From Bacteriovoracaceae bacterium (lineage in GTDB: Bacteria; Bdellovibrionota; Bacteriovoracia; Bacteriovoracales; Bacteriovoracaceae), in assembly GCA_016786485.1 (NCBI GenBank), contig JAEUWD010000021.1:1-63418 (forward strand): a DNA stretch of 63,418 nt. Reading direction: 5' to 3'. Of the stretch, positions 1 to 63,418 are shown piece by piece. The position numbers and the translations under genes were made by a program. The notes under the pieces are model-generated. The model did no database searches and was not told where the DNA came from. It worked only from the letters and a program-made list of their open reading frames with translations. Numbering within the stretch: position 1 is the stretch's first letter; every line of letters begins with the position of its first letter.

Positions 1-1235
1 TCAAGTAGCGCACTGATAATCAGTGCAATTACTAAACCAAAAAGATAGAGACCAAAAAAAGCGAGGCCTTGATAACCGAGCAAACCACCAGCAAAAGTTG
101 TGGCCGGAATAAAGGCGGTAATAAATAAACTATAAACCGGCAATCGAGCGGAACAGGCCATGAGTGGAACCGTGAGAATAGTAATCAAACGCTTCTTTGG
201 TGATTCAATGGTTCGCGCCGCCATCATCGCTGGAATGGCACAAGCAAAACCCGAGAGATAAGGCACAAAACTTTTTCCAGAAAGACCAAACAGACTTAGA
301 GGCTTGTGACAAATCACCGCTGCGCGACCGAGATAACCACAGTCTTCCAAAATACCTATGATAAAGGTCAGCATAAAAATTTGTGGTACAAAAACTAAGA
401 AAGATCCCACGCCACCAAAAATAGCGTCGTTGATAAAATCTTTAAAAACACCATCACTTAAAAAACTTGTGACCCACTCTCCGCTTGAGACAATAGCAAG
501 TTCCGTTAAATCCATCAGTGGTGCGGCCCAAGAAAAAATGGCTTGAAAGAGAATCGCCATGATCGCGAGAAAAATAATTCCACCTAAGTAGTTATTTAAT
601 AATAATTTATCGAATTGATTTTGTTGTTTGAGAAAAATGGCCGGTGCTAAAGAATATTTTCGTGCCAAAGCTTTTGCATGAACAAAATAATCTGCAGTTT
701 CTGAACTCACGATGGGTAGAAATTTTTGCGGTTGAGCTGCCACTTGCGCCAAACAACTTTTTAATTCGTCTATACCAAATAAAGTTTTGGCCGAAACAGC
801 AACGACAGGACTGCCTAGAGCTTTGGAAAAAGCCGCGATATCAGTTTTTTCTCCACGCTTGAGCACCTCATCATACATATTTAAAACAAAAATGATGGGC
901 TTTTGATGTTCAGCTGCTAATGCTTGCGCTTGCAGACCAAAAATCAAACTACGCTCTAAACGTGTAGCGTCTAGATTACAAATAACCGCCAGAATCGTAT
1001 TACGATGAAGAGCATCGTGCAGTTTTGTCACCGCGACTTCTTCATCTCGTGAGAGGGCATTCAAAGAATAAATCCCTGGAAAATCCACCAGTGATAATTC
1101 GCCAAATTTTCCAGATTTAATTTCAACGGTGACACCAGGAAAATTGGCGACTTTTTGCTCAAGGCCCGTTAAGCGATTAAACAATAATGTTTTTCCGCAA
1201 TTTGGTTTTCCGATAATAAGAATATCTTGTTGCAT
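1..1235 (-). CDS. feoB: Ferrous iron transporter B, C-terminal part cut off by window edge
   Basis: FeoB is the inner-membrane Fe(II) permease with an N-terminal cytoplasmic G domain. Translating inward from the ATG at 1235, the G1 loop GKPNCGKT falls at residues 9-16, followed by a G3 DFPG near residue 51 and a G4 NxxD (NMYD). After about residue 195, hydrophobic segments start and run to the left edge without a stop. About 411 codons are visible of a family length near 600-770. The start lies 3 bases after the feoA stop, so the two genes are one operon. No strong Shine-Dalgarno is visible, which suggests translational coupling to feoA. The reading frame is intact throughout. Confidence 0.93.
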   Translation of the reverse strand, partial: MQQDILIIGKPNCGKTLLFNRLTGLEQKVANFPGVTVEIKSGKFGELSLVDFPGIYSLNALSRDEEVAVTKLHDALHRNTILAVICNLDATRLERSLIFGLQAQALAAEHQKPIIFVLNMYDEVLKRGEKTDIAAFSKALGSPVVAVSAKTLFGIDELKSCLAQVAAQPQKFLPIVSSETADYFVHAKALARKYSLAPAIFLKQQNQFDKLLLNNYLGGIIFLAIMAILFQAIFSWAAPLMDLTELAIVSSGEWVTSFLSDGVFKDFINDAIFGGVGSFLVFVPQIFMLTFIIGILEDCGYLGRAAVICHKPLSLFGLSGKSFVPYLSGFACAIPAMMAARTIESPKKRLITILTVPLMACSARLPVYSLFITAFIPATTFAGGLLGYQGLAFFGLYLFGLVIALIISALL

Positions 1236-1238
1236 GTC

Positions 1239-1469
1239 TTAAACCCGTGTCACTTGGACTTTGGTCGCTAGTTCCTTCTCTAATGAAAAAACGGTATCAC
1301 TCACTTGGTAAATTTTGGGGCCATTAAAAGGTAAACTTTTAAGACAAAGAACCTCTTCACCTTTAGCAAAGCCAATTTCGTTTAATCTTTTGAGGTATTC
1401 ACTTTTTAAATCAGTTTCAATCGAATCGATGATAACCAATTCGTTTTCATTGAGTTGCCACAACGTCAT
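1239..1469 (-). CDS. feoA: FeoA, SH3-like partner of the Fe(II) transporter
   Basis: A 76-residue protein of the FeoA SH3-like family, a cytosolic accessory of FeoB needed for ferrous iron uptake. Length and pattern fit: an early LKRLNEIGF segment (compare L-x-x-G-F in FeoA) is followed by a short beta barrel with VLCLKSLPFNGPKIYQV and a C-terminal LEKELATKVQV strand. It is the first gene of the feoAB pair and ends 3 bases before feoB. A promoter and an imperfect dyad lie directly upstream. The protein is somewhat divergent, so the assignment rests partly on its neighbour. Confidence 0.85.
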   Translation of the reverse strand: MTLWQLNENELVIIDSIETDLKSEYLKRLNEIGFAKGEEVLCLKSLPFNGPKIYQVSDTVFSLEKELATKVQVTRV

Positions 1470-1483
1470 CTTTGAGCCTGCAA

Positions 1484-1518
1484 TGTATTAATAGTATTAC
1501 AGGTGTTTTATATCTCAA
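1484..1518 (-). promoter_or_regulatory. feoAB promoter with overlapping dyad
   Basis: On the minus strand a TTGAGA box (1513-1518) and a TACTAT box (1491-1496) are separated by 16 bases. An imperfect 18-base dyad of the form TGTA-N10-TACA (1484-1501) covers the -10 box; 7 of 9 positions match between half-sites. Its place over the promoter of an iron-uptake operon is where a Fur-type or other metal repressor would bind, but it is not a recognisable Fur box. Confidence 0.45.
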
Positions 1519-1536
1519 ACTCAGAAAAATCAATCA

Positions 1537-4161
1537 TTAATTACTGCCACCTGAAGTTGGCCTTTCGATGATTTTAAATTGTGTTTCATATGAGTAAGTT
1601 ACGTTTGACAAGCTACCCGACGCTTCGTAGCTATCGCCGTAGTAAACTAATGGAGCAGCGCCCCCTTCAAAGCGTACTTCATCCACACCAATGGCCGAAT
1701 CACCCGCACCACCCATTTTTTGAATCGTAACAGCGTGGACACCTTCATTGTAGCGATCACGACCGTTAGTGGTTGAAAATGGAAAGTCGGCAATAGGAAT
1801 ACTGACGGTTTGCCAATCAGAACTTAAACTTGGCAAATAATTTCCTAAAACAACTGAGGCAAAATTATAACCTGCTAAAATTTCAATCTTATATTTTGAT
1901 AAATCAATCGCAGCTCCTCCGACATTTTTGATCGAGAAACTGATCATGTTATGCCCCATCGCCTTTGGATAAACTCGTGTGCTTGAACCATCAGCTCCGG
2001 CATAATATTTTAAATTCACTTTACCGTAGCTTGGTCCACCAAGTTTTAGGTAGCTCTGGGCAAGACCAGGCAGAATATTGACAACAAAAGCTTGAGAACG
2101 ACTTCCCCCATTCTCATCAGTCACTTCAGCTTGAAGTTCATATGTCCCAGTATCACCAGCTTGAGGCTCAATAGTTAAATCACCTGTCCCGTCGCCATTA
2201 TCAACAAAACTCATAAAGTTTGGTAAGTCTTGAGCAAAACCTAAAATGAGATTATCCCCATCAGGATCGCTGGAGCTTATACGCAATACTAATTGTTGTA
2301 ATTCAGATACGAATTGATCTGCAATCTCAATAAGTATCGGTAATTGATTTCCGACTTGGTGTCCACCTGAAGCGAGTCTTTCAATTATTTTAAACTGGTT
2401 TTCTAATGAATAAGTCACATGAGTGAGGCTACCTGACGCTTCATAACTATCGCCGTAGTAAACTAATGGAGTAGCGCCCCCTTCAAAGCGTACTTCATCC
2501 ACACCAATGGCCGAATCACCCGCACCACCCATTTTTTGAATCGTAACAGCGTGGACACCTTCATTGTAGCGATCACGACCGTTAGTGGTTGAAAATGGAA
2601 AATCAGCTATTGGAATTGTTACACGTTGCCAGTCAGAACTTAAACTTGGCAAATAATTTCCTAAAACAACTGAGGCAAAATTATAACCTGCTAAAATTTC
2701 AATTTTATATTTTGATAAATCAATCGCAGCTCCTCCGACATTTTTGATCGAGAAACTGATCATGTTATGCCCCATCGCCTTTGGATAAACTCTTGTGCTT
2801 GAACCGTCAGCTCCGGCATAATATTTTAAATTCACTTTACCGTAACTTGGTCCACCAAGTTTTAGGTAGCTGCCAGAACTAACTGGAGGATTCACGACAA
2901 CAGCGGCTAGAACACTCACCCCTACTTCGTCAAAATGAGTCGCACCATCATCATCGCTAGCAGTTAGTCTGAAAACATAATTTCCTTCAACTAAATTTGA
3001 AAGACTTAAGTTGGCCGAATTCTGCCCAGATAAACTTACATTTGGACCAGAAATTTTACTCCAAGCGTAGCTGGCAATTGCTCCATCTGAATCAGAAGCA
3101 GAACCATTGAGTACGATTGAATTCTCTGGTAGCTGAATCGTTCTATCTGAGCCTGCATTTGCCACAGGCGCAACATTAACCACCGGTGGTATATCACTTC
3201 CATCTAAACTCTGTGCCAACATCCAATTCCACATATTTTGGTCGTTGTAAGCACGAGTCCAAGAATTGTGACCTCCACTCGCAAAAAGCGTAAAACGAAT
3301 CATATGATCTTCGTTGGTTGAATTTGTGGTTGTAGTGTTGTCGTACCAAGTGAATTGATCAGCAGCTTGAGAATAGAGCGCAAAAGCATCTTTAACTACT
3401 ACGCCATCCTTATCTAAACATTGTCCCGAGCTATTTTTATTTACACATTGAGGTAAATCATAGCGATACGGAGCATTTGCTAAAACACTTACCGACGAAG
3501 GTGTTATACCGTTAATAACATTAACTGACTTTGAGAATGTTGTTGTTGAATCATTGTAAGCATGAAAAAACCAAACTGGCTTTCCTCTTAAATTAATATC
3601 ATTCGTCTGGGTATTGTCAGCATGACATACGGCCACAACCGAAGCAACACGTTGATGATACTGACGAGAATAATCCATCGTCCCGGCACCACCCATACTC
3701 ATCCCAGTAATATGAATACGATTCGAATCAACTTCAAATCGTTCTTCAATGAATGTAATGAAGCGATCGATTTTTGCTAAATCTGAGACCCAATAAGTTG
3801 AAGTTTGAGGTGAAACAACAATCGCAGGGACATCAAAGCTGCCTTGAAGTCTTAGAGGGGCACCATTTTTAGTTACCTCACAAAGACCTGACCATAAACT
3901 TTTATTTGTTTCAGTCGCGCAGTTCCCGATATTACCGTCACCCTGCTCGCCTAAACCATGTAAAAAAACAACTAAAGGATATTTGTCAGCCGTTCCATGT
4001 TTGTAACCAATTGGTAAATATAGATGAAAACCATATTCGGAACCACCACTAGCTGATTTATAAATAGGAACTTGTGAACCTGGAACTCCGTAGGGCTGGG
4101 CCCAAGTTGTTGAACTTATCATTAAGCTTATAAATAAGAGAGCGGCGTAAATTTTTAACAT
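1537..4161 (-). CDS. Secreted esterase/depolymerase-like hydrolase with PKD domain and duplicated C-terminal modules
   Basis: An 874-residue exported multidomain enzyme. A signal peptide (1-21, ending TWA) precedes an alpha/beta-hydrolase domain (about 25-325) resembling polyhydroxybutyrate-depolymerase/feruloyl-esterase proteins. It has an oxyanion HGLGEQGDG segment, a GMSMGG nucleophile elbow near residue 153, an acidic residue in AYNDSTT and a GGHNSW histidine. A PKD-type Ig domain follows (about 330-428). Two nearly identical 171-residue modules (431-601 and 703-873) flank a cadherin-like domain (602-702). The modules look like a jelly-roll carbohydrate-binding fold (IPIADF, VHAVTIQ, VDEVRFEGG), but the family is not certain. 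Substrate is unknown; an extracellular polymer is inferred. Monocistronic. Confidence 0.75.
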   Translation of the reverse strand: MLKIYAALLFISLMISSTTWAQPYGVPGSQVPIYKSASGGSEYGFHLYLPIGYKHGTADKYPLVVFLHGLGEQGDGNIGNCATETNKSLWSGLCEVTKNGAPLRLQGSFDVPAIVVSPQTSTYWVSDLAKIDRFITFIEERFEVDSNRIHITGMSMGGAGTMDYSRQYHQRVASVVAVCHADNTQTNDINLRGKPVWFFHAYNDSTTTFSKSVNVINGITPSSVSVLANAPYRYDLPQCVNKNSSGQCLDKDGVVVKDAFALYSQAADQFTWYDNTTTTNSTNEDHMIRFTLFASGGHNSWTRAYNDQNMWNWMLAQSLDGSDIPPVVNVAPVANAGSDRTIQLPENSIVLNGSASDSDGAIASYAWSKISGPNVSLSGQNSANLSLSNLVEGNYVFRLTASDDDGATHFDEVGVSVLAAVVVNPPVSSGSYLKLGGPSYGKVNLKYYAGADGSSTRVYPKAMGHNMISFSIKNVGGAAIDLSKYKIEILAGYNFASVVLGNYLPSLSSDWQRVTIPIADFPFSTTNGRDRYNEGVHAVTIQKMGGAGDSAIGVDEVRFEGGATPLVYYGDSYEASGSLTHVTYSLENQFKIIERLASGGHQVGNQLPILIEIADQFVSELQQLVLRISSSDPDGDNLILGFAQDLPNFMSFVDNGDGTGDLTIEPQAGDTGTYELQAEVTDENGGSRSQAFVVNILPGLAQSYLKLGGPSYGKVNLKYYAGADGSSTRVYPKAMGHNMISFSIKNVGGAAIDLSKYKIEILAGYNFASVVLGNYLPSLSSDWQTVSIPIADFPFSTTNGRDRYNEGVHAVTIQKMGGAGDSAIGVDEVRFEGGAAPLVYYGDSYEASGSLSNVTYSYETQFKIIERPTSGGSN
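1543..2055 (-). repeat. Near-identical intragenic module, copy B
   Basis: A 513-base unit encoding residues 703-873 of the esterase-like protein. It aligns without gaps to copy A at an offset of exactly 816 bases. A tract of 129 bases (1657-1785) is identical to 2473-2601, including third codon positions. That points to recent duplication or gene conversion. Confidence 0.9.
2359..2871 (-). repeat. Near-identical intragenic module, copy A
   Basis: The partner of the unit at 1543-2055, encoding residues 431-601. The few differences between copies cluster near the ends of the module, as expected if the centre is homogenised by recombination. Confidence 0.9.
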
Positions 4162-4310
4162 AAGGTGTTCCTCGGTTGAATTAGTACTTAATCATTCTAA
4201 AGCTTATTTTTAATTTGTTAGCTAATCGGTTGAAATCACATAAAAATTGAATTTATTTAAGCCTTATTTTTGAGGCGGTTTAATTGTTATTTTTATGCTA
4301 GCTAAGACTT

Positions 4311-5330
4311 ATGAATCACGCTTATGAATTCAATAGAGAAAACTGGAAATTAGCACTGACAAAAGCGCAGCTCAGTCAATTTCATCTAAAAACTCTTTGT
4401 GATATGCTTTATCGACCAGAAAAAACAAACACCCTTTCATTTAAGCTTCAAACTTTCATGCAAAAATTTAATCATTCCCTACCTGAAATAATTCAAACCG
4501 AAACCTCTAGTGACAACACCACTAAATTTATTCTTAAATTATCTGATGGATTAAAAGTCGAAACGGTTCTGATTCCATTTTACAAAAAAATGACGATTTG
4601 TCTTTCAACTCAGGTCGGCTGCGCCATGAATTGCTCCTTTTGTTATACAGGGACACAGGGCTTTTCACGTAACCTCACCTGCGATGAAATTGTCGGTCAG
4701 TATTTAGTCGTCAAAAATTGGTTAAAAGAAAAAGAACCCACAGCGGATAATCCGAATATTGTTTTTATGGGCCAAGGCGAACCTTTACATAATGTGAATG
4801 AAGTTTTAGCTTCGCTTAAAATTTTTCTAGATAAAGATATGCTCGGGTTGGGTCGAAGACAAATCACACTTTCGACCGTCGGTTATTTACCAGGACTTAA
4901 ACAATTAGAATTATTTCCGCCCATAAATTTTGCCCTTTCTCTACACTCGCCTAGGCACACGGAACGTACAAAACTCATTCCTGTGAACACTCACTTCCCG
5001 TTAGAAAAGGTGTTGGAAGAATTAGGCAAAGTGACTTTTCAAAAAAACAAAATTCTGACCATTGAATATCTACTGATTGAAAATTTTAATGATTCTGTCG
5101 CTCACGCCGAAGAACTCGCCCTTTTATTAAAAGATAAGAAAGTCATGATTAATTTGATTTCGTTTAATCCGTTCCCTGGTTGCTCTTACAAGCGGCCCAG
5201 TGACGTGAGCGTGGAGAACTTCAAGCACATGCTGGTAAAACACAAATTGCGAGTCACGATCAGACGCTCTAAAGGCCAAGACATTTTGGCGGCTTGTGGG
5301 CAGCTCAATAGTAAGCCTGCTGTGCATTAG
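4311..5330 (+). CDS. rlmN: RlmN-family radical SAM 23S rRNA/tRNA adenine-C2 methyltransferase
   Basis: 339 residues. RlmN methylates C2 of an adenine in 23S rRNA (A2503 in E. coli) and in some tRNAs using a 4Fe-4S radical-SAM mechanism. The cluster motif CxxxCxxC is C104-C108-C111, followed by YTG. Both mechanistic cysteines are present: C97, seven residues before the cluster as in E. coli, and C329 in AACGQL. GQGEPLHN, LSLHSP and NLISFNPFPG match the SAM-binding and core strands. No Shine-Dalgarno precedes the ATG. A TTGAGG-18-TATGCT promoter at 4270-4299 would leave a leader of only about 5 bases. Downstream is umuDC, 48 bases away with its own promoter. Confidence 0.9.
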   Translation: MNHAYEFNRENWKLALTKAQLSQFHLKTLCDMLYRPEKTNTLSFKLQTFMQKFNHSLPEIIQTETSSDNTTKFILKLSDGLKVETVLIPFYKKMTICLSTQVGCAMNCSFCYTGTQGFSRNLTCDEIVGQYLVVKNWLKEKEPTADNPNIVFMGQGEPLHNVNEVLASLKIFLDKDMLGLGRRQITLSTVGYLPGLKQLELFPPINFALSLHSPRHTERTKLIPVNTHFPLEKVLEELGKVTFQKNKILTIEYLLIENFNDSVAHAEELALLLKDKKVMINLISFNPFPGCSYKRPSDVSVENFKHMLVKHKLRVTIRRSKGQDILAACGQLNSKPAVH

Positions 5331-5343
5331 CCTTATTTTCCTA

Positions 5344-5372
5344 TTTACGGAAAAGTTACGGAATGATAAAAT
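5344..5372 (+). promoter_or_regulatory. umuDC promoter with TTACGGAA direct repeat
   Basis: TTTACG (5344-5349) and TAAAAT (5367-5372) are 17 bases apart; the umuD ATG begins 6 bases after the -10 box, so the transcript is probably leaderless. The octamer TTACGGAA occurs twice, at 5345-5352 and 5356-5363. The starts are 11 bases apart, one helical turn, overlapping the -35 box and spacer, a plausible place for an SOS repressor. Confidence 0.5.
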
Positions 5373-5378
5373 CAACCT

Positions 5379-5768
5379 ATGGAAACGAAAATACTCTCTG
5401 TTTCTTGCGGTCTTTTTGGCATCACGGACGACTACACCGAGTCTTTCCTCTCTTTGGATGAGAAGTTTCGCAGTAATAAGGAAGCCACTTTTTTTGTTCG
5501 GGCCAGTGGAGATTCCATGCTGCCGGAAATTAAGCCCAACGATATTTTGATTGTGGATAAATCTGTCGCTCTCTTTAACAATGCCATCGCGACTTTTTAT
5601 TTTAATAGACGAGCTATTTGCAAACAATACATCAAAACCCCGAAAGGAATTATCTTACGTTCACTCAATTCCAAATATCCTGACATTATCGTCAAAGAAG
5701 ATGATGAGATTGATTTGTTTGGCGTGGTAACGGGTTTGGCCCGTGATCTTTATGGACCCTCCCTATGA
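5379..5768 (+). CDS. umuD: UmuD-like S24 peptidase, DNA polymerase V accessory subunit
   Basis: 129 residues, family S24. UmuD cleaves itself in a RecA-stimulated reaction and then joins UmuC to form the translesion polymerase Pol V. The catalytic Ser is S46 in GDSM and the general-base Lys is K82, 36 residues later (37 in E. coli). The Cys-Gly self-cleavage site is kept at C10-G11, so the removable arm is only about 10 residues against 24 in E. coli. It overlaps umuC by 4 bases (ATGA), indicating translational coupling. A LexA-type repressor is excluded because no N-terminal DNA-binding domain is present. Confidence 0.93.
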   Translation: METKILSVSCGLFGITDDYTESFLSLDEKFRSNKEATFFVRASGDSMLPEIKPNDILIVDKSVALFNNAIATFYFNRRAICKQYIKTPKGIILRSLNSKYPDIIVKEDDEIDLFGVVTGLARDLYGPSL

Positions 5769-7021
5769 TTGCGCTGGTGGATTGCAACGCCTTTTTCTGC
5801 TCCTGTGAATTGATCTTTGCCCCTGAGTATAAAAATAAACCGGTGGTGGTTCTCTCCAATAATGATGGTTGTGCGCTGGCAAGAACCGATGAGGCCAAAG
5901 CGCTAGGAATAAAAATGGCCCAACCTTATTTTGAATTTAAACATTTCGAAAAAACCCATGGACTAAAAACTTTTTCTTCTAATTTTGCTCTTTATATTAA
6001 CATCTCAGATCGAGTGATGAACCTCTTAGAAAAAATGTCACCCGATATTGCGGTTTATTCAGTTGATGAGGCTTTCCTAGATTTGAAAGGTATGCCTAAC
6101 GTAGAAAAGTTTGCTTATGAAGTGAAAGATAAAATTTTAAATCACATCGGTATTCCGGTGGGGGTTGGCATCGGTCCCACCAAAGTCCTCGCCAAAGCCG
6201 CTAATTTTTTGGCCAAAACCTCCAAGAAAGCTAAGGGAGTGGTCAACTTAATGAGTCGTAAACATCAAGATGTGGCACTGGAACGGATTGAGATTCTCGA
6301 AATTTGGGGCATCGGTCGCGCGACGGCAGCAAAATTGAAGGCGATGGGAATTAAAACCGCGAAAGATCTTAGAGATTATTCCAATGAAAAGTTGCTGCAG
6401 AAAATTTTTGGAAAAACTATTTTGCAAATTAAAAATGAATTGATGGGCATTCAATGTTTTCCTTTTCATAAGGCCGAAGCCGCTAAAAAAGAAATCATGT
6501 GCTCACGCACTTTTGCTAAAAGTGTTTATGATATCGAAGTCTTAAAAGAATCAGTCGCAACTTATGTCACAGATGCGGCGGAAAAAATGCGCTCACAAGG
6601 TTCACTTTGTTCTGAAATCTCAGTCTTCGCTCGCTCCAACCCCCACAATGAACTCGAACAAGGTTCACTTTATGAAAGTGAACGTCTGCGCAACCCAACT
6701 GCTAATACATTGAAGCTTATAAAACATGCGCTTGCTCTGACTGAAAAAGGTTATCAGCTCGGACATGAATATAAAAAAGTCGGCGTGAAACTCGGACAAT
6801 TTTCTCAGGGCACTGATTATCAGGTGGATTTTTTATCTCCGCAAGATACGCCTGAAGAACATGAGCTGATGGCGGTGCTGGATCATATTAATTACTACGA
6901 AGGTGATCAGACAATTAAAAGTGCCGCTTGTGGAACAACAGATAATGCGTGGAGAATGAATCGAAATTTCAAATCTCCACGTTATACCACTTCTTGGAAT
7001 GAGTTAAAAAAATTTAATTAG
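5765..7021 (+). CDS. umuC: UmuC, Y-family translesion DNA polymerase V catalytic subunit
   Basis: 418 residues, full length for UmuC. Metal-binding acids are D6 and the D101-E102 pair in SVDEAF; the steric-gate position is aromatic (F10/F11 in NAFF). PVVVLSNNDGC and the helix-hairpin-helix-like IWGIGRATAAKLKAMGI segment are typical. The C-terminus carries the DUF4113 block (LMAVLDHIN, SPRYTTSWNEL) found on UmuC proteins. Coupled to umuD and expected to be SOS-induced. It ends one base before the convergent gene at 7023. Confidence 0.95.
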   Translation: MIALVDCNAFFCSCELIFAPEYKNKPVVVLSNNDGCALARTDEAKALGIKMAQPYFEFKHFEKTHGLKTFSSNFALYINISDRVMNLLEKMSPDIAVYSVDEAFLDLKGMPNVEKFAYEVKDKILNHIGIPVGVGIGPTKVLAKAANFLAKTSKKAKGVVNLMSRKHQDVALERIEILEIWGIGRATAAKLKAMGIKTAKDLRDYSNEKLLQKIFGKTILQIKNELMGIQCFPFHKAEAAKKEIMCSRTFAKSVYDIEVLKESVATYVTDAAEKMRSQGSLCSEISVFARSNPHNELEQGSLYESERLRNPTANTLKLIKHALALTEKGYQLGHEYKKVGVKLGQFSQGTDYQVDFLSPQDTPEEHELMAVLDHINYYEGDQTIKSAACGTTDNAWRMNRNFKSPRYTTSWNELKKFN

Positions 7022-7022
7022 T

Positions 7023-7439
7023 TTACTTAATATTACGAATCGAATTCATCGCTGCTTCATGACGTGTTTTCAGCATCGTTAATTCTTCAGCATTTTGAAT
7101 CGCTTGATCGATACATTTCTCATCAGCTAGTGAACGACACTTCAGTTTAGCGGCTTCTTTTAAAAGTAAATTGGCAAATACTCCAATGGTAAGACTCGCC
7201 TTTAAATAGGCAGTACGCACTTCCATTGCACGAACTTCATTGGCAAGCTCGCGTGCACCTTTCGTATATTCTTCGGTATCGGCGAGACTAATTTCTTTTG
7301 AATAATCACCTGTTTGATCACTTAAATCTGCAGCAATAGAAGATGATTTATTAGAACGACTTGAATTGTGACCATTACTTTGTGCAAAAGCGGTAGAGGT
7401 CATAATAGAAAATACGATTGCGAATGTTAATAACTTCAT
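7023..7439 (-). CDS. Secreted hypothetical protein, helical
   Basis: 138 residues, not recognised. A clear signal peptide (1-19, ending AFA) is followed by a Ser/Asn-rich stretch (20-40) and then a mostly helical region rich in Ala, Glu and Lys (45-138) with two cysteines (CRSLADEKC) that could form a disulfide. Probably periplasmic. Monocistronic, with a usable Shine-Dalgarno (GGGAGC) before the ATG. It ends 1 base from the stop of the convergent umuC and no terminator is visible. Confidence 0.7.
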   Translation of the reverse strand: MKLLTFAIVFSIMTSTAFAQSNGHNSSRSNKSSSIAADLSDQTGDYSKEISLADTEEYTKGARELANEVRAMEVRTAYLKASLTIGVFANLLLKEAAKLKCRSLADEKCIDQAIQNAEELTMLKTRHEAAMNSIRNIK

Positions 7440-7534
7440 AAGTGCTCCCTGTATTAATGGTTTAAAAATTCTTAACCCCTTAATAAGAGCAAGAGTAATG
7501 CCAATCTAAGCATTAAATATCAGCCATTTAGAGT

Positions 7535-7547
7535 GACAATAATTGTC
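7535..7547. promoter_or_regulatory. 13-base palindrome between divergent genes
   Basis: A perfect palindrome of two 6-base arms around one A (GACAAT-A-ATTGTC) lies in the 180-base space between the divergent genes at 7439 and 7620. Its position would allow control of either gene. No clear -10/-35 pair can be tied to it, so its role is open. Confidence 0.3.
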
Positions 7548-7619
7548 GAAAAAGACTTCAGTGTAGACAAAGAACCCATCTCGCACTAATTTTAAGTCCA
7601 ATAACTTCGGGAGAAAATC

Positions 7620-8501
7620 ATGTTAAAATTCATCGTAGCTTTAAGCTTATTAACTTCTGTGGCCTTCGCGCAGATTAAAACACAACAAATTCCTCGCGAT
7701 GAAATTCAACAAATCTGGAATCAATTACCAGTTGCCAGCAAAGATGCTTCAAAACCTTATATTCTTGATCATAATAAAGTCACCACAAACTCTGTTCTCC
7801 TCCTTCACGGCTTGAGCGATTCACCTTATTACGTTCGCCAAATTGGAGAAGTTTTTTATAAAAAAGGCTGGAACGTTGTCGCTATTTTATACAGAGGTCA
7901 CGGAACCAAAGCTGAAGATTTAAAATACGTGAAAGTAAAAGAATGGCGAGCGGATGTGCAAAACGGAATAAAAATCGCGAAGCTGCTAGGACAAAATGTT
8001 TCGATTGGTGGTTTTTCAACTGGGGCAACTCTTGCAATTGAAGCACTGTTAAATAAATCAGCACCTTTTCAAAGTCTTTATCTTTTTTCTCCGGCGATTG
8101 GATTCTACGACAAGATGGCCTACTTATCTTGTATCGTAAAACCTTTCATGCAATATGATGAACCTGATGCGATTGAAAATAGTGATGTTCGTTACCGTAA
8201 AATTGCTATCAATTCTGTTTGTCAGTTGAGAAAAGTCATGAAGAGCATTCGTAAGTTTCGTCGTGCTGACGAAATTAAAGTTCCGGTTTTCACCGTTATT
8301 ACTGACGCTGATACCACCATTTCACCGAAAGACATGCATAAATTTGCGAATCGCTTAGAAACGCAAAAATATGTTATTACCTATCCAGCCGAGCTTAAAA
8401 TCGCTCACGGTGCAGTCACTCGCTCTGAAACCAATTCAAAGTTTAATGAATTGAAGACGGAATTGAATAAATTTATCCAAAATTATTTCAAAGCCGAGTA
8501 A
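7620..8501 (+). CDS. Secreted alpha/beta hydrolase (carboxylesterase/monoacylglycerol-lipase-like)
   Basis: 293 residues with a signal peptide (1-17, cut after AFA). The fold is recognised from LLLHGLSDSP at 59-69 (oxyanion region), the nucleophile elbow GGFSTG with S133, an acid at D229 or D231 in ITDADTT, and H263 in IAHGAV. The order and spacing fit esterases of the Est30/monoacylglycerol lipase type, usually cytoplasmic but here exported. The substrate cannot be told from sequence. A good Shine-Dalgarno (GGGAG) is present. It ends just before a small GC-rich hairpin. Confidence 0.82.
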   Translation: MLKFIVALSLLTSVAFAQIKTQQIPRDEIQQIWNQLPVASKDASKPYILDHNKVTTNSVLLLHGLSDSPYYVRQIGEVFYKKGWNVVAILYRGHGTKAEDLKYVKVKEWRADVQNGIKIAKLLGQNVSIGGFSTGATLAIEALLNKSAPFQSLYLFSPAIGFYDKMAYLSCIVKPFMQYDEPDAIENSDVRYRKIAINSVCQLRKVMKSIRKFRRADEIKVPVFTVITDADTTISPKDMHKFANRLETQKYVITYPAELKIAHGAVTRSETNSKFNELKTELNKFIQNYFKAE

Positions 8502-8519
8502 GGCAATCAGAGCTCTGTT

Positions 8520-8534
8520 CAGGCCTTCGGCCTG
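8520..8534 (+). terminator. GC-rich hairpin after the esterase gene, weak terminator
   Basis: A 6-base-pair stem (CAGGCC/GGCCTG) with a TTC loop lies 18 bases after the stop codon. The sequence after it is A/T-rich but has no T run, so intrinsic termination would be weak. Confidence 0.35.
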
Positions 8535-8567
8535 CTAGATTAAAATTACAGTGCAAACCTAATCTAA

Positions 8568-8596
8568 TTGACTCGCAGCGCAATCGGCTTTATAAA
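8568..8596 (+). promoter_or_regulatory. Promoter of a probable leaderless gene
   Basis: TTGACT (8568-8573) and TATAAA (8591-8596) are exactly 17 bases apart. The ATG at 8604 is 7 bases beyond the -10 box, at the expected transcription start. The box also rules out a TTG start at 8568, which would lie inside the -35 element. Confidence 0.7.
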
Positions 8597-8603
8597 TACC
8601 TTC

Positions 8604-9461
8604 ATGAAATCACTATTAGCAGTTATATTATTGATTTTATTCATATCACCTAGCTATTCACAGCGGCTGGAACTGACCCCCTCAAATCTACCAAGGTTAA
8701 TGGAATTACCTGTTATTAAAAACTATCTGACTGCGCTAGATTCATTGAACGGCTTCTTTCTTATGCGTAATCCATTAACGACACAGATGCTGGATGACTA
8801 CAACCGCACGAAACCAAAAGTGGAAGAGTTTGATATTGTCGATATCATGACCAACTTTAACCAGAAAACTGAATTTAAGAATTTTTTAAAAAGGCGCCAT
8901 CATTATCAAGAATATTTTGACTGGCTTGAGTATCGACTGACACAAAGTTTGTTCGGTACCATGGAACAGTTAGGAGCAGGGATTTATTCTGACATTAATG
9001 CGGCCCAGATGAACATGGAAACACCTGGGAAAAATTTTGGCGATATCTTTAAGGTCTTAGCTGATCAATTCACACGTATAAAAATTCATAAGAGCTATGA
9101 ACAAATGTATAACACCACGAGCTTTCGTTTTACGCCTGATACGGATTCAATGGTTTATCAATTCAATACGATTGGGTTGATGACTTCCGGTGAGTATCAT
9201 CAACTCTATTGGTACGCTTTATCTAAAGTTACTGATGAAGAGTCAATCAATCAATTTGGCTCTTATGTCAAACAGTTACGAGAAGAATTAAAAATCAAAC
9301 CAAAAGATGAAACGTTTAACTATGTCCTGTCTAAAATGGATTTTGAACTCACTAAAGTGGTCTTTGACTCTATTATCCGAGGTGGAAAAAATATCGATCT
9401 CGGCAACTGTAATCTCTATATGGGTGTTGTGAATCTCGATCGTAAATTAAATCTCAACTAG
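8604..9461 (+). CDS. Secreted hypothetical protein, 285 residues
   Basis: Not recognised. The start was placed at the ATG that opens a good signal peptide (MKSLLAVILLILFISPSYS, about 20 residues) and sits at the predicted transcription start. The mature part is mostly helical with many aromatic and charged residues, without membrane segments or obvious catalytic motifs; the only cysteine is near the C-terminus (LGNCNL). Likely periplasmic. It overlaps the convergent histidine-kinase gene by 8 bases. Confidence 0.72.
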   Translation: MKSLLAVILLILFISPSYSQRLELTPSNLPRLMELPVIKNYLTALDSLNGFFLMRNPLTTQMLDDYNRTKPKVEEFDIVDIMTNFNQKTEFKNFLKRRHHYQEYFDWLEYRLTQSLFGTMEQLGAGIYSDINAAQMNMETPGKNFGDIFKVLADQFTRIKIHKSYEQMYNTTSFRFTPDTDSMVYQFNTIGLMTSGEYHQLYWYALSKVTDEESINQFGSYVKQLREELKIKPKDETFNYVLSKMDFELTKVVFDSIIRGGKNIDLGNCNLYMGVVNLDRKLNLN

Positions 9462-10827
9462 CAGGGAAACGCACAGAAAAAAGTGTGCCATTCTGATTCG
9501 ACTCCAGCTGCATCTTCCAATTATTTTTTTTGGCCAAAGAATAAACCCAAGCTAGTCCCAAACCATGGTTTTTACTACCATCTGTGGGGCGATTGTGGCC
9601 GCGATTAAAAGGCTCCCCCAACTTATCTAAGACTTCCTGTGGTATTCCCTCACCTTGGTCTTTAATTTCCACTATATTTTCACCTAAAATAATTTCAACC
9701 ACTTTATTGATGGGTGAATAATTAAGCGCATTTAAAATAATATTGGATAGGAATTGCTCTAATTGAGTCTGATTAGCAAAAACATAAAAATTATGATGAG
9801 AGGATAATTTTAAACGTCCAGGGTATTTAGCTTCCAGGCGGGACAGAATACTGGTCATAATTTTTTCTATTTTTATCGCATGTAATTTTTTTTCATCGTA
9901 AGAATTTTCGAGTTCTGCCCAATTTAAAAAAGAATTAATGGTTTCTGCCATTTTATTCAATTCATACTTGAGTGAATGAAAAAGTTTCTTCGAAACTTTT
10001 TCATCTTGCATTTCACGTTCTATTTCAAAATTGATAATAGCGATTGGCGTTTTTAATTCGTGTGCCATCTGCTGTGACCATTGTTTGGATAGCATATTGC
10101 CGCGATTAATTTTATTAATCATGTGATCAAGGCCTTGCACTAAACTAATAAATTCATCTTTGTAAATCTTATCCACTAAATTAATATTTAGCATTTTTGA
10201 GATACTCGGAAGAATACGATTAGATAAGGCCAAGTTGGCCACATCACTCACCTGCTTTGATAATTGGGATATGGGTCTAAGTAAAATGAAACTTAAAATA
10301 AACGCGACTAATAAACCAAAAGTTAAAATACCGATAAAGAAAAGCAGTGTGTTTTCTGAAAAATAATCCGGTGTTAAAAATTTTTGATCGACTACTACGC
10401 CTACCTGTAAAGTCCGGTCGCGGATACTTGGAAGTTTGAGATTGAGAATACGAATAAAATTCGCAGGATTCTCAATAGTAATCCACTGCGGGCCTTGCGG
10501 AATATCCCCTAACGGCAGTAGTTGCGCCGAGAAGCTTTGATAAATAGCTTCGCCCTGAGCATTTCGAATGATAAAAAATTTACCAATACGCGTTTCACCC
10601 AACTCATCCGAAATAATTTTTTCGACTTGTTTAATATCAATTTTTTTCAACTCTGCTAATTCTGATGCTAATAAAGTAAAAGCTGTTGTTCTGGCCTGCT
10701 GATCAATAAGCATTAATTTTTCTTGTTTGGAAAAATAAGAATGCATCCAAATAGTAATGGCGGCAGTAAAAAGTAAAACGGTAAAAGAAATTAGAAAAAA
10801 TCTATTCCTCAATCCAATAGCCTGCAT
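9454..10827 (-). CDS. Sensor histidine kinase
   Basis: 457 residues. Membrane segments at about 9-31 and 160-183 enclose a periplasmic sensor domain of about 125 residues. A HAMP-like stretch follows, then a HisKA domain with phospho-acceptor H256 (MAHELKTP). The ATPase domain shows an N box (NALNYSP), G1 (DQGEGIP) and G2 (GLGLAWVYS). The kinase should phosphorylate the response regulator whose gene ends inside its start by 26 bases. The ligand is unknown; no metal or antibiotic genes lie alongside to hint at it. Confidence 0.92.
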   Translation of the reverse strand: MQAIGLRNRFFLISFTVLLFTAAITIWMHSYFSKQEKLMLIDQQARTTAFTLLASELAELKKIDIKQVEKIISDELGETRIGKFFIIRNAQGEAIYQSFSAQLLPLGDIPQGPQWITIENPANFIRILNLKLPSIRDRTLQVGVVVDQKFLTPDYFSENTLLFFIGILTFGLLVAFILSFILLRPISQLSKQVSDVANLALSNRILPSISKMLNINLVDKIYKDEFISLVQGLDHMINKINRGNMLSKQWSQQMAHELKTPIAIINFEIEREMQDEKVSKKLFHSLKYELNKMAETINSFLNWAELENSYDEKKLHAIKIEKIMTSILSRLEAKYPGRLKLSSHHNFYVFANQTQLEQFLSNIILNALNYSPINKVVEIILGENIVEIKDQGEGIPQEVLDKLGEPFNRGHNRPTDGSKNHGLGLAWVYSLAKKNNWKMQLESNQNGTLFSVRFPAS

Positions 10828-11470
10828 TACGCATGTTCCTTACTTGAAGTGAAGAGTTAATATTGCTTAATTTTCTACGTAAGTTAGTGATGGTGACTTC
10901 AACCACATTGGTTTCGACTTCGAGATTATCTCCCCACACGGTATCGAGCAGATCACTTTTATTCCAAACACGGCCATACTCATTCAGTAAGGTACTTAAA
11001 ACTAAAAATTCTTTCGCAGGCAAACGTTCCGTCGACGCATCCACCGTAATGGTACGACGACTGTAATCCACCACGGTATTTCCAAACTTACGAAAGCTTG
11101 GAATACTCTGTTCGCTTCTTCTCAAAAGTGCATTAATTCGGGCCGTAAGTTCCTGTACAGAAAAAGGTTTGCCGAGATAATCATCGGCCCCCATATTGAG
11201 TAGCTCTGCTTTCTCATTGGGTGTATTTATCGCTGAAAGAATCATAATAGCACTGGTAGGCACTTTCTTTTTTATTTTTAAAAGATGGTCTTTCGAATCC
11301 GATTCACCAATCAGGCGATCGAGAATAATAAGCTTATTTTCATTGCTCAGTTTGCCCTCAAAATCTTCTCTATTGGAAGTTAAAGTGACATCGAAGCCTT
11401 TATCTTTCAAATACTTAGATAAAAGTTGTCCTAGTTTCTGATCATCTTCTAGTACTAAAATTTGGCTCAT
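10802..11470 (-). CDS. OmpR/PhoB-family response regulator
   Basis: 222 residues: a receiver domain (1-115) with acidic residues D9/D10, phospho-acceptor D51, a conserved Ser/Thr at S79 and K101, then a winged-helix DNA-binding domain (about 128-222; LPAKEFLVLSTLLNEYGRVW, VEVTITNLRRKL, IRNxxNAGYW-like end). It precedes the kinase gene and overlaps it by 26 bases, so both are translated from one message. A Shine-Dalgarno (GAGGTAGAG) precedes the ATG. Target genes are unknown; the two small secreted proteins transcribed divergently at 11562 are candidates by position only. Confidence 0.93.
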   Translation of the reverse strand: MSQILVLEDDQKLGQLLSKYLKDKGFDVTLTSNREDFEGKLSNENKLIILDRLIGESDSKDHLLKIKKKVPTSAIMILSAINTPNEKAELLNMGADDYLGKPFSVQELTARINALLRRSEQSIPSFRKFGNTVVDYSRRTITVDASTERLPAKEFLVLSTLLNEYGRVWNKSDLLDTVWGDNLEVETNVVEVTITNLRRKLSNINSSLQVRNMRNAGYWIEE

Positions 11471-11561
11471 CTCTACCTCACCTGAAAATTAAAAAAATTT
11501 TATCTTCGCTTAAGGACGCCAATCCTATTTAAGTCAATAATATCTACTACACGGAGGGTAT

Positions 11562-11705
11562 ATGAAAAACAATTTATTTATTATTTTTGCACTTTTGAGC
11601 GTTTTTTTAATCGCAGGATGTAGTTCAAAGAAAACATCAAAACCAGTAGAGACTCAAGCTTCACAGAAAGATGATGTGAAGAAAAAAACTAATAAGAAGA
11701 AATAA
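11562..11705 (+). CDS. Tiny lipoprotein with Lys-rich tail (47 residues)
   Basis: A 47-residue lipoprotein. The ATG has an excellent Shine-Dalgarno (GGAGG at 11553-11557, 4-base spacing). The signal peptide ends in the lipobox LIAGC, leaving a mature lipid-anchored peptide of about 28 residues, mostly Lys, Ser, Thr and Asp, ending in KKK. The stop TAA shares its last A with the ATG of the next gene (TAATG), so the two are translationally coupled. Its extreme charge suggests contact with an anionic envelope polymer or nucleic acid; that is inference. Confidence 0.72.
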   Translation: MKNNLFIIFALLSVFLIAGCSSKKTSKPVETQASQKDDVKKKTNKKK

Positions 11706-11905
11706 TGAAAACAATAATCTTATTTTGCGCACTTTTTAGTACGCTGTTTATGTTGCATTCATCACCAGCGTTAGCAAAAACAAAAAACAAATCGAATGCA
11801 AAAAAAGTTTGCCTTGAGAGCAACCCTCAAATGAAAGGTAAAGAGCTAAAAGATTGTATGAATCAGCAAAAAAAATCAAGCAAGAAGAAGGCGAAGAAAA
11901 AGTAA
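11705..11905 (+). CDS. Small secreted basic protein with two cysteines (66 residues)
   Basis: 66 residues with a signal peptide (1-24, ending ALA). The mature 42 residues are strongly basic and end in a run of Lys/Ser (SSKKKAKKK). Two cysteines bracket a segment (VCLESNPQMKGKELKDCM) that recalls PsiF-type repeats, with a C near each end and GKELK between; the similarity is weak. It is coupled to the preceding lipoprotein through a one-base overlap. An intrinsic terminator follows 25 bases after the stop. Confidence 0.7.
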   Translation: MKTIILFCALFSTLFMLHSSPALAKTKNKSNAKKVCLESNPQMKGKELKDCMNQQKKSSKKKAKKK

Positions 11906-11929
11906 GTATTTCATGCCAGCCTTCTTTTT

Positions 11930-11976
11930 AGTCGCCGTCAAATCCTGTAGACAGTTTTTGGCGGCTTCTTTTTTTT
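11930..11976 (+). terminator. Intrinsic terminator after the two small secreted genes
   Basis: A 7-base-pair stem (11930-11936 with 11960-11966, one G-T pair) with a 23-base loop is followed by a T-rich tract to 11976. On the other strand this hairpin encodes the last residues of the receiver fragment. Confidence 0.55.
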
Positions 11977-12162
11977 GAGATAGGGAGATGAATAAATGTG
12001 CCCGCGAAAAACGACCAACTCAAAAAAATCTTCAAAACGCATCATCAGCTCATGACCATAATCGATGCTCGGTGCCCAGAACACTTCATATCCGGCTTGA
12101 TCAAAAATAGTTTCATAAAGTAAAAACGAAAATTTATCTTCTTCGATTAGTAAAACTCGCAT
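11938..12162 (-). CDS. Truncated, degenerate receiver-like protein (74 residues)
   Basis: The protein begins like a CheY-type receiver (MRVLLIEED, acidic pair at residues 7-9) and runs through the equivalent of the third beta strand. There the phospho-acceptor Asp is replaced by Arg (R53 in LVVFRG). It then stops after a Lys-rich tail, so half of the receiver fold (about 120 residues) is missing. Its gene begins 2 bases after the XRE regulator, so the two are cotranscribed. It may be a gene remnant or a short protein that no longer needs phosphorylation. The 3' end coincides with the terminator of the opposite strand. Confidence 0.5.
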   Translation of the reverse strand: MRVLLIEEDKFSFLLYETIFDQAGYEVFWAPSIDYGHELMMRFEDFFELVVFRGHIYSSPYLKKKKPPKTVYRI

Positions 12163-12164
12163 TT

Positions 12165-12488
12165 TTATTGTCCTTTACTAATTTTGGTAACCACCACTTC
12201 CAAAACATACTTCTGATCTTGTTGCGTCAGATTATTTTCAGAAGTAAATGCACTGCTAAGATTAGCATGAGCATCAATATGCTTACGGTCAAATATGAGT
12301 TCATCGATAGTGACCCCTAAAAAATCGGCTAAACGCTTGGCCTTGACGATATCTTTAGGAGGACGATTTTCTTGCCATGAGTAAAGGGTTGAATAAGGAA
12401 TTTTAGTACTCTGACTCACTAACTTGAGATTAAGTTTTTTGGCCTTTAAATAATGTTTCAGAACTTTTCCAATTTGTATTTCAGTCAT
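12165..12488 (-). CDS. XRE-family helix-turn-helix regulator
   Basis: 107 residues. The N-terminal half (about 6-65) is a Cro/C1-type DNA-binding domain: IGKVLKHYLKAKKLNLKLVSQ, then STKIPYSTLYSWQ as turn and recognition helix, then RLADFLGVTIDELIF, a typical XRE end. The C-terminal 40 residues form a short tail, perhaps for dimerisation. It is followed 2 bases later by the degenerate receiver. The 165-base upstream region contains the word TCGCTAAC twice, near 12536 and 12585, which might be operator half-sites; this is speculative. Confidence 0.85.
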   Translation of the reverse strand: MTEIQIGKVLKHYLKAKKLNLKLVSQSTKIPYSTLYSWQENRPPKDIVKAKRLADFLGVTIDELIFDRKHIDAHANLSSAFTSENNLTQQDQKYVLEVVVTKISKGQ

Positions 12489-12653
12489 ATATTCTCTATG
12501 GAATAATAGTTTTTAACTTTTGTAATGTTCTTTTTCGCTAACCGTTTTTATTTCAAGAAAATTCACTTAACCGAATTATTCTTCTCGCTAACAGCTTGCA
12601 AAAAAGAAAATTAATTCAAAAACGTATGTGGCTGAATTCAGATATGAAATTTT

Positions 12654-13733
12654 TTACTTAGAAGTAAAATGTCCGATATCAAATGTATTTGTAAATAAAG
12701 CATTGGCAGGGATCCAGCAACCGATGACTTCTTCCAGTGATTCATTAAAACTTTTGCGATTACAATCATAGTAATCCGTGACACTGGCGGTTTTTAACTT
12801 ACAAGCACAGTTGTAATTGGTTTTCATCCAGTACTCTTTGCCATAAGAATTTCGTAAAAGATATTCACATTGCTGATAACTCTTACGTGAAGCCACTAGC
12901 GTTGAGTAATGAGGGCTGCAGTTCATCACGCTACGCACGCTTAAACGATAACTCTCATCCTCTAAAATAATCGAACAGTAACCAATCGCCACCGGAGCTT
13001 GAGCGGCACTTAAAGTTTCGGCCGTCGCCGCTTCTAGCGCTTTTGGGCCAAAGGTTTCTCTGAGATAAGACTTCCATAGAGGCAAAGATGGCAATTGCCC
13101 CACTTCAGATGCACAATGAGGAAAAAGTTTAGTTTGATAAAATTTGAAGCGTTTTTTTTGCCATGCTGAAGTTGGTAAGACATTCACTAATTCATAAATA
13201 TTTTCTTTATTCCAAGCCTTAAGCCAATACGGAGGATCTTTAAAGAATTTTTTGTGAACGTAGTTTTTAAATTTCTCGGTTTGATTTCCATCTCGATTTT
13301 TTTTGGTCTTAAGAAAATCGTGATAGAGTTCATAAAATTCAAACAAATCACTTTCTTCTAATTTTTTGCCCATGAGAAGTTTTTTTAGCCGTGCGGTCGT
13401 TTTTTCATAATCACAAAAGCCTGCGGATTTTATATCAGAGATTGCCCACGCGATGGCGGAATAATCTAATTTGGTTGGGGCCCAATGGAAAATCTTTTTT
13501 TCTTTATGTTTGTAGGCCATCCAATATGGATGAGAGATTAGAGTTGAACTGATTTGTTCATCCATGGCATAAAAATTAACCAGATCCGATCCCGCATGGG
13601 CGTAACAAATCGAAGAATTTTTTTGATCAGTAATGGGTAACTGATCATAGATATGAGATTTAATTTGATACAAATCAACATTGTCACAGGCCATCGCTTT
13701 GAACGCGAGAATAAAAAAGAAAATAAAATTCAT
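12654..13733 (-). CDS. Exported papain-like cysteine protease homologue
   Basis: 359 residues with a short signal peptide (about 1-15, ending AMA). The catalytic pattern of C1A peptidases can be traced: an oxyanion Gln Q37 and nucleophile C43 in ITDQKNSSICYAHA, a His H275 in SPHYSTLVAS, and an Asn N295 in LLRNSYGKEYW, which matches the KNSWGxxWG block. About 230 residues separate Cys and His, more than in papain, with a Lys-rich helical insertion (110-235). Many cysteines suggest disulfides in the periplasm or outside. It follows a lipoprotein gene by 33 bases. Activity is inferred from the motif layout only. Confidence 0.65.
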   Translation of the reverse strand: MNFIFFFILAFKAMACDNVDLYQIKSHIYDQLPITDQKNSSICYAHAGSDLVNFYAMDEQISSTLISHPYWMAYKHKEKKIFHWAPTKLDYSAIAWAISDIKSAGFCDYEKTTARLKKLLMGKKLEESDLFEFYELYHDFLKTKKNRDGNQTEKFKNYVHKKFFKDPPYWLKAWNKENIYELVNVLPTSAWQKKRFKFYQTKLFPHCASEVGQLPSLPLWKSYLRETFGPKALEAATAETLSAAQAPVAIGYCSIILEDESYRLSVRSVMNCSPHYSTLVASRKSYQQCEYLLRNSYGKEYWMKTNYNCACKLKTASVTDYYDCNRKSFNESLEEVIGCWIPANALFTNTFDIGHFTSK

Positions 13734-13766
13734 TCTTTATTCTAAAACATTTTTGATTAAAATGGT

Positions 13767-14396
13767 TTATTGCAAGGAAAAGTTAGAGAGTGTTGACTCT
13801 AAAACAACAGTGGTACTTGAATCACCTAAAATAACAAGGACACCAGGCATCGCCTTAGTCAGTGCATCAGCGGGCATGCCTCCATCTTGAATAGTACTAT
13901 TCACAATTTTAGCACCAGGGAAATCATTAATATTGTAATAGGTGTTATGCCAATTCACACAATCAGGCATACAAACAATTTTAAAACTTTTCGTATTATC
14001 AAAACTTAAAACTTGTCCCACATATTCATCATAAACCAAAACATGATCGGCCACTTTATCGCCTGTGGTATCAATTAATAAATTTAAATACACTGAAGCT
14101 GAATTATTTTTTTCCCAAGTAACACCAAAGTCAGTAAGAAAGGTGTTGTGAAAATATTTATTGGCCGCTATGGCCTTATTACCAATCCCACCACCTTGAA
14201 ATGAACCTGCAGCATTCGCACCACCAGCGGACATTAAATGCAAGGACTCATCATTTTGTGACCAGCTAATAGAAGCATTGTTTACGCTTTTATCAGTAAA
14301 TGTTGTGTTAATTTCAAAAAGGCCGCGTACTTTGCCGGATTGACGACCGCAGCTGACAAGAAACAAGATTATTAAGAAAATTAAAACGTTCTTCAT
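13767..14396 (-). CDS. Hypothetical lipoprotein
   Basis: 209 residues. A lipoprotein signal peptide (lipobox LVSC, Cys at 16) anchors a beta-rich, Asn/Thr/Gly-rich domain, with a disulfide candidate CMPDC near residue 148. No known family recognised. It is the first gene of a pair with the papain-like protein, so one could anchor, present or inhibit the other. The promoter places the transcription start next to the ATG; AAGG sits directly before the ATG, too close to serve as a normal Shine-Dalgarno. Confidence 0.75.
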   Translation of the reverse strand: MKNVLIFLIILFLVSCGRQSGKVRGLFEINTTFTDKSVNNASISWSQNDESLHLMSAGGANAAGSFQGGGIGNKAIAANKYFHNTFLTDFGVTWEKNNSASVYLNLLIDTTGDKVADHVLVYDEYVGQVLSFDNTKSFKIVCMPDCVNWHNTYYNINDFPGAKIVNSTIQDGGMPADALTKAMPGVLVILGDSSTTVVLESTLSNFSLQ

Positions 14397-14403
14397 CCTT
14401 ACT

Positions 14404-14432
14404 ATCTTAATCCAGCTTATTTAATACTTCAA
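14404..14432 (-). promoter_or_regulatory. Promoter of lipoprotein/papain-like pair
   Basis: On the minus strand TTGAAG (14427-14432) and TAAGAT (14404-14409) are separated by 17 bases; the ATG at 14396 begins 7 bases beyond the -10 box, suggesting a leaderless message. Confidence 0.55.
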
Positions 14433-14460
14433 TTGATGACGTTCAAGGGGGTATTTGAGC

Positions 14461-14490
14461 TTGAGTAGACGGTCAACAATCTGATAAAAT
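14461..14490 (+). promoter_or_regulatory. proBA promoter
   Basis: TTGAGT (14461-14466) and TAAAAT (14485-14490) with an 18-base spacer, followed by a short leader that carries an AAGGA Shine-Dalgarno 6 bases before the proB ATG. Confidence 0.5.
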
Positions 14491-14509
14491 GATTTTTTAA
14501 GGAATTAGT

Positions 14510-15616
14510 ATGCAACACCGAATAGTTATTAAAGTAGGCTCACTCGCTGTTACCGACGAAAAAGGTGGGGTTTCCCCTAGTAAAATCGCTGAAATCGTGG
14601 GCGATCTCCATCAGTTAAAACAGCAAGGTTTTTTACCTATTCTGATTAGCTCAGGTGCTATCAATACTGGCCGCCAATTTGTGCAAAAACCTGAAGAAAA
14701 AGGCATGATGATTTCTTATCAACAGGCCTGTGCGGCCGTTGGCCAACCCCTATTAATGAAACATTATATTGATGCTCTCAATGAAGTGAAGTGGCCGTGT
14801 GCTCAGATTTTAGTCACACATGAAGATTTCAAAGAAAGAAAACGTTTTCTCAATATTCGAAATACGATCAACCGTTTACTGGAACATGGCATTCTCCCCA
14901 TCGTAAATGAGAACGATACCGTTTCATTCGCTGAAATTACTGTGGGTGACAATGATCAATTAGCAGTCATGATGACGGAAGCCTCGGACGCGGAAAAACT
15001 TATTCTGCTTTCAGAAGCTGATGGCCTCTATAATAAAAATCCAAAAGACCCAGATGCTGTTCGTTTAGACGAAGTAGATTTTCGCGATGACTTTAGTAGT
15101 GTAAAAATGGCGACGAAAACCAGTATTGGTCGCGGTGGGATGGAAACCAAAATTAAGGCCGTAAGAAAACTCACACCACTGGGTGTCGATGTGATTCTCG
15201 GAACTTTTATGCAAGCTAAGCCTGTCTCTCGCCTATTGGCAAAAAAAGGTGGAACGGTTTTTAAAGGTAATCCAGTCAGACAACAGTCACGGCGTAAGTC
15301 TTGGCTTTCAACGGTCGTGAAAAATGATTGTTATGTCGTAGTAGATGAAGGTGCCGCGGACGCGCTTCTGCAAAAAAACACTTCGCTCTTACCCATTGGA
15401 ATAAAAAAAGTTCATGGCAAATTTCAGCGCGGAGAAGTGATTCAAATACGTCATAAGAGTAAAGTGTTAGCAGTCGGAATTTCAGAGTATGATTCCAAAA
15501 CGATGGGACTGATTAAAGGAAAAAAATCGGCAGAGATTAGTACTGTGATTGAATATGCACATTCAAAAGTTGCGATCCACAAAGATAATCTTTTACTGAA
15601 GAAGGATGAACTGTGA
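14510..15616 (+). CDS. proB: Glutamate 5-kinase with PUA domain
   Basis: 368 residues. ProB phosphorylates L-glutamate to gamma-glutamyl phosphate, the first step of proline synthesis. The amino-acid-kinase domain (1-255) shows IVIKVGS at the start, SSGAI, the NENDTV block, GDNDQLAV and GRGGMETKI, all typical. A PUA domain follows (about 280-360). Full length compared with E. coli (367). It overlaps proA by 4 bases (GTGA), so the pathway enzymes are coupled. Feedback inhibition by proline is known for the family. Confidence 0.97.
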   Translation: MQHRIVIKVGSLAVTDEKGGVSPSKIAEIVGDLHQLKQQGFLPILISSGAINTGRQFVQKPEEKGMMISYQQACAAVGQPLLMKHYIDALNEVKWPCAQILVTHEDFKERKRFLNIRNTINRLLEHGILPIVNENDTVSFAEITVGDNDQLAVMMTEASDAEKLILLSEADGLYNKNPKDPDAVRLDEVDFRDDFSSVKMATKTSIGRGGMETKIKAVRKLTPLGVDVILGTFMQAKPVSRLLAKKGGTVFKGNPVRQQSRRKSWLSTVVKNDCYVVVDEGAADALLQKNTSLLPIGIKKVHGKFQRGEVIQIRHKSKVLAVGISEYDSKTMGLIKGKKSAEISTVIEYAHSKVAIHKDNLLLKKDEL

Positions 15617-16839
15617 ATATTTTAGAGATGGCAAAGAAAGCAAAAACGGCGAGCCTTAAACTACAATCCTTACCAGAAGCAAAACGCATCAAGGCCTTAA
15701 GTGCTATTTCTAAAGAATTAATAAAAGAAAAAAAGAAAATTCTTACCGCCAACCTTAAAGATCAAAAAGAAGCTAAAAAGAATAATCTCGATGCGGCCAT
15801 GCTTGATCGCCTGAGTCTCACTGAAAAAAATATCACTGACCTCTCTCAAATGTGCTTGGAAGTGGCCAAGCAAAAACAAGTCGTAGGCACCATTGCGGAA
15901 ACATCGACTCGTAGTGATGGTCTTGTGATTCAAAAACAAAGAATTCCTATCGGTGTCATTGGAATGATTTTTGAATCACGTCCGAATGTCGTCATCGACG
16001 GTGCAGCACTCGCCATAAAATCGGGCAATGCGATTATACTTAAAGGTGGTAAAGAGGCCATCAACTCAAATAAAGTTCTCCACCAAGTAATAACAAAAGC
16101 GACTAAAACTATTCTGCCAGCTGGTTCTATTCATTTAATTGAAACGCGCGAGGAAGTTGGTGAACTTTTAAAACTCAATCAATATATTGATCTCATGGTT
16201 CCAAGAGGCGGAAGTTCATTGGTTCAGTACGTGAAGACCAATGCGACGATGCCCGTGATTGCCCATGATAAAGGTCTTTGCCATACTTACGTCCACCATG
16301 ATGCTGATGTTGATGTAGCAAAAATTGTGTTAAATGCAAAAGTGCAACGTAGTAGCGCTTGTAATGCACTTGAAACACTGCTGCTCCATGAGAAATACAA
16401 AAAAAATAAAGAGGTCGTGCTGGCACTAATAGATGCAGGTGTCGAAATTCACGGTGATAAAAAGATTCAAAAATTTTCACCTAAAATACTGGCAGCGACA
16501 CCAATTGATTTTGCGACAGAATGGTTAGCGAAAAAAATTTCTATTCGCATGGTCAAATCAGAAGATGAAGCGATTGAGCATATTCAACAATATTCTTCTC
16601 ACCATACAGAAGCCATTCTCGCCAAAGATAAAAAAGTGATTGATCTTTTTTTAAATTCATTAGATGCGGCTTGCTTAGTCGTTAATGGTTCAACTCGTTT
16701 TAATGACGGTGGAGAATTAGGTCTAGGTGCTGAGCTTGGTATTTCGACATCAAAACTTCATGCTTATGGACCGATGGGTGCGGCTGAAATGACGACGACT
16801 CGGTTTATCGTTACCGGCTCAGGTCACATTCGTAATTAA
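15613..16839 (+). CDS. proA: Gamma-glutamyl phosphate reductase
   Basis: 408 residues. ProA reduces gamma-glutamyl phosphate with NADPH to glutamate semialdehyde, the second proline step. The ALDH-like fold is clear: PIGVIGMIFESRPNV, KSGNAIILKGGKEA, LMVPRGG, VIAHDKGLCH, and the active-site Cys in RSSACNALETLL. The start is GTG inside the proB stop region. It overlaps the convergent DUF3095 gene by 4 bases at the end. Confidence 0.97.
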   Translation: MNILEMAKKAKTASLKLQSLPEAKRIKALSAISKELIKEKKKILTANLKDQKEAKKNNLDAAMLDRLSLTEKNITDLSQMCLEVAKQKQVVGTIAETSTRSDGLVIQKQRIPIGVIGMIFESRPNVVIDGAALAIKSGNAIILKGGKEAINSNKVLHQVITKATKTILPAGSIHLIETREEVGELLKLNQYIDLMVPRGGSSLVQYVKTNATMPVIAHDKGLCHTYVHHDADVDVAKIVLNAKVQRSSACNALETLLLHEKYKKNKEVVLALIDAGVEIHGDKKIQKFSPKILAATPIDFATEWLAKKISIRMVKSEDEAIEHIQQYSSHHTEAILAKDKKVIDLFLNSLDAACLVVNGSTRFNDGGELGLGAELGISTSKLHAYGPMGAAEMTTTRFIVTGSGHIRN

Positions 16840-17984
16840 CCTTTTAACTGTTGTTTAAGTTGCTTGGCCGCCATGGCATATCCTCCATTCCCACCGTCGA
16901 TAAAATGGATATGCTCACCATCTTTTACATCTTGAACCAAACATGTCATGAGTGAATCTTCTGAGATATGAATGCCATAATAAATTTTTTGCTCTTGGTA
17001 CATCTCTTTGAGATAGTTTTCGATTTGTTCAAATTGTCTATGAGTACAATCCAATATCATTCGCAACATATCATCAAACTTTCGATAGTCACTGTGAGTT
17101 TTCATGCTAGCAGCATATTTTTTTGGATTAAAAATCAGTGGATTGAGGTTGAATTTAAAAATTAAAACTGACATGAAAATTTCAAAAGCACGGGCGAGAA
17201 ATGAAAGCGTCAATAAACTACTGTGATATTTCATTTCTTCTTGCAAGCACTGCCGAAGGCCTTTATAACTGGTCGCTTGTAAATTGACCGGATTGGCAGC
17301 ATCTAGCTTACCATCAAAAATCTCATTTAATTTCTGTATGACGTTGTGATAAGTAGCTGCTTCATCTTTTTCGCGACTTACGACCAATAGAGAAATAATT
17401 TTACCATGAGTACTTCTGATAGGCTTCCAACGACAAGAAAGACCGGTAAGGTTTGCTTCAGAAGTTTCAATTAACTTGGCCTCATATTGATCAGCTGAAT
17501 TTTTTATTTTTTTCTCCGCTAACGCCAAACCACCACCGCGGAAAATCGCTACCGATTTTTTGCCAACCAGTTGGTATTTAGCAACTTCGATTTTTCCACC
17601 CAAATCAAGAATTTCTTGCATTTTTATAATGCCAACTCGCAATCCTAAATTAAATTTTTTTTCAGACAAAGAACGAAGCGCTACTAATTCTTTCGTCACG
17701 GCCAAAAGATGATGTTCTGGCACTAACAAAGTTGCCCCATCTCCACCAAAGACAAAAGGAAAAGCTTCCTGCTTCATCGCATTTTGAGCACATGCGATGG
17801 TCGCAGCACCGACAGTGTTTACATCCTTGTAGCGCCCAGCTTCAATCGCTTTAGTTGAACCTTTAACATCGGTGATAATCACATGCCAATCATTTGGAAC
17901 AGGAGCGAAATACTGATCTTGAGTTAAACTTTCAAAATCAGTAAACGCTGTCATGACTTCATAGAAATTTGTTTTTTGCATCAC
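16836..17984 (-). CDS. DUF3095 protein, class III nucleotide-cyclase-like
   Basis: 382 residues matching DUF3095, a family of unknown function. The N-terminal half resembles a class III adenylate/guanylate cyclase domain. HVIITDVKGSTKAIEAGRYKDVNTVGA corresponds to the first metal-binding strand and helix (Asp at about 39), and FVFGGDGATLLVP to the second strand-hairpin. Whether it makes a cyclic nucleotide is unknown. The C-terminal half (about 230-382) is unique to the family. It lies just after the hppA terminator and overlaps proA by 4 bases at its end; no clear own promoter was seen. Confidence 0.75.
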   Translation of the reverse strand: MMQKTNFYEVMTAFTDFESLTQDQYFAPVPNDWHVIITDVKGSTKAIEAGRYKDVNTVGAATIACAQNAMKQEAFPFVFGGDGATLLVPEHHLLAVTKELVALRSLSEKKFNLGLRVGIIKMQEILDLGGKIEVAKYQLVGKKSVAIFRGGGLALAEKKIKNSADQYEAKLIETSEANLTGLSCRWKPIRSTHGKIISLLVVSREKDEAATYHNVIQKLNEIFDGKLDAANPVNLQATSYKGLRQCLQEEMKYHSSLLTLSFLARAFEIFMSVLIFKFNLNPLIFNPKKYAASMKTHSDYRKFDDMLRMILDCTHRQFEQIENYLKEMYQEQKIYYGIHISEDSLMTCLVQDVKDGEHIHFIDGGNGGYAMAAKQLKQQLKG

Positions 17985-17993
17985 TTAATCTTT

Positions 17994-18032
17994 AAAAAAA
18001 GGCCGGGAACCAGATTTCACTGACTCCCGGCC
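17994..18032 (-). terminator. Strong intrinsic terminator of the pyrophosphatase gene
   Basis: A perfect 8-base-pair GC-rich stem (18001-18008 with 18025-18032) is followed on the minus strand by seven T (17994-18000), starting 15 bases after the hppA stop. Confidence 0.9.
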
Positions 18033-18047
18033 CGTTATAAGAACAAA

Positions 18048-20516
18048 TTAGGCCATAGCTGCTTTCGTTTTTGCCTTTGTTTCAGCAATTGATTCTTTCG
18101 TAATTCTCATTCCATAGAATGAACGAAGAACGAAGAATAAACCAACTACAAAGAAGAACATACCCACGTATTTCGACATTTGGGCGAAATCTGGACTCAC
18201 TGCGATTTCTACCGCTAATAAACCAAACAATGTTGTAAATTTAATAACCGGGTTAAGTGCAACTGATGATGTATCCTTGAACGGATCACCTACAGTATCA
18301 CCAACAACAGTCGCCGCATGTAACGGAGTACCTTTAGCGCGTAAATCAACTTCAACCACTTTCTTAGCGTTATCCCATGCACCACCAGCATTTGCCATAA
18401 AGATCGCTTGGAATAGACCAAAAACGGCAATTGAGATTAAGTAACTTGCAAAGTAAGTTGGATCAAAACAGGCGAAAGCCAATGTGAATGAGAAAACAAC
18501 ACCAAAGATGTTGATCATTCCGGCCTGAGCATATTGTGTACAAATTTTTACAACTTCGATTGAATCTTTTTCTGAAGCTTTAGCACTTCCATCAAGACGA
18601 ATATTTTTCTTGATGAATTCAACCGCACGGTACGCACCAGTTGTAACCGCTTGAGTAGCAGCACCAGTGAACCAGTAAACAACGGCTCCACCAGTAATTA
18701 ATCCTAATAAAACGCGTGGATCTAAAAGATCTAATTTAAGGTTTAGAAGAAGGATGATTGAGAAGATCATCGTCGTCGCACCAATAACCGCGGTACCAAT
18801 TAATACTGGCTTAGCAGTTGCTTTGAACGTGTTACCCGCTGAATCGTTTTCTTCCAAATAGTATTTCCCTTGTTCAAAATCAGGCTCGAAACCAAATTGA
18901 GATTTAATTTCTTGTTTAATACCTGGAAGAGTTTCAATCAATGAAAGCTCAAAGACTGATTGAGCGTTATCTGTCACTGGACCATAACTATCAACTGCAA
19001 TAGTAACTGGACCCATACCTAATAGACCGAAAGCAACGAGACCAAAAGCGAAGATCGCTGGGAAAACCATGAACTCGCCTAGACCTTGTAGAGATGTCCA
19101 ATAAGCAGCTCCCATGAGACCAACAATTGTCATACCTTTCCAGAAAGCTGAAAAGTTACCAGCTACGAAACCAGCGAGAATAGTAAGAGAAGCTCCACCT
19201 TCGCGAGAAGCGGCAACGGTCTCAGCAACGTGCTTCGATTTTGCTGAAGTGAAAACTTTTGTTAATTCAGGAATGAGAGCAGCTGCAATAGTACCACAGC
19301 TGATGATGGTAGAAAGTTTCCACCAAAGACCTGAAGGTAAATCACCAATTAAAATATTCGAAACGCCGTAAGTTACGACGATTGAAATGATCGAAGTGAT
19401 CCATACTAATAATGTTAATGGCATTTCGAAGTCGAAATGTTTTTTATCAGCGTACATTGAGCGACAAAGAGCTTCGTTAATCCAGTAAGAAACGATTGAG
19501 GTGACAACCATTAATACTCGCATAGCAAAGATCCAAACGATAAGTTTCGCTTGAAGATCAAGACCATTTGGTAACATAGTTAAACCTTCGCCATTTAGAC
19601 CACCTGTTTTACCAGCTGCTAAAACGATGAAACTAATTAACGCTACACCAGTTACGCCGTAAGTTTCGAAACCATCAGCGGTTGGACCAACAGAGTCACC
19701 AGCATTATCACCAACACAGTCAGCGATAACACCTGGGTTACGGGCGTCGTCTTCTTTAATATTGAAAACAATTTTCATTAAGTCTGAACCAATATCAGCG
19801 ATCTTTGTGAAGATACCACCTGCGATACGTAGAGCTGAAGCACCTAAACTTTCCCCTACCGCAAAACCGATAAAGCATGCGCCAGCAGAAGTTCTATCCA
19901 CGAATAGTAGAATGAATAACATCATGATTAATTCAACACAGATCAAAAGCACACCAATCGACATCCCTGAACGAAGTGGAATACCCATAACTTCGTACGG
20001 CTTACCAGCAAGAGAAGCGAAAGCTGTTCTTGAGTTGGCCCAACAGTTAATGCGAATACCAAACCAAGAAACAAGTAATGAACCTAGAATACCTAGAACT
20101 GACCAACTTAAGATAAGAAATGTCTTACCCATCGTCATGTGTTGTAGACCAAAGAAGTACCAGAAAATACAAGCACCAATGATAATTTCTAGAACAACTA
20201 GAAATTTTGCTTGTTGGACTAAGTAGGCAACACAAGTTTTGTAAATCAATGCTGATACTTCTAACAATGATTTATGAGCTGGTAATTTCTTAACTTTAAA
20301 AAATTCCCAAATACCAAAGCCCATACCGATAAAAACGACCAGCATGCCCCAGCCTAAAATAGTTGTACCAGACATTTCGCTTCCAAAAACGTTAAACATA
20401 ACGTTGAGATCTGGAATCGGAAGGTCAGCTTCGCTACCGAAGGCCTTTCCACCTAATCCAAGCGTTGAAACGCTCATGAGCAGGTACCATAAATTCTTTT
20501 TGATTTGATTTAACAT
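18048..20516 (-). CDS. hppA: Membrane-bound ion-translocating pyrophosphatase
   Basis: 822 residues. The enzyme hydrolyses PPi and pumps H+ and/or Na+ across the inner membrane. The substrate-site block reads DCVGDNAGDSVGPTADGFE, the variant seen in Bacteroides/Leptospira-type enzymes rather than DNVGDNVGDVAG. The C-terminal GDTVGDPFKDT block is intact. The position deciding K+ dependence reads GNTFKAT, with Lys, as in K+-independent enzymes. About 16 hydrophobic segments are visible. The start is the ATG at 20516, preceded by AGGAGAAACTT; an upstream in-frame start at 20573 is unlikely. It ends with a strong terminator, so it is monocistronic. Confidence 0.95.
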   Translation of the reverse strand: MLNQIKKNLWYLLMSVSTLGLGGKAFGSEADLPIPDLNVMFNVFGSEMSGTTILGWGMLVVFIGMGFGIWEFFKVKKLPAHKSLLEVSALIYKTCVAYLVQQAKFLVVLEIIIGACIFWYFFGLQHMTMGKTFLILSWSVLGILGSLLVSWFGIRINCWANSRTAFASLAGKPYEVMGIPLRSGMSIGVLLICVELIMMLFILLFVDRTSAGACFIGFAVGESLGASALRIAGGIFTKIADIGSDLMKIVFNIKEDDARNPGVIADCVGDNAGDSVGPTADGFETYGVTGVALISFIVLAAGKTGGLNGEGLTMLPNGLDLQAKLIVWIFAMRVLMVVTSIVSYWINEALCRSMYADKKHFDFEMPLTLLVWITSIISIVVTYGVSNILIGDLPSGLWWKLSTIISCGTIAAALIPELTKVFTSAKSKHVAETVAASREGGASLTILAGFVAGNFSAFWKGMTIVGLMGAAYWTSLQGLGEFMVFPAIFAFGLVAFGLLGMGPVTIAVDSYGPVTDNAQSVFELSLIETLPGIKQEIKSQFGFEPDFEQGKYYLEENDSAGNTFKATAKPVLIGTAVIGATTMIFSIILLLNLKLDLLDPRVLLGLITGGAVVYWFTGAATQAVTTGAYRAVEFIKKNIRLDGSAKASEKDSIEVVKICTQYAQAGMINIFGVVFSFTLAFACFDPTYFASYLISIAVFGLFQAIFMANAGGAWDNAKKVVEVDLRAKGTPLHAATVVGDTVGDPFKDTSSVALNPVIKFTTLFGLLAVEIAVSPDFAQMSKYVGMFFFVVGLFFVLRSFYGMRITKESIAETKAKTKAAMA

Positions 20517-20613
20517 AAGTTTCTCCTGAAATCCGACAGTGGCCGGTCGCACTTTTGACAGAAACAAGAGCACGCACGCTTCATGTCAGGAGGTTATTAT
20601 TAATAGGTAGATA

Positions 20614-20642
20614 TATATATAGTGGAACAAATAAAATCACAA
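20614..20642 (-). promoter_or_regulatory. hppA promoter
   Basis: On the minus strand TTGTGA (20637-20642) and TATATA (20614-20619) with a 17-base spacer. The leader would be about 90 bases long; no known riboswitch (including the fluoride type often linked to pyrophosphatases) could be recognised in it. Confidence 0.5.
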
Positions 20643-20688
20643 CCACTTCATTGCCGGATTGAGAGCAAATGACTCTTCGCAAAACTTA

Positions 20689-21462
20689 TTATTTTAAATA
20701 GAGATCACAGGTTTTAACAAAGATCTCAAAAAATTTCTCGTTTGAAATGGCGGTTAATTTCCCTTGAGAAGAAATTTTCATAAACTCCGGCATCACATCT
20801 TTCATTTTCCGTCGCGGATTTAGATAAGCGATATATAAATCCACTTTGGGCCATGCCCCCTGTGATTGTCTTTCGATAAAAACATCTCGAGTTGCGATCA
20901 CGTTCTTAGGATCATCATCGAAAAAGAGTATTCTATGATTTTGCCTGCCTGTTTTTTGTAATTCAGATAATTCTTGAGCGTACTGGCTTAAAACTTCGGC
21001 CTTCATTTCTGGCGGGGTATCGGATTGAATCAGAAATCTTTCTTGGATTTCCTTATCACCGGTCGGTAGATAATTTTCTAAGGGAAAAATATTTGGCCAA
21101 TAACCTTGTGCTTGCATGTGAAGAAAAACTTTATAGATACTTTGAACGGCATGCCAACGGGCCGTTAGTAAATGCCCTTGTTTCGCGAGAGTTGGATCCG
21201 AGATCACTTTTTCAAAATAGCGATAAGCAGGGCCCAAATAAGCAAAATCTTTTTTTGCTAAATCTTCAGGCTTAGCATCGTCAATCATTTTTAAAAGGTC
21301 TTCCAGCAAATGATTAATCTCAGGGTTTTTATTATCACGCATACGCGCAAAAGTGGTCTTCATTAAAAAAAGTGTAAAATCCCAATCAAAAAAAATTTTG
21401 GACTCCTGGCTAAATCCAAACGAGCAATTGAGGAGGATAATAAAAGCGAGAATTTTCTTCAT
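20689..21462 (-). CDS. Exported HAD-superfamily-like protein
   Basis: 257 residues from the ATG at 21462, which begins a signal peptide (about 1-18, ending GFS); an in-frame start at 21531 would bury it. The mature protein starts with IFFDWDFTLF, matching HAD motif I DxDxT (D26, D28). Near residue 195 it has ILFFDDDPKNV, matching motif IV. The middle is helical. It may be a periplasmic phosphatase like class B/C acid phosphatases or DUF2608 proteins. The loop between motifs lacks an obvious motif II/III, so activity is open. Monocistronic. Confidence 0.65.
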   Translation of the reverse strand: MKKILAFIILLNCSFGFSQESKIFFDWDFTLFLMKTTFARMRDNKNPEINHLLEDLLKMIDDAKPEDLAKKDFAYLGPAYRYFEKVISDPTLAKQGHLLTARWHAVQSIYKVFLHMQAQGYWPNIFPLENYLPTGDKEIQERFLIQSDTPPEMKAEVLSQYAQELSELQKTGRQNHRILFFDDDPKNVIATRDVFIERQSQGAWPKVDLYIAYLNPRRKMKDVMPEFMKISSQGKLTAISNEKFFEIFVKTCDLYLK

Positions 21463-21601
21463 AAAGCGATAAACACCATTTGCACCAGATGAAGTAAATA
21501 CCCGATTGGAAAGTGTAAAAAAATTATTCAATATTGTTCAACCTAACGAAGTGATTTGTTTAGATTAAATAAATTTTTAGATTTTTTATCGATTTTATTT
21601 T

Positions 21602-21679
21602 TGGAGGAGACGATCGGATTTGAACCGATGGCTTTACGGTTTTGCAAACCGTTCCTTTGGACCACTCAGGCACGTCTCC
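21602..21679 (-). tRNA. tRNA-Cys (GCA), CCA encoded
   Basis: A complete cloverleaf on the minus strand. The acceptor stem is GGAGACG/CGTCTCC, the anticodon stem ACGGT/ACCGT has a seven-base loop with GCA at 21643-21645, and the T stem ATCGG/CCGAT carries the TTCGAAT loop. The discriminator is T and CCA is encoded (21602-21604). It stands alone between the HU-like gene and the HAD-like gene. Confidence 0.97.
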
Positions 21680-21746
21680 TCAAAAGATATGGAATAATCG
21701 AATAAACGGGCGTGTTTGTCAATGAATGGGATGCTGCATGAGAAGC

Positions 21747-22052
21747 TTAAGCTTCTCTAATAACGTACTTATCTTTACCTTGGTCGACGAGTTCTTTTAA
21801 CTCTTTACCTACTTTAAAGAAAGGTACTTTCTTAGGTTCAACCTTAACCACTTTACCGGTCTTAGGGTTACGGCCTTCATATGCTTTATAGTTACGATTG
21901 ACGAATGAACCGAAGCCTCGAATTTCTATTCTCTCATCGTTAAACAACGACATAATCATTGTGTCGAAACAGATATTAACGATCTTCTCTGCCTGCTGGT
22001 GAGGGATGTTGGCCTGCTTCTCAATAACTGAAATGAGATCCGCTTTTGTCAT
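21747..22052 (-). CDS. HU/IHF-family DNA-binding protein
   Basis: 101 residues. A histone-like dimeric DNA-bending protein: MTKADLISVIEKQ helix, RIEIRGFGSF turn, then the DNA-binding arm with RNPKTGKVVKVEPKKVPFFKVGKEL. The NPKTG tip with an IEIRGFGSF strand is closer to IHF subunits than to HU, but one gene alone cannot settle the name. A GGAG Shine-Dalgarno is present. A 20-base perfect palindrome sits directly upstream and may serve for regulation. Confidence 0.93.
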   Translation of the reverse strand: MTKADLISVIEKQANIPHQQAEKIVNICFDTMIMSLFNDERIEIRGFGSFVNRNYKAYEGRNPKTGKVVKVEPKKVPFFKVGKELKELVDQGKDKYVIREA

Positions 22053-22065
22053 ATTGAAACTCCGT

Positions 22066-22085
22066 TTTCAAATAACTATTTGAAA
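22066..22085 (-). promoter_or_regulatory. 20-base palindrome ahead of the HU/IHF gene
   Basis: TTTCAAAT-AACT-ATTTGAAA, a perfect 8-base inverted repeat with a 4-base centre, lies 14 bases before the ATG and just outside the Shine-Dalgarno. It may be an operator or a short 5'UTR hairpin. Confidence 0.45.
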
Positions 22086-22360
22086 TTGTTAATTTAATTA
22101 TATCGTTTTTTTAAATTGGATCTAATAAAAAATGAGCTCTCACAAAAAAAACTATCGGACCAAGAGCAGCCGATCTTTGGAAATGCCCAAAGTTATTGGC
22201 AAACACCTCAGCTTGTTCAAAAAACATAAATTGCTAAATATTTGAAATTAAAGGGTTATTTACTACTTTGAGGGTCTCAATATGATCTCATGTTACCCTA
22301 AAAATGGGACTCAAGAATTTGAGTTTATCTGTCGATAATTACTTGAGGTGGAAGATTAAA
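22086..22360. other. Intergenic region between divergent HU/IHF and lipoprotein genes
   Basis: Together with the palindrome this is a 308-base gap. It contains two small hairpins: ATCGG/CCGAT (near 22153-22175) and CTTTGG/CCAAAG (near 22176-22193), neither with a T tract. A GAGGTGGAAG Shine-Dalgarno for the gene at 22361 is present. No open reading frame or convincing RNA gene was found. Confidence 0.5.
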
Positions 22361-23935
22361 ATGACGTCACTCAAACTATTCATCATTTGCCTACTTAGCA
22401 TGCCGCTGTTCTTTGGTTGTATGACTGAAGTTATGAAAACAAACCGTCCGGTACTGGACGATATTTCCAGTGGTGGTGGAGATGGTGAAGATGAAGAAGT
22501 TGTTCGTCCCGATAAAGCTGTTTTTATTAAGAGCGGATTCTGCGCTTGTAAAAATGGTGTCACGGCGATTCTTGGTAACTGTGCTAGCTTCTGTGCTACC
22601 AAAGGTAACACTGGTAATAAAACTCTCCTTTACCTCGAAACAACTCTTGGACCAGAAATTTTACTGAATTCACAATTAGGAAATTTAGATAATTGGTGTA
22701 AAAAAGTTATTGAGTACACTGACGATGAAGGCGAAACACAAACGGTAGGAACGAACCCAAGTTGTAAAGCCATTCTACGAGACTCTGATGGTAACGAGAT
22801 TATACTCGATTCACCGACGGTAAGCTCAAATAATAAATTAACTATCGATCTTATCGATGGAGTTGTTGGCTTCAACAAAACATATGTTCTTAGTATTGTC
22901 GAAACAGAATCGGGTGCAAGTTCAGATAGTATTCAAATCAGAAGAATCACGGGTCTTGATTCAGTCAGTGATCTGTCTCCTTTGAAAATTGATCCGGCCA
23001 ATGGTTATACTTGTATCAGTCGTGGTTATTCTGTCGATGAAGATTCAGGAACTATTTTCTATGAAAGTGCTTTTAAACTTCACTATTATTTCATCGATTG
23101 GGATGCACCTCCAATCATTCCACAAGGCACGATCAATATTTTCTGTCATGACATCGCTGCTTTTGGAGCAAACGATAGTTCACTCTATCCACGTCTGGAA
23201 CTCAATCCGGGAATTTTTAGCGTGTGGAGTATGAACGATGCTCGCTTCTATGATAGTAAAATCGATCCGACTATCGGTACGGTTAACGGAAAACTAGATA
23301 TTCACGACATCATCGATGCTCTTATCAAATCTGATGGTGGCGTTGGGTTATCCAATGATATTTTCTTTAAACTCGAATGGCCGAACTTCCCACAAGGTGC
23401 GGCGACCGGTGATTCACAAAATCCAGGCGGAACATCGAACCCGCCAACCTTAGGTTACGTTATGTCTCCGTGGATCAATAGCACAACTAATATTTCTTAT
23501 TGTCCTACTTCCACTCATTACTATGGAACAAATCTGACGTTACAAGCTTTACGTGATGTGGTTGGGATTGATACCGAAGGTCTATATTTAGGAATTAAAG
23601 AAAGCGAATCACAAACTTTATCAGATGGTACAGTTGTGGTTGGTCCAGATGATTATGTTATTATCCGCGAAGGTTTATTACGTAGTATTTGGTTCTATGT
23701 TCAAGCCGGTCAGGCCATCGCTCCGACTCCATTAACTGAAGGTTCAAAAACGCTACACTTTTATTGGCCACCAAACATCAATGCTCCTTATATTAAGAAC
23801 TCAGATCAAAGACTTTATACCATTCGTCACCCATCACAAATTAGCAGTACCAGCTTAAATGGTGGTACAAGCCAAGTGAACATCACTCAGATTCCACATG
23901 ACAAAAAATTTGCTTGTGGCCCTAAAGCTGATTAA
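22361..23935 (+). CDS. Large hypothetical lipoprotein
   Basis: 524 residues from the ATG at 22361, which has a Shine-Dalgarno and opens a lipoprotein signal peptide (lipobox LFFGC, Cys at 20). After an acidic Gly-rich linker comes a Cys-rich patch (CACKNGVTAILGNCASFCATKG), then a beta-rich region with many Asp, Thr and Gly to the end. No family recognised. Probably surface or periplasmic, with disulfides. The stop is directly adjacent to the end of the convergent gene at 23936. Confidence 0.78.
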   Translation: MTSLKLFIICLLSMPLFFGCMTEVMKTNRPVLDDISSGGGDGEDEEVVRPDKAVFIKSGFCACKNGVTAILGNCASFCATKGNTGNKTLLYLETTLGPEILLNSQLGNLDNWCKKVIEYTDDEGETQTVGTNPSCKAILRDSDGNEIILDSPTVSSNNKLTIDLIDGVVGFNKTYVLSIVETESGASSDSIQIRRITGLDSVSDLSPLKIDPANGYTCISRGYSVDEDSGTIFYESAFKLHYYFIDWDAPPIIPQGTINIFCHDIAAFGANDSSLYPRLELNPGIFSVWSMNDARFYDSKIDPTIGTVNGKLDIHDIIDALIKSDGGVGLSNDIFFKLEWPNFPQGAATGDSQNPGGTSNPPTLGYVMSPWINSTTNISYCPTSTHYYGTNLTLQALRDVVGIDTEGLYLGIKESESQTLSDGTVVVGPDDYVIIREGLLRSIWFYVQAGQAIAPTPLTEGSKTLHFYWPPNINAPYIKNSDQRLYTIRHPSQISSTSLNGGTSQVNITQIPHDKKFACGPKAD

Positions 23936-24610
23936 TTACAGAAAATTTCGGACAAAAATTTCGATGGTCGGATCTAATTCGTAACGGAAAATAACGTAAA
24001 ATGATGAGACGTTAAGAGTTAAACTTCCAATATAGAAAACCAATCTACGCGTGAACCTTACGAAAAAATTGGCGGTTTTTGGCATTTTATAATTCCAATA
24101 AATCGCCACGATAAACACCACTAAAAAACAATAAAAGTAGCGGGTCAATTTGTCGCTCTTATTGATAATACTAGCTAAACGCATGAAAGCATCTTCATGC
24201 GACAAAAGTTCTGCAATAAAATCTAACATTTTGGGATAGCTTCGAAAAAAGGTTTCCCAATTGGAGCCTTCGACTCTGGATAAAATATGTGCTTTAACTT
24301 CATCTATCGTTTTACCGGCCAGTGGATTGTACTTAAGCTCAGGAAGATATTTCGTTTTTAAATCGGAAAGGCCACCCGACTCAGCCGCTTCGGCTTTATT
24401 CTGAGGTAAACCAATATACTTAGAGTCGGTTGGTACCGGTTCTTCGATAACAACATCGTACTCGTCATTAGGATTCACTTCGTTGATTTTTTTCTGAGCT
24501 TCGATCAATCGGTTTTGTGCTGCTTGTTTCTCATTAATTAATTCATCTGCTTCGTCTTGCGCAAATGCATAACCAAAAAATAGTAGTATGACCAAAAACA
24601 GCTTCATCAT
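23936..24610 (-). CDS. Membrane protein of unknown function, last gene of the Sec block
   Basis: 224 residues, not recognised. A signal-like N-terminus (1-17) leads to a Glu/Gln-rich coiled-coil-like stretch (20-45), a soluble middle (70-150), then two hydrophobic segments (about 160-180 and 192-212). It lies 3 bases after secF, so it is translated with SecD/SecF. A link to Sec export is possible by position only. It abuts the convergent lipoprotein gene. Confidence 0.7.
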   Translation of the reverse strand: MMKLFLVILLFFGYAFAQDEADELINEKQAAQNRLIEAQKKINEVNPNDEYDVVIEEPVPTDSKYIGLPQNKAEAAESGGLSDLKTKYLPELKYNPLAGKTIDEVKAHILSRVEGSNWETFFRSYPKMLDFIAELLSHEDAFMRLASIINKSDKLTRYFYCFLVVFIVAIYWNYKMPKTANFFVRFTRRLVFYIGSLTLNVSSFYVIFRYELDPTIEIFVRNFL

Positions 24611-24613
24611 TTT

Positions 24614-25522
24614 TTAAGCAGCAGAAGTTTCTTGGCGAAGTTTTTTTAATTTATCCAAAAATAAGGTGATATTTGACGCAACAAAAACCGATGAGTACGT
24701 TCCAACCACAATACCTACAGACATTGCCAAAAAGAAATCTTTAATAACACCACCACCAAAGAAGTACATCGCTAAACACACGGCCAGAGTTGTACCTGAA
24801 GTTAAGAAAGTTCGACTTAAAGTCTGATTAAGCGCTAAATTCATATTCGATGCAAGATCCTTTGAAGTACCGAGCTCATCGTTTTCGCGTATCCGATCAT
24901 AAACAACAACCGTATCGTTAACTGAGTAACCAATCATGGCCAGGATCGCACCAACAATTTGTAAACTGAATTCATTTCCAAACAAGGCAAAGACACCTAG
25001 GACTAAAATAACATCATGAATAGTCGCAATAATCGCACCTGGCGCGTAAACAAAATCAAAACGTAAGCCAATATAAATCAAAATACCTAAAAAGGAATAA
25101 AGCATGGCCTTAAAAGCAGAGATACGTAATTGTTTTCCGGCTTTGGGCCCGACCACATCCGTCTTTCGGATCTCAATTGAGTTATCAGCAAAATCTTTTT
25201 TTAACGAAGCTGTTAGTTTATCCGTAATCGCACTTACGTTCTCAGCATCAGTCGCAATTTTGATAATAAATTCGTTATTATTTTTTTCGCCAATATTTTG
25301 CACACTTGAAGAACTAAAACCTTCCTTCGCTAGTGTCGTACGTAATGTATCTAAGTCAATGGTCGAACCAAACTTGACTTGAATTTCAGCACCGCCTCGA
25401 AAATCGACACCGAAATTTAAACCTTTGTTGAATAAAATAACTAAAGCTGCCGCACACGCAATAAACGAAATGAGTGTGGCGAGATTAAAACTGCCAGTAA
25501 AATTAAAATTATATTTTTTCAT
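24614..25522 (-). CDS. secF: Protein translocase subunit SecF
   Basis: 302 residues. With SecD and YajC it uses the proton-motive force to complete Sec-dependent export. The first membrane helix is followed by NKGLNFGVDFRGGAEIQV, a periplasmic domain, and five more helices. The diagnostic AMIGYSVNDTVVVYDRIRENDEL block and the FLAMSVGIVVGTYSSVFVA end are present. A Shine-Dalgarno (AAAGGA) precedes the ATG and the gene begins 9 bases after secD. Confidence 0.97.
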   Translation of the reverse strand: MKKYNFNFTGSFNLATLISFIACAAALVILFNKGLNFGVDFRGGAEIQVKFGSTIDLDTLRTTLAKEGFSSSSVQNIGEKNNNEFIIKIATDAENVSAITDKLTASLKKDFADNSIEIRKTDVVGPKAGKQLRISAFKAMLYSFLGILIYIGLRFDFVYAPGAIIATIHDVILVLGVFALFGNEFSLQIVGAILAMIGYSVNDTVVVYDRIRENDELGTSKDLASNMNLALNQTLSRTFLTSGTTLAVCLAMYFFGGGVIKDFFLAMSVGIVVGTYSSVFVASNITLFLDKLKKLRQETSAA

Positions 25523-25531
25523 ATTATTCCT

Positions 25532-27238
25532 TTATATACTTACTGTTTGAGAAGAGCTTTTATTCACATAATATTCCATTAAAAGTTTTCCTACGAAATA
25601 AGCAGCATAAATGGTAGCCGCAATACCGATTAGTAATGTCACCGCAAAACCTCGGATCGGACCTGTTCCAAAATTAATCAAACAAAAACCAGCAACCGCG
25701 GTAGTTAAGTTGCCATCGATAATCGCCCAAAAGGCTTTATCAAAACCAGCCTCGACAGCGGCAAACTTCGATTTACCTTCGGCCAGCTCTTCTTTAATAC
25801 GTTCGTTGATAATGATATTAGCATCAACTGCCATACCAACCGTAAGCGCAATACCAGCAATACCAGGAAGCGTTAGCGTTGCACCGATGAGAACTAAACC
25901 GGCCATAATAATTAAAACGTTAACAATTAATGTTGTAACAACAATCACACCTGACACGCGATAGTAGATAAGACAGAAAAGAAAAACTAAAACTGCCCCG
26001 ACGATAGTTCCAAACTCTGCCTTGGCGATGGCATCACCACCTAAACTTGGACCAACAACTCGCTGCTCTTGGAATTCCAATTCAACTGGTAAAGCTCCTG
26101 CTCTTAAGACTAGCGAAATATCACGTGCTTGAGTTAAAAGTTCATTATATCCACCGCGACCCAATGTAATGCTGGCACTTCCCCCACCAATACGATCTTG
26201 TATAACTGGAGCGGTGTAGACATTATCGTCCAGAACAACTGCCATACGGCGACCAACATTTTTACCAGTCAATTCTTCGAATTTTTTTGTTCCAAGTGAT
26301 TTAAAAGTAATCGCAACATAGGGACGATTTTCTTGTTGATCAATTCTAACACCTGCATCTTGTAAATCATCACCCAATAAACCAGGTGAGAGCTCGACCA
26401 GATATGGAATTTGTTGTTCTGGCTCGTTGGATATCTTGTTTGTCACTCTTTCAAATAAAATTTCATGACCTTTCGGTATATCCGTTTTTAAAAATTCATT
26501 TATTTTGCGTGTATATTCAGAAAATCTATCACCTTTTTTATAAACCAAACCGGATTTGGTTGCTTTATCTAACCAAGTGGCCAGCGTTGCATCTGAAATT
26601 TCATCATTGACCATTTTAAATTCAAGCTTGGCAGTTTTACCGATCAGACCTTTGGCACGCTCAATATCGGCCACACCTGGCAACTGGATGACAACTCGAT
26701 CTTTGCCCATCGATACAATCTCAGGCTCGGTTACACCAAATTCATCAATCCGATTTCGAATAACTTCAATGGATTTTGTAATAGAATTGGCCTCAATATC
26801 AGTTTTAAAATTTTTATGAAGACCGTAACTTAACTCAGTTCCCTTTTCATTAACGATACGAACTGGGTAACTAAAAAATTCTTTAATTTTCTCTTTCGCT
26901 TTCTCTACATCACCAGCATCTTTAACCACGATCGAATGATGAGGATCTGAAATATTGTCGACTTCTAAAATACCAATTTCTGATGGCATATTATTCTCAT
27001 TCAAATGGCGGACAATTTGATCAGCGTAATTTTTAATTTCGTCACGATAAACTTTATTAAAATCAACCCCCATCACCATGTAGAGTCCCCCTTGCAAATC
27101 GAGCCCCATGCTCATTTTAGATTTGAACGGGAAATAGCTATCCTCTTTGATATTCGTAAATGTTGGGAGAATAATCAGTGCACACAAGATGACGATGGAA
27201 AAGAGAATCGCAAAGCGTAAGCCGAAATTTTTCTGCAT
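25532..27238 (-). CDS. secD: Protein translocase subunit SecD
   Basis: 568 residues. The partner of SecF. After the first membrane helix comes SMGLDLQGGLYMVMGVD, then the large periplasmic P1 domain, GRRMAVVLDDNVYTAPVIQDRIGGG, and membrane helices 2-6 with GTIVGAVLVFLFCLIYYR and GMAVDANIIINERIKEEL. The Shine-Dalgarno AAGAAGG precedes the ATG. It lies between secF and tatA in the same direction. Confidence 0.97.
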   Translation of the reverse strand: MQKNFGLRFAILFSIVILCALIILPTFTNIKEDSYFPFKSKMSMGLDLQGGLYMVMGVDFNKVYRDEIKNYADQIVRHLNENNMPSEIGILEVDNISDPHHSIVVKDAGDVEKAKEKIKEFFSYPVRIVNEKGTELSYGLHKNFKTDIEANSITKSIEVIRNRIDEFGVTEPEIVSMGKDRVVIQLPGVADIERAKGLIGKTAKLEFKMVNDEISDATLATWLDKATKSGLVYKKGDRFSEYTRKINEFLKTDIPKGHEILFERVTNKISNEPEQQIPYLVELSPGLLGDDLQDAGVRIDQQENRPYVAITFKSLGTKKFEELTGKNVGRRMAVVLDDNVYTAPVIQDRIGGGSASITLGRGGYNELLTQARDISLVLRAGALPVELEFQEQRVVGPSLGGDAIAKAEFGTIVGAVLVFLFCLIYYRVSGVIVVTTLIVNVLIIMAGLVLIGATLTLPGIAGIALTVGMAVDANIIINERIKEELAEGKSKFAAVEAGFDKAFWAIIDGNLTTAVAGFCLINFGTGPIRGFAVTLLIGIAATIYAAYFVGKLLMEYYVNKSSSQTVSI

Positions 27239-27308
27239 ATTTACCTTCTTCTAAGTTTAAAGACTGTTATAGATTTTAGGGTAAGAAATGGAACTTGTCT
27301 AAAAAACT

Positions 27309-27539
27309 CTAAACGTTTTTTGAATTTTCGTCGGAATCAGTCGGTTTTTGAGCAATGGACTTGGTTTCATCTTGATTCGACTCAGCATTCATTTGCTCAG
27401 TAAAATCACGAGTGGCCTTTTGAAATTCCTTAAGACTTTTACCTAAACTCTTGGCCAGCTCAGGTAATTTCTTAGGACCAATGAAAAGTAGAGCAATAAA
27501 AAGAATAATAATCACTTCACCAAAACCTAATCCAAACAT
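27309..27539 (-). CDS. tatA: Twin-arginine translocase pore subunit TatA
   Basis: 76 residues. A short N-terminal membrane helix (about 3-20), the FIGPKKLPELAKSLGKSLKEF hinge and amphipathic helix, and a charged soluble tail are the TatA pattern. TatA oligomers form the Tat pathway that exports folded proteins. The Shine-Dalgarno AAAGGAG is strong. No tatB or tatC is nearby; the gene sits alone between secD and yajC. Confidence 0.93.
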   Translation of the reverse strand: MFGLGFGEVIIILFIALLFIGPKKLPELAKSLGKSLKEFQKATRDFTEQMNAESNQDETKSIAQKPTDSDENSKNV

Positions 27540-27568
27540 GATGACTCCTTTTTATTGCTCCGCTTAAT

Positions 27569-27940
27569 TTATGCAGTTTTTGTTATATCTTTCTTTTCAG
27601 CTAGCAAGCTATTAGCTAAGCCACCAACTTGTGATCTTAAAACCTTCATTTTCACGCCTTCTGATACTTCTAGCGTTACGACTTTTTCTGTCATTCCGTA
27701 GATAGTGCCTAAAATCCCAGCTTTAGTGAAAACCTCATCACCTTTTTGAAGTGCTTTCAGCATGGTTTGCTCTTGATCAAATTTCTTCTTCTGAGGACGA
27801 ATCATCAAAAAGTAGAAAACGAAGAAAATAAGCACGAAAGGCAATAATGAAGTCAAAGTCGATGGTTGAGCAGCTGTCGTTGTAACAGCTTCATCGGCCA
27901 TTAAATTTCCAATTAAAAATAGCAACATAAGGTTCTCCAA
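27569..27940 (-). CDS. yajC: Sec translocon accessory protein YajC
   Basis: 123 residues. One membrane helix (about 28-46, LLPFVLIFFVFYFLMI) followed by RPQKKK and a soluble beta domain with GDEVFTKAGILGTIYGM, as in YajC. It binds SecDF. The N-terminus is slightly longer than in E. coli, with MADEAVTTTAAQPST before the helix. A GGAG Shine-Dalgarno is present; it lies 15 bases after tgt. Confidence 0.95.
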   Translation of the reverse strand: MENLMLLFLIGNLMADEAVTTTAAQPSTLTSLLPFVLIFFVFYFLMIRPQKKKFDQEQTMLKALQKGDEVFTKAGILGTIYGMTEKVVTLEVSEGVKMKVLRSQVGGLANSLLAEKKDITKTA

Positions 27941-27955
27941 TTCAGTATTTTAAAA

Positions 27956-29065
27956 TTAAACTTGTACTGTGTAGTGGTTATAAAATGTCTGGTAATATTC
28001 GTCAAACCGATTCTCAAGAATCGCCGCTCTCGCGTCACGCGTTAATTTTAAATAAAAATGCAAATTATGATAAGTGATGAGTTGACCAGCAGTATACTCT
28101 CCCACCAGGAATAAGTGACGAATGTAGCTACGGCTATAACGTTTACAAACACGGCACTCACAATTTGGATCGGGTGGTGATTGATCTAATCGAAATTTTT
28201 CATTTTTAATATTAATAGGACCTAAGGAAGTTAAGAATTGGCCGTTACGAGCATTTCGAGTGGGAAGCACACAATCAAACATATCCAAACCAGCACGAAT
28301 ACCATTGAGAATATCCAGTGGCTTTCCTACTCCCATCAAATAACGTGGTTTATCTGCTGGCATCGATGGGACAAACTCATTCAAGAAAGAGACCATTTCT
28401 TCATTTTTTTCACCCACGGATAACCCGCCAAGGGCATAACCACCAAAACCGTTCATTTCTACTAAACGTTCCAAACATTCGCGACGCAAATCAAGGTGTA
28501 ACCCACCCTGAACAATGCCAAAGAGCACCTGATGAGATTTGAGATTTACATCGAGACATCTTTTGGCCCAACGAAGCGTTAACTCCATACTCTCACGCAG
28601 TCTTTCAGGACTCGCAGGAAGGGCCGGACACTCATCAAACATCATGACAATATCGCTACCTAAAGCGCGCTGAATTTCCATCGATTTTTCAGGTGATAGT
28701 AGATGCAAAGAACCATCAATATGTGAACGAAAAGTCACACCTTCTTCGGTGACTTTATTGAGATCCGAAAGTGAAAAAACTTGGTAACCACCCGAGTCGG
28801 TTAAGAATGGTTTTTTCCAAGTGGTAAAACCATGGAGACCGCCCATTTGTTCCACTAACTCGTGACCTGGCCTCAGGTACATATGATAAGTATTGGCCAA
28901 AATAATTTGAGCTCCGAGTGATTCTAAATCTTCTGTGGTCATGGCCTTCACCGCGCCCCGGGTTCCCACTGGCATAAAAATCGGCGTTTCAATCACACCA
29001 TTTTCAGTTTGAATCAATCCCGCACGGGCCTCGCCAGATTTTGCTTGTAGGGTAAAATAACTCAT
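27956..29065 (-). CDS. tgt: tRNA-guanine transglycosylase
   Basis: 369 residues. Tgt exchanges guanine 34 for preQ1 in tRNAs Asp, Asn, His and Tyr, a step in queuosine synthesis. Marks: ETPIFMPVGTRGAVKAM, the nucleophile Asp in FLTDSGGYQVFSLS, SDIVMMFDEC, GIVQGGLHLDLR and the zinc ligands CECRVCKRYSRSYIRHL. It starts 2 bases after queA and shares the operon with yajC, tatA and secDF. Confidence 0.98.
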   Translation of the reverse strand: MSYFTLQAKSGEARAGLIQTENGVIETPIFMPVGTRGAVKAMTTEDLESLGAQIILANTYHMYLRPGHELVEQMGGLHGFTTWKKPFLTDSGGYQVFSLSDLNKVTEEGVTFRSHIDGSLHLLSPEKSMEIQRALGSDIVMMFDECPALPASPERLRESMELTLRWAKRCLDVNLKSHQVLFGIVQGGLHLDLRRECLERLVEMNGFGGYALGGLSVGEKNEEMVSFLNEFVPSMPADKPRYLMGVGKPLDILNGIRAGLDMFDCVLPTRNARNGQFLTSLGPINIKNEKFRLDQSPPDPNCECRVCKRYSRSYIRHLFLVGEYTAGQLITYHNLHFYLKLTRDARAAILENRFDEYYQTFYNHYTVQV

Positions 29066-29067
29066 AA

Positions 29068-30120
29068 CTACCTTAAAATGAGCATCGCATCTCCATAGGA
29101 GAAAAAGCGATATTTATGTTCGATGGCCAATTGATAAAGTTCTAATGTTTTTTGACGTCCAATCAGTGAACTTACCAGCATCAGCAGCGACGAACCTGGA
29201 AGATGAAAATTGGTGATCAAACCTTGAATCGACTTCACTTCTTTTCCAGGATGGAGAAAAATTTGGGTACTACCATTTTCCGGAACGACAAAAGTTCCAT
29301 TTTCATAGCAACTCTCAAGCACTCTGAGCGACGTCGTGCCAACGGCAATCAGGTTTTTCTGCTGAATTTTTTGTAGATTTTCAGTATCGATGGCAAATGA
29401 TTCCGAATGCATTTTATGTTCTAAAATATTTTGTGTTTTGACTGGCTGAAAAGTTCCCATGCCCACGTGCAAAGTCACAAAAGCTTTTTTAATTCCTTGG
29501 CTTTCAAGTTTGTTGAATAAATCTTGAGTGAAGTGTAAACCCGCGGTAGGAGCAGCGACCGAGCCTAATTCTTTAGCATAAATAGTTTGATAATCTTCAC
29601 GATCTTTTTCATCCGCGATACCGTTTCGAATGTAAGGCGGAATCGGAATTTGGGCTTTGTCATTTAAAAAATTTAAAAAGGCTTCCCTTTCACAATCGAA
29701 CTTCACACGAAATGTTCCATCGGGTGTGACTTCAGAAATCTGGGCCTTCATATCCCCAAAAAAGAACTCATCGCCCACTTGTTTTTTGCCACCAGAACCA
29801 ATCATCACCGGATACGTATTTTGAGCATCGGCCATAAGTGAAAGGATAAAAAACTCGGCCTTGCCACCGGTTGATTTCTGACCAAAAAGACGACAAGGGA
29901 AGACTTTGGACTGATTCATCACTAAGGTGGAATTTTGAGGGAGATAATCCCCTAGATTTCGAAAGCTAGTATGAGCAATTTCACCCGTTTGAGCGTTATA
30001 AACCATAAGTTTACTCCCATCACGGCCGGCCACAGGGCGATCAGCGATCAGTTCCGTTGGGAGGTCGAAAAGGTACGAACTCAGGTTAAAATCTAAATTT
30101 TTTTCTATGTGTCTTGTCAT
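29068..30120 (-). CDS. queA: S-adenosylmethionine:tRNA ribosyltransferase-isomerase
   Basis: 350 residues from the ATG at 30120; an in-frame ATG at 30138 is the other choice, and neither has a Shine-Dalgarno. QueA moves the ribosyl group of SAM to preQ1 in tRNA, making epoxyqueuosine. Marks: SYLFDLPTELIADRPVAGRD, a VMNQSKVFPCRLFG segment, SVAAPTAGLHFT and LHPGKEVKSIQGLITNFHLPGSSLLMLVS. First gene of the operon that continues into tgt, yajC, tatA and secDF. Confidence 0.96.
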   Translation of the reverse strand: MTRHIEKNLDFNLSSYLFDLPTELIADRPVAGRDGSKLMVYNAQTGEIAHTSFRNLGDYLPQNSTLVMNQSKVFPCRLFGQKSTGGKAEFFILSLMADAQNTYPVMIGSGGKKQVGDEFFFGDMKAQISEVTPDGTFRVKFDCEREAFLNFLNDKAQIPIPPYIRNGIADEKDREDYQTIYAKELGSVAAPTAGLHFTQDLFNKLESQGIKKAFVTLHVGMGTFQPVKTQNILEHKMHSESFAIDTENLQKIQQKNLIAVGTTSLRVLESCYENGTFVVPENGSTQIFLHPGKEVKSIQGLITNFHLPGSSLLMLVSSLIGRQKTLELYQLAIEHKYRFFSYGDAMLILR

Positions 30121-30167
30121 TGACCAGGGGTGTAACATAAAATAAACGATGTGTCAGGAGGTTCACG

Positions 30168-30458
30168 ATGAACTCGATATTTCTACTCATTTTAAGCTTT
30201 TATGCCTATGCCGACTTAGAAATCGATCAAAAATTACATGAAGAAATGCAGTTTTTAGAACAAGAAGAAGAACTTAATGAAATATCTTTAACAGGACCAG
30301 CAGCTGTTTTAAAGCCTACGCAACCTCAAGAAGAAATCCTTGATTTGGAAAAACAATATCTAAGCGATGAAGTGGGTTCAACTTTGGCCGCACCTAAACG
30401 TCGCCGCCAAGCCGAGGAGACACCAGAATCAAGTATTATGGACGGTCCCAGTCTCTGA
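30168..30458 (+). CDS. Small secreted acidic hypothetical protein
   Basis: 96 residues. A short signal peptide (1-15, ending AYA) is followed by a strongly acidic region (30-60, many Glu) and a basic patch (KRRR) near the C-terminus. No family recognised. A near-ideal Shine-Dalgarno (AGGAGG) precedes the ATG, which favours a real gene. The last 30 bases overlap the convergent gene for the ParA partner. Confidence 0.65.
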   Translation: MNSIFLLILSFYAYADLEIDQKLHEEMQFLEQEEELNEISLTGPAAVLKPTQPQEEILDLEKQYLSDEVGSTLAAPKRRRQAEETPESSIMDGPSL

Positions 30459-30740
30459 TTCGGTCGCTCCTGACTGAAATCCCCCTAGCCACGCTTCCAC
30501 CTGATCCATAAGCCCATCAATAAATTGCATCACGGCTTGAAACATTGGATAAGTCTGAATGCTTTCAATTAAGGTTTGAAGAATCTGTAGCAGTGTCGCG
30601 AAAGTTTCTTCGAGGTTGAATTTTTTTACCACAAAATCGATGAGACTTTTCACTTCTTCCACCACATTCGTTTTTTCATCTACCATATAAAGTGGGTTCT
30701 TTTTCTTAGCTGTTTTTTTTCTGGTTTTTTTCTCGGTCAT
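30429..30740 (-). CDS. Small protein with basic N-terminus coupled to a ParA-like ATPase
   Basis: 103 residues, not recognised. The first 15 residues are almost all Lys, Arg and Thr. They are followed by two hydrophobic helical stretches (about 27-52 and 55-90, LIDFVVKKF and LLQILQTLIESI) and a polar tail. The start overlaps the parA-like stop by 4 bases, so the two are made together. Partners that stimulate ParA/MinD ATPases often use a short basic N-terminal peptide, so a role as ParA activator or cargo adaptor is a fair guess. It overlaps the opposite-strand gene by 30 bases. Confidence 0.7.
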   Translation of the reverse strand: MTEKKTRKKTAKKKNPLYMVDEKTNVVEEVKSLIDFVVKKFNLEETFATLLQILQTLIESIQTYPMFQAVMQFIDGLMDQVEAWLGGFQSGATESETGTVHNT

Positions 30741-31594
30741 ACAAGCTCCTGTTCAATATGTTGGGCCATACTCAGAAATTGTTCCTGTAATGGACGATAG
30801 TCTTTGGCTTGATAATCAAAAACACTTTTTTTCTGAGAAGATGATTTCACCAATTGCACGCGATTACCAAATTCTGCAAAAACTTTGCCCTGTAAATCTT
30901 GGCGTATGAGATCAAAATCTCCCACCGTTTGTTTACGACGATTATCCACTAAATTTGGGATATAACCCAAAATTTTTGGTGAGGTCGTAATTCCCATTTC
31001 TTCAATATCTCCGAGCACATTATGGAAATGTGAGAGACCTTTTTGTGAGAATTGATCCGGTTGAAATGGCACTAATAATCCATCGGTCGCGCATAGAATA
31101 TTCACCACCACTAAGCCCAGCGTCGGTGGGCCATCGATCAGAATGAAATCATACTGACTCTTAAGTGAACTTTTCTCAATCAGCTTTTTGAGAATGAGTT
31201 GTCTCGGAGCAACCACTCCGGCCACACTTAATTCGAAACCTGAAAGCTCTTGTCCGGCAGGTAAAATATCGATAGAAACTTTTTGAAATTTTTTTGTGAC
31301 AATCACTTCATCCACAATAACTGGCGTATGCAGTGGCTTCAAATCTTTTAAGGAATTAATCAGCAAATGGTAAATATGAAAATCCAGTTCATTGCTATCA
31401 ACACCAAAGAGCAAACTTAAATTGGCCTGAGGATCCATATCGATACATAAAACCTTATGACCACGCTCGGCCAATGCCCGTGCCACATTGAAAGTCATCG
31501 TGGTTTTTCCGACTCCACCTTTTTGATTTAAGACAGAAATCACTTTTCCCGTTGAATTTTGTGCAGATGATTTTTTAAAACTGAAATTTAGCAT
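30737..31594 (-). CDS. ParA/Soj-family ATPase without parB
   Basis: 285 residues from the ATG at 31594, preceded by AAGGAG; an in-frame start at 31702 is unlikely. The deviant Walker A motif KGGVGKTT lies about 30 residues in, Walker A' follows in LCIDMDPQANLS, and Walker B is LIDGPPTLG. Such ATPases bind DNA or membrane as dimers and position chromosomes, plasmids, chemoreceptors or protein machines. No parB or parS-like site lies nearby; instead a small basic protein is coupled to the 3' end. Chromosomal Soj is usually beside gidB/parB, so this is more likely an orphan positioning ATPase. Confidence 0.88.
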   Translation of the reverse strand: MLNFSFKKSSAQNSTGKVISVLNQKGGVGKTTMTFNVARALAERGHKVLCIDMDPQANLSLLFGVDSNELDFHIYHLLINSLKDLKPLHTPVIVDEVIVTKKFQKVSIDILPAGQELSGFELSVAGVVAPRQLILKKLIEKSSLKSQYDFILIDGPPTLGLVVVNILCATDGLLVPFQPDQFSQKGLSHFHNVLGDIEEMGITTSPKILGYIPNLVDNRRKQTVGDFDLIRQDLQGKVFAEFGNRVQLVKSSSQKKSVFDYQAKDYRPLQEQFLSMAQHIEQELV

Positions 31595-31873
31595 AAAAAA
31601 CTCCTTGTTTTTTAAGGCCTTAGCACCTTTATAACCTATTAAAATCATTCGGTATATAGTCTTTTGCCTAAAGATTCTGGCAGCTAGCTTTTTTAAACAC
31701 ATCTATTGACCAATAGAACAGCACATATTTCAAGCAGTTAGAAATACTCCACTGAAGGCCTTCTCCGAGTGAGATAATCAGGTATGAACAATTTTTTTTT
31801 AGAATCTCCGTATTCACTATTAAAGAAAACAATAATTTATGTCGAATATGCAGAGGTAGAAGTGTGAGAGAGG

Positions 31874-34800
31874 ATGAATTTGAAGAAAATTTTTAGCCTA
31901 TTAATTCTAAGTTTGGTGGTAGCTTGTTTACCAAAAGAGCAAGACAATGTCTCTTGTCCAGACGGTCAAGTTTTCGATACCGCGTTTAGAAAATGTGTGG
32001 TGGATTCGCTCGCTAGTAATAATCCTCCGATCGTTTTTGGTAATCAAACTTTTAATGCCTTCGTTGAAGCCGCTGCTAACCAATCTGATACCTTTGCATT
32101 TACTATTGGCGCCGCGACTGATGATGATGGTGATTCACTTCAATATATTGTAGTAGTGCCCCCGACTTACGGAACACTTGATAGTTGTATGGACCAAAAT
32201 CCTACCACTACACCAGATCTGACTTGTAACTATATCGGAAATGCAAATTTTGCAGGAACTGATACATTCACGTACAAAGTCAATGACGGAAAAGCGAACT
32301 CTCCGACTAACGCCACAGTTACTATTACCGTAACTGGTAGTAACGATGCTCCCACTTATTCTTATGTGAGTTCTTCTGGAGTAACTAGTGTCACAGGCTT
32401 AGGGACAGTCGGAACACCGTACAATATTGATGTTATTGAAGGTAACACCATGGCACTTTCGATTGCGGTCGATGAAGGTGGCTTCTCTGATGAAAATATT
32501 CAAAGTACTTCAATAACTTCAAATATCACCACTGCCGGAACTTATGGTTTAGTTGGTGCTAATATTGGCTATACTTGGGGTGTTTCAACCGGAACAGCGG
32601 CTGCGCAATTTAATTTTAGTGATGGCACCACTTCAGGCAATGCAAATAATTTAGTTATCTCAATTCCATTTGATAAACGTTTAACTGCCGGAGAAACTCT
32701 GGCCTTCAATATTGTAATTAGCGACGGGCTGACAACATCAACCATGTACTTCACGATTGATGTGAGTGCAGTGGATGATCCGATTGTTTTAGCTGCAGAT
32801 ACAGCAGGAACAACACCGGAAGATACAGCAGCTGCTCCAGTGTTATCAATTACGGCCGCAAGTGACCCTGATAGTGCGGCTTCTGTTATTTATTGTATTG
32901 ATTCAACAGTTCCAGGGGCGGCAGGAACACTTGCTTCGTGTGCCGATGCTGATGTTCCAGGTACTGGGACGGCAGGACTCGATTGTGATTTTACTCCAGC
33001 GGCAGATTTCTGCGGAATTGAAACGTTTACCGTTTACGCTTGTGATATTGCCGATGTGGCTTGTCCTGGCCCAGGTGTTGGTACTTGTACCAGCGCTACT
33101 TCAACCCATACTGTGACTGTGACATGTAATAATACTGATGCGCCGGTGATTACAGCTACCAATATCAACGTTGATACCACCACAGAAAATGTCGCTAAAT
33201 CGATTACCATCAGTAAAATTGAAGATGCGACTGCCACAACCGAAAATATTGAAGTCAGTGACGTGGACATTATTGGTGCGACTCAAAGTTACAAATATAG
33301 AGTTAATTCTGCGAGCTTCTCAGATGGTGGAACACTCACAAATTGTGACATCTTAGATGCTTGGGGTACTGACCTGGCTTGTACATATACTCCTGCCACG
33401 AATTTTGCCGGTACTGAAACTTTTGAAATTGATGTGCAAGATGTGACAGGACTTTCGTCAGCTGGCGGGCCTGTTACCTTAAATATGGTCGTCATTCCGT
33501 TTAATGATGATCCAACAATCGACGCCCAACCGAATGTTTCGGTTAACGAAGGTGTGGTTGATTACAAAATAACACTCGAAATTGATGAAGGCGGCGGAGT
33601 ACCAGAAGATTGTCAAGAATTGCGAGTAGCAGTTGATGTCACCAGTTCAACCAATGCCGCTTTATTGCCTGAAGGAAATATTTCTATTTATGATTACAGT
33701 GGCGCCATTGGCGATACTGCCGACAATACAGTGAAGCCAGGTACACTCATGGCCTTTGGTGATACAACCAATAGTGGCGACGCTGCAGTGAAAGATCTCT
33801 TATTAGAAATTACACCTGTCGCTGGTGAAACAGGAACTGCTACCATTCGTGTTTATCTCGAAGATTCAGATGGAACATGTGGTTTAGGTTATACCGCTAA
33901 AACAGCTGAAAGAACCTTTACTTTCACGGTTAATCCCGTGTCGGCGCTTCATGGTGGCTGGGAAAATCTCAAGGCGATAGGGCCTCTGGTCAATAAATCA
34001 AATACTCAAATTAATTTTGGTGATGGTTATATTCAATTAAACTGGAGTGCTTTCTCAACTTCAGGAGCTTCCGTTAGTGGTTGGTATATCTACCGTGATA
34101 TTGAACCAGATGGTGATGGGCTTGATATCAATGCAGACCCAATTAACTTAGGTAGTCCTGTGGCCACGGGAACTCGCAGCTATACTGACACTGATGATAA
34201 TGCGACTAACGATTTAGTCGAAGGCCAAGTTTACTACTATAAAGTTCGCCCACTCATGAGTAACGGTTTAGTCGCTGAAACAAGTGAATCTTATTCAACC
34301 GTCCGAATGATGTATCCGCCGGCCAACTGGGTTTTTGTTCACCGCTGGGCGGTTAATAAACGCATGTGTCAGATGATGGGTAAAACTCCACTTCCATTAA
34401 AAGATTTTGGTTGTCGCTATAATGGTCCAGGTGCTTATGATGAAGGTGCCGACGTTGATACGACTGATACTTATTATCGTCTACGCAAAGACATGCTAGT
34501 CATGGCTTTTGAAGCTGGTTGTAACTACTCGCCTTCTCCAACCTGTACCGCTAGTGGTTGTATCGGAACAAGTACTCCAGGAGCTACCATAGGTGCAGAT
34601 GTCGTTTACTATAACCGTGATGATACGACTTGCTACTATGATGACCCAGGATTTACCTCAGTTGAAAGTGTTGAGAATGGCGGAAGTAATAATTTTAGTG
34701 CCGCTATCGCATCAGGACTCCTCGATCCAGCACGAATTTATTTACCACCGATAGTGAATCTCTCTAAGGATAGCGCAAATACCATTTGTAATAGTGTCCA

Positions 34801-35734
34801 ATTTTTTGATGGCACTGGTACGGCCATGACCTTACAACCAGGTGGAACCTTCACCGATGATGGGGCAAGTAAAGGTACAAGTGTCGCCAGATTGCCTTAC
34901 AAATATGAACAATCTGCATATTCTTTGTGGTACGAAAATGATCATACCGACACACAAATCAACACGCGCGAAGCTGGTCAAAATTTAGATACAGGTTCAA
35001 GTGGTTATTGTAATACAGATGATGCTAACGGCATGATCTTTGTTGATTCAGAAGTTCCAACTTCGGCCTTTGCTGACACACTACCAGCAACTGCCAGTAA
35101 CTCGGCGTTAAGTTCAGCTTTAAGAACAGGTTCTGATATCACGGCCCTTTGTGCTTCACGCTTTGGTGTGCAAGACCACGTCGGTAACGTTTCAGAATTT
35201 ATCCAAGAAGAACTAACATGTACTACCGATACTGGGTGTACCATGGTGACAAATTTTAACCAAAATCATCTTTATGATGATACCACGCCTGCCTTAACTG
35301 TTAATGCGAGCTTTAATTATTCGTACGACGGTGTGACGGGACCTTTCTCTGATGCCTCACCTGTTGACGATGTCGCTGACGGTTTACTTGCCTACTGGGC
35401 ATACTCGGCCAAAGAAAACGATGCAACTCGTTTCTCACTTCCACTTGGTTTAGTTTTTGATAATGAAGTCAATGTTGCCACTTTCATCGAATCATTAATT
35501 ATCGGAACTGGTGGAGGGCAAACCAGTCCAACTGTTTTACATTCAGACAGCTTGATTATTAATGCTGATTTTATAAATGCTGGAGCATCAAACACTGGTC
35601 AAATTTTAACTGGTGGCGACTATACTAGCGGCGGGGCAGCGGCAGGAGTTTATCACTTTGAAGCCGTTTCAGAAGATAACGCACAAATTGGACCTGAAAA
35701 AGGATTCCGTTGTGTGGTTCCGGTCGAACCTTAA
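31874..35734 (+). CDS. Giant lipoprotein: cadherin/Ig repeats, FN3-like domain, formylglycine-enzyme-like C-terminus
   Basis: 1286 residues. The lipobox VVAC (Cys 18) anchors the protein. A short Cys segment (CPDGQVFDTAFRKC) comes next. About 50-690 hold several cadherin-like/Big_9-type domains, each with DxDGD-like starts and a GTxTFTYKVNDG-like end. About 693-813 look like an FN3 domain (GWYIYRD, YYYKVRPL). The remaining 470 residues resemble a degenerate sulfatase-modifying-factor (FGE/C-type-lectin) domain: ARLPYKYEQSAYSLW, DHVGNVSEF and the GFRCVVP end. This architecture suits an exposed adhesion or binding protein. Catalysis is not implied. Followed by an outer-membrane barrel gene with its own promoter. 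Confidence 0.78.
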   Translation: MNLKKIFSLLILSLVVACLPKEQDNVSCPDGQVFDTAFRKCVVDSLASNNPPIVFGNQTFNAFVEAAANQSDTFAFTIGAATDDDGDSLQYIVVVPPTYGTLDSCMDQNPTTTPDLTCNYIGNANFAGTDTFTYKVNDGKANSPTNATVTITVTGSNDAPTYSYVSSSGVTSVTGLGTVGTPYNIDVIEGNTMALSIAVDEGGFSDENIQSTSITSNITTAGTYGLVGANIGYTWGVSTGTAAAQFNFSDGTTSGNANNLVISIPFDKRLTAGETLAFNIVISDGLTTSTMYFTIDVSAVDDPIVLAADTAGTTPEDTAAAPVLSITAASDPDSAASVIYCIDSTVPGAAGTLASCADADVPGTGTAGLDCDFTPAADFCGIETFTVYACDIADVACPGPGVGTCTSATSTHTVTVTCNNTDAPVITATNINVDTTTENVAKSITISKIEDATATTENIEVSDVDIIGATQSYKYRVNSASFSDGGTLTNCDILDAWGTDLACTYTPATNFAGTETFEIDVQDVTGLSSAGGPVTLNMVVIPFNDDPTIDAQPNVSVNEGVVDYKITLEIDEGGGVPEDCQELRVAVDVTSSTNAALLPEGNISIYDYSGAIGDTADNTVKPGTLMAFGDTTNSGDAAVKDLLLEITPVAGETGTATIRVYLEDSDGTCGLGYTAKTAERTFTFTVNPVSALHGGWENLKAIGPLVNKSNTQINFGDGYIQLNWSAFSTSGASVSGWYIYRDIEPDGDGLDINADPINLGSPVATGTRSYTDTDDNATNDLVEGQVYYYKVRPLMSNGLVAETSESYSTVRMMYPPANWVFVHRWAVNKRMCQMMGKTPLPLKDFGCRYNGPGAYDEGADVDTTDTYYRLRKDMLVMAFEAGCNYSPSPTCTASGCIGTSTPGATIGADVVYYNRDDTTCYYDDPGFTSVESVENGGSNNFSAAIASGLLDPARIYLPPIVNLSKDSANTICNSVQFFDGTGTAMTLQPGGTFTDDGASKGTSVARLPYKYEQSAYSLWYENDHTDTQINTREAGQNLDTGSSGYCNTDDANGMIFVDSEVPTSAFADTLPATASNSALSSALRTGSDITALCASRFGVQDHVGNVSEFIQEELTCTTDTGCTMVTNFNQNHLYDDTTPALTVNASFNYSYDGVTGPFSDASPVDDVADGLLAYWAYSAKENDATRFSLPLGLVFDNEVNVATFIESLIIGTGGGQTSPTVLHSDSLIINADFINAGASNTGQILTGGDYTSGGAAAGVYHFEAVSEDNAQIGPEKGFRCVVPVEP

Positions 35735-35757
35735 TTCAGATATAAATCGTCAGATAA

Positions 35758-35786
35758 TTTCAATTTCTAAGAAACTAAGTTAGAAT
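35758..35786 (+). promoter_or_regulatory. Promoter of the beta-barrel gene
   Basis: TTTCAA (35758-35763) and TAGAAT (35781-35786) are 17 bases apart, with the ATG beginning 6 bases after the -10 box; the -35 box is weak, the -10 box good. Probably leaderless. Confidence 0.45.
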
Positions 35787-35792
35787 TTCTAA

Positions 35793-36671
35793 ATGAAGTT
35801 TATTCTTTTTTTTACTCTCAGTTCTTTTTTTTCGGCACATGCTTACCAGCTACTCGAAGTAAAAGCTGTTTCAAGTAGTAAAACCACTTTCATCACTCGC
35901 CAAGGTAAAGGCGATGGTGTTTTCGTTGGAAAAAAAGGCACCTTCACAACCGACGATGCGAGTTTTATTGCTCGTGCCAAAACTGTTTCGCGTGAATTCA
36001 CTCAATGGGAAATGGTCAATGAAGAGATGCAAGTTCCTTTTCAAACAGGTGAACTCGTCACCTATAACGATGCGGCCGAATATCTTTGGACGCTGACACC
36101 ATCAGAAACGCGCAAAGAATATTTAAAAAAATACAATTACCAGGAAAAAGAATCTTGGTTGATAAAAGCAGCTTTCAGTAAAAATCTTTCTTCTTCTGTT
36201 TCCAACGCTGCTCCTGATTCAGAAATCGATCGCGCCAGCTTAGGTTTTGAGGGTCACTACGAAAAAACTTTAAATATTAATTTCCGACTGAACACTGGTC
36301 TTCGTTATGAAAAAGAAGTTATCAACGTTGATGGAGGTCAATTTGAGACCTATCGAATGATGGCAATGCTCGGGATGACTTACTATTTTGAACGCGCAAA
36401 ATGGCTGGGAGATAATTTACTCTATACTTCAATTAACGTGGGTTATGGTCTCTCGGGAACTCAGACAACGGGCTTCACTCAACGTGGTGTGGTTGCCCTA
36501 CTTCCTTCTCTTAAATTCGGCGTGCAAATTCCTATGAATGAATTGTTTGATTTTATCACTGAGTTAGGAGTTGAATCGTTGGCCAGTCGTGAGAAAGGTG
36601 GAGCATTCCCTGATACACGTACCGATCAAATTAATGGCTTACTCAATTTTGGTCTCAGACGCTATTTTTAA
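35793..36671 (+). CDS. Outer-membrane beta-barrel protein
   Basis: 292 residues. A signal peptide (1-17, ending AHA) is followed by a soluble N-terminal domain (20-120) with a FITRQGKGDGVFVGKKG turn, then alternating amphipathic strands with many aromatic residues (about 125-292) ending in the C-terminal Phe of YF, the BAM-recognition signal. No sub-family recognised. Because it directly follows the giant lipoprotein, the two may work together at the cell surface. The stop abuts the end of the convergent oxygenase gene. Confidence 0.75.
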   Translation: MKFILFFTLSSFFSAHAYQLLEVKAVSSSKTTFITRQGKGDGVFVGKKGTFTTDDASFIARAKTVSREFTQWEMVNEEMQVPFQTGELVTYNDAAEYLWTLTPSETRKEYLKKYNYQEKESWLIKAAFSKNLSSSVSNAAPDSEIDRASLGFEGHYEKTLNINFRLNTGLRYEKEVINVDGGQFETYRMMAMLGMTYYFERAKWLGDNLLYTSINVGYGLSGTQTTGFTQRGVVALLPSLKFGVQIPMNELFDFITELGVESLASREKGGAFPDTRTDQINGLLNFGLRRYF

Positions 36672-37616
36672 TTAAGCCTTCATCAAACCAATTTCACGAA
36701 TTCTTTGTAATAAAAACTCATGACTATTGATCGGTTGATATTTTAATCCACCGGCACGACAAGAAGCTAGAGGATCTAACAATGTCTCTGGATGCGGGTG
36801 AACGAAAAATGGCATTGAATAACGAGTCGTACCGCTATCATCTGGATTCACTACACGGTGAGTAGTTGCTTTTAAAACACCGTTCGTAATAACTTCCATC
36901 ATATCACCAGTATCAACAATTAATTCACCTTCACGTGTTTCAACTGGTAACCAAGTCCCATCATGATCCAGAAGCTCTAGACCTGAAGTGGTAGCACCCA
37001 TTAAAATCGTGATTAAATTAATATCTTCGTGAGCAGCCGCGCGTACGCTTCCCATCGGAGCATTTTTTGTTGGTGGATAATGAATAGGTCTTAAGATTGA
37101 GTTACCTAAAGTTACCATTTCTTTGAAGTAACCTTCTGGCACATCCAGACCCTTACCAATGGCCTCGAGGAGAATCACACTCGTTTGATCGAGTGAATTA
37201 TAGAGTTTGCTCAGAACTTCTTTAAATTCTGGCATCCCTTCTGGCCATACGTTTTTTGGATAATATTTTCTAAATTTATGTTCATCAGAAACCTGACGAC
37301 CTACATGCCAAAATTCTTTTAGGTCTGGAAATTTTGAATCTTTCGCGTGCTCTTTTCCGAAGGCCGTAAAACCACGTTGACCGCCGCCTTCAAGACAAAC
37401 AAATTTTTCTTTATAAGAAGTTGGTTGTTGAAAAAATTCGTGAACAACATCGTAAGCTTTTTTACAAAGCTTAGAATCAACCGTGTGATCCACCAGTGTG
37501 ATAAAGCCATAATCTTTCAAACCATACATGAGACTATCAACAAACTTCGCCTGCTCAGTTGATGAACCATTCACATAACTCAAAAGACTTAATTCTGGGA
37601 CTTGTCGTTTAATCAT
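36672..37616 (-). CDS. Isopenicillin-N-synthase-like 2-oxoglutarate/Fe(II) oxygenase
   Basis: 314 residues. Fe(II) ligands fit the HxD...H motif: H196 and D198 in AAHEDINL and H253 in TTHRVV. The co-substrate-binding RxS is R265-S267 in RYSMPFF. The N-terminal DIOX_N block is present (ELSLLSYV, YGFITLVDHTVD). The family includes flavonoid, gibberellin and ethylene-forming enzymes as well as many uncharacterised bacterial members, so the substrate is unknown. Good Shine-Dalgarno (AAGGAG). Monocistronic, abutting the barrel gene at its 3' end. Confidence 0.88.
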   Translation of the reverse strand: MIKRQVPELSLLSYVNGSSTEQAKFVDSLMYGLKDYGFITLVDHTVDSKLCKKAYDVVHEFFQQPTSYKEKFVCLEGGGQRGFTAFGKEHAKDSKFPDLKEFWHVGRQVSDEHKFRKYYPKNVWPEGMPEFKEVLSKLYNSLDQTSVILLEAIGKGLDVPEGYFKEMVTLGNSILRPIHYPPTKNAPMGSVRAAAHEDINLITILMGATTSGLELLDHDGTWLPVETREGELIVDTGDMMEVITNGVLKATTHRVVNPDDSGTTRYSMPFFVHPHPETLLDPLASCRAGGLKYQPINSHEFLLQRIREIGLMKA

Positions 37617-37759
37617 ATGATTAACTCCTTAAATGGGATGTTGTGTGCTTTTTAGTACGCTCCGCAATATTTGTCCAGTCGTGCTGAAACTTACATAGGT
37701 TATAAGTGCTTAATTTCATTGATTTATATAATTTTTACATCAAAAGTATCTAGAATTAT

Positions 37760-38416
37760 TCAATTTTTCGAAGCAAACAAGCTCGAACCAACCCGAACAT
37801 AGTCGCTTTCGCACTCCTGGGCGATAAGGTAGTCCTGACTCATCCCCATCGATAACTTGAGGTCTTTATCGATTTTATTGCGTATAGAGCGGCATTTCTG
37901 GAAGCATTCGACGGCGTCCTTCGCCAGGTCCTCGGTGCGGATTTTTCCCATGGTCATGAGTCCAAAGATGGCGTAGTCATTGGCGGCAGTTTTTAATTCT
38001 TCGAGATTTTCGAAGCCTTGTTTTTCAGCTTCATCTGAAGTTTTCACTTGGAGAAAAAGAAGTAAATTTTTGAGTTCTATTTTGGTCTGAATTTTTTGGA
38101 GCAAACTTAATGAGTCGATGGAGTGAATAGCCACTAAGTTACTGACTTTGGCCAATTGATTTAACTTATTCGACTGTAATTTCCCAATGAAATGCCAACG
38201 AATATCAGGACAAACAACTTTTAGCTCCTGCGCTTTTTCCGAAAGTTCCTGCACACGGTTTTCACCAAAATCTCTTTGGCCTAATTCGTATAAAATTTGG
38301 ATATCAGAAATAGGATAATTTTTAGAAACAGCGATGAGTTGAGCAGAAACCAATTCGTTTAAAATTTTTTCGAGATTAGCTGCAAGTTCTTGTTTACGAC
38401 TTTTTTGACTTGGCAT
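37760..38416 (-). CDS. yggS: YggS/PROSC-family pyridoxal-phosphate homeostasis protein
   Basis: 218 residues from the ATG at 38416; an in-frame start at 38461 exists and would overlap the upstream gene by 68 bases instead of 23. The PLP-binding Lys is K32 in LIAVSKNYP. FGENRVQEL, WHFIGKLQSNK, IHSIDSLSL, GLMTMG and the LSMGMSQDYLIA phosphate-binding end are all conserved. The protein binds PLP and keeps vitamin B6 and amino-acid pools balanced; no catalysis is known. Last gene of the glpX-RatA-like-hypothetical-yggS series. Confidence 0.93.
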   Translation of the reverse strand: MPSQKSRKQELAANLEKILNELVSAQLIAVSKNYPISDIQILYELGQRDFGENRVQELSEKAQELKVVCPDIRWHFIGKLQSNKLNQLAKVSNLVAIHSIDSLSLLQKIQTKIELKNLLLFLQVKTSDEAEKQGFENLEELKTAANDYAIFGLMTMGKIRTEDLAKDAVECFQKCRSIRNKIDKDLKLSMGMSQDYLIAQECESDYVRVGSSLFASKN

Positions 38417-38717
38417 TGGTTTTATTTTTTGGCTTGGCCGTGATTTGAATTTCAAAATCATACTTTTCTAAAACTTTATCAATTTCATCTGAAACATTAA
38501 TTTTAGATAAATATGAATGCAATTCTTCTTTCACAGAAGCCACAAATTCTTCTTTGGTTTTTTGAGCATTTTGCAAAAGACCAGTGATGAGGTCTTTTGG
38601 TAGCGGTAAATCTTTAAGGGCGTTACGAACTGCTTCTTCAGTCATGAAAGCAGCACTCACACCAGTGCTCACAACTTTTTTAAGAATTTCGCCTAAGCCT
38701 TTTTCTGAATCAGACAT
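38394..38717 (-). CDS. Helical hypothetical protein, phasin-like
   Basis: 107 residues. A helical protein with Lys/Glu-rich amphipathic stretches and a C-terminal basic tail (KPKNKTNAKSKKS). GEILKKVVSTGVSAAFMTEEAVRNAL recalls the poly(hydroxyalkanoate) granule-associated (phasin/PhaI) type, but this is a weak impression. It begins right after the stop of the START-domain gene (shared junction at 38717/38718) and overlaps yggS by 23 bases, so it is in the operon. Confidence 0.65.
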   Translation of the reverse strand: MSDSEKGLGEILKKVVSTGVSAAFMTEEAVRNALKDLPLPKDLITGLLQNAQKTKEEFVASVKEELHSYLSKINVSDEIDKVLEKYDFEIQITAKPKNKTNAKSKKS

Positions 38718-39143
38718 CTAAACCTTCTTTGCTCTTTCTTGATAAGCTTTCATCATCGTAGGTAAATTTGTCGCAACTAATTTATTCACGATCATTTTTG
38801 GTGCTAGAATTTTAAAATCGATATCTAATGAATATTTAACTTCCGTTTTCCCCTGACCAAGATCTTTTAATTCCCATGAACCACTATTGCTTTTGAAAAT
38901 GTCACCACTCTCAAGTACCCAAGAAACAGAAGTTGGTTTTTTCTGAGTTAACTTAATCGTGTAACTAAATTTTTTGATGAGATTTAAAGAATATTTCACG
39001 CGTGCTGAAGTTTCGTTCTGTTCTAAAACTTCAATCTCGCTTACCCCATCGACAAAATCAGGATAACTAGCATAATCCACAATCACGTTATAGATCTTGT
39101 TAATATCCACATTAAAAATTTCTTTTCTTTCAACTTTAGCCAT
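38718..39143 (-). CDS. START/SRPBCC-domain protein (RatA/COQ10-like)
   Basis: 141 residues. The polyketide-cyclase/START fold is indicated by FNVDINKIYNVIVDYASYPDFVDGVSEIEVLE at the N-terminus, an antiparallel sheet, and the C-terminal helix IVNKLVATNLPTMMKAYQERAKK. Members bind coenzyme-Q-like lipids (COQ10) or associate with the 50S subunit (RatA). The order with glpX and yggS does not decide which. Shine-Dalgarno GAGAGAG is present, and glpX ends 11 bases upstream. Confidence 0.88.
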   Translation of the reverse strand: MAKVERKEIFNVDINKIYNVIVDYASYPDFVDGVSEIEVLEQNETSARVKYSLNLIKKFSYTIKLTQKKPTSVSWVLESGDIFKSNSGSWELKDLGQGKTEVKYSLDIDFKILAPKMIVNKLVATNLPTMMKAYQERAKKV

Positions 39144-39154
39144 TTTTCTCTCTC

Positions 39155-40108
39155 TTAATATCTGGGTTTTCGATCAAAATGATGTTCAGCTCGAATATGA
39201 CGAATCGTTCCTGATTCACTTCTCATAACAATTGAGTGAGTCATTGCTCCCCATGGCTTAAAACGAACTCCCTCTAAGAAAGTTCCGTCCGTAACACCAG
39301 TCGCCGCAAACATGACATTGCCGCGTGAGAGTTCATCAATACTAAAAACTTTATTAATATTTGGAATGCCCATTTTACGAGCACGTTCAATTTCTTCTGA
39401 ATTACGCGGTTTTAAAATACCTTGAAAATCGCCGCCGATACAACGCAAAGCTGCTGCAGCAATAACACCTTCAGGCGCTCCACCGATTCCAAACAGGATA
39501 TCAACACCTGAGTTCGGGTTGGCCGTTGCAATCGCAGCGGAAACGTCACCATCTCCAATCAGTTGAATTCTGGCACCTGCTTCACGAATTTCTTGAATTA
39601 AAGTTTCATGGCGTGGACGATCCAAAACCACTGCCGTTAAATCTTGAATACGACATTTCTTCGCTTCTGCTAAACGCTTTAAATTTTCGGTCGCCGATTC
39701 ACGAATATCCATTAAGCCTCGGCCTTCAGGACCTACGGCAAGTTTCATCATATAAGTATCTGGTGCATTAAGGAGATTACCCTTCCCCGCAATAGCAATC
39801 ACCGAAATCGCATTCATTCCACCGCGAGCACAAATCGTCGTGCCTTCAAGAGGATCAAGTGCGATATCGAGCTCTGGACCATTACCGGAACCAACTTTTT
39901 CACCAATATATAACATCGGAGCTTCATCGCGCTCACCTTCACCAATAACAACGGTGGCTTGGCAATCAACCGAGTCCAACATGGTTCTCATGGCATCGAC
40001 CGCGGCTTGGTCGGCTGCTTTCTCATCACCTCGTCCCATCAAACGAGCTGAAGCAATGGCTGCCATCTCTGTAACACGAATAAATTCCAAGGCCAGATTA
40101 CGATTCAT
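39155..40108 (-). CDS. glpX: Class II fructose-1,6-bisphosphatase
   Basis: 317 residues. GlpX hydrolyses fructose-1,6-bisphosphate, the gluconeogenic step. Marks: AAIASARLMGRGDEKAAD, VVIGEGERDEAPMLYIGEKVG with metal-binding acids, DIALDPLEGTTICARG, the GDGDVSAAIA phosphate-binding turn and FGIGGAPEGVIAAAALRC. Full family length. A GGGAG Shine-Dalgarno 8 bases from the ATG suits it. First gene of the series glpX-RatA-like-hypothetical-yggS. Confidence 0.96.
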   Translation of the reverse strand: MNRNLALEFIRVTEMAAIASARLMGRGDEKAADQAAVDAMRTMLDSVDCQATVVIGEGERDEAPMLYIGEKVGSGNGPELDIALDPLEGTTICARGGMNAISVIAIAGKGNLLNAPDTYMMKLAVGPEGRGLMDIRESATENLKRLAEAKKCRIQDLTAVVLDRPRHETLIQEIREAGARIQLIGDGDVSAAIATANPNSGVDILFGIGGAPEGVIAAAALRCIGGDFQGILKPRNSEEIERARKMGIPNINKVFSIDELSRGNVMFAATGVTDGTFLEGVRFKPWGAMTHSIVMRSESGTIRHIRAEHHFDRKPRY

Positions 40109-40172
40109 GCAGGAACTCCCGAAAAGTTTTGATTATCTTATAACCTAAGTCGGGATTTATCTAGAAAAAAGC

Positions 40173-40904
40173 TCAAAGATTCAATTTGAACTTGATGAAC
40201 TCAATACACTCTTTAGATAGGAACTCTTCTGGAATCCGTTTAATAAACTCAAGACCTAGATTCTCGGTATTTTTATTAACAGTATTATCGATACTAAAAA
40301 TAAATTCGTCTTCAGTAATAAGCGGAGTGTCAACATCACGTTTTGAAAGCAAACGGCCGGTTTTTAACCCATGCCCATCTTCCCATTCAATAAAATTTTC
40401 CAAGATAATCATCTGAAATTTGGAGTATTCTCCGTGAGAATGTTTCCACAAAAAAAGCTCCAACGGTCCATCGGCGCGGAGCCAATATTTCAGATTTCCC
40501 GGTAATTCTAGTGCATAATCTGGTGCATGAAGCGGTCGCAAATTTGGCATAATATTATCTAAACTTAAAAAATTCTTCAGCCCGGCCACTAATTTAGTTC
40601 CTCGATCAAACTCCACTCCTACACGTGATGGCGTGGCCCAAACCACACTTCCATGCACTTCAAGCTCTTGGTTGCCCCAATGAATAGTTCCATAAAAGGT
40701 CGAACTTTTATGAAAATCATGTTTACCATCAATGATCGCAAGCTGCATCCCCGTCACAGAAATATCTTTCACTTCAAAAGTTTTCGACTCACCACGCGCT
40801 TGATCGCGCATTGTCTTAAAAATAAAATAACAAAATGGGAAACGAGGCAGAACTCGTTTCTCATTAATCCCTTCTTCATTTTTTATTAGGCTAAATTGTT
40901 TCAA
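40173..40904 (-). CDS. PilZ-domain c-di-GMP-binding protein
   Basis: 243 residues starting at a TTG codon. AAGGAAG lies 8 bases upstream and no nearby ATG is in frame, which decides the start. Both halves of the c-di-GMP signature are intact: RVLPR (residues about 17-21) and DISVTG (about 47-52), with the PilZ end RVGVEFDRG. The C-terminal half (about 110-243) is unrecognised. Only one other cyclic-dinucleotide gene, the GGDEF protein at 50413, lies in the window. Monocistronic. Confidence 0.88.
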   Translation of the reverse strand: MKQFSLIKNEEGINEKRVLPRFPFCYFIFKTMRDQARGESKTFEVKDISVTGMQLAIIDGKHDFHKSSTFYGTIHWGNQELEVHGSVVWATPSRVGVEFDRGTKLVAGLKNFLSLDNIMPNLRPLHAPDYALELPGNLKYWLRADGPLELFLWKHSHGEYSKFQMIILENFIEWEDGHGLKTGRLLSKRDVDTPLITEDEFIFSIDNTVNKNTENLGLEFIKRIPEEFLSKECIEFIKFKLNL

Positions 40905-40991
40905 TGGATTCTTCCTTTGCGTTAGATCTGATTATAGGGTAATTTAAAAAACGAGAACACACTTAAGAGTTTTTTTCCTAGAGCAGAAATA

Positions 40992-41657
40992 ATGACTGAA
41001 GAAAACGACGATTTAGAAATTAACAACCTACCTAATCGCTTAACTATCATGCGCGTCTTATTGGTGCCCATTGTGGTCGGGTTGCTTTATATGACAACCA
41101 CAGATGTTGTGTGGTTTGTGAATAATCAAAATGGCCTTTATTGGGTTTCTGGTTGGATTTTTACCTTCGCTTCTATTACGGACTTCTTAGATGGTTATAT
41201 TGCACGTAAGAGAAATATCTCAACCGTCTTTGGTTCTTTTCTTGATCCGGTAGCAGATAAGTTTTTAGTGGTTTCATCCCTGATAATGCTTGTTTATTTG
41301 CGTCGAGTGGATGTTATTATTGTCATTATTTTAGTTCTGCGTGAAATGTACATGACCTCACTCAGACTTTTGGCACTGACTGAAGGAATTAATGTTCCCG
41401 TCAGCCCAACCGGAAAATGGAAAACAGCAACACAAATGGTAGCGATTCCGTTTCTCATGGCCTATCAAACTTTTTGGATTTTTCCTTTAGATCACATCGG
41501 AACTATTTTGATTTATATTTCAGCTGCACTTTCGCTGCTCTCAGCGTTTGTTTATTCCTTAAATGTCGTAGTCAAAATGAAAGAAGTCCGTAAAATAAAA
41601 AAGCAGAAACTCAAAGAAGAAAAAATGTTGCGACAGAGTAAAAATGAAACCAAATAA
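40992..41657 (+). CDS. pgsA: CDP-diacylglycerol-glycerol-3-phosphate phosphatidyltransferase
   Basis: 221 residues, membrane-embedded. PgsA makes phosphatidylglycerol phosphate. The CDP-alcohol phosphatidyltransferase motif D(G)x2(A)Rx8(G)x3Dx3D is seen as DFLDGYIARKRNISTVFGSFLDPVADK. Several hydrophobic segments follow, and a Lys-rich C-terminal tail. NLPNRLTIMRVLLVP is the usual N-terminus. It overlaps serB by 14 bases in another frame. Confidence 0.94.
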   Translation: MTEENDDLEINNLPNRLTIMRVLLVPIVVGLLYMTTTDVVWFVNNQNGLYWVSGWIFTFASITDFLDGYIARKRNISTVFGSFLDPVADKFLVVSSLIMLVYLRRVDVIIVIILVLREMYMTSLRLLALTEGINVPVSPTGKWKTATQMVAIPFLMAYQTFWIFPLDHIGTILIYISAALSLLSAFVYSLNVVVKMKEVRKIKKQKLKEEKMLRQSKNETK

Positions 41658-42840
41658 TTTATTAATTACTATCAGCGGCCCCGATCGCCCCGGTATTACT
41701 TCAACCTTAATGAAAATTATTGTTCGCCATAAGAAACAAGTACTCGACATGGGTCAAGCGGTAACACATGGTTTGCTTTCGTTAAGTATTTTAATTTCAT
41801 TAGGAGACGAAACCGATTTGGACGAATCACCGGTGTTAAAAGATCTGCTCTTTGCAGCGAAACAGCTGAAGATGCAACTCGAGTTTCAAAACGTTGAAGA
41901 TTATCATCAACCAGCACCACACGAGAAATTTATTTTAAGTTGTGTAAATCTCGGCGGCTTGAGTGCTGAATTTATTTCTAAAATTTCTGAAGTTATGGCC
42001 TCTCATTATATTAACATTTCCCGTATTGATAATATTTCTGACGTTGGTTTTAAATCGTTGGATTTCACGACGAATACCACTGGCAAACCGACCGATTGGA
42101 CGCAGCTAAAACTCAATCTGATGAAAGTCGCCGATGAACATAAAGTCGATTTGGCCTTTTTAAAAGACGATGTTTTTCGCCGAAATAAACGTTTGATTGT
42201 TTTTGATATGGATTCCACCCTGATTCAAGCTGAAGTTATTGATGAGTTGGCAGAACTCCAAGGTGTAGGAAAAGAAGTGAAGGCCATTACCGAGAAAGCG
42301 ATGAATGGTGAAATTAATTTTGATGAATCACTAAAACGAAGGGTTTCATTACTTAAAGGTTTGAAAGAATCAGAATTACGCAAAGTGGCCGAACGCTTAC
42401 CACTCACGTCAGGTGTAGAAGAATTTATTAAAACGGTTAAATCACTTGGATACAAACTAGCGATTATCTCCGGGGGATTCAATTATTTTGCTCACAATCT
42501 ACGCCATAAATTAGGAATTGATTATCACTTTGCCAATGATTTAGAATTTGAAAATGGTATCATGACTGGAAATATCAAAGGCACCATAGTCAATGCTGAA
42601 CAAAAAGCGGTCCTACTTGAGTTCATCGCCCAGCAAGAAGGTATTCATCTCGGACAAGTCGTAGCGATTGGTGACGGCGCTAATGATCTGCCGATGCTTG
42701 CAAGAGCTGGCCTTGGAATTGCTTTTCACGCTAAAGAAATTGTTAAAAAACAAGCCAACCAGCATATTGGTCACGGACCGATGACATCCATTCTCTATTT
42801 TCTAGGTATTCCAGGTCCGAAAGATTATAAAGCTCCATGA
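41644..42840 (+). CDS. serB: Phosphoserine phosphatase with N-terminal ACT domains
   Basis: 398 residues. SerB removes phosphate from phosphoserine, the last step of serine synthesis. Two ACT-type domains (about 5-85 and 95-172) precede a HAD domain with nucleophile D188 and D190 in FDMDSTL, motif II in IISGGFNY and motif IV in AIGDGANDLPML. This domain order matches the SerB2 type of mycobacteria, in which serine binds the ACT regions. It overlaps pgsA (14 bases) and the LRR gene (4 bases), so the three form an operon. Confidence 0.95.
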   Translation: MKPNNLLITISGPDRPGITSTLMKIIVRHKKQVLDMGQAVTHGLLSLSILISLGDETDLDESPVLKDLLFAAKQLKMQLEFQNVEDYHQPAPHEKFILSCVNLGGLSAEFISKISEVMASHYINISRIDNISDVGFKSLDFTTNTTGKPTDWTQLKLNLMKVADEHKVDLAFLKDDVFRRNKRLIVFDMDSTLIQAEVIDELAELQGVGKEVKAITEKAMNGEINFDESLKRRVSLLKGLKESELRKVAERLPLTSGVEEFIKTVKSLGYKLAIISGGFNYFAHNLRHKLGIDYHFANDLEFENGIMTGNIKGTIVNAEQKAVLLEFIAQQEGIHLGQVVAIGDGANDLPMLARAGLGIAFHAKEIVKKQANQHIGHGPMTSILYFLGIPGPKDYKAP

Positions 42841-43445
42841 TTTTTAAAAATTTAAAACAAGCGCTAGCTTCGCCGACACAAGTGAGCGTTTTAAAAATCA
42901 ATCAGCATGAAATTTTACCTGAAACCGTTTCAAGCATGCATGACCTGCGCGAACTTTATTTGAATTCTACAAAAGCCTGGGAAATGCCAAAATTTTTAAA
43001 AGAATTTAGGAAATTAAAAAAAATTGAATTGGTAATGTCCAATCTCGAAAGAATTCCACAAATTTTTTTCGAGTTAGAAAGTTTAGAAATCTTAACCATT
43101 AAGAGCTCTAACATAACCGATTGGAATATTCCTATTCATGTCAGCTCTCCTATTAGCAGTTTAAATCTCTCGCATAATCTGCTGACTGAAATCCCATCTA
43201 GCATTGAGCAAATCACCACCCTTAAAACCCTTTTCTTAAGTCATAACCAAATTAGCAGCATCTCTCGAGCATTTAACCAGCTCAAATCATTACAGCGTTT
43301 GAATCTCGACCATAATTTACTTGAGCAAATCCCTGATTTTATCTTTAAAAATGAACAATTAAATTATTTGTCACTGGATGGAAATCCTTTAAATGAAGAG
43401 AGTCGGAAAAATTTGGCCGAAAAATTTAAGTTGTCCAATATCTAG
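42837..43445 (+). CDS. Leucine-rich-repeat protein
   Basis: 202 residues with about six leucine-rich repeats (residues about 35-185; patterns such as LRELYLNSTKAWEMP, LEILTIKSSNIT and LNLSHNLLTEIP), flanked by a short N-terminal helix. No signal peptide, so cytosolic; a binding function is likely. Translationally coupled to serB by a 4-base overlap (ATGA). Repeat spacing is near 23 residues, as in the bacterial or Ras-suppressor-like type. The partner is unknown. Confidence 0.88.
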   Translation: MIFKNLKQALASPTQVSVLKINQHEILPETVSSMHDLRELYLNSTKAWEMPKFLKEFRKLKKIELVMSNLERIPQIFFELESLEILTIKSSNITDWNIPIHVSSPISSLNLSHNLLTEIPSSIEQITTLKTLFLSHNQISSISRAFNQLKSLQRLNLDHNLLEQIPDFIFKNEQLNYLSLDGNPLNEESRKNLAEKFKLSNI

Positions 43446-43458
43446 ATTGCTTTAGAAT
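43431..43458 (+). promoter_or_regulatory. Promoter of a short leaderless gene
   Basis: TTGTCC (43431-43436), 16-base spacer, TAGAAT (43453-43458), ATG 6 bases later. The -35 box overlaps the end of the LRR gene. Confidence 0.55.
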
Positions 43459-43464
43459 GGACTC

Positions 43465-43737
43465 ATGGACAAAAAAGATATTCAAAAAGAAAGAGAATTT
43501 CTACATCACATCATCAATCTCATTACCCGGGCCCATGGTCGTACCAAAATTAATTGTCTCAAAATTAAGACCAATCAAAATATTGATCCGAAGGATCTTT
43601 TAGAAAATTCGGAAAAAACACTTGAAGCACTGGATGAACTAACAGTGGCGATCAACAATCATCGGCTCGAAATGCTCAATGAAGCGAGTTTCGAGCCGGA
43701 TGCTGAAATACCCTTCGATATTAAAAAATTTAAGTAA
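43465..43737 (+). CDS. Hypothetical cytosolic protein, 90 residues
   Basis: Not recognised. A small helical protein (Lys, Leu and Asn rich) with a single Cys at about residue 26 and an acidic tail. No signal peptide. It has its own TTGTCC-16-TAGAAT promoter and looks leaderless. The last 8 bases overlap the end of the convergent clpB gene. Confidence 0.62.
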   Translation: MDKKDIQKEREFLHHIINLITRAHGRTKINCLKIKTNQNIDPKDLLENSEKTLEALDELTVAINNHRLEMLNEASFEPDAEIPFDIKKFK

Positions 43738-46087
43738 AACTCATCTGATTATTTTCCCACGTCACTTTGACTTTCCCCGCATGAATCTCATCGCCTAATA
43801 CTTTTTTAGACAAAGGTCGTGTCACCATTTTCATAAACACCGATTGCAATGGTCTCGCTCCGTACTGTGTGTCGTAGCCTTGTTTTTCTAAAGCTTGGAA
43901 AGCCTTTTCATCTAAAGTAATTTCTATTTTTTTAGATTTTAAACGCTCGTTAAGATTTCGAACTTGCTTATCCACCAACTGTTTCATGACTTTTTCATCC
44001 AGCGGTTGATAATGAAGTACAGCATCTAAGCGTCCAATCACTTCAGGCTTGAAAGCTTGGGTGTAATTTTTAGCGTTGGAAGTAATCATAATAATCGTAT
44101 TTTTAAAATTAATCGTACGACCTTTATTATCCGTTAACCTACCATCATCTAAAATTTGCAACATGATATCAGCGAAGTCCGGATGGGACTTTTCGATTTC
44201 ATCAAAAAGAATAACGGCATAAGGTTTTCGACGGACCGCTTCGGTTAAAATCCCACCTTCATCATATCCAATATAGCCTGCGGGGGCTCCTATCAATTTT
44301 GCGACCGAATGCTTTTCTGAATATTCACTTAAATCAATTCGGATCATATTTTCTTCATTATCAAAAAGATATTGAGTCAGTGCCTTCGCCGTTTCTGTTT
44401 TACCGACACCAGTTGGGCCGAGTAAAAGAAACGAACCAAGCGGACGTGTTTCATCCGAAAGCCCAGCATAGCTAGAAAGGAGGGTTTCAGAGATTTCATG
44501 TAGGGCCGCAGACTGACCATAAACTTTTTTATTAAGAAATTCTTCTAGTTTTAAAATGTTATCTTGGCGACTTTTTAAAATTTTCTCCACAGGAATATGA
44601 GTTTGACGAGCAATCACATTCGCTACGTGAGTTTTGTTTAAAACCCAATCGTGTTGATACTGTGTCAGTTCACTTTCTGTTTCTGGGATAAGACTGTATT
44701 TGATTTCACTCGCCTTGTCATAATTTTGTGTGCGCTCCGCTTGCTCTAAATCAAACTTCAAGCGCTCTAGGCGGTTTTTAATTTCGGAAACTTTTTTGAG
44801 TGAGAGAACTTCTTTTTCCCAAACCGCTTTTTGCTCGTTGAAAGCTTTTTGAAGCTCAGCAATTTCAGTTTCGATTTCTTTATTATTTTTTTCGACTTGA
44901 GCATAGATGCGTTTACTGCGAATTTCACTTTCCAGTTCCACTAACTTCGCCGGCATTGCTTCTGCTGAAAGCTTGAGCGCTGAGGCCGCTTCATCAATCA
45001 AATCAATCGCTTTATCTGGCAAGTTTTTATCGGTCATATACTGACTGGATAAGAATACGGCATTGTAAATGGCATCGTCAGAAATTTTAATTCCGTGGTG
45101 CATTTCCAATTTCTCACGAATTCCCATCAGAATTTCAATGGTGTCTTCTTTACTTGGTTCGTTCACTGGGACACTTCGAAAACGTCGCTCGAGTGCCGAA
45201 TCACTTAGAATATATTTTTGATATTCTTCTGGTGTGGTGGCCCCAATACAATGTAATTCACCTCGTGCTAGTGCTGGCTTTAATAAGTTCGCCGCATCCA
45301 TCGCTCCTTCCGTTTTTCCCGCGCCTACTAATTGGTGAATCTCATCAATAAAGAGAATGACTTGACCTGCCTGCGCTTTAACAAATTTTAATAATTTCTG
45401 TAAACGCTCCTCAAATTCCCCACGATATTTTGTTCCGGCCATGAGCGCACCCATTTCTAGGGAATAAATCGTTTTACCTAATAAAACATCGGGAACTTTT
45501 CCCTTCACGATTTCTCCAGCAAGCCCTTCGACGATGGCAGTTTTACCAACACCTGCAGGGCCGACTAAGACCGGATTATTTTTACTACGACGCCCGAGAA
45601 TTTCCATGACGGCGCGAATTTCACTACTACGTCCAATCACTGGATCAAGTTTTCCGGTTGAAGCCAATTCATTTAAATTGGTAAGAAATGAAGGGATTTC
45701 ATTATCTTCTGGAGTTTCTGAGAATTTTGAATAATCGATCTTAAGTTGAGGAAAAAATTGCGGCAGAAATCCCACCAAATCTCTTTCTCCGACTTCATCA
45801 CGTCCAGCTTCCGCAGCATGGCCACCTGCTTGGGTTAACCATTGCGACAATTTCGTCGAAGGACGTAATTGCTCTAAAGAAACCTCGCCTTTGATCGTCG
45901 GAAGTTTATCCAGTAATATTTTAATTTCATTTTTTTTATCTTTTAAAGTCTTCGAAACATATGAAGCTTTATTCGCCACTAATCCCCATAATAAGTGTTC
46001 TGGCATTAGCTCTGAGTTTTTTCTTTTTAACGCTTCTGACTGTCCGATGTCTAAAGAGCCTAAGACTACACTATCAAATTTATTCAT
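43730..46087 (-). CDS. clpB: ClpB-type AAA+ protein disaggregase, short form
   Basis: 785 residues. A Clp N-domain (1-120) is followed by two AAA+ modules with Walker A motifs at 176-183 and 557-564, Walker B ([22 protein letters not shown]) and arginine fingers (LERRFRSV). A coiled-coil middle domain (about 375-480) lies between. The second module passes from [10 protein letters not shown] to a GRLDAVLHY segment with almost no insert, so the IGF/L loop that docks ClpP in ClpA/ClpX is absent. This supports ClpB-like disaggregase activity. The middle domain and total length are shorter than ClpB (about 860). The leader carries a hairpin touching the GGAG Shine-Dalgarno. Confidence 0.88.
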
Positions 46088-46096
46088 ACGTTACTC

Positions 46097-46134
46097 CATC
46101 TTTAAGGTTTATTACCTTTCACTTTAAAGATGGG
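46097..46134 (-). promoter_or_regulatory. Two-part hairpin in the clpB leader overlapping the Shine-Dalgarno
   Basis: On the minus strand an outer 8-base-pair stem CCATCTTT/AAAGATGG encloses an inner stem AAGGT/ACCTT with an AATAA loop; a 7-base bulge lies on the 5' side only. The last GG of the outer stem is the start of the GGAG Shine-Dalgarno. No T run follows, so it is not a normal terminator. It might melt with heat and free the ribosome site. Confidence 0.5.
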
Positions 46135-46140
46135 TGCGAT

Positions 46141-47157
46141 TTAATCGTTGTCAATATATTGCACACGTAATTTATCGATATCTAATTCTTTATCTATCAC
46201 ATACTTAATCTGGTGCCCGGCACGGTAATCGGCCATTTTTTTTATTTGTAATTTATCTAAGGTCTTTTTCATAATCTGAACAAAAACAATTTTTCCTGCT
46301 TCGTTGCAAACCCAACCTTCAAAACTAAATTTTGTTTCGTTCCAGTTTTTGAAAATAGTTGCTTGCTTGATTTTTGGTGCCTCTGTTTTACTGTACCACT
46401 GTAAGCACACTGGAAGATTGCGACGATCTTTTTTCAAAATTTGGCACAATCTTTCAACTTCGATGGTTTGATTCACACGTAAGACTTGATGGCACCAATC
46501 ATCTTCTCCTTGAATCGGACAAGCATGTTGCGTGTGACACGGATATTGTACTTGATAGTCAGTCGCGATTAACCATTCACGCATGGGGGTTAATTTTTTA
46601 AAAACGTCTTTGGTTCCCGGCTCGATAAAAAGAATATTCTGTGGATTTAAAGTTTCAATAATACGTTTCGCCTCGATTTCAGAAATTTCATTAAAAGAAT
46701 GAGTAAAAACTAAAAAAGGTTTTTTCATTTCAGGTAAAGACTTTACTGATTGAACAAATTGCGTTTTCTCAATTCCCAGCTTCTCACAAATATTCTCCGC
46801 TGCCTCGAGCATTAAACTCGAAAGCTCCACACCCCACTTCTCACTTTTGATACCAAAGGATTCAAGCGCAACAAAAAGCGGTGCAGGGCCACAACCAAAA
46901 TCAATAATCTGACTCGTTTGCAGTTCTTCAAAGATAGTCCGGGGCAAAAGTTCCAAGCACTGTTTCATCTTAGGAACATTGGTCGCAAAGTAAAAATAGA
47001 GATAAGCACCAATCAGACGTTCGTCAGAAAGATATTCGCCTATTTTTTCTCGTTGGAAATTAAAGATTTGTGATAATTCTTCAATCGATTTTACTAATTC
47101 ACTCTCTGAACGAAACCGATAGGGTGTAATTTCATCGAGGATTTTATACGACAACAT
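46141..47157 (-). CDS. Rsm22-family rRNA methyltransferase-like protein
   Basis: 338 residues. A SAM-binding site is seen in IIDFGCGPAPLFVAL (about residues 87-101). The Rsm22 cysteine block has CHTQHACPIQGEDDWCH, matching the metal/iron-sulfur site. Rsm22 proteins assist assembly of the small ribosomal subunit; most bacterial members are uncharacterised. The C-terminal part carries NWNETKFSFEGWVC. It starts 3 bases after the stop of the secreted paralogue at 47161, so it may be cotranscribed with the tandem pair, and ends 53 bases before clpB. Confidence 0.82.
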   Translation of the reverse strand: MLSYKILDEITPYRFRSESELVKSIEELSQIFNFQREKIGEYLSDERLIGAYLYFYFATNVPKMKQCLELLPRTIFEELQTSQIIDFGCGPAPLFVALESFGIKSEKWGVELSSLMLEAAENICEKLGIEKTQFVQSVKSLPEMKKPFLVFTHSFNEISEIEAKRIIETLNPQNILFIEPGTKDVFKKLTPMREWLIATDYQVQYPCHTQHACPIQGEDDWCHQVLRVNQTIEVERLCQILKKDRRNLPVCLQWYSKTEAPKIKQATIFKNWNETKFSFEGWVCNEAGKIVFVQIMKKTLDKLQIKKMADYRAGHQIKYVIDKELDIDKLRVQYIDND

Positions 47158-47160
47158 TAT

Positions 47161-47880
47161 TTATTCTTGAGCGTATTTTTCTAAATGCTGAATCAGCTCA
47201 GCTCTTTCTCGACGGTATTTTTCTGTCCAGCGGTTCGAAAAACAAATTTCATTTTGTAGCTCTTTAATTGAATTGGCCAAAACATGGTTAAGATCTACGC
47301 TTGCGCTTTCTGCATTTAAAACGGCCAATTCTGCTAAGAATTTTATTGACCCAATGTCATAACAAACATCTGGTTTCCATGTTCCGGCCCAGAAAAGTCC
47401 AACATCCACACTACTATGATTTGGTAATTTTTTAGCGCGAGCTAATAAATCATTTTTAAGCTTAGCTTCGTCAAAAGAAATTGAAGCATCAGCATCAATT
47501 CCATCGAGTGCCTTGCTTAATTTCTTATTGGCCTTATCAATTCTGTGTTCAACTTTTTTGGCAGGATGCCCCAGCTGTAAAAAACTGGCGTTACTGCTAA
47601 AACATTTTTTATTCTGAATGTCCGTTTTTTGAATAGCTTTGTTAATTTTTCTTTCTGCTTTGTGGCCCACTCTATACTGCCCTTGCGCTTCCTTAATGGC
47701 CATAAGAGCGGCATGAGTATAACCAGCATAGAAACAACCCTGCTGACGCTTATAAAGAGGCCATTGTGCCAATTCATCATCAGCGTTAAAAATCTTATCA
47801 ACTATTGTATTAACGTTAAGAGCAAACGCCTCGGCGGAAAGGATAAAGAGAAATGACGTGATGTAACTGATCCGACTCAT
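47161..47880 (-). CDS. Secreted four-cysteine paralogue 1
   Basis: 239 residues from the ATG at 47880, which has a GGAG Shine-Dalgarno and opens a signal peptide; an upstream in-frame ATG at 47916 lacks these. Similar over its length to the protein of the next gene. Four cysteines lie at matched places (QGCFYAGY, KKCFS, DVCYDIG, EICFSNRW), and both end in RWTEKYRRERxELI. Likely two disulfides in the periplasm or outside. No known family. It precedes the Rsm22 gene by 3 bases. Confidence 0.78.
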   Translation of the reverse strand: MSRISYITSFLFILSAEAFALNVNTIVDKIFNADDELAQWPLYKRQQGCFYAGYTHAALMAIKEAQGQYRVGHKAERKINKAIQKTDIQNKKCFSSNASFLQLGHPAKKVEHRIDKANKKLSKALDGIDADASISFDEAKLKNDLLARAKKLPNHSSVDVGLFWAGTWKPDVCYDIGSIKFLAELAVLNAESASVDLNHVLANSIKELQNEICFSNRWTEKYRRERAELIQHLEKYAQE

Positions 47881-47941
47881 AATAACTCCAACGATAAAGT
47901 TAAGAGTATATAGCACCTATTGCGCTTTGTGTCAAACACCC

Positions 47942-48679
47942 TTACTTGGCGTTGTAGCGCTCTAAATAATGAATTAATTCAAGACGTTCGCGACGATATT
48001 TCTCTGTCCAGCGTCTATCTAAACAGATCTCATCCTTTAAAGAACGAAGTGGTTTTTCCAAGGCCTGTTGCAAATTAATATTGGCTTCATCGGCCATCGC
48101 CAATTCGGCCAAGAAATTAATTTCACCAATACTAAAACAAATATTTGGCTTCCAACCTCGTCCACTGGTTACTCCAACATCATCCGAGTGATAAACCGGT
48201 AAAGCTTTGGCCTGAGCTAAAAGTTGTTTTTTAAGTGCCTTTTTATTCAGAATAATTTCACGTTTCAATTTGTCATTATCCAAACTCTTAAGCGCAGACT
48301 TCATTTTTTTATTGGCCTTAACGATTTTTTTGTCGATTTTTTTACTACCATCACTCAAGGTCAAAAGTTGCACGACGGTCCAACCATCAAAACATTTTTT
48401 AGATTTGATATTTGTTTTGCGTTTAGCACGTTTTAATTTTTTCTTCACTTTCTTAGAACTCGAAATTTGGTGAACATTATCGGTCATAACTGAAGCAGCA
48501 GAATAAATATAACCCGCGTAATAACAAGACTCTTGTCGAATAGCACCTTTGGCCTTTTCGACTTCATTTTTAGCGGCACCAACCTTCTCTCCCATCCAAG
48601 AGATATCGACAGCAAGGCCATTAGTAGATACGGAAGCCAACAAACAAGTCAGCAACAGTCGGTTAAATCTCGTGGGCAT
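47942..48679 (-). CDS. Secreted four-cysteine paralogue 2
   Basis: 245 residues with a signal peptide (about 1-24). The upstream member of a tandem duplicate. The four conserved cysteines occur in ESCYYAGY, KKCFDG, NICFSIG and EICLDRRW. The middle is very Lys-rich (KKVKKKLKRAKRKTN and KKIDKKIVKANKKMKS) and helical, as in its neighbour. The pair clearly diverged some time ago; only the cysteine frame, the Lys-rich helix and the C-terminal helix are kept. Shine-Dalgarno GAGG. No known family. Confidence 0.78.
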   Translation of the reverse strand: MPTRFNRLLLTCLLASVSTNGLAVDISWMGEKVGAAKNEVEKAKGAIRQESCYYAGYIYSAASVMTDNVHQISSSKKVKKKLKRAKRKTNIKSKKCFDGWTVVQLLTLSDGSKKIDKKIVKANKKMKSALKSLDNDKLKREIILNKKALKKQLLAQAKALPVYHSDDVGVTSGRGWKPNICFSIGEINFLAELAMADEANINLQQALEKPLRSLKDEICLDRRWTEKYRRERLELIHYLERYNAK

Positions 48680-48796
48680 ACTTTTTACCTCGCAGTTAAA
48701 AAAGTGCCCACAAATCTAACGTCATTTCAGATTTGGTGCAAGTACTCGTCTAAAGGTCTGTTTAACTTTTAGACAGTGTAGATATTTCTTATATAA

Positions 48797-50077
48797 TTAT
48801 TTACGTTTTTTGATATCCACGTATTCGCTATTTACGTCACCTGTGTAAATTTGGCGAGGTCTTGCGATTTTCATGGCATCTGATTCAATCAATTCTTTCC
48901 ATTGTGCTAACCAACCTGGCAGACGACCAAGGGCAAACATAACGGTAAACATATTGGTTGGAATACCGAGTGCTCGGTAGATAATTCCTGAATAAAAATC
49001 CACGTTCGGATAAAGTTTTCTTTCGACGAAGTATGGATCTTTTAGTGCCTCAGCTTCAAGGCCTTTAGCAATTTCTAAAAGTGGATCATCCACACCTAAT
49101 TTATCCAGAACCGTATCACAAGCTTTCTTAATAATTTTTGCGCGTGGGTCGAAGTTTTTATAAACTCGGTGACCAAATCCCATCAACCGGAAAGTATCGT
49201 TTTTATCTTTTGCTCTCGCTAAGAATTTTTTGAAATCACCACCATCTTGATGAATAGCTTCAAGCATTTCTAAAACGGCTTGGTTAGCTCCACCATGAAG
49301 TGGTCCCCAAAGCGCATCGATCCCCGCAGAAATTGAAGCAAAAGGATTAGCTTGCGAAGAACCAACAACTCTTACGGTTGTTGATGAACAGTTTTGTTCA
49401 TGATCAGCGTGAAGAATTAAAAGAATATCGAGTGCCTGCGCTACCGCTGGATCAATATTTCCTTTATCAAACATCAAGTGCATGAAATCTGCACAATAAC
49501 TTAATTTGGTATCTGACTTCACAGGATTTTTTCCAATGCTGTGACGATAAAAAGCCGCACAAATAATTCTCATCTGTGCAATTAACTGATTAATGACTTT
49601 CACTTTTTTCTCTGGAGTTAAATCCGCGTCCAAATATTCTGGATAAAAAGCTGAAAGTCCTACCATAGCAGCTGATAACACACCCATGGGATGAGCATCT
49701 TTTGGAAACTGCTTAATAATATTGATAATTCCATCTGGAACTTTGCTGACGTCATTAATTCCATTTCGAAATTCTAAGAATTGTTTTTCATTTGGTAATT
49801 TCCCGTTGATAAGAAGATAGGCCACTTCCATAAAAGTCGACTTCTCTGCTAAAACTTCAATCGGAATTCCACGATATTTTAAAATACCTTTTTCCCCATC
49901 GAGAAAAGTAATATTAGAAGTACATGCACCTGTGTTCATGTATCCATTATCTAATGTGACATAACCCGTCTGTGCTCTGAGCTTCGAGATATCGACAGCT
50001 TTCTCCTGCTCGGTACCTTCAATCACTGGAAACTCAAATGTACCGTTCTCTAGAATCAACTTCGCGGTCTTCGTCAT
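48797..50077 (-). CDS. gltA: Citrate synthase
   Basis: 426 residues. GltA condenses oxaloacetate and acetyl-CoA at the entry of the TCA cycle. Marks: the catalytic His pair (ADHEQNCSSTTVRVV and GPLHGGANQAVLEML) and the Asp region PNVDFYSGI, plus GFGHRVYKNFDPRA. The N-terminal beta domain (LENGTFEFPVIEGTEQEKAVDI) marks the type II hexameric form, often NADH-regulated. A good Shine-Dalgarno (AAGGAG) is present. Confidence 0.98.
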   Translation of the reverse strand: MTKTAKLILENGTFEFPVIEGTEQEKAVDISKLRAQTGYVTLDNGYMNTGACTSNITFLDGEKGILKYRGIPIEVLAEKSTFMEVAYLLINGKLPNEKQFLEFRNGINDVSKVPDGIINIIKQFPKDAHPMGVLSAAMVGLSAFYPEYLDADLTPEKKVKVINQLIAQMRIICAAFYRHSIGKNPVKSDTKLSYCADFMHLMFDKGNIDPAVAQALDILLILHADHEQNCSSTTVRVVGSSQANPFASISAGIDALWGPLHGGANQAVLEMLEAIHQDGGDFKKFLARAKDKNDTFRLMGFGHRVYKNFDPRAKIIKKACDTVLDKLGVDDPLLEIAKGLEAEALKDPYFVERKLYPNVDFYSGIIYRALGIPTNMFTVMFALGRLPGWLAQWKELIESDAMKIARPRQIYTGDVNSEYVDIKKRK

Positions 50078-50377
50078 AACAACTCCTTAAATAGCTTAAA
50101 TAATTTCAGTATACTCATGCCTATCGGCTAACTAATTACAAAACTTTAGTAATTCACTCAAGTAAGGTGCATTTTGCGTCTGGTAGAAATAAATCACGCT
50201 AAGTTTATGAAATTTCAGCGTCATTATGGCACTAAAATTTCGAGATGACAGCATATTTTGAGTTTCAGCATGGCATTTTATTTGCATAGTAGAGCGCACA
50301 ACAAACAATGATCGTTTGTGTTTTATTAACTCTCCGAGAATGCTTAGGCCTTTCTTTTCCCGAGAAAGGCCTTCTTT
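50078..50377. other. Intergenic region with candidate small RNA
   Basis: A 335-base gap between divergent gltA and the GGDEF gene. Near gltA it holds a minus-strand TATACT box about 35 bases upstream of that gene's ATG. The right part ends in a strong terminator (50346-50380) pointing right, although no coding sequence precedes it on that strand. No open reading frame above 30 codons was found. Confidence 0.6.
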
Positions 50378-50380
50378 TTT
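50295..50380 (+). ncRNA. Candidate small RNA ending at an orphan terminator
   Basis: A stem-loop ACAAAC/GTTTGT (50301-50306 with 50314-50319, 7-base loop) and an unpaired U/A-rich stretch precede the terminator hairpin, the usual shape of a short trans-acting RNA. The 5' end is not fixed; no promoter of good quality could be placed, so the left boundary is a guess. Confidence 0.35.
50346..50380 (+). terminator. Orphan intrinsic terminator
   Basis: A 10-base-pair stem (50346-50355 with 50363-50372, AGGCCTTTCT/AGAAAGGCCT) with a 7-base loop, followed by a T-rich run to 50380. Its end also forms part of the -35 region of the next gene. Confidence 0.85.
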
Positions 50381-50406
50381 AGCTTTACATCAAGATGCGC
50401 TATACT
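50378..50406 (+). promoter_or_regulatory. Promoter of the GGDEF regulator gene
   Basis: TTTAGC (50378-50383), 17-base spacer, TATACT (50401-50406), ATG 6 bases later at 50413. An ATG at 50408 is followed at once by a stop codon. The message would be leaderless. Confidence 0.5.
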
Positions 50407-50412
50407 AATGAG

Positions 50413-51366
50413 ATGAGCCAAAACAGACCCGTCGGTAAAATCTTATTGATTGAAGATGAATCACAAATTCAAAAATTAGTGACTGATGCTTTGCAAATGG
50501 ATGGACACACTGTCCAATCTGTAATGTCGGGCGAAAAGGCACTCGAACTCATACCAAACTTTATGCCTCATCTCATCATGCTAGATTACAACCTTCCCGG
50601 CATGAACGGGATTGAAGTCTTGCATAGAATTCGTCAAATGGATCACTACATCGCAGTTATCTTTGTTTCAGCACAAAATAAAATTTCAGACATGATTAAA
50701 ACTTTAGATGCCGGTGCTGACGATTATATTAGTAAGCCCTTTATCTTGGGTGATTTGTTGGCCCGCGTTCGCTCACAGCTTCGCTTAAAACATCTCAATG
50801 ATGCTCTCGCCTTCGCCAATAAAAAATTAGAAGCCTTAGTTGATATCGATGACTTAACCGGCCTGTATAATATGCGTTCAACTTATAAGCGCATCGAACA
50901 TGAGCTCAAACAGGCCGAGAAATTTAAACTCTCGCTGGGTATTATCATGATGGATATGGATCATTTCAAAACGGTGAATGATAATCATGACCACCTTTTT
51001 GGCTCTTTCGTTTTATCCGAAGTGGGAAAAATCATCAAAGAAAGTATTCGCTTTGTGGATTATGGTGTTCGTTATGGTGGTGATGAATTTATGTTAATTA
51101 TCACCGAAACGGATGAAAAAAGTTTGCAGTTAATTGCTGAAAGAATTCGCACCAAAATCGAAAAATATCTCTTCACGAGCGGCGCCGATCAAATGCATCT
51201 GACTTGCAGTTTAGGTTATGCTCTTACTCAACCTGGGAATGCCATTTTAGATAGCAAACAATTAGTCAAAGTGGCCGACAATGCTCTTTATGAATCGAAA
51301 AATTTAGGGCGGAATCGCGTACATGGCTTTACCCAGAAAGATCATCCCCAAAAATTTAACCAATAG
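50413..51366 (+). CDS. Receiver-GGDEF diguanylate cyclase
   Basis: 317 residues. A receiver domain (about 8-122; IEDES, phospho-acceptor in LIMLDYNLPG, Lys in SKPF) is fused to a GGDEF domain (about 145-310). The active site RYGGDEF is intact, and an RxxD inhibitory site (RFVD) precedes it by five residues as in PleD, so product inhibition by c-di-GMP is likely. The start at 50413 is set by the promoter; a start at 50395 would lie upstream of the -10 box. A strong terminator follows. Confidence 0.93.
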   Translation: MSQNRPVGKILLIEDESQIQKLVTDALQMDGHTVQSVMSGEKALELIPNFMPHLIMLDYNLPGMNGIEVLHRIRQMDHYIAVIFVSAQNKISDMIKTLDAGADDYISKPFILGDLLARVRSQLRLKHLNDALAFANKKLEALVDIDDLTGLYNMRSTYKRIEHELKQAEKFKLSLGIIMMDMDHFKTVNDNHDHLFGSFVLSEVGKIIKESIRFVDYGVRYGGDEFMLIITETDEKSLQLIAERIRTKIEKYLFTSGADQMHLTCSLGYALTQPGNAILDSKQLVKVADNALYESKNLGRNRVHGFTQKDHPQKFNQ

Positions 51367-51373
51367 AAAAATA

Positions 51374-51402
51374 AAAAAGGGACCTCTAAAGGTCCCTTTT
51401 TT
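51374..51402. terminator. Bidirectional intrinsic terminator
   Basis: An A-rich arm, a GGGACC/GGTCCC stem with a TCTAAA loop and a T-rich arm (AAAAAGGGACC with GGTCCCTTTTT) serve the GGDEF gene on the plus strand and the protease gene on the minus strand. Confidence 0.92.
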
Positions 51403-51422
51403 ATTAGTGATTGAGAGAAAAA

Positions 51423-52349
51423 CTACTTAAGAGCTTCGATATTAGTAATGAAAGTTACATCTTCACCTGTACCGTAATCATCGCCTACTTGGTTTGAAAC
51501 ATAACAATTTTGAGACTGGTCATGAATATAGTCACGAGCACCACGAACTAAAATCCCTTCAATAATCCCAGTGCTAGCATTGAAAACAGCTGAGCCCGAG
51601 TTACCGCCGTATGTATCAAGGTTAGCTGAAAAATACATTTCACTTAAACTTCTAATCCATGCACCATCAGCAATCTTAGTTGGAAGACCAGTTGGGTGAC
51701 CAATAACCACGATTTCATCGTTTACTTCCGGAGCACCACTGCGACGATATTCAAGCGTTCTACGACCAGTGACTTTGCGATCAAGTTTAATTAAAGCGAA
51801 ATCGTTTTGAGCACTTCCGTAACCTTCTAATTTTCTTTCAACGATTGAAGCACAGCTATAGATATCATCAGCACCAACTTTAATCATGTTGTCGCCGTCG
51901 CTAGCAATTTTATAATCGAAAACCCATTTATAGTTTGCACAATCTTCCGCCGATTCAATACAGTGACCAGCTGTTACAAGAAGATCTTCACCAACTAAGA
52001 AGCCTGAGCAATTAGCTGCTGTTGTTTGTTCTGCGAAACGCTCAGAACTACACATCCCACGCTCAATCATACTAGGACCAGTGATAACAAAAGTCTCGGT
52101 TGGAGTTGGAGTCGGAGCTGGTTGTCTTCTTCCACCCCATCCACCTGAAGATGAAGAACTTGAGTTCATTTTTTTAATAGCACTCGGTGGTATCATCGCC
52201 GCTGTTGACGCCGCAAGCTCTCGAAACATTGCATTGTCAGAATTTACAACTTCAACACGATTGTCATCGCCGTAAATAACAGTTGGTTTTGCGTAAACCG
52301 TTTGTGAGAAAATAAGTAATAGAATTTGTGTGGTAAAAAAATTTTTCAT
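51423..52349 (-). CDS. Secreted trypsin-like serine protease
   Basis: 308 residues with a signal peptide (1-20, ending VYA). A pro-region with Ser-rich and Pro/Thr-rich linkers (about 60-88) precedes the chymotrypsin fold. The triad is readable: His in TAGHCIE, Asp in NDFALIKLD and Ser in GGNSGSAVF. The GNSGSAVF form and the VIGHPTGLPTK block resemble glutamyl-endopeptidase/V8-type or trypsin-like S1 peptidases. Six or more cysteines suggest disulfides. Shine-Dalgarno AAGGA. Possible role in digestion of proteins outside the cell. Confidence 0.9.
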   Translation of the reverse strand: MKNFFTTQILLLIFSQTVYAKPTVIYGDDNRVEVVNSDNAMFRELAASTAAMIPPSAIKKMNSSSSSSGGWGGRRQPAPTPTPTETFVITGPSMIERGMCSSERFAEQTTAANCSGFLVGEDLLVTAGHCIESAEDCANYKWVFDYKIASDGDNMIKVGADDIYSCASIVERKLEGYGSAQNDFALIKLDRKVTGRRTLEYRRSGAPEVNDEIVVIGHPTGLPTKIADGAWIRSLSEMYFSANLDTYGGNSGSAVFNASTGIIEGILVRGARDYIHDQSQNCYVSNQVGDDYGTGEDVTFITNIEALK

Positions 52350-52479
52350 AGGAAGTCCTTTTCCTAAATGTTATTTGTATCTAATAATTGAAAGCGACTT
52401 CCGGATTTTGAACAACTAACAGATTCTTACTTCCACCCGCTTCTGCCTTACAAATGTAAACAGTAGCAAAAGAGTCAAT

Positions 52480-52508
52480 TTGACCATTTCACTCTTTGCC
52501 ATTAGGAT
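52480..52508 (+). promoter_or_regulatory. sfsA promoter
   Basis: TTGACC (52480-52485), 17-base spacer, TAGGAT (52503-52508); the ATG at 52516 is 7 bases beyond. Candidate starts at 52480 and 52507 fall inside the -35 and -10 boxes and are therefore rejected. Leaderless message likely. Confidence 0.65.
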
Positions 52509-52515
52509 GCGCTAT

Positions 52516-53220
52516 ATGGACTTAGGCACACTTTTTTCCGGAAAAATCATCAATCGCTACAAACGTTTTTTTGCAGACATCGAATTGCCTGATGGGAAAA
52601 TTATTACAGCTCACACGCCAAACACTGGAAGTATGAAGACCTGCTGGCAACCAGGCTGGCAAGCACTACTGAGCCACTCAGATAATCCGAAAAGAAAACT
52701 CGCTTATACTCTAGAGTTCTTATCAAATAATGAAACTTGGATCGGTGTGAACACTTCTCGCACCAATCACATCGTTGAGCATTTTTTACAAACCAAACAA
52801 ATTCCGGAACTCAAAAAATATTCAGAGATTAAACGAGAAGTGAAATTCGGTGCTAGTCGAATTGATTTTTGTCTTAGCAATGGTGCAGAGGAACTCTGCT
52901 ATATAGAAGTTAAAAACGTCACGCTAAAATCCGCAGAAAATATGGCGGCTTTCCCTGATGCTGTTTCAACTCGTGCTCAAAAACACTTAGGTGAATTAAT
53001 CAAATTAAAAAAGCAAGGCCATCGAGCTATTATCTTTTTTCTGGTTCAACGTGAAGACGTAAAAGCTTTTACACCTGCTTTAGAGATTGACCCGAACTAT
53101 GCGACCTGGTTAAAATTAGCTGAACAAGCTGGTGTAGAAATTTTGATTTATCAAACTGCTTTAAAAGGAAACAATATTTCCTTGAAAGGCAAACTACCGT
53201 TGAAGTGGCCAAATGTTTAA
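52516..53220 (+). CDS. sfsA: SfsA, sugar-fermentation-stimulation-type protein
   Basis: 234 residues. LFSGKIINRYKRFFADIELPDG, CPNTGSM-like AHTPNTGSMKTCW, VNTSRTNHIVE and CYIEVKNVTL with AAFPDAVSTRAQKHL are the SfsA blocks; the acid-Lys pattern resembles restriction-endonuclease-like folds. Known as a DNA-binding protein that affects maltose metabolism in E. coli, with its true biochemical role unclear. The last 8 bases overlap nadD. Confidence 0.93.
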   Translation: MDLGTLFSGKIINRYKRFFADIELPDGKIITAHTPNTGSMKTCWQPGWQALLSHSDNPKRKLAYTLEFLSNNETWIGVNTSRTNHIVEHFLQTKQIPELKKYSEIKREVKFGASRIDFCLSNGAEELCYIEVKNVTLKSAENMAAFPDAVSTRAQKHLGELIKLKKQGHRAIIFFLVQREDVKAFTPALEIDPNYATWLKLAEQAGVEILIYQTALKGNNISLKGKLPLKWPNV

Positions 53221-53914
53221 ATGTGAAATACATAAACCGCTCGAAATTCCTGAACTGATTATCAATGGAAAAAAAACTTCTCCTTTTGATGTCAATTTGA
53301 GTAATCCTGAAGCACAAGTTGTTTTTAAAAAATTAGCGGAAGTTTGGTCTCCTCTTCCCCATGGTCTCAAAAATATCAAAGGCCAATATCAGTTCCCGAA
53401 AGAAATTACTTTTTTTGGAGGAAGTTATAATCCATGGCATTTAGGCCATACCAGTTGTGTGGAGCTTTTTCCCAAAAAAGATCAACTCGTTATTGTACCT
53501 GACTATAATCCACTTAAAAGCGAAGAACTCGATTCATTATGGGAAAATTATTTGAAGATATTGAAGCTTAAACAAGAACATCCTAAGCTTCAAATCTATC
53601 CAGGCTTTTGGTGTAACGAAAAACCTAATCGTACTTACCCTTGGGTCAAACAATTCAAGCAAGATACCCCTAACACTAAGATTAATCTGCTCATGGGTTA
53701 TGATAGCTTCTTAGGTCTACCGAAATGGTTTGAATACCAGGCGCTACTTAATCTCTTAAATCACCTCTATGTTGTTGCCCGTGAAGATGATAAGACACTT
53801 TACGAACAATCTCGCTTAGAATACCTCACGATTAATCCTAAACTCACCATCACTCACCTGGGCCACCATGACTATGAAAGCTATAAATCTCAAGAACTTA
53901 GAAAGCTGAAATAA
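53213..53914 (+). CDS. nadD: Nicotinate-nucleotide adenylyltransferase-like protein with N-terminal extension
   Basis: 233 residues. The nucleotidyltransferase motif GGSYNPWHLGH lies at about residues 68-78, where NadD normally has it near residue 5-15; no in-frame ATG lies closer. LLMGYDSFLGLPKW corresponds to the G-SD-L...W block and SYKSQELRKLK to the C-terminal SxxxIR motif. NadD transfers AMP from ATP to nicotinate mononucleotide in NAD synthesis. The first 65 residues have no recognised domain. The start overlaps the sfsA end by 8 bases. Confidence 0.78.
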   Translation: MFKCEIHKPLEIPELIINGKKTSPFDVNLSNPEAQVVFKKLAEVWSPLPHGLKNIKGQYQFPKEITFFGGSYNPWHLGHTSCVELFPKKDQLVIVPDYNPLKSEELDSLWENYLKILKLKQEHPKLQIYPGFWCNEKPNRTYPWVKQFKQDTPNTKINLLMGYDSFLGLPKWFEYQALLNLLNHLYVVAREDDKTLYEQSRLEYLTINPKLTITHLGHHDYESYKSQELRKLK

Positions 53915-53944
53915 TTGACATTAGTCTAACAAAAGTCTTATAGA
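53915..53944 (+). promoter_or_regulatory. folE2 promoter
   Basis: TTGACA (53915-53920) with TTATAG at 17 bases (53938-53943) or TATAGA at 18 bases (53939-53944); the leader is about 45 bases. Confidence 0.6.
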
Positions 53945-53952
53945 CACTTTTC

Positions 53953-53971
53953 CCAAGATCGAGTATCTTGG
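53953..53971 (+). promoter_or_regulatory. 19-base inverted repeat in the folE2 leader
   Basis: CCAAGAT-CGAGT-ATCTTGG, a perfect 7-base inverted repeat about 9 bases after the -10 box and 23 bases before the ATG. It may be an operator or an RNA hairpin. Confidence 0.5.
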
Positions 53972-53994
53972 CGGTGTGTCATAAAAGGTTTTTC

Positions 53995-54981
53995 ATGAGT
54001 AATATTGAGCAAAATAACGACATTCAAGCCAACCCCCATGCGATGCTGGGTCAGCAGGTTTTATACTGCGATATCAAGGATAATGCAGGATTAAACGACT
54101 TCCAAAAGCTACCAGATAGACAAGGCATAGCTATTCCTAAAGTTGGTATTTCACGCTTAAGACTTCCACTGACTTTCAAACACAGTGACGGTTATTTCAT
54201 GGGCCATGATTGCGAAGCTAGTATGTATCTCAATTTGGCGGCTGGGAAAACCGGCATCAACATGAGCCGCCTGGTAAAAATCCTGCAAGAAGAAGGCATG
54301 GATCATTTTGTGAATACGCATTTTTTAAAATCCGTGCTGAATCGTTACCGTCATGAATTAAAAGATTCAGAAAAAGATGAGCCGTTCAAGCAAGCCTTCT
54401 TAAAAATTCAATTTAGCTACCCGATGAAACAAAAATCGCTCAAATCAAATAACTGGGGTTGGCAATATTATCCGGCCACGCTTCAGGCCAAACAAACGGG
54501 TGAAAATAAATTCGAAGTTTTTATTACGGTTGAGTACGAATATTCTTCGACCTGCCCTTGCAGTCTTTCCATGGCCAAGCAATATGAACGAGAGTTCAAA
54601 GCTGGTTTAACAACGGAAGGCAACGGGATTGCAGCTGCTCACTCACAACGCTCAAAGGCGACTTGTAAAATTCAAATTGATCCTCAATCAGATTTCTTTT
54701 TAGAAGATCTGGTTCAACATATGCGAACCGCTATTCCAACGGAAACACAAAGTTTAGTTAAACGTGTAGATGAACAAGCTTTTGCTATTCTCAATGGTGA
54801 AAATCCTATGTTCGTAGAACATGCTTCAAAAAGATTATTTAAAACACTTAATTCTGATGCGCGAATTCTGGACTGGATTGTAACACTCGAACATTTTGAA
54901 TCACTTCACAGTCATAATGCGGTTGCAGTTATCAATAAAGGTATTGCAGGTGGCTTAGAACAAGACCACTTATTTTCTTAG
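53995..54981 (+). CDS. folE2: GTP cyclohydrolase FolE2 (type IB)
   Basis: 328 residues from the ATG at 53995, with AAAGG six bases upstream. FolE2 converts GTP to dihydroneopterin triphosphate for folate and for queuosine precursors. Marks: VGISRLRLPLTF, STCPCSLSMAKQYE with the conserved Cys, HSQRSKATCKI, and the C-terminal LEHFESLHSHNAVAV. Unlike FolE it works with metals other than zinc. Tgt and QueA in the same window use its product downstream. It overlaps the convergent lyase gene by 12 bases. Confidence 0.94.
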   Translation: MSNIEQNNDIQANPHAMLGQQVLYCDIKDNAGLNDFQKLPDRQGIAIPKVGISRLRLPLTFKHSDGYFMGHDCEASMYLNLAAGKTGINMSRLVKILQEEGMDHFVNTHFLKSVLNRYRHELKDSEKDEPFKQAFLKIQFSYPMKQKSLKSNNWGWQYYPATLQAKQTGENKFEVFITVEYEYSSTCPCSLSMAKQYEREFKAGLTTEGNGIAAAHSQRSKATCKIQIDPQSDFFLEDLVQHMRTAIPTETQSLVKRVDEQAFAILNGENPMFVEHASKRLFKTLNSDARILDWIVTLEHFESLHSHNAVAVINKGIAGGLEQDHLFS

Positions 54982-56457
54982 CGAAATTTTTTCTTTAAAT
55001 TTTGATTTGATATTAGAGATTTTGGCGTCGACAGAATCCTTGATATCTAAAAATTGAAGACCTACTCTTTGTGCTAATGCCTCAAAACTATCTTCATCTG
55101 GTTTCGTATTTCCATCTGGTAACTTGCCTTCCGCAGAATACATTTGCTCCATCATTTTCATGACTGAACTTTTAATCATTGAACGCACCGGAATTTTAGC
55201 AATCATTCCGTACATAGCAGCGTTACCCTCTTTGGCCTTTTCTGGATGGGCCTTCGTGTATTCCACCGCCGCTTTTAAATCGGTAACAAACTCATCGATA
55301 TATTGTTCATGACCTAACGTCACCATCGCATGAAGGGATTCTGGCTTTTGATTGCGATCCACGTGCCAACCTTTTTCATTTAAAAAATCAGCAATAGTAT
55401 AAATATTAATTTTTGGGTCTTTAGTGGTGTAAGCAAAAACACTAGCTACTGGTTTCCCGACAATTTTCATTTCAGGAATGTCTTCAATTTTTCTTATCAA
55501 CTCTTTCGATATTTTTTGAATGGTTTCCGCATTATTTTTAAAACCTTCAATTCCCAGCGTTTTAAGTGTCGCCCAAGCCGCGGCAATCGGTCCACCTGAA
55601 CGGGTTCCCAACATTGCAGGTGAAGCGAAAATTCCACCTGGCCAATTTTCATAAATAAAAAATTGATGTTTCATATACTGCATATTTCTATACAAAATGA
55701 CCGAAGCACCTTTGGCACTAAAGCCATACTTATGAACGTCGGCAGAAATAGAAGTAACGCCCGGTAAGCGGAAATCAAAAGTTGGAATATTTTCGCCGGC
55801 CATTTCTAAAAATGGTAATAAAAAACCACCTAAACACGCGTCCACATGTAGCGGCACTTTCTTCTTTACTGCCACAACAGATAAGGCCGCAATATCATCC
55901 ACCACTCCATGCGGGTATTGTGGAGCTGAGCCGACAATAGCGATCGTATTACGATTAATTTTTTTTGAGACCCATTTCGTGTCCACGCGAAAATCAGAGT
56001 TGAGTGGAGCATGGATCATTTTGACATCAAAATATTTTCCTGCTTTATCAAAGGCGACATGCACGGAATCAGGCACAATCATTTCTGGATGTAAAATCCA
56101 TGGCTTTAATTTACGAGCGCGATCACGATAAGTTTTAACCGCCATCATAATGCTTTCAGTTCCACCGGAAGTCATGGTGCCCACGCACTGCTCATCCCCA
56201 TTAAAAATTTCGACACTCATGCGAACCACATCGGATTCCATGCGTTTCAAACTTTTAAAAGCCATTGAGTTAAGGGCATTTTGAGAAGCAAAACGTGAAT
56301 GAACATCTTTTAAGAATTGATGATGTTCCTCGCCGGCATAATAAACTAAGCCCCAAGTACGACCACGTTTAAAATCGGGATCATCTTGGCTTAAAGAATC
56401 GAGTTCTAAAAGAACTTTATCCTTATCTATTCCATGTTCAGGAAATACTTTATCCAT
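54970..56457 (-). CDS. Sphingosine-1-phosphate-lyase-like PLP enzyme
   Basis: 495 residues. A group II PLP decarboxylase fold with the blocks of the S1P-lyase branch: TSGGTESIMMAVKTYRD, LHVDACLGGFLLPF (H204, D206) and SADVHKYGFSAKG with PLP-Lys K243, then GTRSGGPIAAAWATL. S1P lyase cleaves phosphorylated long-chain bases into an aldehyde and phosphoethanolamine. There is no N-terminal membrane helix, unlike in eukaryotes. A glutamate-decarboxylase role is possible but the motifs are closer to S1P lyase. It begins 4 bases after the exbD stop. Confidence 0.85.
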   Translation of the reverse strand: MDKVFPEHGIDKDKVLLELDSLSQDDPDFKRGRTWGLVYYAGEEHHQFLKDVHSRFASQNALNSMAFKSLKRMESDVVRMSVEIFNGDEQCVGTMTSGGTESIMMAVKTYRDRARKLKPWILHPEMIVPDSVHVAFDKAGKYFDVKMIHAPLNSDFRVDTKWVSKKINRNTIAIVGSAPQYPHGVVDDIAALSVVAVKKKVPLHVDACLGGFLLPFLEMAGENIPTFDFRLPGVTSISADVHKYGFSAKGASVILYRNMQYMKHQFFIYENWPGGIFASPAMLGTRSGGPIAAAWATLKTLGIEGFKNNAETIQKISKELIRKIEDIPEMKIVGKPVASVFAYTTKDPKINIYTIADFLNEKGWHVDRNQKPESLHAMVTLGHEQYIDEFVTDLKAAVEYTKAHPEKAKEGNAAMYGMIAKIPVRSMIKSSVMKMMEQMYSAEGKLPDGNTKPDEDSFEALAQRVGLQFLDIKDSVDAKISNIKSKFKEKISLRK

Positions 56458-56461
56458 ATAT

Positions 56462-56866
56462 TTACTTAACGAGTTTACCTTTCTCTGTAATAAGAGAAAC
56501 GTTTTCTAATTTATTTTTCTGAAGCGCATCCAGTACTGTGACTAAACGTTGATACTTGACACTACCATCCACACGTAAATTAATAATCGATTTTTTTTCA
56601 ATCGGCGCCAATTTTTTGGGTAACTCTTCAATTGAGATTTTCGTTCCGTCGATTGCCAGATCAGTATCACTTAATTCAATTGAAACTAATTTTTCTTTAG
56701 CATCAGCACTCTCACCTTGCTGGGACTTTGGTAAATTTAATAAAAGTGCCAGCTCATTTTTTTTAAAGACTGAAGTTACCAGGAAGAAAATAAGTAACAA
56801 GAAGACGATATCGATCATTGGTGTCAATTCAGGTGATAAAGCTTCGCGCTTACTTTTTCTCGACAT
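56462..56866 (-). CDS. exbD: ExbD/TolR-family biopolymer transport protein
   Basis: 134 residues. One membrane helix (about 15-33) with LTPMIDIVFLLLIFFLVTS, including the key Asp, and a periplasmic domain ending QRLVTVLDALQKNKLENVSLI. It forms a proton-driven motor with the ExbB/TolQ-like protein encoded 5 bases upstream, which powers TonB- or Tol-type systems. No tonB or tolA is beside it. Followed directly by the S1P-lyase-like gene. Confidence 0.93.
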   Translation of the reverse strand: MSRKSKREALSPELTPMIDIVFLLLIFFLVTSVFKKNELALLLNLPKSQQGESADAKEKLVSIELSDTDLAIDGTKISIEELPKKLAPIEKKSIINLRVDGSVKYQRLVTVLDALQKNKLENVSLITEKGKLVK

Positions 56867-56871
56867 AATGA

Positions 56872-57396
56872 TTAGTTCCCAAAAAAGATTGGTAAAATTT
56901 TATTTTCTAATGAAATTTCCGTATCGTCTAAAAATCCTACGATATAGTTATAGGCAATATAATGTGGAATTGCGACAACCAGACCACCTACCGTGGTAAT
57001 TAAAGCAAGAGAAATACCGTCGGCAAACGCAGCTGGATTACTCAAACCTTCTTGTGCGATGACTTGGAAAGCACTCAAAATACCCACAACTGTTCCAAGT
57101 AATCCCAGAAGCGGAGCAATGGTTGCAATAATCTTGATCGTATTTAATCCAACTTCAAGTTTATGGACTTCAGAACTAATCGTATCTTTTACAACTGGTA
57201 AAGATTGAGAACCTGTTTTAGACAATCCAATTTTATGCAAAATTTGAATAATTGATTCTGTGTGTGATTGAAGATTTTTTTTGAATTCATACAAAACATA
57301 GCCACGCCAAAACATGATGCTCATGCCGACGACATTCATGAGAACCAGAAAATACATGATACTTCCACCCTGAACGATAAATTCAAATAAACGCAT
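56872..57396 (-). CDS. exbB: ExbB/TolQ/MotA-family proton channel protein
   Basis: 174 residues. Three membrane helices (about 8-30, 90-112, 128-150) with the family block IIATIAPLLGLLGTVVGILSAF and SLALITTVGGLVVAIPHYIAYNYI. The short N-terminus and length are closer to ExbB than to TolQ. It precedes exbD by 5 bases and has a strong Shine-Dalgarno (AAGGAG). The pair could energise an outer-membrane receptor whose TonB lies elsewhere. Confidence 0.93.
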   Translation of the reverse strand: MRLFEFIVQGGSIMYFLVLMNVVGMSIMFWRGYVLYEFKKNLQSHTESIIQILHKIGLSKTGSQSLPVVKDTISSEVHKLEVGLNTIKIIATIAPLLGLLGTVVGILSAFQVIAQEGLSNPAAFADGISLALITTVGGLVVAIPHYIAYNYIVGFLDDTEISLENKILPIFFGN

Positions 57397-57493
57397 TTTA
57401 TCTCCTTAAAACGATTGCTGATTTATTGTAATTCAATTTTAGCTAAATCAAAAATGCTTTATAATAAAAGTTAATCGCTCAACTTTACACTTC

Positions 57494-57522
57494 TTGTCAG
57501 TGGCAATCTTTCTCCTTAGAAT
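57494..57522 (+). promoter_or_regulatory. mscS promoter
   Basis: TTGTCA (57494-57499), 17-base spacer, TAGAAT (57517-57522); the ATG at 57529 is 6 bases beyond and coincides with the expected start of transcription. Confidence 0.65.
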
Positions 57523-57528
57523 TTGAAT

Positions 57529-58428
57529 ATGGTTAATGAACTGACTGGCCTGTTAAAATTATTTAAAGAGATTTGGCACTTCACCCTCTATGCTGACGTA
57601 CCGAGTAAGATTCATCTCACGCTGGGCAATTTAGTTATCGCCACCTTTCTAACTCTGATCGGAAAACAAGCATCGCGCATTTTAAGTCGTGTCATTGGCA
57701 AAAGAATTATTCAAAAATTTGTGAGTGATAAAAATGCCAATATTATTTATGAAAAAATAGTTTATTACTTTATTTTTGCTTTCTTTGTCATTTTGGCCTT
57801 AAGAATCGCTGGTATCCCACTCACTATTTTTACCATCATCGGTGGTGCGATGGCGATCGGGGTTGGTTTTGGTTCACAGAACCTAGTTAACAATTTCATT
57901 AGCGGTGTCATTATTATGGTGGAAGCTCCGATTAAAGTCGGTGATTTCATCACTGTTGATGGCCTGGATGGTACGGTTGAAGAAATTGGTGCTCGTAGTA
58001 CTAAAATCCGTTCGGTTGAAAATAAATTTATTATTGTTCCTAATTCGGCCTTCCTCGAAAAAAATGTTCTTAATTGGACTCACAACGCTGAAATTATCCG
58101 TGGCGATGTTAGCGTAGGTGTTGGCTATGAATGCTCACCAAAAAAAGTAGAAAAACTTCTGCTCGAAGCAGCTAACACAGAAGCCTTAGTACTTAAAAGC
58201 CCAGCCCCTATTGTGAGATTTGCTGATTTTGGTGATAACTCACTTTTATTCAAACTTTATTATTGGACCAATTCACAAAATGGTATCAACATTGGCGAAA
58301 GCCAAAGTAATTTACGGTTTAAAATTTCAGAGCTTTTTGCAAAAGAAAATATAAGTATACCTTATCCTCAAAGAGATGTTCATCTTAAAACCAGTCAACC
58401 CATTGAAGTTTCGATTTCTAAATCTTAG
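57529..58428 (+). CDS. mscS: Small-conductance mechanosensitive channel (MscS family)
   Basis: 299 residues from the ATG at 57529; a TTG at 57523 is unlikely because it is only one base past the -10 box. Three membrane segments: about 25-45, 80-98, and the pore helix with IIGGAMAIGVGFGSQNLVNNFISG. The cytoplasmic domain has the VGDFITVDGLDGTVEEIGARSTKIR block and the C-terminal PYPQRDVHL. MscS channels release solutes on osmotic down-shock. The last 11 bases overlap the dedA-like gene. Confidence 0.93.
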   Translation: MVNELTGLLKLFKEIWHFTLYADVPSKIHLTLGNLVIATFLTLIGKQASRILSRVIGKRIIQKFVSDKNANIIYEKIVYYFIFAFFVILALRIAGIPLTIFTIIGGAMAIGVGFGSQNLVNNFISGVIIMVEAPIKVGDFITVDGLDGTVEEIGARSTKIRSVENKFIIVPNSAFLEKNVLNWTHNAEIIRGDVSVGVGYECSPKKVEKLLLEAANTEALVLKSPAPIVRFADFGDNSLLFKLYYWTNSQNGINIGESQSNLRFKISELFAKENISIPYPQRDVHLKTSQPIEVSISKS

Positions 58429-59092
58429 AAGGTTTATATTTACGGTGAATGAATTTCACTAAACGATAAACAGCATAAACAACAAGCAGGACAAGTATTG
58501 TAATACCAAGCGCGATTTTGAATTCGCGGATTTTTGCTAAAATTTCTTCACCATATTCCGCGATAAAATAAATCTGTGTTGGGATACTTAAAAGTGCAGC
58601 TGCTCCATCAATCAAAATAAATTTATGCAAAGGCACATCGGTAATACCGCAACTCAAATGGCCTGGAAAACGTAGCCCTGGAGTGAAACGTAAAATGCCA
58701 CATGTCCAGTGACCATATTTTTTAAACCAACTATTCACTTTATCCATTCGATCTTCTGATAAAAAACGTTGAAAAAATTTCATTCGAAGGATCTTCTTCC
58801 CATATTTTTTACCGATAAAATAAATAATAACGTCCGCCAAAACAACGGTCCCCACGCAGACAATCGATAACATGAGAACATTAACGCCGACTGCCCCTTC
58901 GTAAGGAGGTGGATAGATACTTGGATTATTGGCCATATGGGCAATCAAGGCAACTGTCACAAGCGTGACTTCTTCGGGAACTGGAAAGCCAAAGGCACTC
59001 GCGACCATGAATGCAAAAACCGCTAGGTAAACGATAGTTGGTTCATAGGCATAACTAGAAAAAAACTGCAGAATGGCATCTTCGCTAAACAT
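58418..59092 (-). CDS. DedA-family membrane protein
   Basis: 224 residues. Hydrophobic segments at about 20-38, 70-92, 165-185 and 192-210. The family blocks are FPVPEEVTLV near the N-terminus and GILRFTPGLRFPGHLSCGI (with the key Arg and Pro residues) in the middle. DedA/SNARE-associated proteins act as lipid scramblases or flippases, including undecaprenyl-phosphate recycling. GAGG Shine-Dalgarno. It overlaps mscS by 11 bases. Confidence 0.92.
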   Translation of the reverse strand: MFSEDAILQFFSSYAYEPTIVYLAVFAFMVASAFGFPVPEEVTLVTVALIAHMANNPSIYPPPYEGAVGVNVLMLSIVCVGTVVLADVIIYFIGKKYGKKILRMKFFQRFLSEDRMDKVNSWFKKYGHWTCGILRFTPGLRFPGHLSCGITDVPLHKFILIDGAAALLSIPTQIYFIAEYGEEILAKIREFKIALGITILVLLVVYAVYRLVKFIHRKYKPSKI

Positions 59093-59123
59093 ATTAACCT
59101 CAACAAGCCACTAACATAGCAAA

Positions 59124-59705
59124 TTAATACTTAACTGAACACCCATAGGCTTTAGAATTCTTAACTGAAGGCTCTTTTCCTTTTAATAATTCTGAAGCGA
59201 CTTGAGAAACATAATTTTTTGAGTTTTTTATATCAGCGGGATCAGTCGATGCTGTGTCATCAATAGCACCTTGATAGGCCACCAGACCTTTTTGATTGAT
59301 AATAAACATATGCGGAGTAGTCATGGCCCCATAACTTTGACCCACTTTACCATCTGCATCGATCAAAATAGCAGTCGCGGCTGAACCATGAGTCATTTTA
59401 TTTTCAGCGGCTTCTGCAGGTGTCGAGTAACCTTGTTTACCTGGGGCCGATGAAATAATCGACAACCATACAACGCCTTGAGTTGTTAAGTCTTTTTGCA
59501 ACTTTTGCATATTATTTGAATCGTAATGTTTTTTGACAAAAGGACATCCGTGATTAAGCCATTCAAGTATGACAATTTTTCCAGCATAATCTTTTAAATT
59601 ATACGTTTTATCATCATGACCTTTAAGCGAAAAAGTTGGAGCGGGATCAAGATATTTTACTTCGGCGTTAGATAAGAATGAGGTAAGAAAAAGTATTAAA
59701 AACAT
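59124..59705 (-). CDS. Exported thioredoxin-fold (AhpC/TSA-like) protein
   Basis: 193 residues with a signal peptide (1-13, ending SNA). A redoxin fold: PAPTFSLKGHDDKTYNLKDYAGKIVILEWLNHGCPFVKKH. The single active-site Cys is C54, and the usual second Cys of CxxC is replaced (CPFV). TPHMFIINQKGLVAYQGAIDD is the cis-Pro strand. Such CPFVKKHY proteins form a family of their own; whether they are peroxidases or reductases is unsettled. Shine-Dalgarno AAGGA. Followed 10 bases upstream by the ABC permease. Confidence 0.88.
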   Translation of the reverse strand: MFLILFLTSFLSNAEVKYLDPAPTFSLKGHDDKTYNLKDYAGKIVILEWLNHGCPFVKKHYDSNNMQKLQKDLTTQGVVWLSIISSAPGKQGYSTPAEAAENKMTHGSAATAILIDADGKVGQSYGAMTTPHMFIINQKGLVAYQGAIDDTASTDPADIKNSKNYVSQVASELLKGKEPSVKNSKAYGCSVKY

Positions 59706-59714
59706 ATTTAATCC

Positions 59715-62270
59715 TTAGTTAAGTAAATAGTTACGAGGCTTGGTTCTCAGTATATTAATAATTCCCAGGAAGGAAATCAGAAAATTGAAAAAATAAATGA
59801 CGATGAGAATAATAAAAAGTTGTGACCATTCAATATTAAATGCCAGATCAAAAATTTGGTTAAGAAAAATATAACCCATTATATTACCGAGCGCCAAACA
59901 GAAGAGTGAAGAAAAAGTCACAATCAATAAATACTCGAGAATAAAATAAATTTTGAGACTTGTATGTCCCATGCCTAAGACTTTTAAAATTGAAAAATCT
60001 TTTTTCTTCTCCGCCATTTGATAATAAAAAATCGAAGAAATCACACACAAGCTGACCAAGATGCAACAGAAGGACATAAGTGTGACACCAATCGACATTT
60101 GTTCGAAGAGACTCAAAATCTTCTTTAGCAAGTGATTGACGTGAATCGAGGAAATATTCGGAAAATTTTTAGCGAGTTCATTTTGAATCTGCCAAATTTT
60201 GTCGTCTGATATTTGGCTTAGTGTCGCAATAAAAGTTTTTGGGGCCAATTCTAAAACGCCCGGGGCTACCAGAATAAAAAAGTTAGGCTTGAAACTCGTC
60301 CATTTCACTTTTCTAAAGTTTTTGACTTCACCAATAAGCTCTACGCCTTGAATATCAAAGGTCAGAATATCACCCAATTTTATTCCCATTCGCTGCGCAT
60401 ATTTTTCTTCCAGAGACAATCCTGGATATGGCATCTTCCCCTCTTCATAAGGGACGAGGATTTCCCCATCGATGATTTCTTCTGAAGCATCTAATTCATT
60501 TCGATAACTTAAATTAATTCCGCGGTTACGAATTCGCCTTGAAGCTTCAGCCTCACGTGTTTCGTAATCATCGGCTTGGGCCGCCTCCACATCTTCCTGA
60601 TTGATTTTTAACAGACGTGCACGAATCAAAGCTGCTCCTGGTGACATTTGATGTCCCATCCCAGTCAAATGTTTATCCAGAAAACTAAGCTGCTCATCTT
60701 GAATATCAAAAATAAAAAGCGAAGCTCGCTTTTCCGAATTATCCACACTAAATTCTTCATAAAGTGATGATTTGAGCTGAGTAATTAAAACAACTAACGT
60801 CAGACCAATAGTCAGTGCGACTAAGGATGTAAGGCTTGATGCTTTATTGCGCGCCATTCTTTTAATCGCAAAATTAAAAATATAAAAAAAGTTCCTCACG
60901 TTAAGATTTGCTAATAAATTTAGCAACTTTGAGAAAAATCCCCAAAGTAGGATGAGGCAAAATAAAAAAGAGCTAGCAAAAACTAAACCGATTTTTATCG
61001 AGTTAGCTTGCCAGATACAAAGCAAGAAGAAAAAAAACATCAACGGCAGCCAACTTGATAATTTTGGCCTAGGCAAGCTGAGTGTATTACCATCTTCGCG
61101 TAATAAAATAATTTCTCGTACGTTTTGTAACTGAAACACAAAAGGTAAATTGGCCATCAAGTTAAGCGCGAGTACAATAAATAAAATTTTGCTCAACACG
61201 ATGAAATTAAGTGTGAGCTTTATAGCGGGCACGTAATTCATCAAGTAATTTTGCAAGAGCGGTAAGAAAAATAAACTTAAGCCGTAAGAAATGACAAAAG
61301 AAATCAACGTTAAAAATAAAATATAAAGAATAAAATAACAACGAACCTGATAATTCGAAAAGCCTAAACTTTTTAAGACGGCGACTTCTTTACATTTTTG
61401 ATTAATAAAACCACGGAGTAAAAAACTAATTCCTGTAACGGCCAGCATGAGCGCTAAAAGTGAAATCAAACTTAAAAAATCGATCAAATAATCAAAAACG
61501 CGTGAAACTTGTCCCGAAGCATCGCGTGGGATGGTTATGTTAATCGTATTATCACTGAACTCTTTATAAAATTCTGCTTGTCGACGCTTATAAACTTCTT
61601 CATTTTGTGCTTCAGGTTTAAATTGAAGCAAAAGCGAATGAGATAAGGTGCTTCCTTTGGTAATCAAACCTGTCGCGTGCAAGTCACTCAGATTCATATA
61701 TAATTTCGGTGCGAGATCAAGTCCCCGCCAAGAGCTGGATGAATCATCAACCACCACATCGACTACTGCAAAATTCATTTTACCAATTTTACAAAAATCT
61801 CCCTTCTCTAAACCCATCAAGTTTCGAAGATCTTGCGAAATATAAATCTCGGAAGTTTTGAGTGCAAAAGGCGTTGCGGCATCAATAACACCATTCTGTA
61901 ATTTTATTTGACCGTACAGTGGATAGTTCGAACTCACCGCTTTGACTTCTACCAGGCGTGACATTTCTTGTTTGGGAGCGAAAATCATAGAAAAAGTTTC
62001 AATGACTTCACTACTTTTGATTTCCTCATTTTTATAAAAGGTATGAAACTTGTGAATCTCATCCGTTTCAAATTTGCGACGGGCCCGAATAGCAGTATCT
62101 GCTCCCATCAAGTCTTTGGCCTTGCTATAAAGCAAAGTTTCTACGCCACTTTTAACAGACTCGAGTGAAAGCAATGTACTTAACGCGAGACAAATATTAA
62201 AACAAAAAAAGGCCATGAGCTTTTTTTGATTTTTTAGTTCTTTTAAAAATAATTTTAAAACTAATTTCAT
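59715..62270 (-). CDS. ABC permease, FtsX-like (YbbP type)
   Basis: 851 residues. An inner-membrane permease with one helix at the N-terminus, a periplasmic domain, three FtsX-type helices (about 265-380), another group of helices, and a second FtsX block (720-845). The domain order and length match YbbP, the partner of YbbA, which lies beside tesA in E. coli. Function: MacB/LolE-like mechanotransmission or lipid/lipoprotein handling is inferred. It lies 2 bases after the ATPase gene. Confidence 0.9.
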   Translation of the reverse strand: MKLVLKLFLKELKNQKKLMAFFCFNICLALSTLLSLESVKSGVETLLYSKAKDLMGADTAIRARRKFETDEIHKFHTFYKNEEIKSSEVIETFSMIFAPKQEMSRLVEVKAVSSNYPLYGQIKLQNGVIDAATPFALKTSEIYISQDLRNLMGLEKGDFCKIGKMNFAVVDVVVDDSSSSWRGLDLAPKLYMNLSDLHATGLITKGSTLSHSLLLQFKPEAQNEEVYKRRQAEFYKEFSDNTINITIPRDASGQVSRVFDYLIDFLSLISLLALMLAVTGISFLLRGFINQKCKEVAVLKSLGFSNYQVRCYFILYILFLTLISFVISYGLSLFFLPLLQNYLMNYVPAIKLTLNFIVLSKILFIVLALNLMANLPFVFQLQNVREIILLREDGNTLSLPRPKLSSWLPLMFFFFLLCIWQANSIKIGLVFASSFLFCLILLWGFFSKLLNLLANLNVRNFFYIFNFAIKRMARNKASSLTSLVALTIGLTLVVLITQLKSSLYEEFSVDNSEKRASLFIFDIQDEQLSFLDKHLTGMGHQMSPGAALIRARLLKINQEDVEAAQADDYETREAEASRRIRNRGINLSYRNELDASEEIIDGEILVPYEEGKMPYPGLSLEEKYAQRMGIKLGDILTFDIQGVELIGEVKNFRKVKWTSFKPNFFILVAPGVLELAPKTFIATLSQISDDKIWQIQNELAKNFPNISSIHVNHLLKKILSLFEQMSIGVTLMSFCCILVSLCVISSIFYYQMAEKKKDFSILKVLGMGHTSLKIYFILEYLLIVTFSSLFCLALGNIMGYIFLNQIFDLAFNIEWSQLFIILIVIYFFNFLISFLGIINILRTKPRNYLLN

Positions 62271-62272
62271 AA

Positions 62273-62941
62273 TTACTGGTGAAGCTTCAACATTCCATCT
62301 TTTAATTCATAAACTTCTGCACATTTCTTTGCTAATTCCAGATCATGAGTCACCAAAATGAGAGTGGTTTTTTTGGTTTGACTGAGAGATAAAAGTAATT
62401 GCATCACTTTCTGACCAGTTTCTACATCTAAATTTCCGCTAGGTTCATCGGCCAGCAACAACTTCGGTTCCGCCACAAAGGCCCGTGCGATCGCCACCCG
62501 TTGCGCTTCTCCACCGCTCAGCTGAGATGGAAAATGATGAATACGTTCCGATAACCCTACTTTATCAAGCATCTCAAGCGCTTTTTCTCGCGCATTCGCC
62601 TGCTGCAAAATTTCTAAGGGCAGCATGACATTTTCAAGCGCGTTCAAACTATTGATCAAATGGTACTGCTGAAAAATAACACCTAGATTTTTTGAGCGCC
62701 AAGCTGATAACTCAGATTCATTTAGTCTTCCCAGATCCGTTCCGAAACAGTAAATACTACCAGCGTCCACCTTATCCAGTCCTGCTAACAAACTCAGTAA
62801 CGTCGATTTTCCACTGCCCGAACGACCGAGGATAGCGATATTTTTTTCACTCTTAATACTAAAATTAAGCTCCCTGAAAATTTCAATTTGTTTTGCCGCT
62901 TGCTGGTATGTTTTTTTTACGTTTAGAATTTCTAAAATCAT
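62273..62941 (-). CDS. ybbA: ABC ATPase, LolD/YbbA type
   Basis: 222 residues. Walker [10 protein letters not shown] at residues 39-47, Q-loop [18 protein letters not shown] (the LolD/MacB branch), signature [15 protein letters not shown], Walker [13 protein letters not shown] and the switch His in LVTHDLE. It overlaps the TesA-like gene by 4 bases (ATGA) and precedes the permease by 2 bases, the same three-gene set as tesA-ybbA-ybbP. LolD is the alternative name, but the neighbours favour YbbA. Confidence 0.92.
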
Positions 62942-63418
62942 AGGGCCTTTACGATATAAGGATACACTGTTTCTAAAATTTTTTTATGTCCATTCTCATT
63001 TGGATGCATACCATCTTCAATATTCAATTTTTTTTCCCCCCCCACACCTTTGAGCAGAAATGGAATAAAACTTAGTGAATATTTTTTTGCCAGATCTTTG
63101 AACATTTGCTCAAACTGCTTGGAATATTCTTTTCCATAATTGGGTGGAAGTAACATTCCCGCGAGAATCACAGTCGTACCACTGGCCTGTGCTTTCTCAA
63201 TGACTTGCTCGAGATTTTTTTGACTCTCCGTAATTTTCAAACCACGAAGGCCATCATTGGCACCAAGTGCTAATAGTAGAATCTCTGGCTTCGCTTTTAA
63301 ATACCAAGCTAAACGTTGACTAGCACTAGCTGTAGTGGAACCACTCACGCCCGCATTGATGACTTTGATATCGTATTTTTCTGCCAAAAGTTTTTTTTCA
63401 AGTAGAGACGGATACGCT
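62938..63418 (-). CDS. tesA: GDSL/SGNH-family lysophospholipase (TesA-like), N-terminus cut off by window edge
   Basis: 160 codons visible, open at the right edge. The frame continues through AYPSLLEKKLL beyond the TTG at 63387, so the gene starts outside the window and block I with the catalytic Ser is not seen. NAGVSGSTT carries the Gly block, LGANDGLRG the block III Asn, and the C-terminal DGMHPNENGH the Asp-His pair. TesA is a periplasmic thioesterase/lysophospholipase/arylesterase. Coupled to ybbA by a 4-base overlap. Confidence 0.92.
   Translation of the reverse strand, partial: AYPSLLEKKLLAEKYDIKVINAGVSGSTTASASQRLAWYLKAKPEILLLALGANDGLRGLKITESQKNLEQVIEKAQASGTTVILAGMLLPPNYGKEYSKQFEQMFKDLAKKYSLSFIPFLLKGVGGEKKLNIEDGMHPNENGHKKILETVYPYIVKAL

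Follow-up and report, generated by a model that had tools for sequence, protein, structure and literature searches.

Which partner serves a ParA-type ATPase that is encoded away from any ParB is the question raised by this locus. Many bacterial ParAs are labelled orphans since their partners diverge beyond recognition (PMC10241942). The window, i.e. the whole stretch of 63,418 nucleotides analysed here, is one entire contig from a genome of 2.98 Mb, in which there are eight AAA_31-like matches, and it encodes on the reverse strand an orphan ParA-type ATPase of 285 amino acids (positions 30737 to 31594) followed by a small protein of 103 amino acids (30429 to 30740, reverse strand). The initial annotation had described the ATPase as complete, with a stop codon overlapping the start of the small gene in the four bases ATGA, and both features are read in the sequence (overlap at 30737 to 30740, reverse strand). 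On the forward strand a convergent open reading frame of 96 amino acids with a signal-like N-terminus (30168 to 30458) overlaps the 3'-terminal 30 bases of the small gene; convergent secreted reading frames resembling it seem to be present at two other loci (L014 and L021).

The ATPase matches AAA_31 (Pfam, 1e-47) and carries NQKGGVGKTT, in which the deviant Walker A KGGVGKTT with the signature lysine K25 could be read directly (residues 25 to 32; 31499 to 31522, reverse strand); it is unchanged across 24 aligned orthologs. Soj/ParA chains are the closest solved structures, and as far as sequence can tell the ATPase resembles DNA-binding Soj. An arginine invariant among the orthologs aligns with the conserved DxR arginine of solved ParA/Soj chains, and this is only an indirect pointer to an ATP-dependent dimer that binds DNA or membrane. 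The ortholog profile (A4) gave 265-498 bits in members of the family and 154 bits for the next best protein of the phylum, and by such profile scores the ATPase, which forms a family-specific ortholog group, is as restricted to the family as the small protein.

A single-sequence search recovered the small protein from 24 genomes inside the family and from none of 22 outside it, and with a profile of 19 rows it was found in 105 of 129 genomes of this predatory family, the Bacteriovoracaceae, nearly always as a single copy. Conservation of the small gene beside the ATPase had been set as a test by the initial annotation, and the gene is kept there in 38 of the 48 sampled genera. Among 291 genomes sampled across the phylum it was restricted to the family apart from one marginal match with stop codons, and relatives sought in viral contigs were not found. 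The named records of the family are from Bacteriovoracaceae/Halobacteriovoraceae, including Bacteriovorax sp. BSW11_IV and Halobacteriovorax MAGs. The small gene is a real family, vertically inherited and nearly always single-copy. One genome (G077) has two identical copies of the locus on separate contigs, perhaps an assembly duplicate, together with a decayed fragment (L165, L185 and L186 on contigs C39, C104 and C87).

For the co-occurrence count, small-protein loci were drawn from the genomes and inspected for ParA, which yielded 103 distinct small proteins. As many as 100 of these are encoded directly downstream of the same ParA ortholog and on the same strand; 79 of the 100 gene pairs overlap, 38 by the same four bases, and 99 lie within 50 bases of each other. 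Chance falls far short of producing this arrangement. Where the small protein is missing from a genome, the ParA ortholog is missing too (best score at most 117 bits versus at least 264 bits where it is present), the exception being G133, in which the small protein was not found and the contig breaks off within ParA.

Conservation in the small protein centres on a short motif close to its start. The first 14 residues of the window's protein (MTEKKTRKKTAKKK) include eight Lys/Arg, and its basic tail (residues 2 to 14, TEKKTRKKTAKKK; 30699 to 30737, reverse strand) belongs to a part that varies in length and charge. The 100 ParA-linked sequences have between one and eight Lys/Arg ahead of the motif, never zero, with a median of two, the eight of the window being the family maximum, and 81 of them have no acidic residues there. 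With such a spread the Lys/Arg run was rejected as the conserved element. Constant across the family is K-x-K-NPL[YF]VV at residues 12 to 20, with NPLYMV at residues 15 to 20 in the window (30681 to 30698, reverse strand). Among the ParA-linked sequences N and P are present in 100, L in 99, Y/F in 100, V in 92 and V/I in 100, and lysine stands one position before the N in 79 and three positions before it in 76. Averaged over the whole protein, column entropy is about 2 bits, and the motif is much better conserved than the body. Since about 20% of the rows lack the lysine directly before NP and in some the basic residues are down to one, a strict essential Arg/Lys finger like that of ParB is not established. 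From the alignment, the family starts with a modest basic stretch that the window's Lys/Arg run carries to an extreme; the hallmark is the NPL[YF]VV that follows.

Three genomes provide a natural deletion experiment. G006, G018 and G108 have kept the small protein, and no ParA ortholog was found anywhere in them. The N-termini of the three proteins (MKNKKFVITGG.., MKKIIVKKDYV.. and MNTKYYVVKKD.., respectively) are without K-x-K-NPL[YF]VV, and none of the other frames near their starts encodes NPL[YF]VV. A model of the body scores them at 66, 58 and 42 bits (58-111 for ParA-linked proteins and at most 13.7 for shuffles), and a model of the N-terminus at 2, -1 and -10 bits (15-27 for ParA-linked proteins). 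The 103 distinct small proteins are thereby divided into 100 with both ParA and motif, three with neither and none with one alone (Fisher p = 5.7e-6, not tree-corrected). The small gene of G006 directly adjoins the upstream lipoprotein gene, that of G018 has a different lipoprotein gene about 20 bases ahead of it, and queA/tgt follow; with the neighbouring genes in place, ParA has truly been lost. General divergence does not account for the loss of the motif, since the strongly diverged small proteins of G001 and G137, where ParA is present, keep NPLYVV. On the best topology of a queA tree there were three losses, only one of them forced by well-supported branches, and G074, of the same genus as G018, has kept both ParA and motif. 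The initial annotation had suggested an undescribed pair in which a basic N-terminus contacts the ATPase. The pairing is borne out, and the joint loss of ParA and motif argues for an N-terminal contact; the basic start is real in the window, but as the key element it is variable and gives way to the nearly invariant NPL[YF]VV.

In the AlphaFold2 model of the small protein (26 sequences, mean pLDDT 75, pTM 0.40) a beta-hairpin is predicted, with strands at residues 17 to 20 and 27 to 30 (30651 to 30692, reverse strand; block pLDDT 67-76), followed by a body of predicted helices at residues 33 to 40, 43 to 60 and 64 to 94 (30459 to 30644, reverse strand; pLDDT up to 93). The helices are amphipathic, with moments of 0.46-0.53, and the body may be the part for cargo or self-association. 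In an artificial read-through tandem of ParA and partner from a relative (L083, the genes being in frame by accident) both parts were predicted by AlphaFold to fold, with a hairpin pLDDT of about 87-90. Searches with the small protein gave no match above the cut-off in Pfam and NCBIfam, and sequence and fold searches of the PDB gave chance matches only, the fold query being a model with a pTM of just 0.40. No likeness of the body, in sequence or fold, to McdB, PomX, MinE or ParB emerged from Pfam, NCBIfam and the PDB.

Because the motif persists only in the company of the ATPase, we identify it as the candidate ATPase contact, and NPL[YF]VV is probably the peptide by which ParA is contacted and activated. 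The helical body would then be a ParA-independent adaptor for cargo. Selective decay of the N-terminus after loss of ParA is what an activator consisting of a peptide and a cargo body predicts, and for this reason a positioning module is proposed. We consider it likely, from the pattern of conservation and loss, that the pair forms one ParA-type positioning module, the small protein acting as its dedicated ATPase-activating adaptor with a body that holds a cargo. In such a module the ATP-bound ParA dimer would sit on nucleoid DNA, and the adaptor would dock on it through the short basic N-terminus and the adjoining NPL[YF]VV; docking would trigger ATP hydrolysis and release of ParA from the DNA, and with the helical body anchored to, or building, a cargo, this cargo would be spaced or moved along the nucleoid. 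We infer direct binding, ATPase stimulation, DNA binding and a cargo for the pair. Counting against this explanation are the predicted hairpin structure of the motif, the ParB and MinE peptides being helical, the incomplete conservation of the lysine before NP, and the small number of ParA-less cases, three.

The small protein could instead be a regulator of ParA and not a cargo adaptor, either an inhibitor or a MinE-like membrane pattern-former whose amphipathic helices lie on the membrane. Its small size, these helices and the predicted N-terminal hairpin recall MinE in outline, and the operon is without a known cargo gene; however, the body is kept in the three ParA-less genomes, where a pure ParA regulator would be needless, and the ATPase, with its resemblance to Soj, has no similarity to MinD above the general level. 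We regard this as unlikely.

Somewhat less probable still is that the pair serves the large Ig/FGE-like surface lipoprotein encoded next to it, with an operon of lipoprotein, parA and small gene positioning the assembly or export of that protein. In the window the Ig/cadherin-repeat lipoprotein gene is divergent (31874 to 35734, forward strand). Its product ends in GFRCV, presumably as in FGE-sulfatase-like domains, and no match to the FGE-sulfatase family was found in Pfam. Such a gene immediately precedes the pair in the same orientation in 36 of the 103 loci and is divergent in three (many flanks are short), and, as described above, it abuts the small gene in ParA-less G006. On the other hand, relatives of the lipoprotein are present in several pair-less genomes (G017, G022, G026, G029 and G036), and it was undetected in some genomes carrying the pair. 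Moreover, queA, tgt and secD are equally syntenic, so that the linkage may be mere conservation of gene order: of 103 loci, 70 have queA (29068 to 30138 in the window, reverse strand; then tgt, yajC, a tatA-like gene and secD) downstream in the same orientation, within the available flanks, many of them short, and this neighbourhood is housekeeping and probably not functionally linked to the pair. With synteny and no co-occurrence, a functional tie between pair and lipoprotein was rejected, and the linkage is only suggestive. Paralogs of the large lipoprotein are common in the family.

Segregation of DNA by a ParA-ParB-like system, in which the small protein would be a degenerate ParB or else bind a centromere, as the small ParG does for ParF, has a precedent in ParG of TP228, a small activator other than ParB with a basic N-terminus (PMC7993993). 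Against it, the Pfam, NCBIfam and PDB searches gave no DNA-binding fold for the small protein, the locus is chromosomal, syntenic and single-copy, and neither a repeated site nor a parS was found. The window contains no ParB_N gene; the genome has just two, one on contig C22 and one on C65, both lying directly behind a ParA of their own, i.e. it already has two ordinary ParAB pairs. A single parS-like site in the window has three mismatches, with 0.56 such sites expected by chance. The absence of ParB and parS near the ATPase, raised as a test by the initial annotation, is thus upheld; a degenerate ParB/parS as partner was rejected with both ParBs elsewhere and the parS-like site at chance level, and segregation as the role of the pair appears very improbable. 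The pair on C65 (L003) consists of a diverged ParA (GNNKGGVGKTMQ) and a ParB, possibly of plasmid or mobile-element origin. That the two genes are chance neighbours held together by conserved gene order alone is hardly credible, for although the region is syntenic in general, joint loss, gene overlap and disappearance of the motif from just those small proteins whose genomes have lost ParA all speak against it.

Orphan ParAs with comparable partners are found elsewhere in the phylum, and the closest ParAs outside the family are orphans as well. In families f8, f14, f20 and f28 (L196-L213) orphan ParAs are followed by small proteins starting with LGRNP[FL] or similar. Behind f8-type ParAs 15 of the 16 partners examined have NP[FL] N-termini, nearly always RNP[FL] (e.g. 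MSKHLGRNPFEKRK), the exception being LGRDPF; the background rate of NP[LF] within the first 30 residues is 8 of 335 open reading frames. The bodies of LGRNP[FL]-type partners look unrelated, and the five tested are without a Pfam family. In the Bdellovibrio-like genomes G211, G241 and G189 (L232-L234) one orphan ParA type has, in three of three cases, a partner of 160-172 amino acids starting with MELKKHNPLFLDSTQPVGDK and alike, that is ..NPLF[VL]DSTxPxGDK, and these pairs likely correspond to ParA2/Bd2329, the type with a link to gliding. Another orphan ParA type (L235, L236 and L238-L240), probably that of ParA1/Bd1326, is followed by proteins of 174-210 amino acids whose N-termini are rich in Lys/His (MPEIKHYDAKKKHH..) and whose C-terminal half is conserved. 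We infer that gene positions in G189 match Bd1326, Bd2331 and Bd3906 of B. bacteriovorus. The tag thus occurs as KNPL[YF]VV in Bacteriovoracaceae, NPLF[VL]DST in the Bdellovibrio-like genomes and LGRNP[FL] in other families. It is a serious but still tentative possibility, suggested by these N-termini, that [KR]NP[LF] is a general and portable ParA-docking motif of Bdellovibrionota carried on several unrelated bodies, with orphan ParAs as a class of cargo-positioning systems; the sharing of the tag may be partly convergent. If true, the partners of many Bdellovibrionota orphan ParAs, with cargos not yet described, can be found by the [KR]NP[LF] tag.

No publication on this pair of ParA and small protein was found in the open-access literature. 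The partner family and the candidate contact motif are new, and the ATPase is of a known kind. We have identified the partner of an orphan ParA by means of a near-invariant candidate contact motif together with the natural deletion experiment, and the motif provides a sequence tag by which more partners of ParAs could be found. Testable predictions are that N15, P16 and L17 matter for binding and that the body alone suffices for cargo. In predatory bacteria growth produces multinucleoid filaments, which divide into several progeny, and the pair offers a handle on how these bacteria place their internal machinery.

Characterised activators of ParA/MinD ATPases have unrelated bodies and act at the dimer interface of the ATPase with a short, basic peptide from their N-terminus, and the rest of the protein binds cargo or self-assembles (PMC7993993, PMC12204374, PMC10241942, PMC13170346). 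Among them PomZ/PomX of Myxococcus xanthus (PMC7993993, PMC13170346) shares with our pair a ParA-type ATPase without ParB, genes that co-occur, and the layout of a short basic N-terminal activating peptide with a separate part for self-assembly and cargo; PomX, however, is a large coiled-coil filament protein without sequence similarity, whereas the partner here has about 80-100 amino acids and the invariant NPL[YF]VV. McdA/McdB of Halothiobacillus and cyanobacteria likewise combines an orphan ParA with a small partner, whose N-terminal 20 residues with key lysines are necessary and sufficient for contact with the ATPase (PMC12204374), but the McdB peptide is helical and the cargo is the carboxysome, and no microcompartment is known for our pair. 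Chromosomal ParA/ParB has the same ATPase fold and motifs, and the N-terminal LG[RK]G[LI] of ParB can be aligned by eye, as a weak analogy, with LGRNP[FL] and KNPL[YF]; the difference is that our pair is without ParB domain and parS. In Bdellovibrio bacteriovorus, ParA2 (Bd2331) is also an orphan ParA followed by a gene of unknown product, Bd2329, with which it is co-transcribed, and its deletion alters gliding reversals (PMC7186360). It differs in belonging to another ParA subfamily (it is not among the matches at E<=1e-42) and in having a partner with an unrelated body. For the cargo of our pair an assembly related to envelope or motility could be guessed, a doubtful guess at present, because gliding reversals are affected by the ParA2 type, whose partner seemingly has a comparable N-terminus with NPLF. 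By analogy, we propose that the pair is a ParA with its activator like ParA-ParB, PomZ-PomX and McdA-McdB, with a partner unrelated to theirs.
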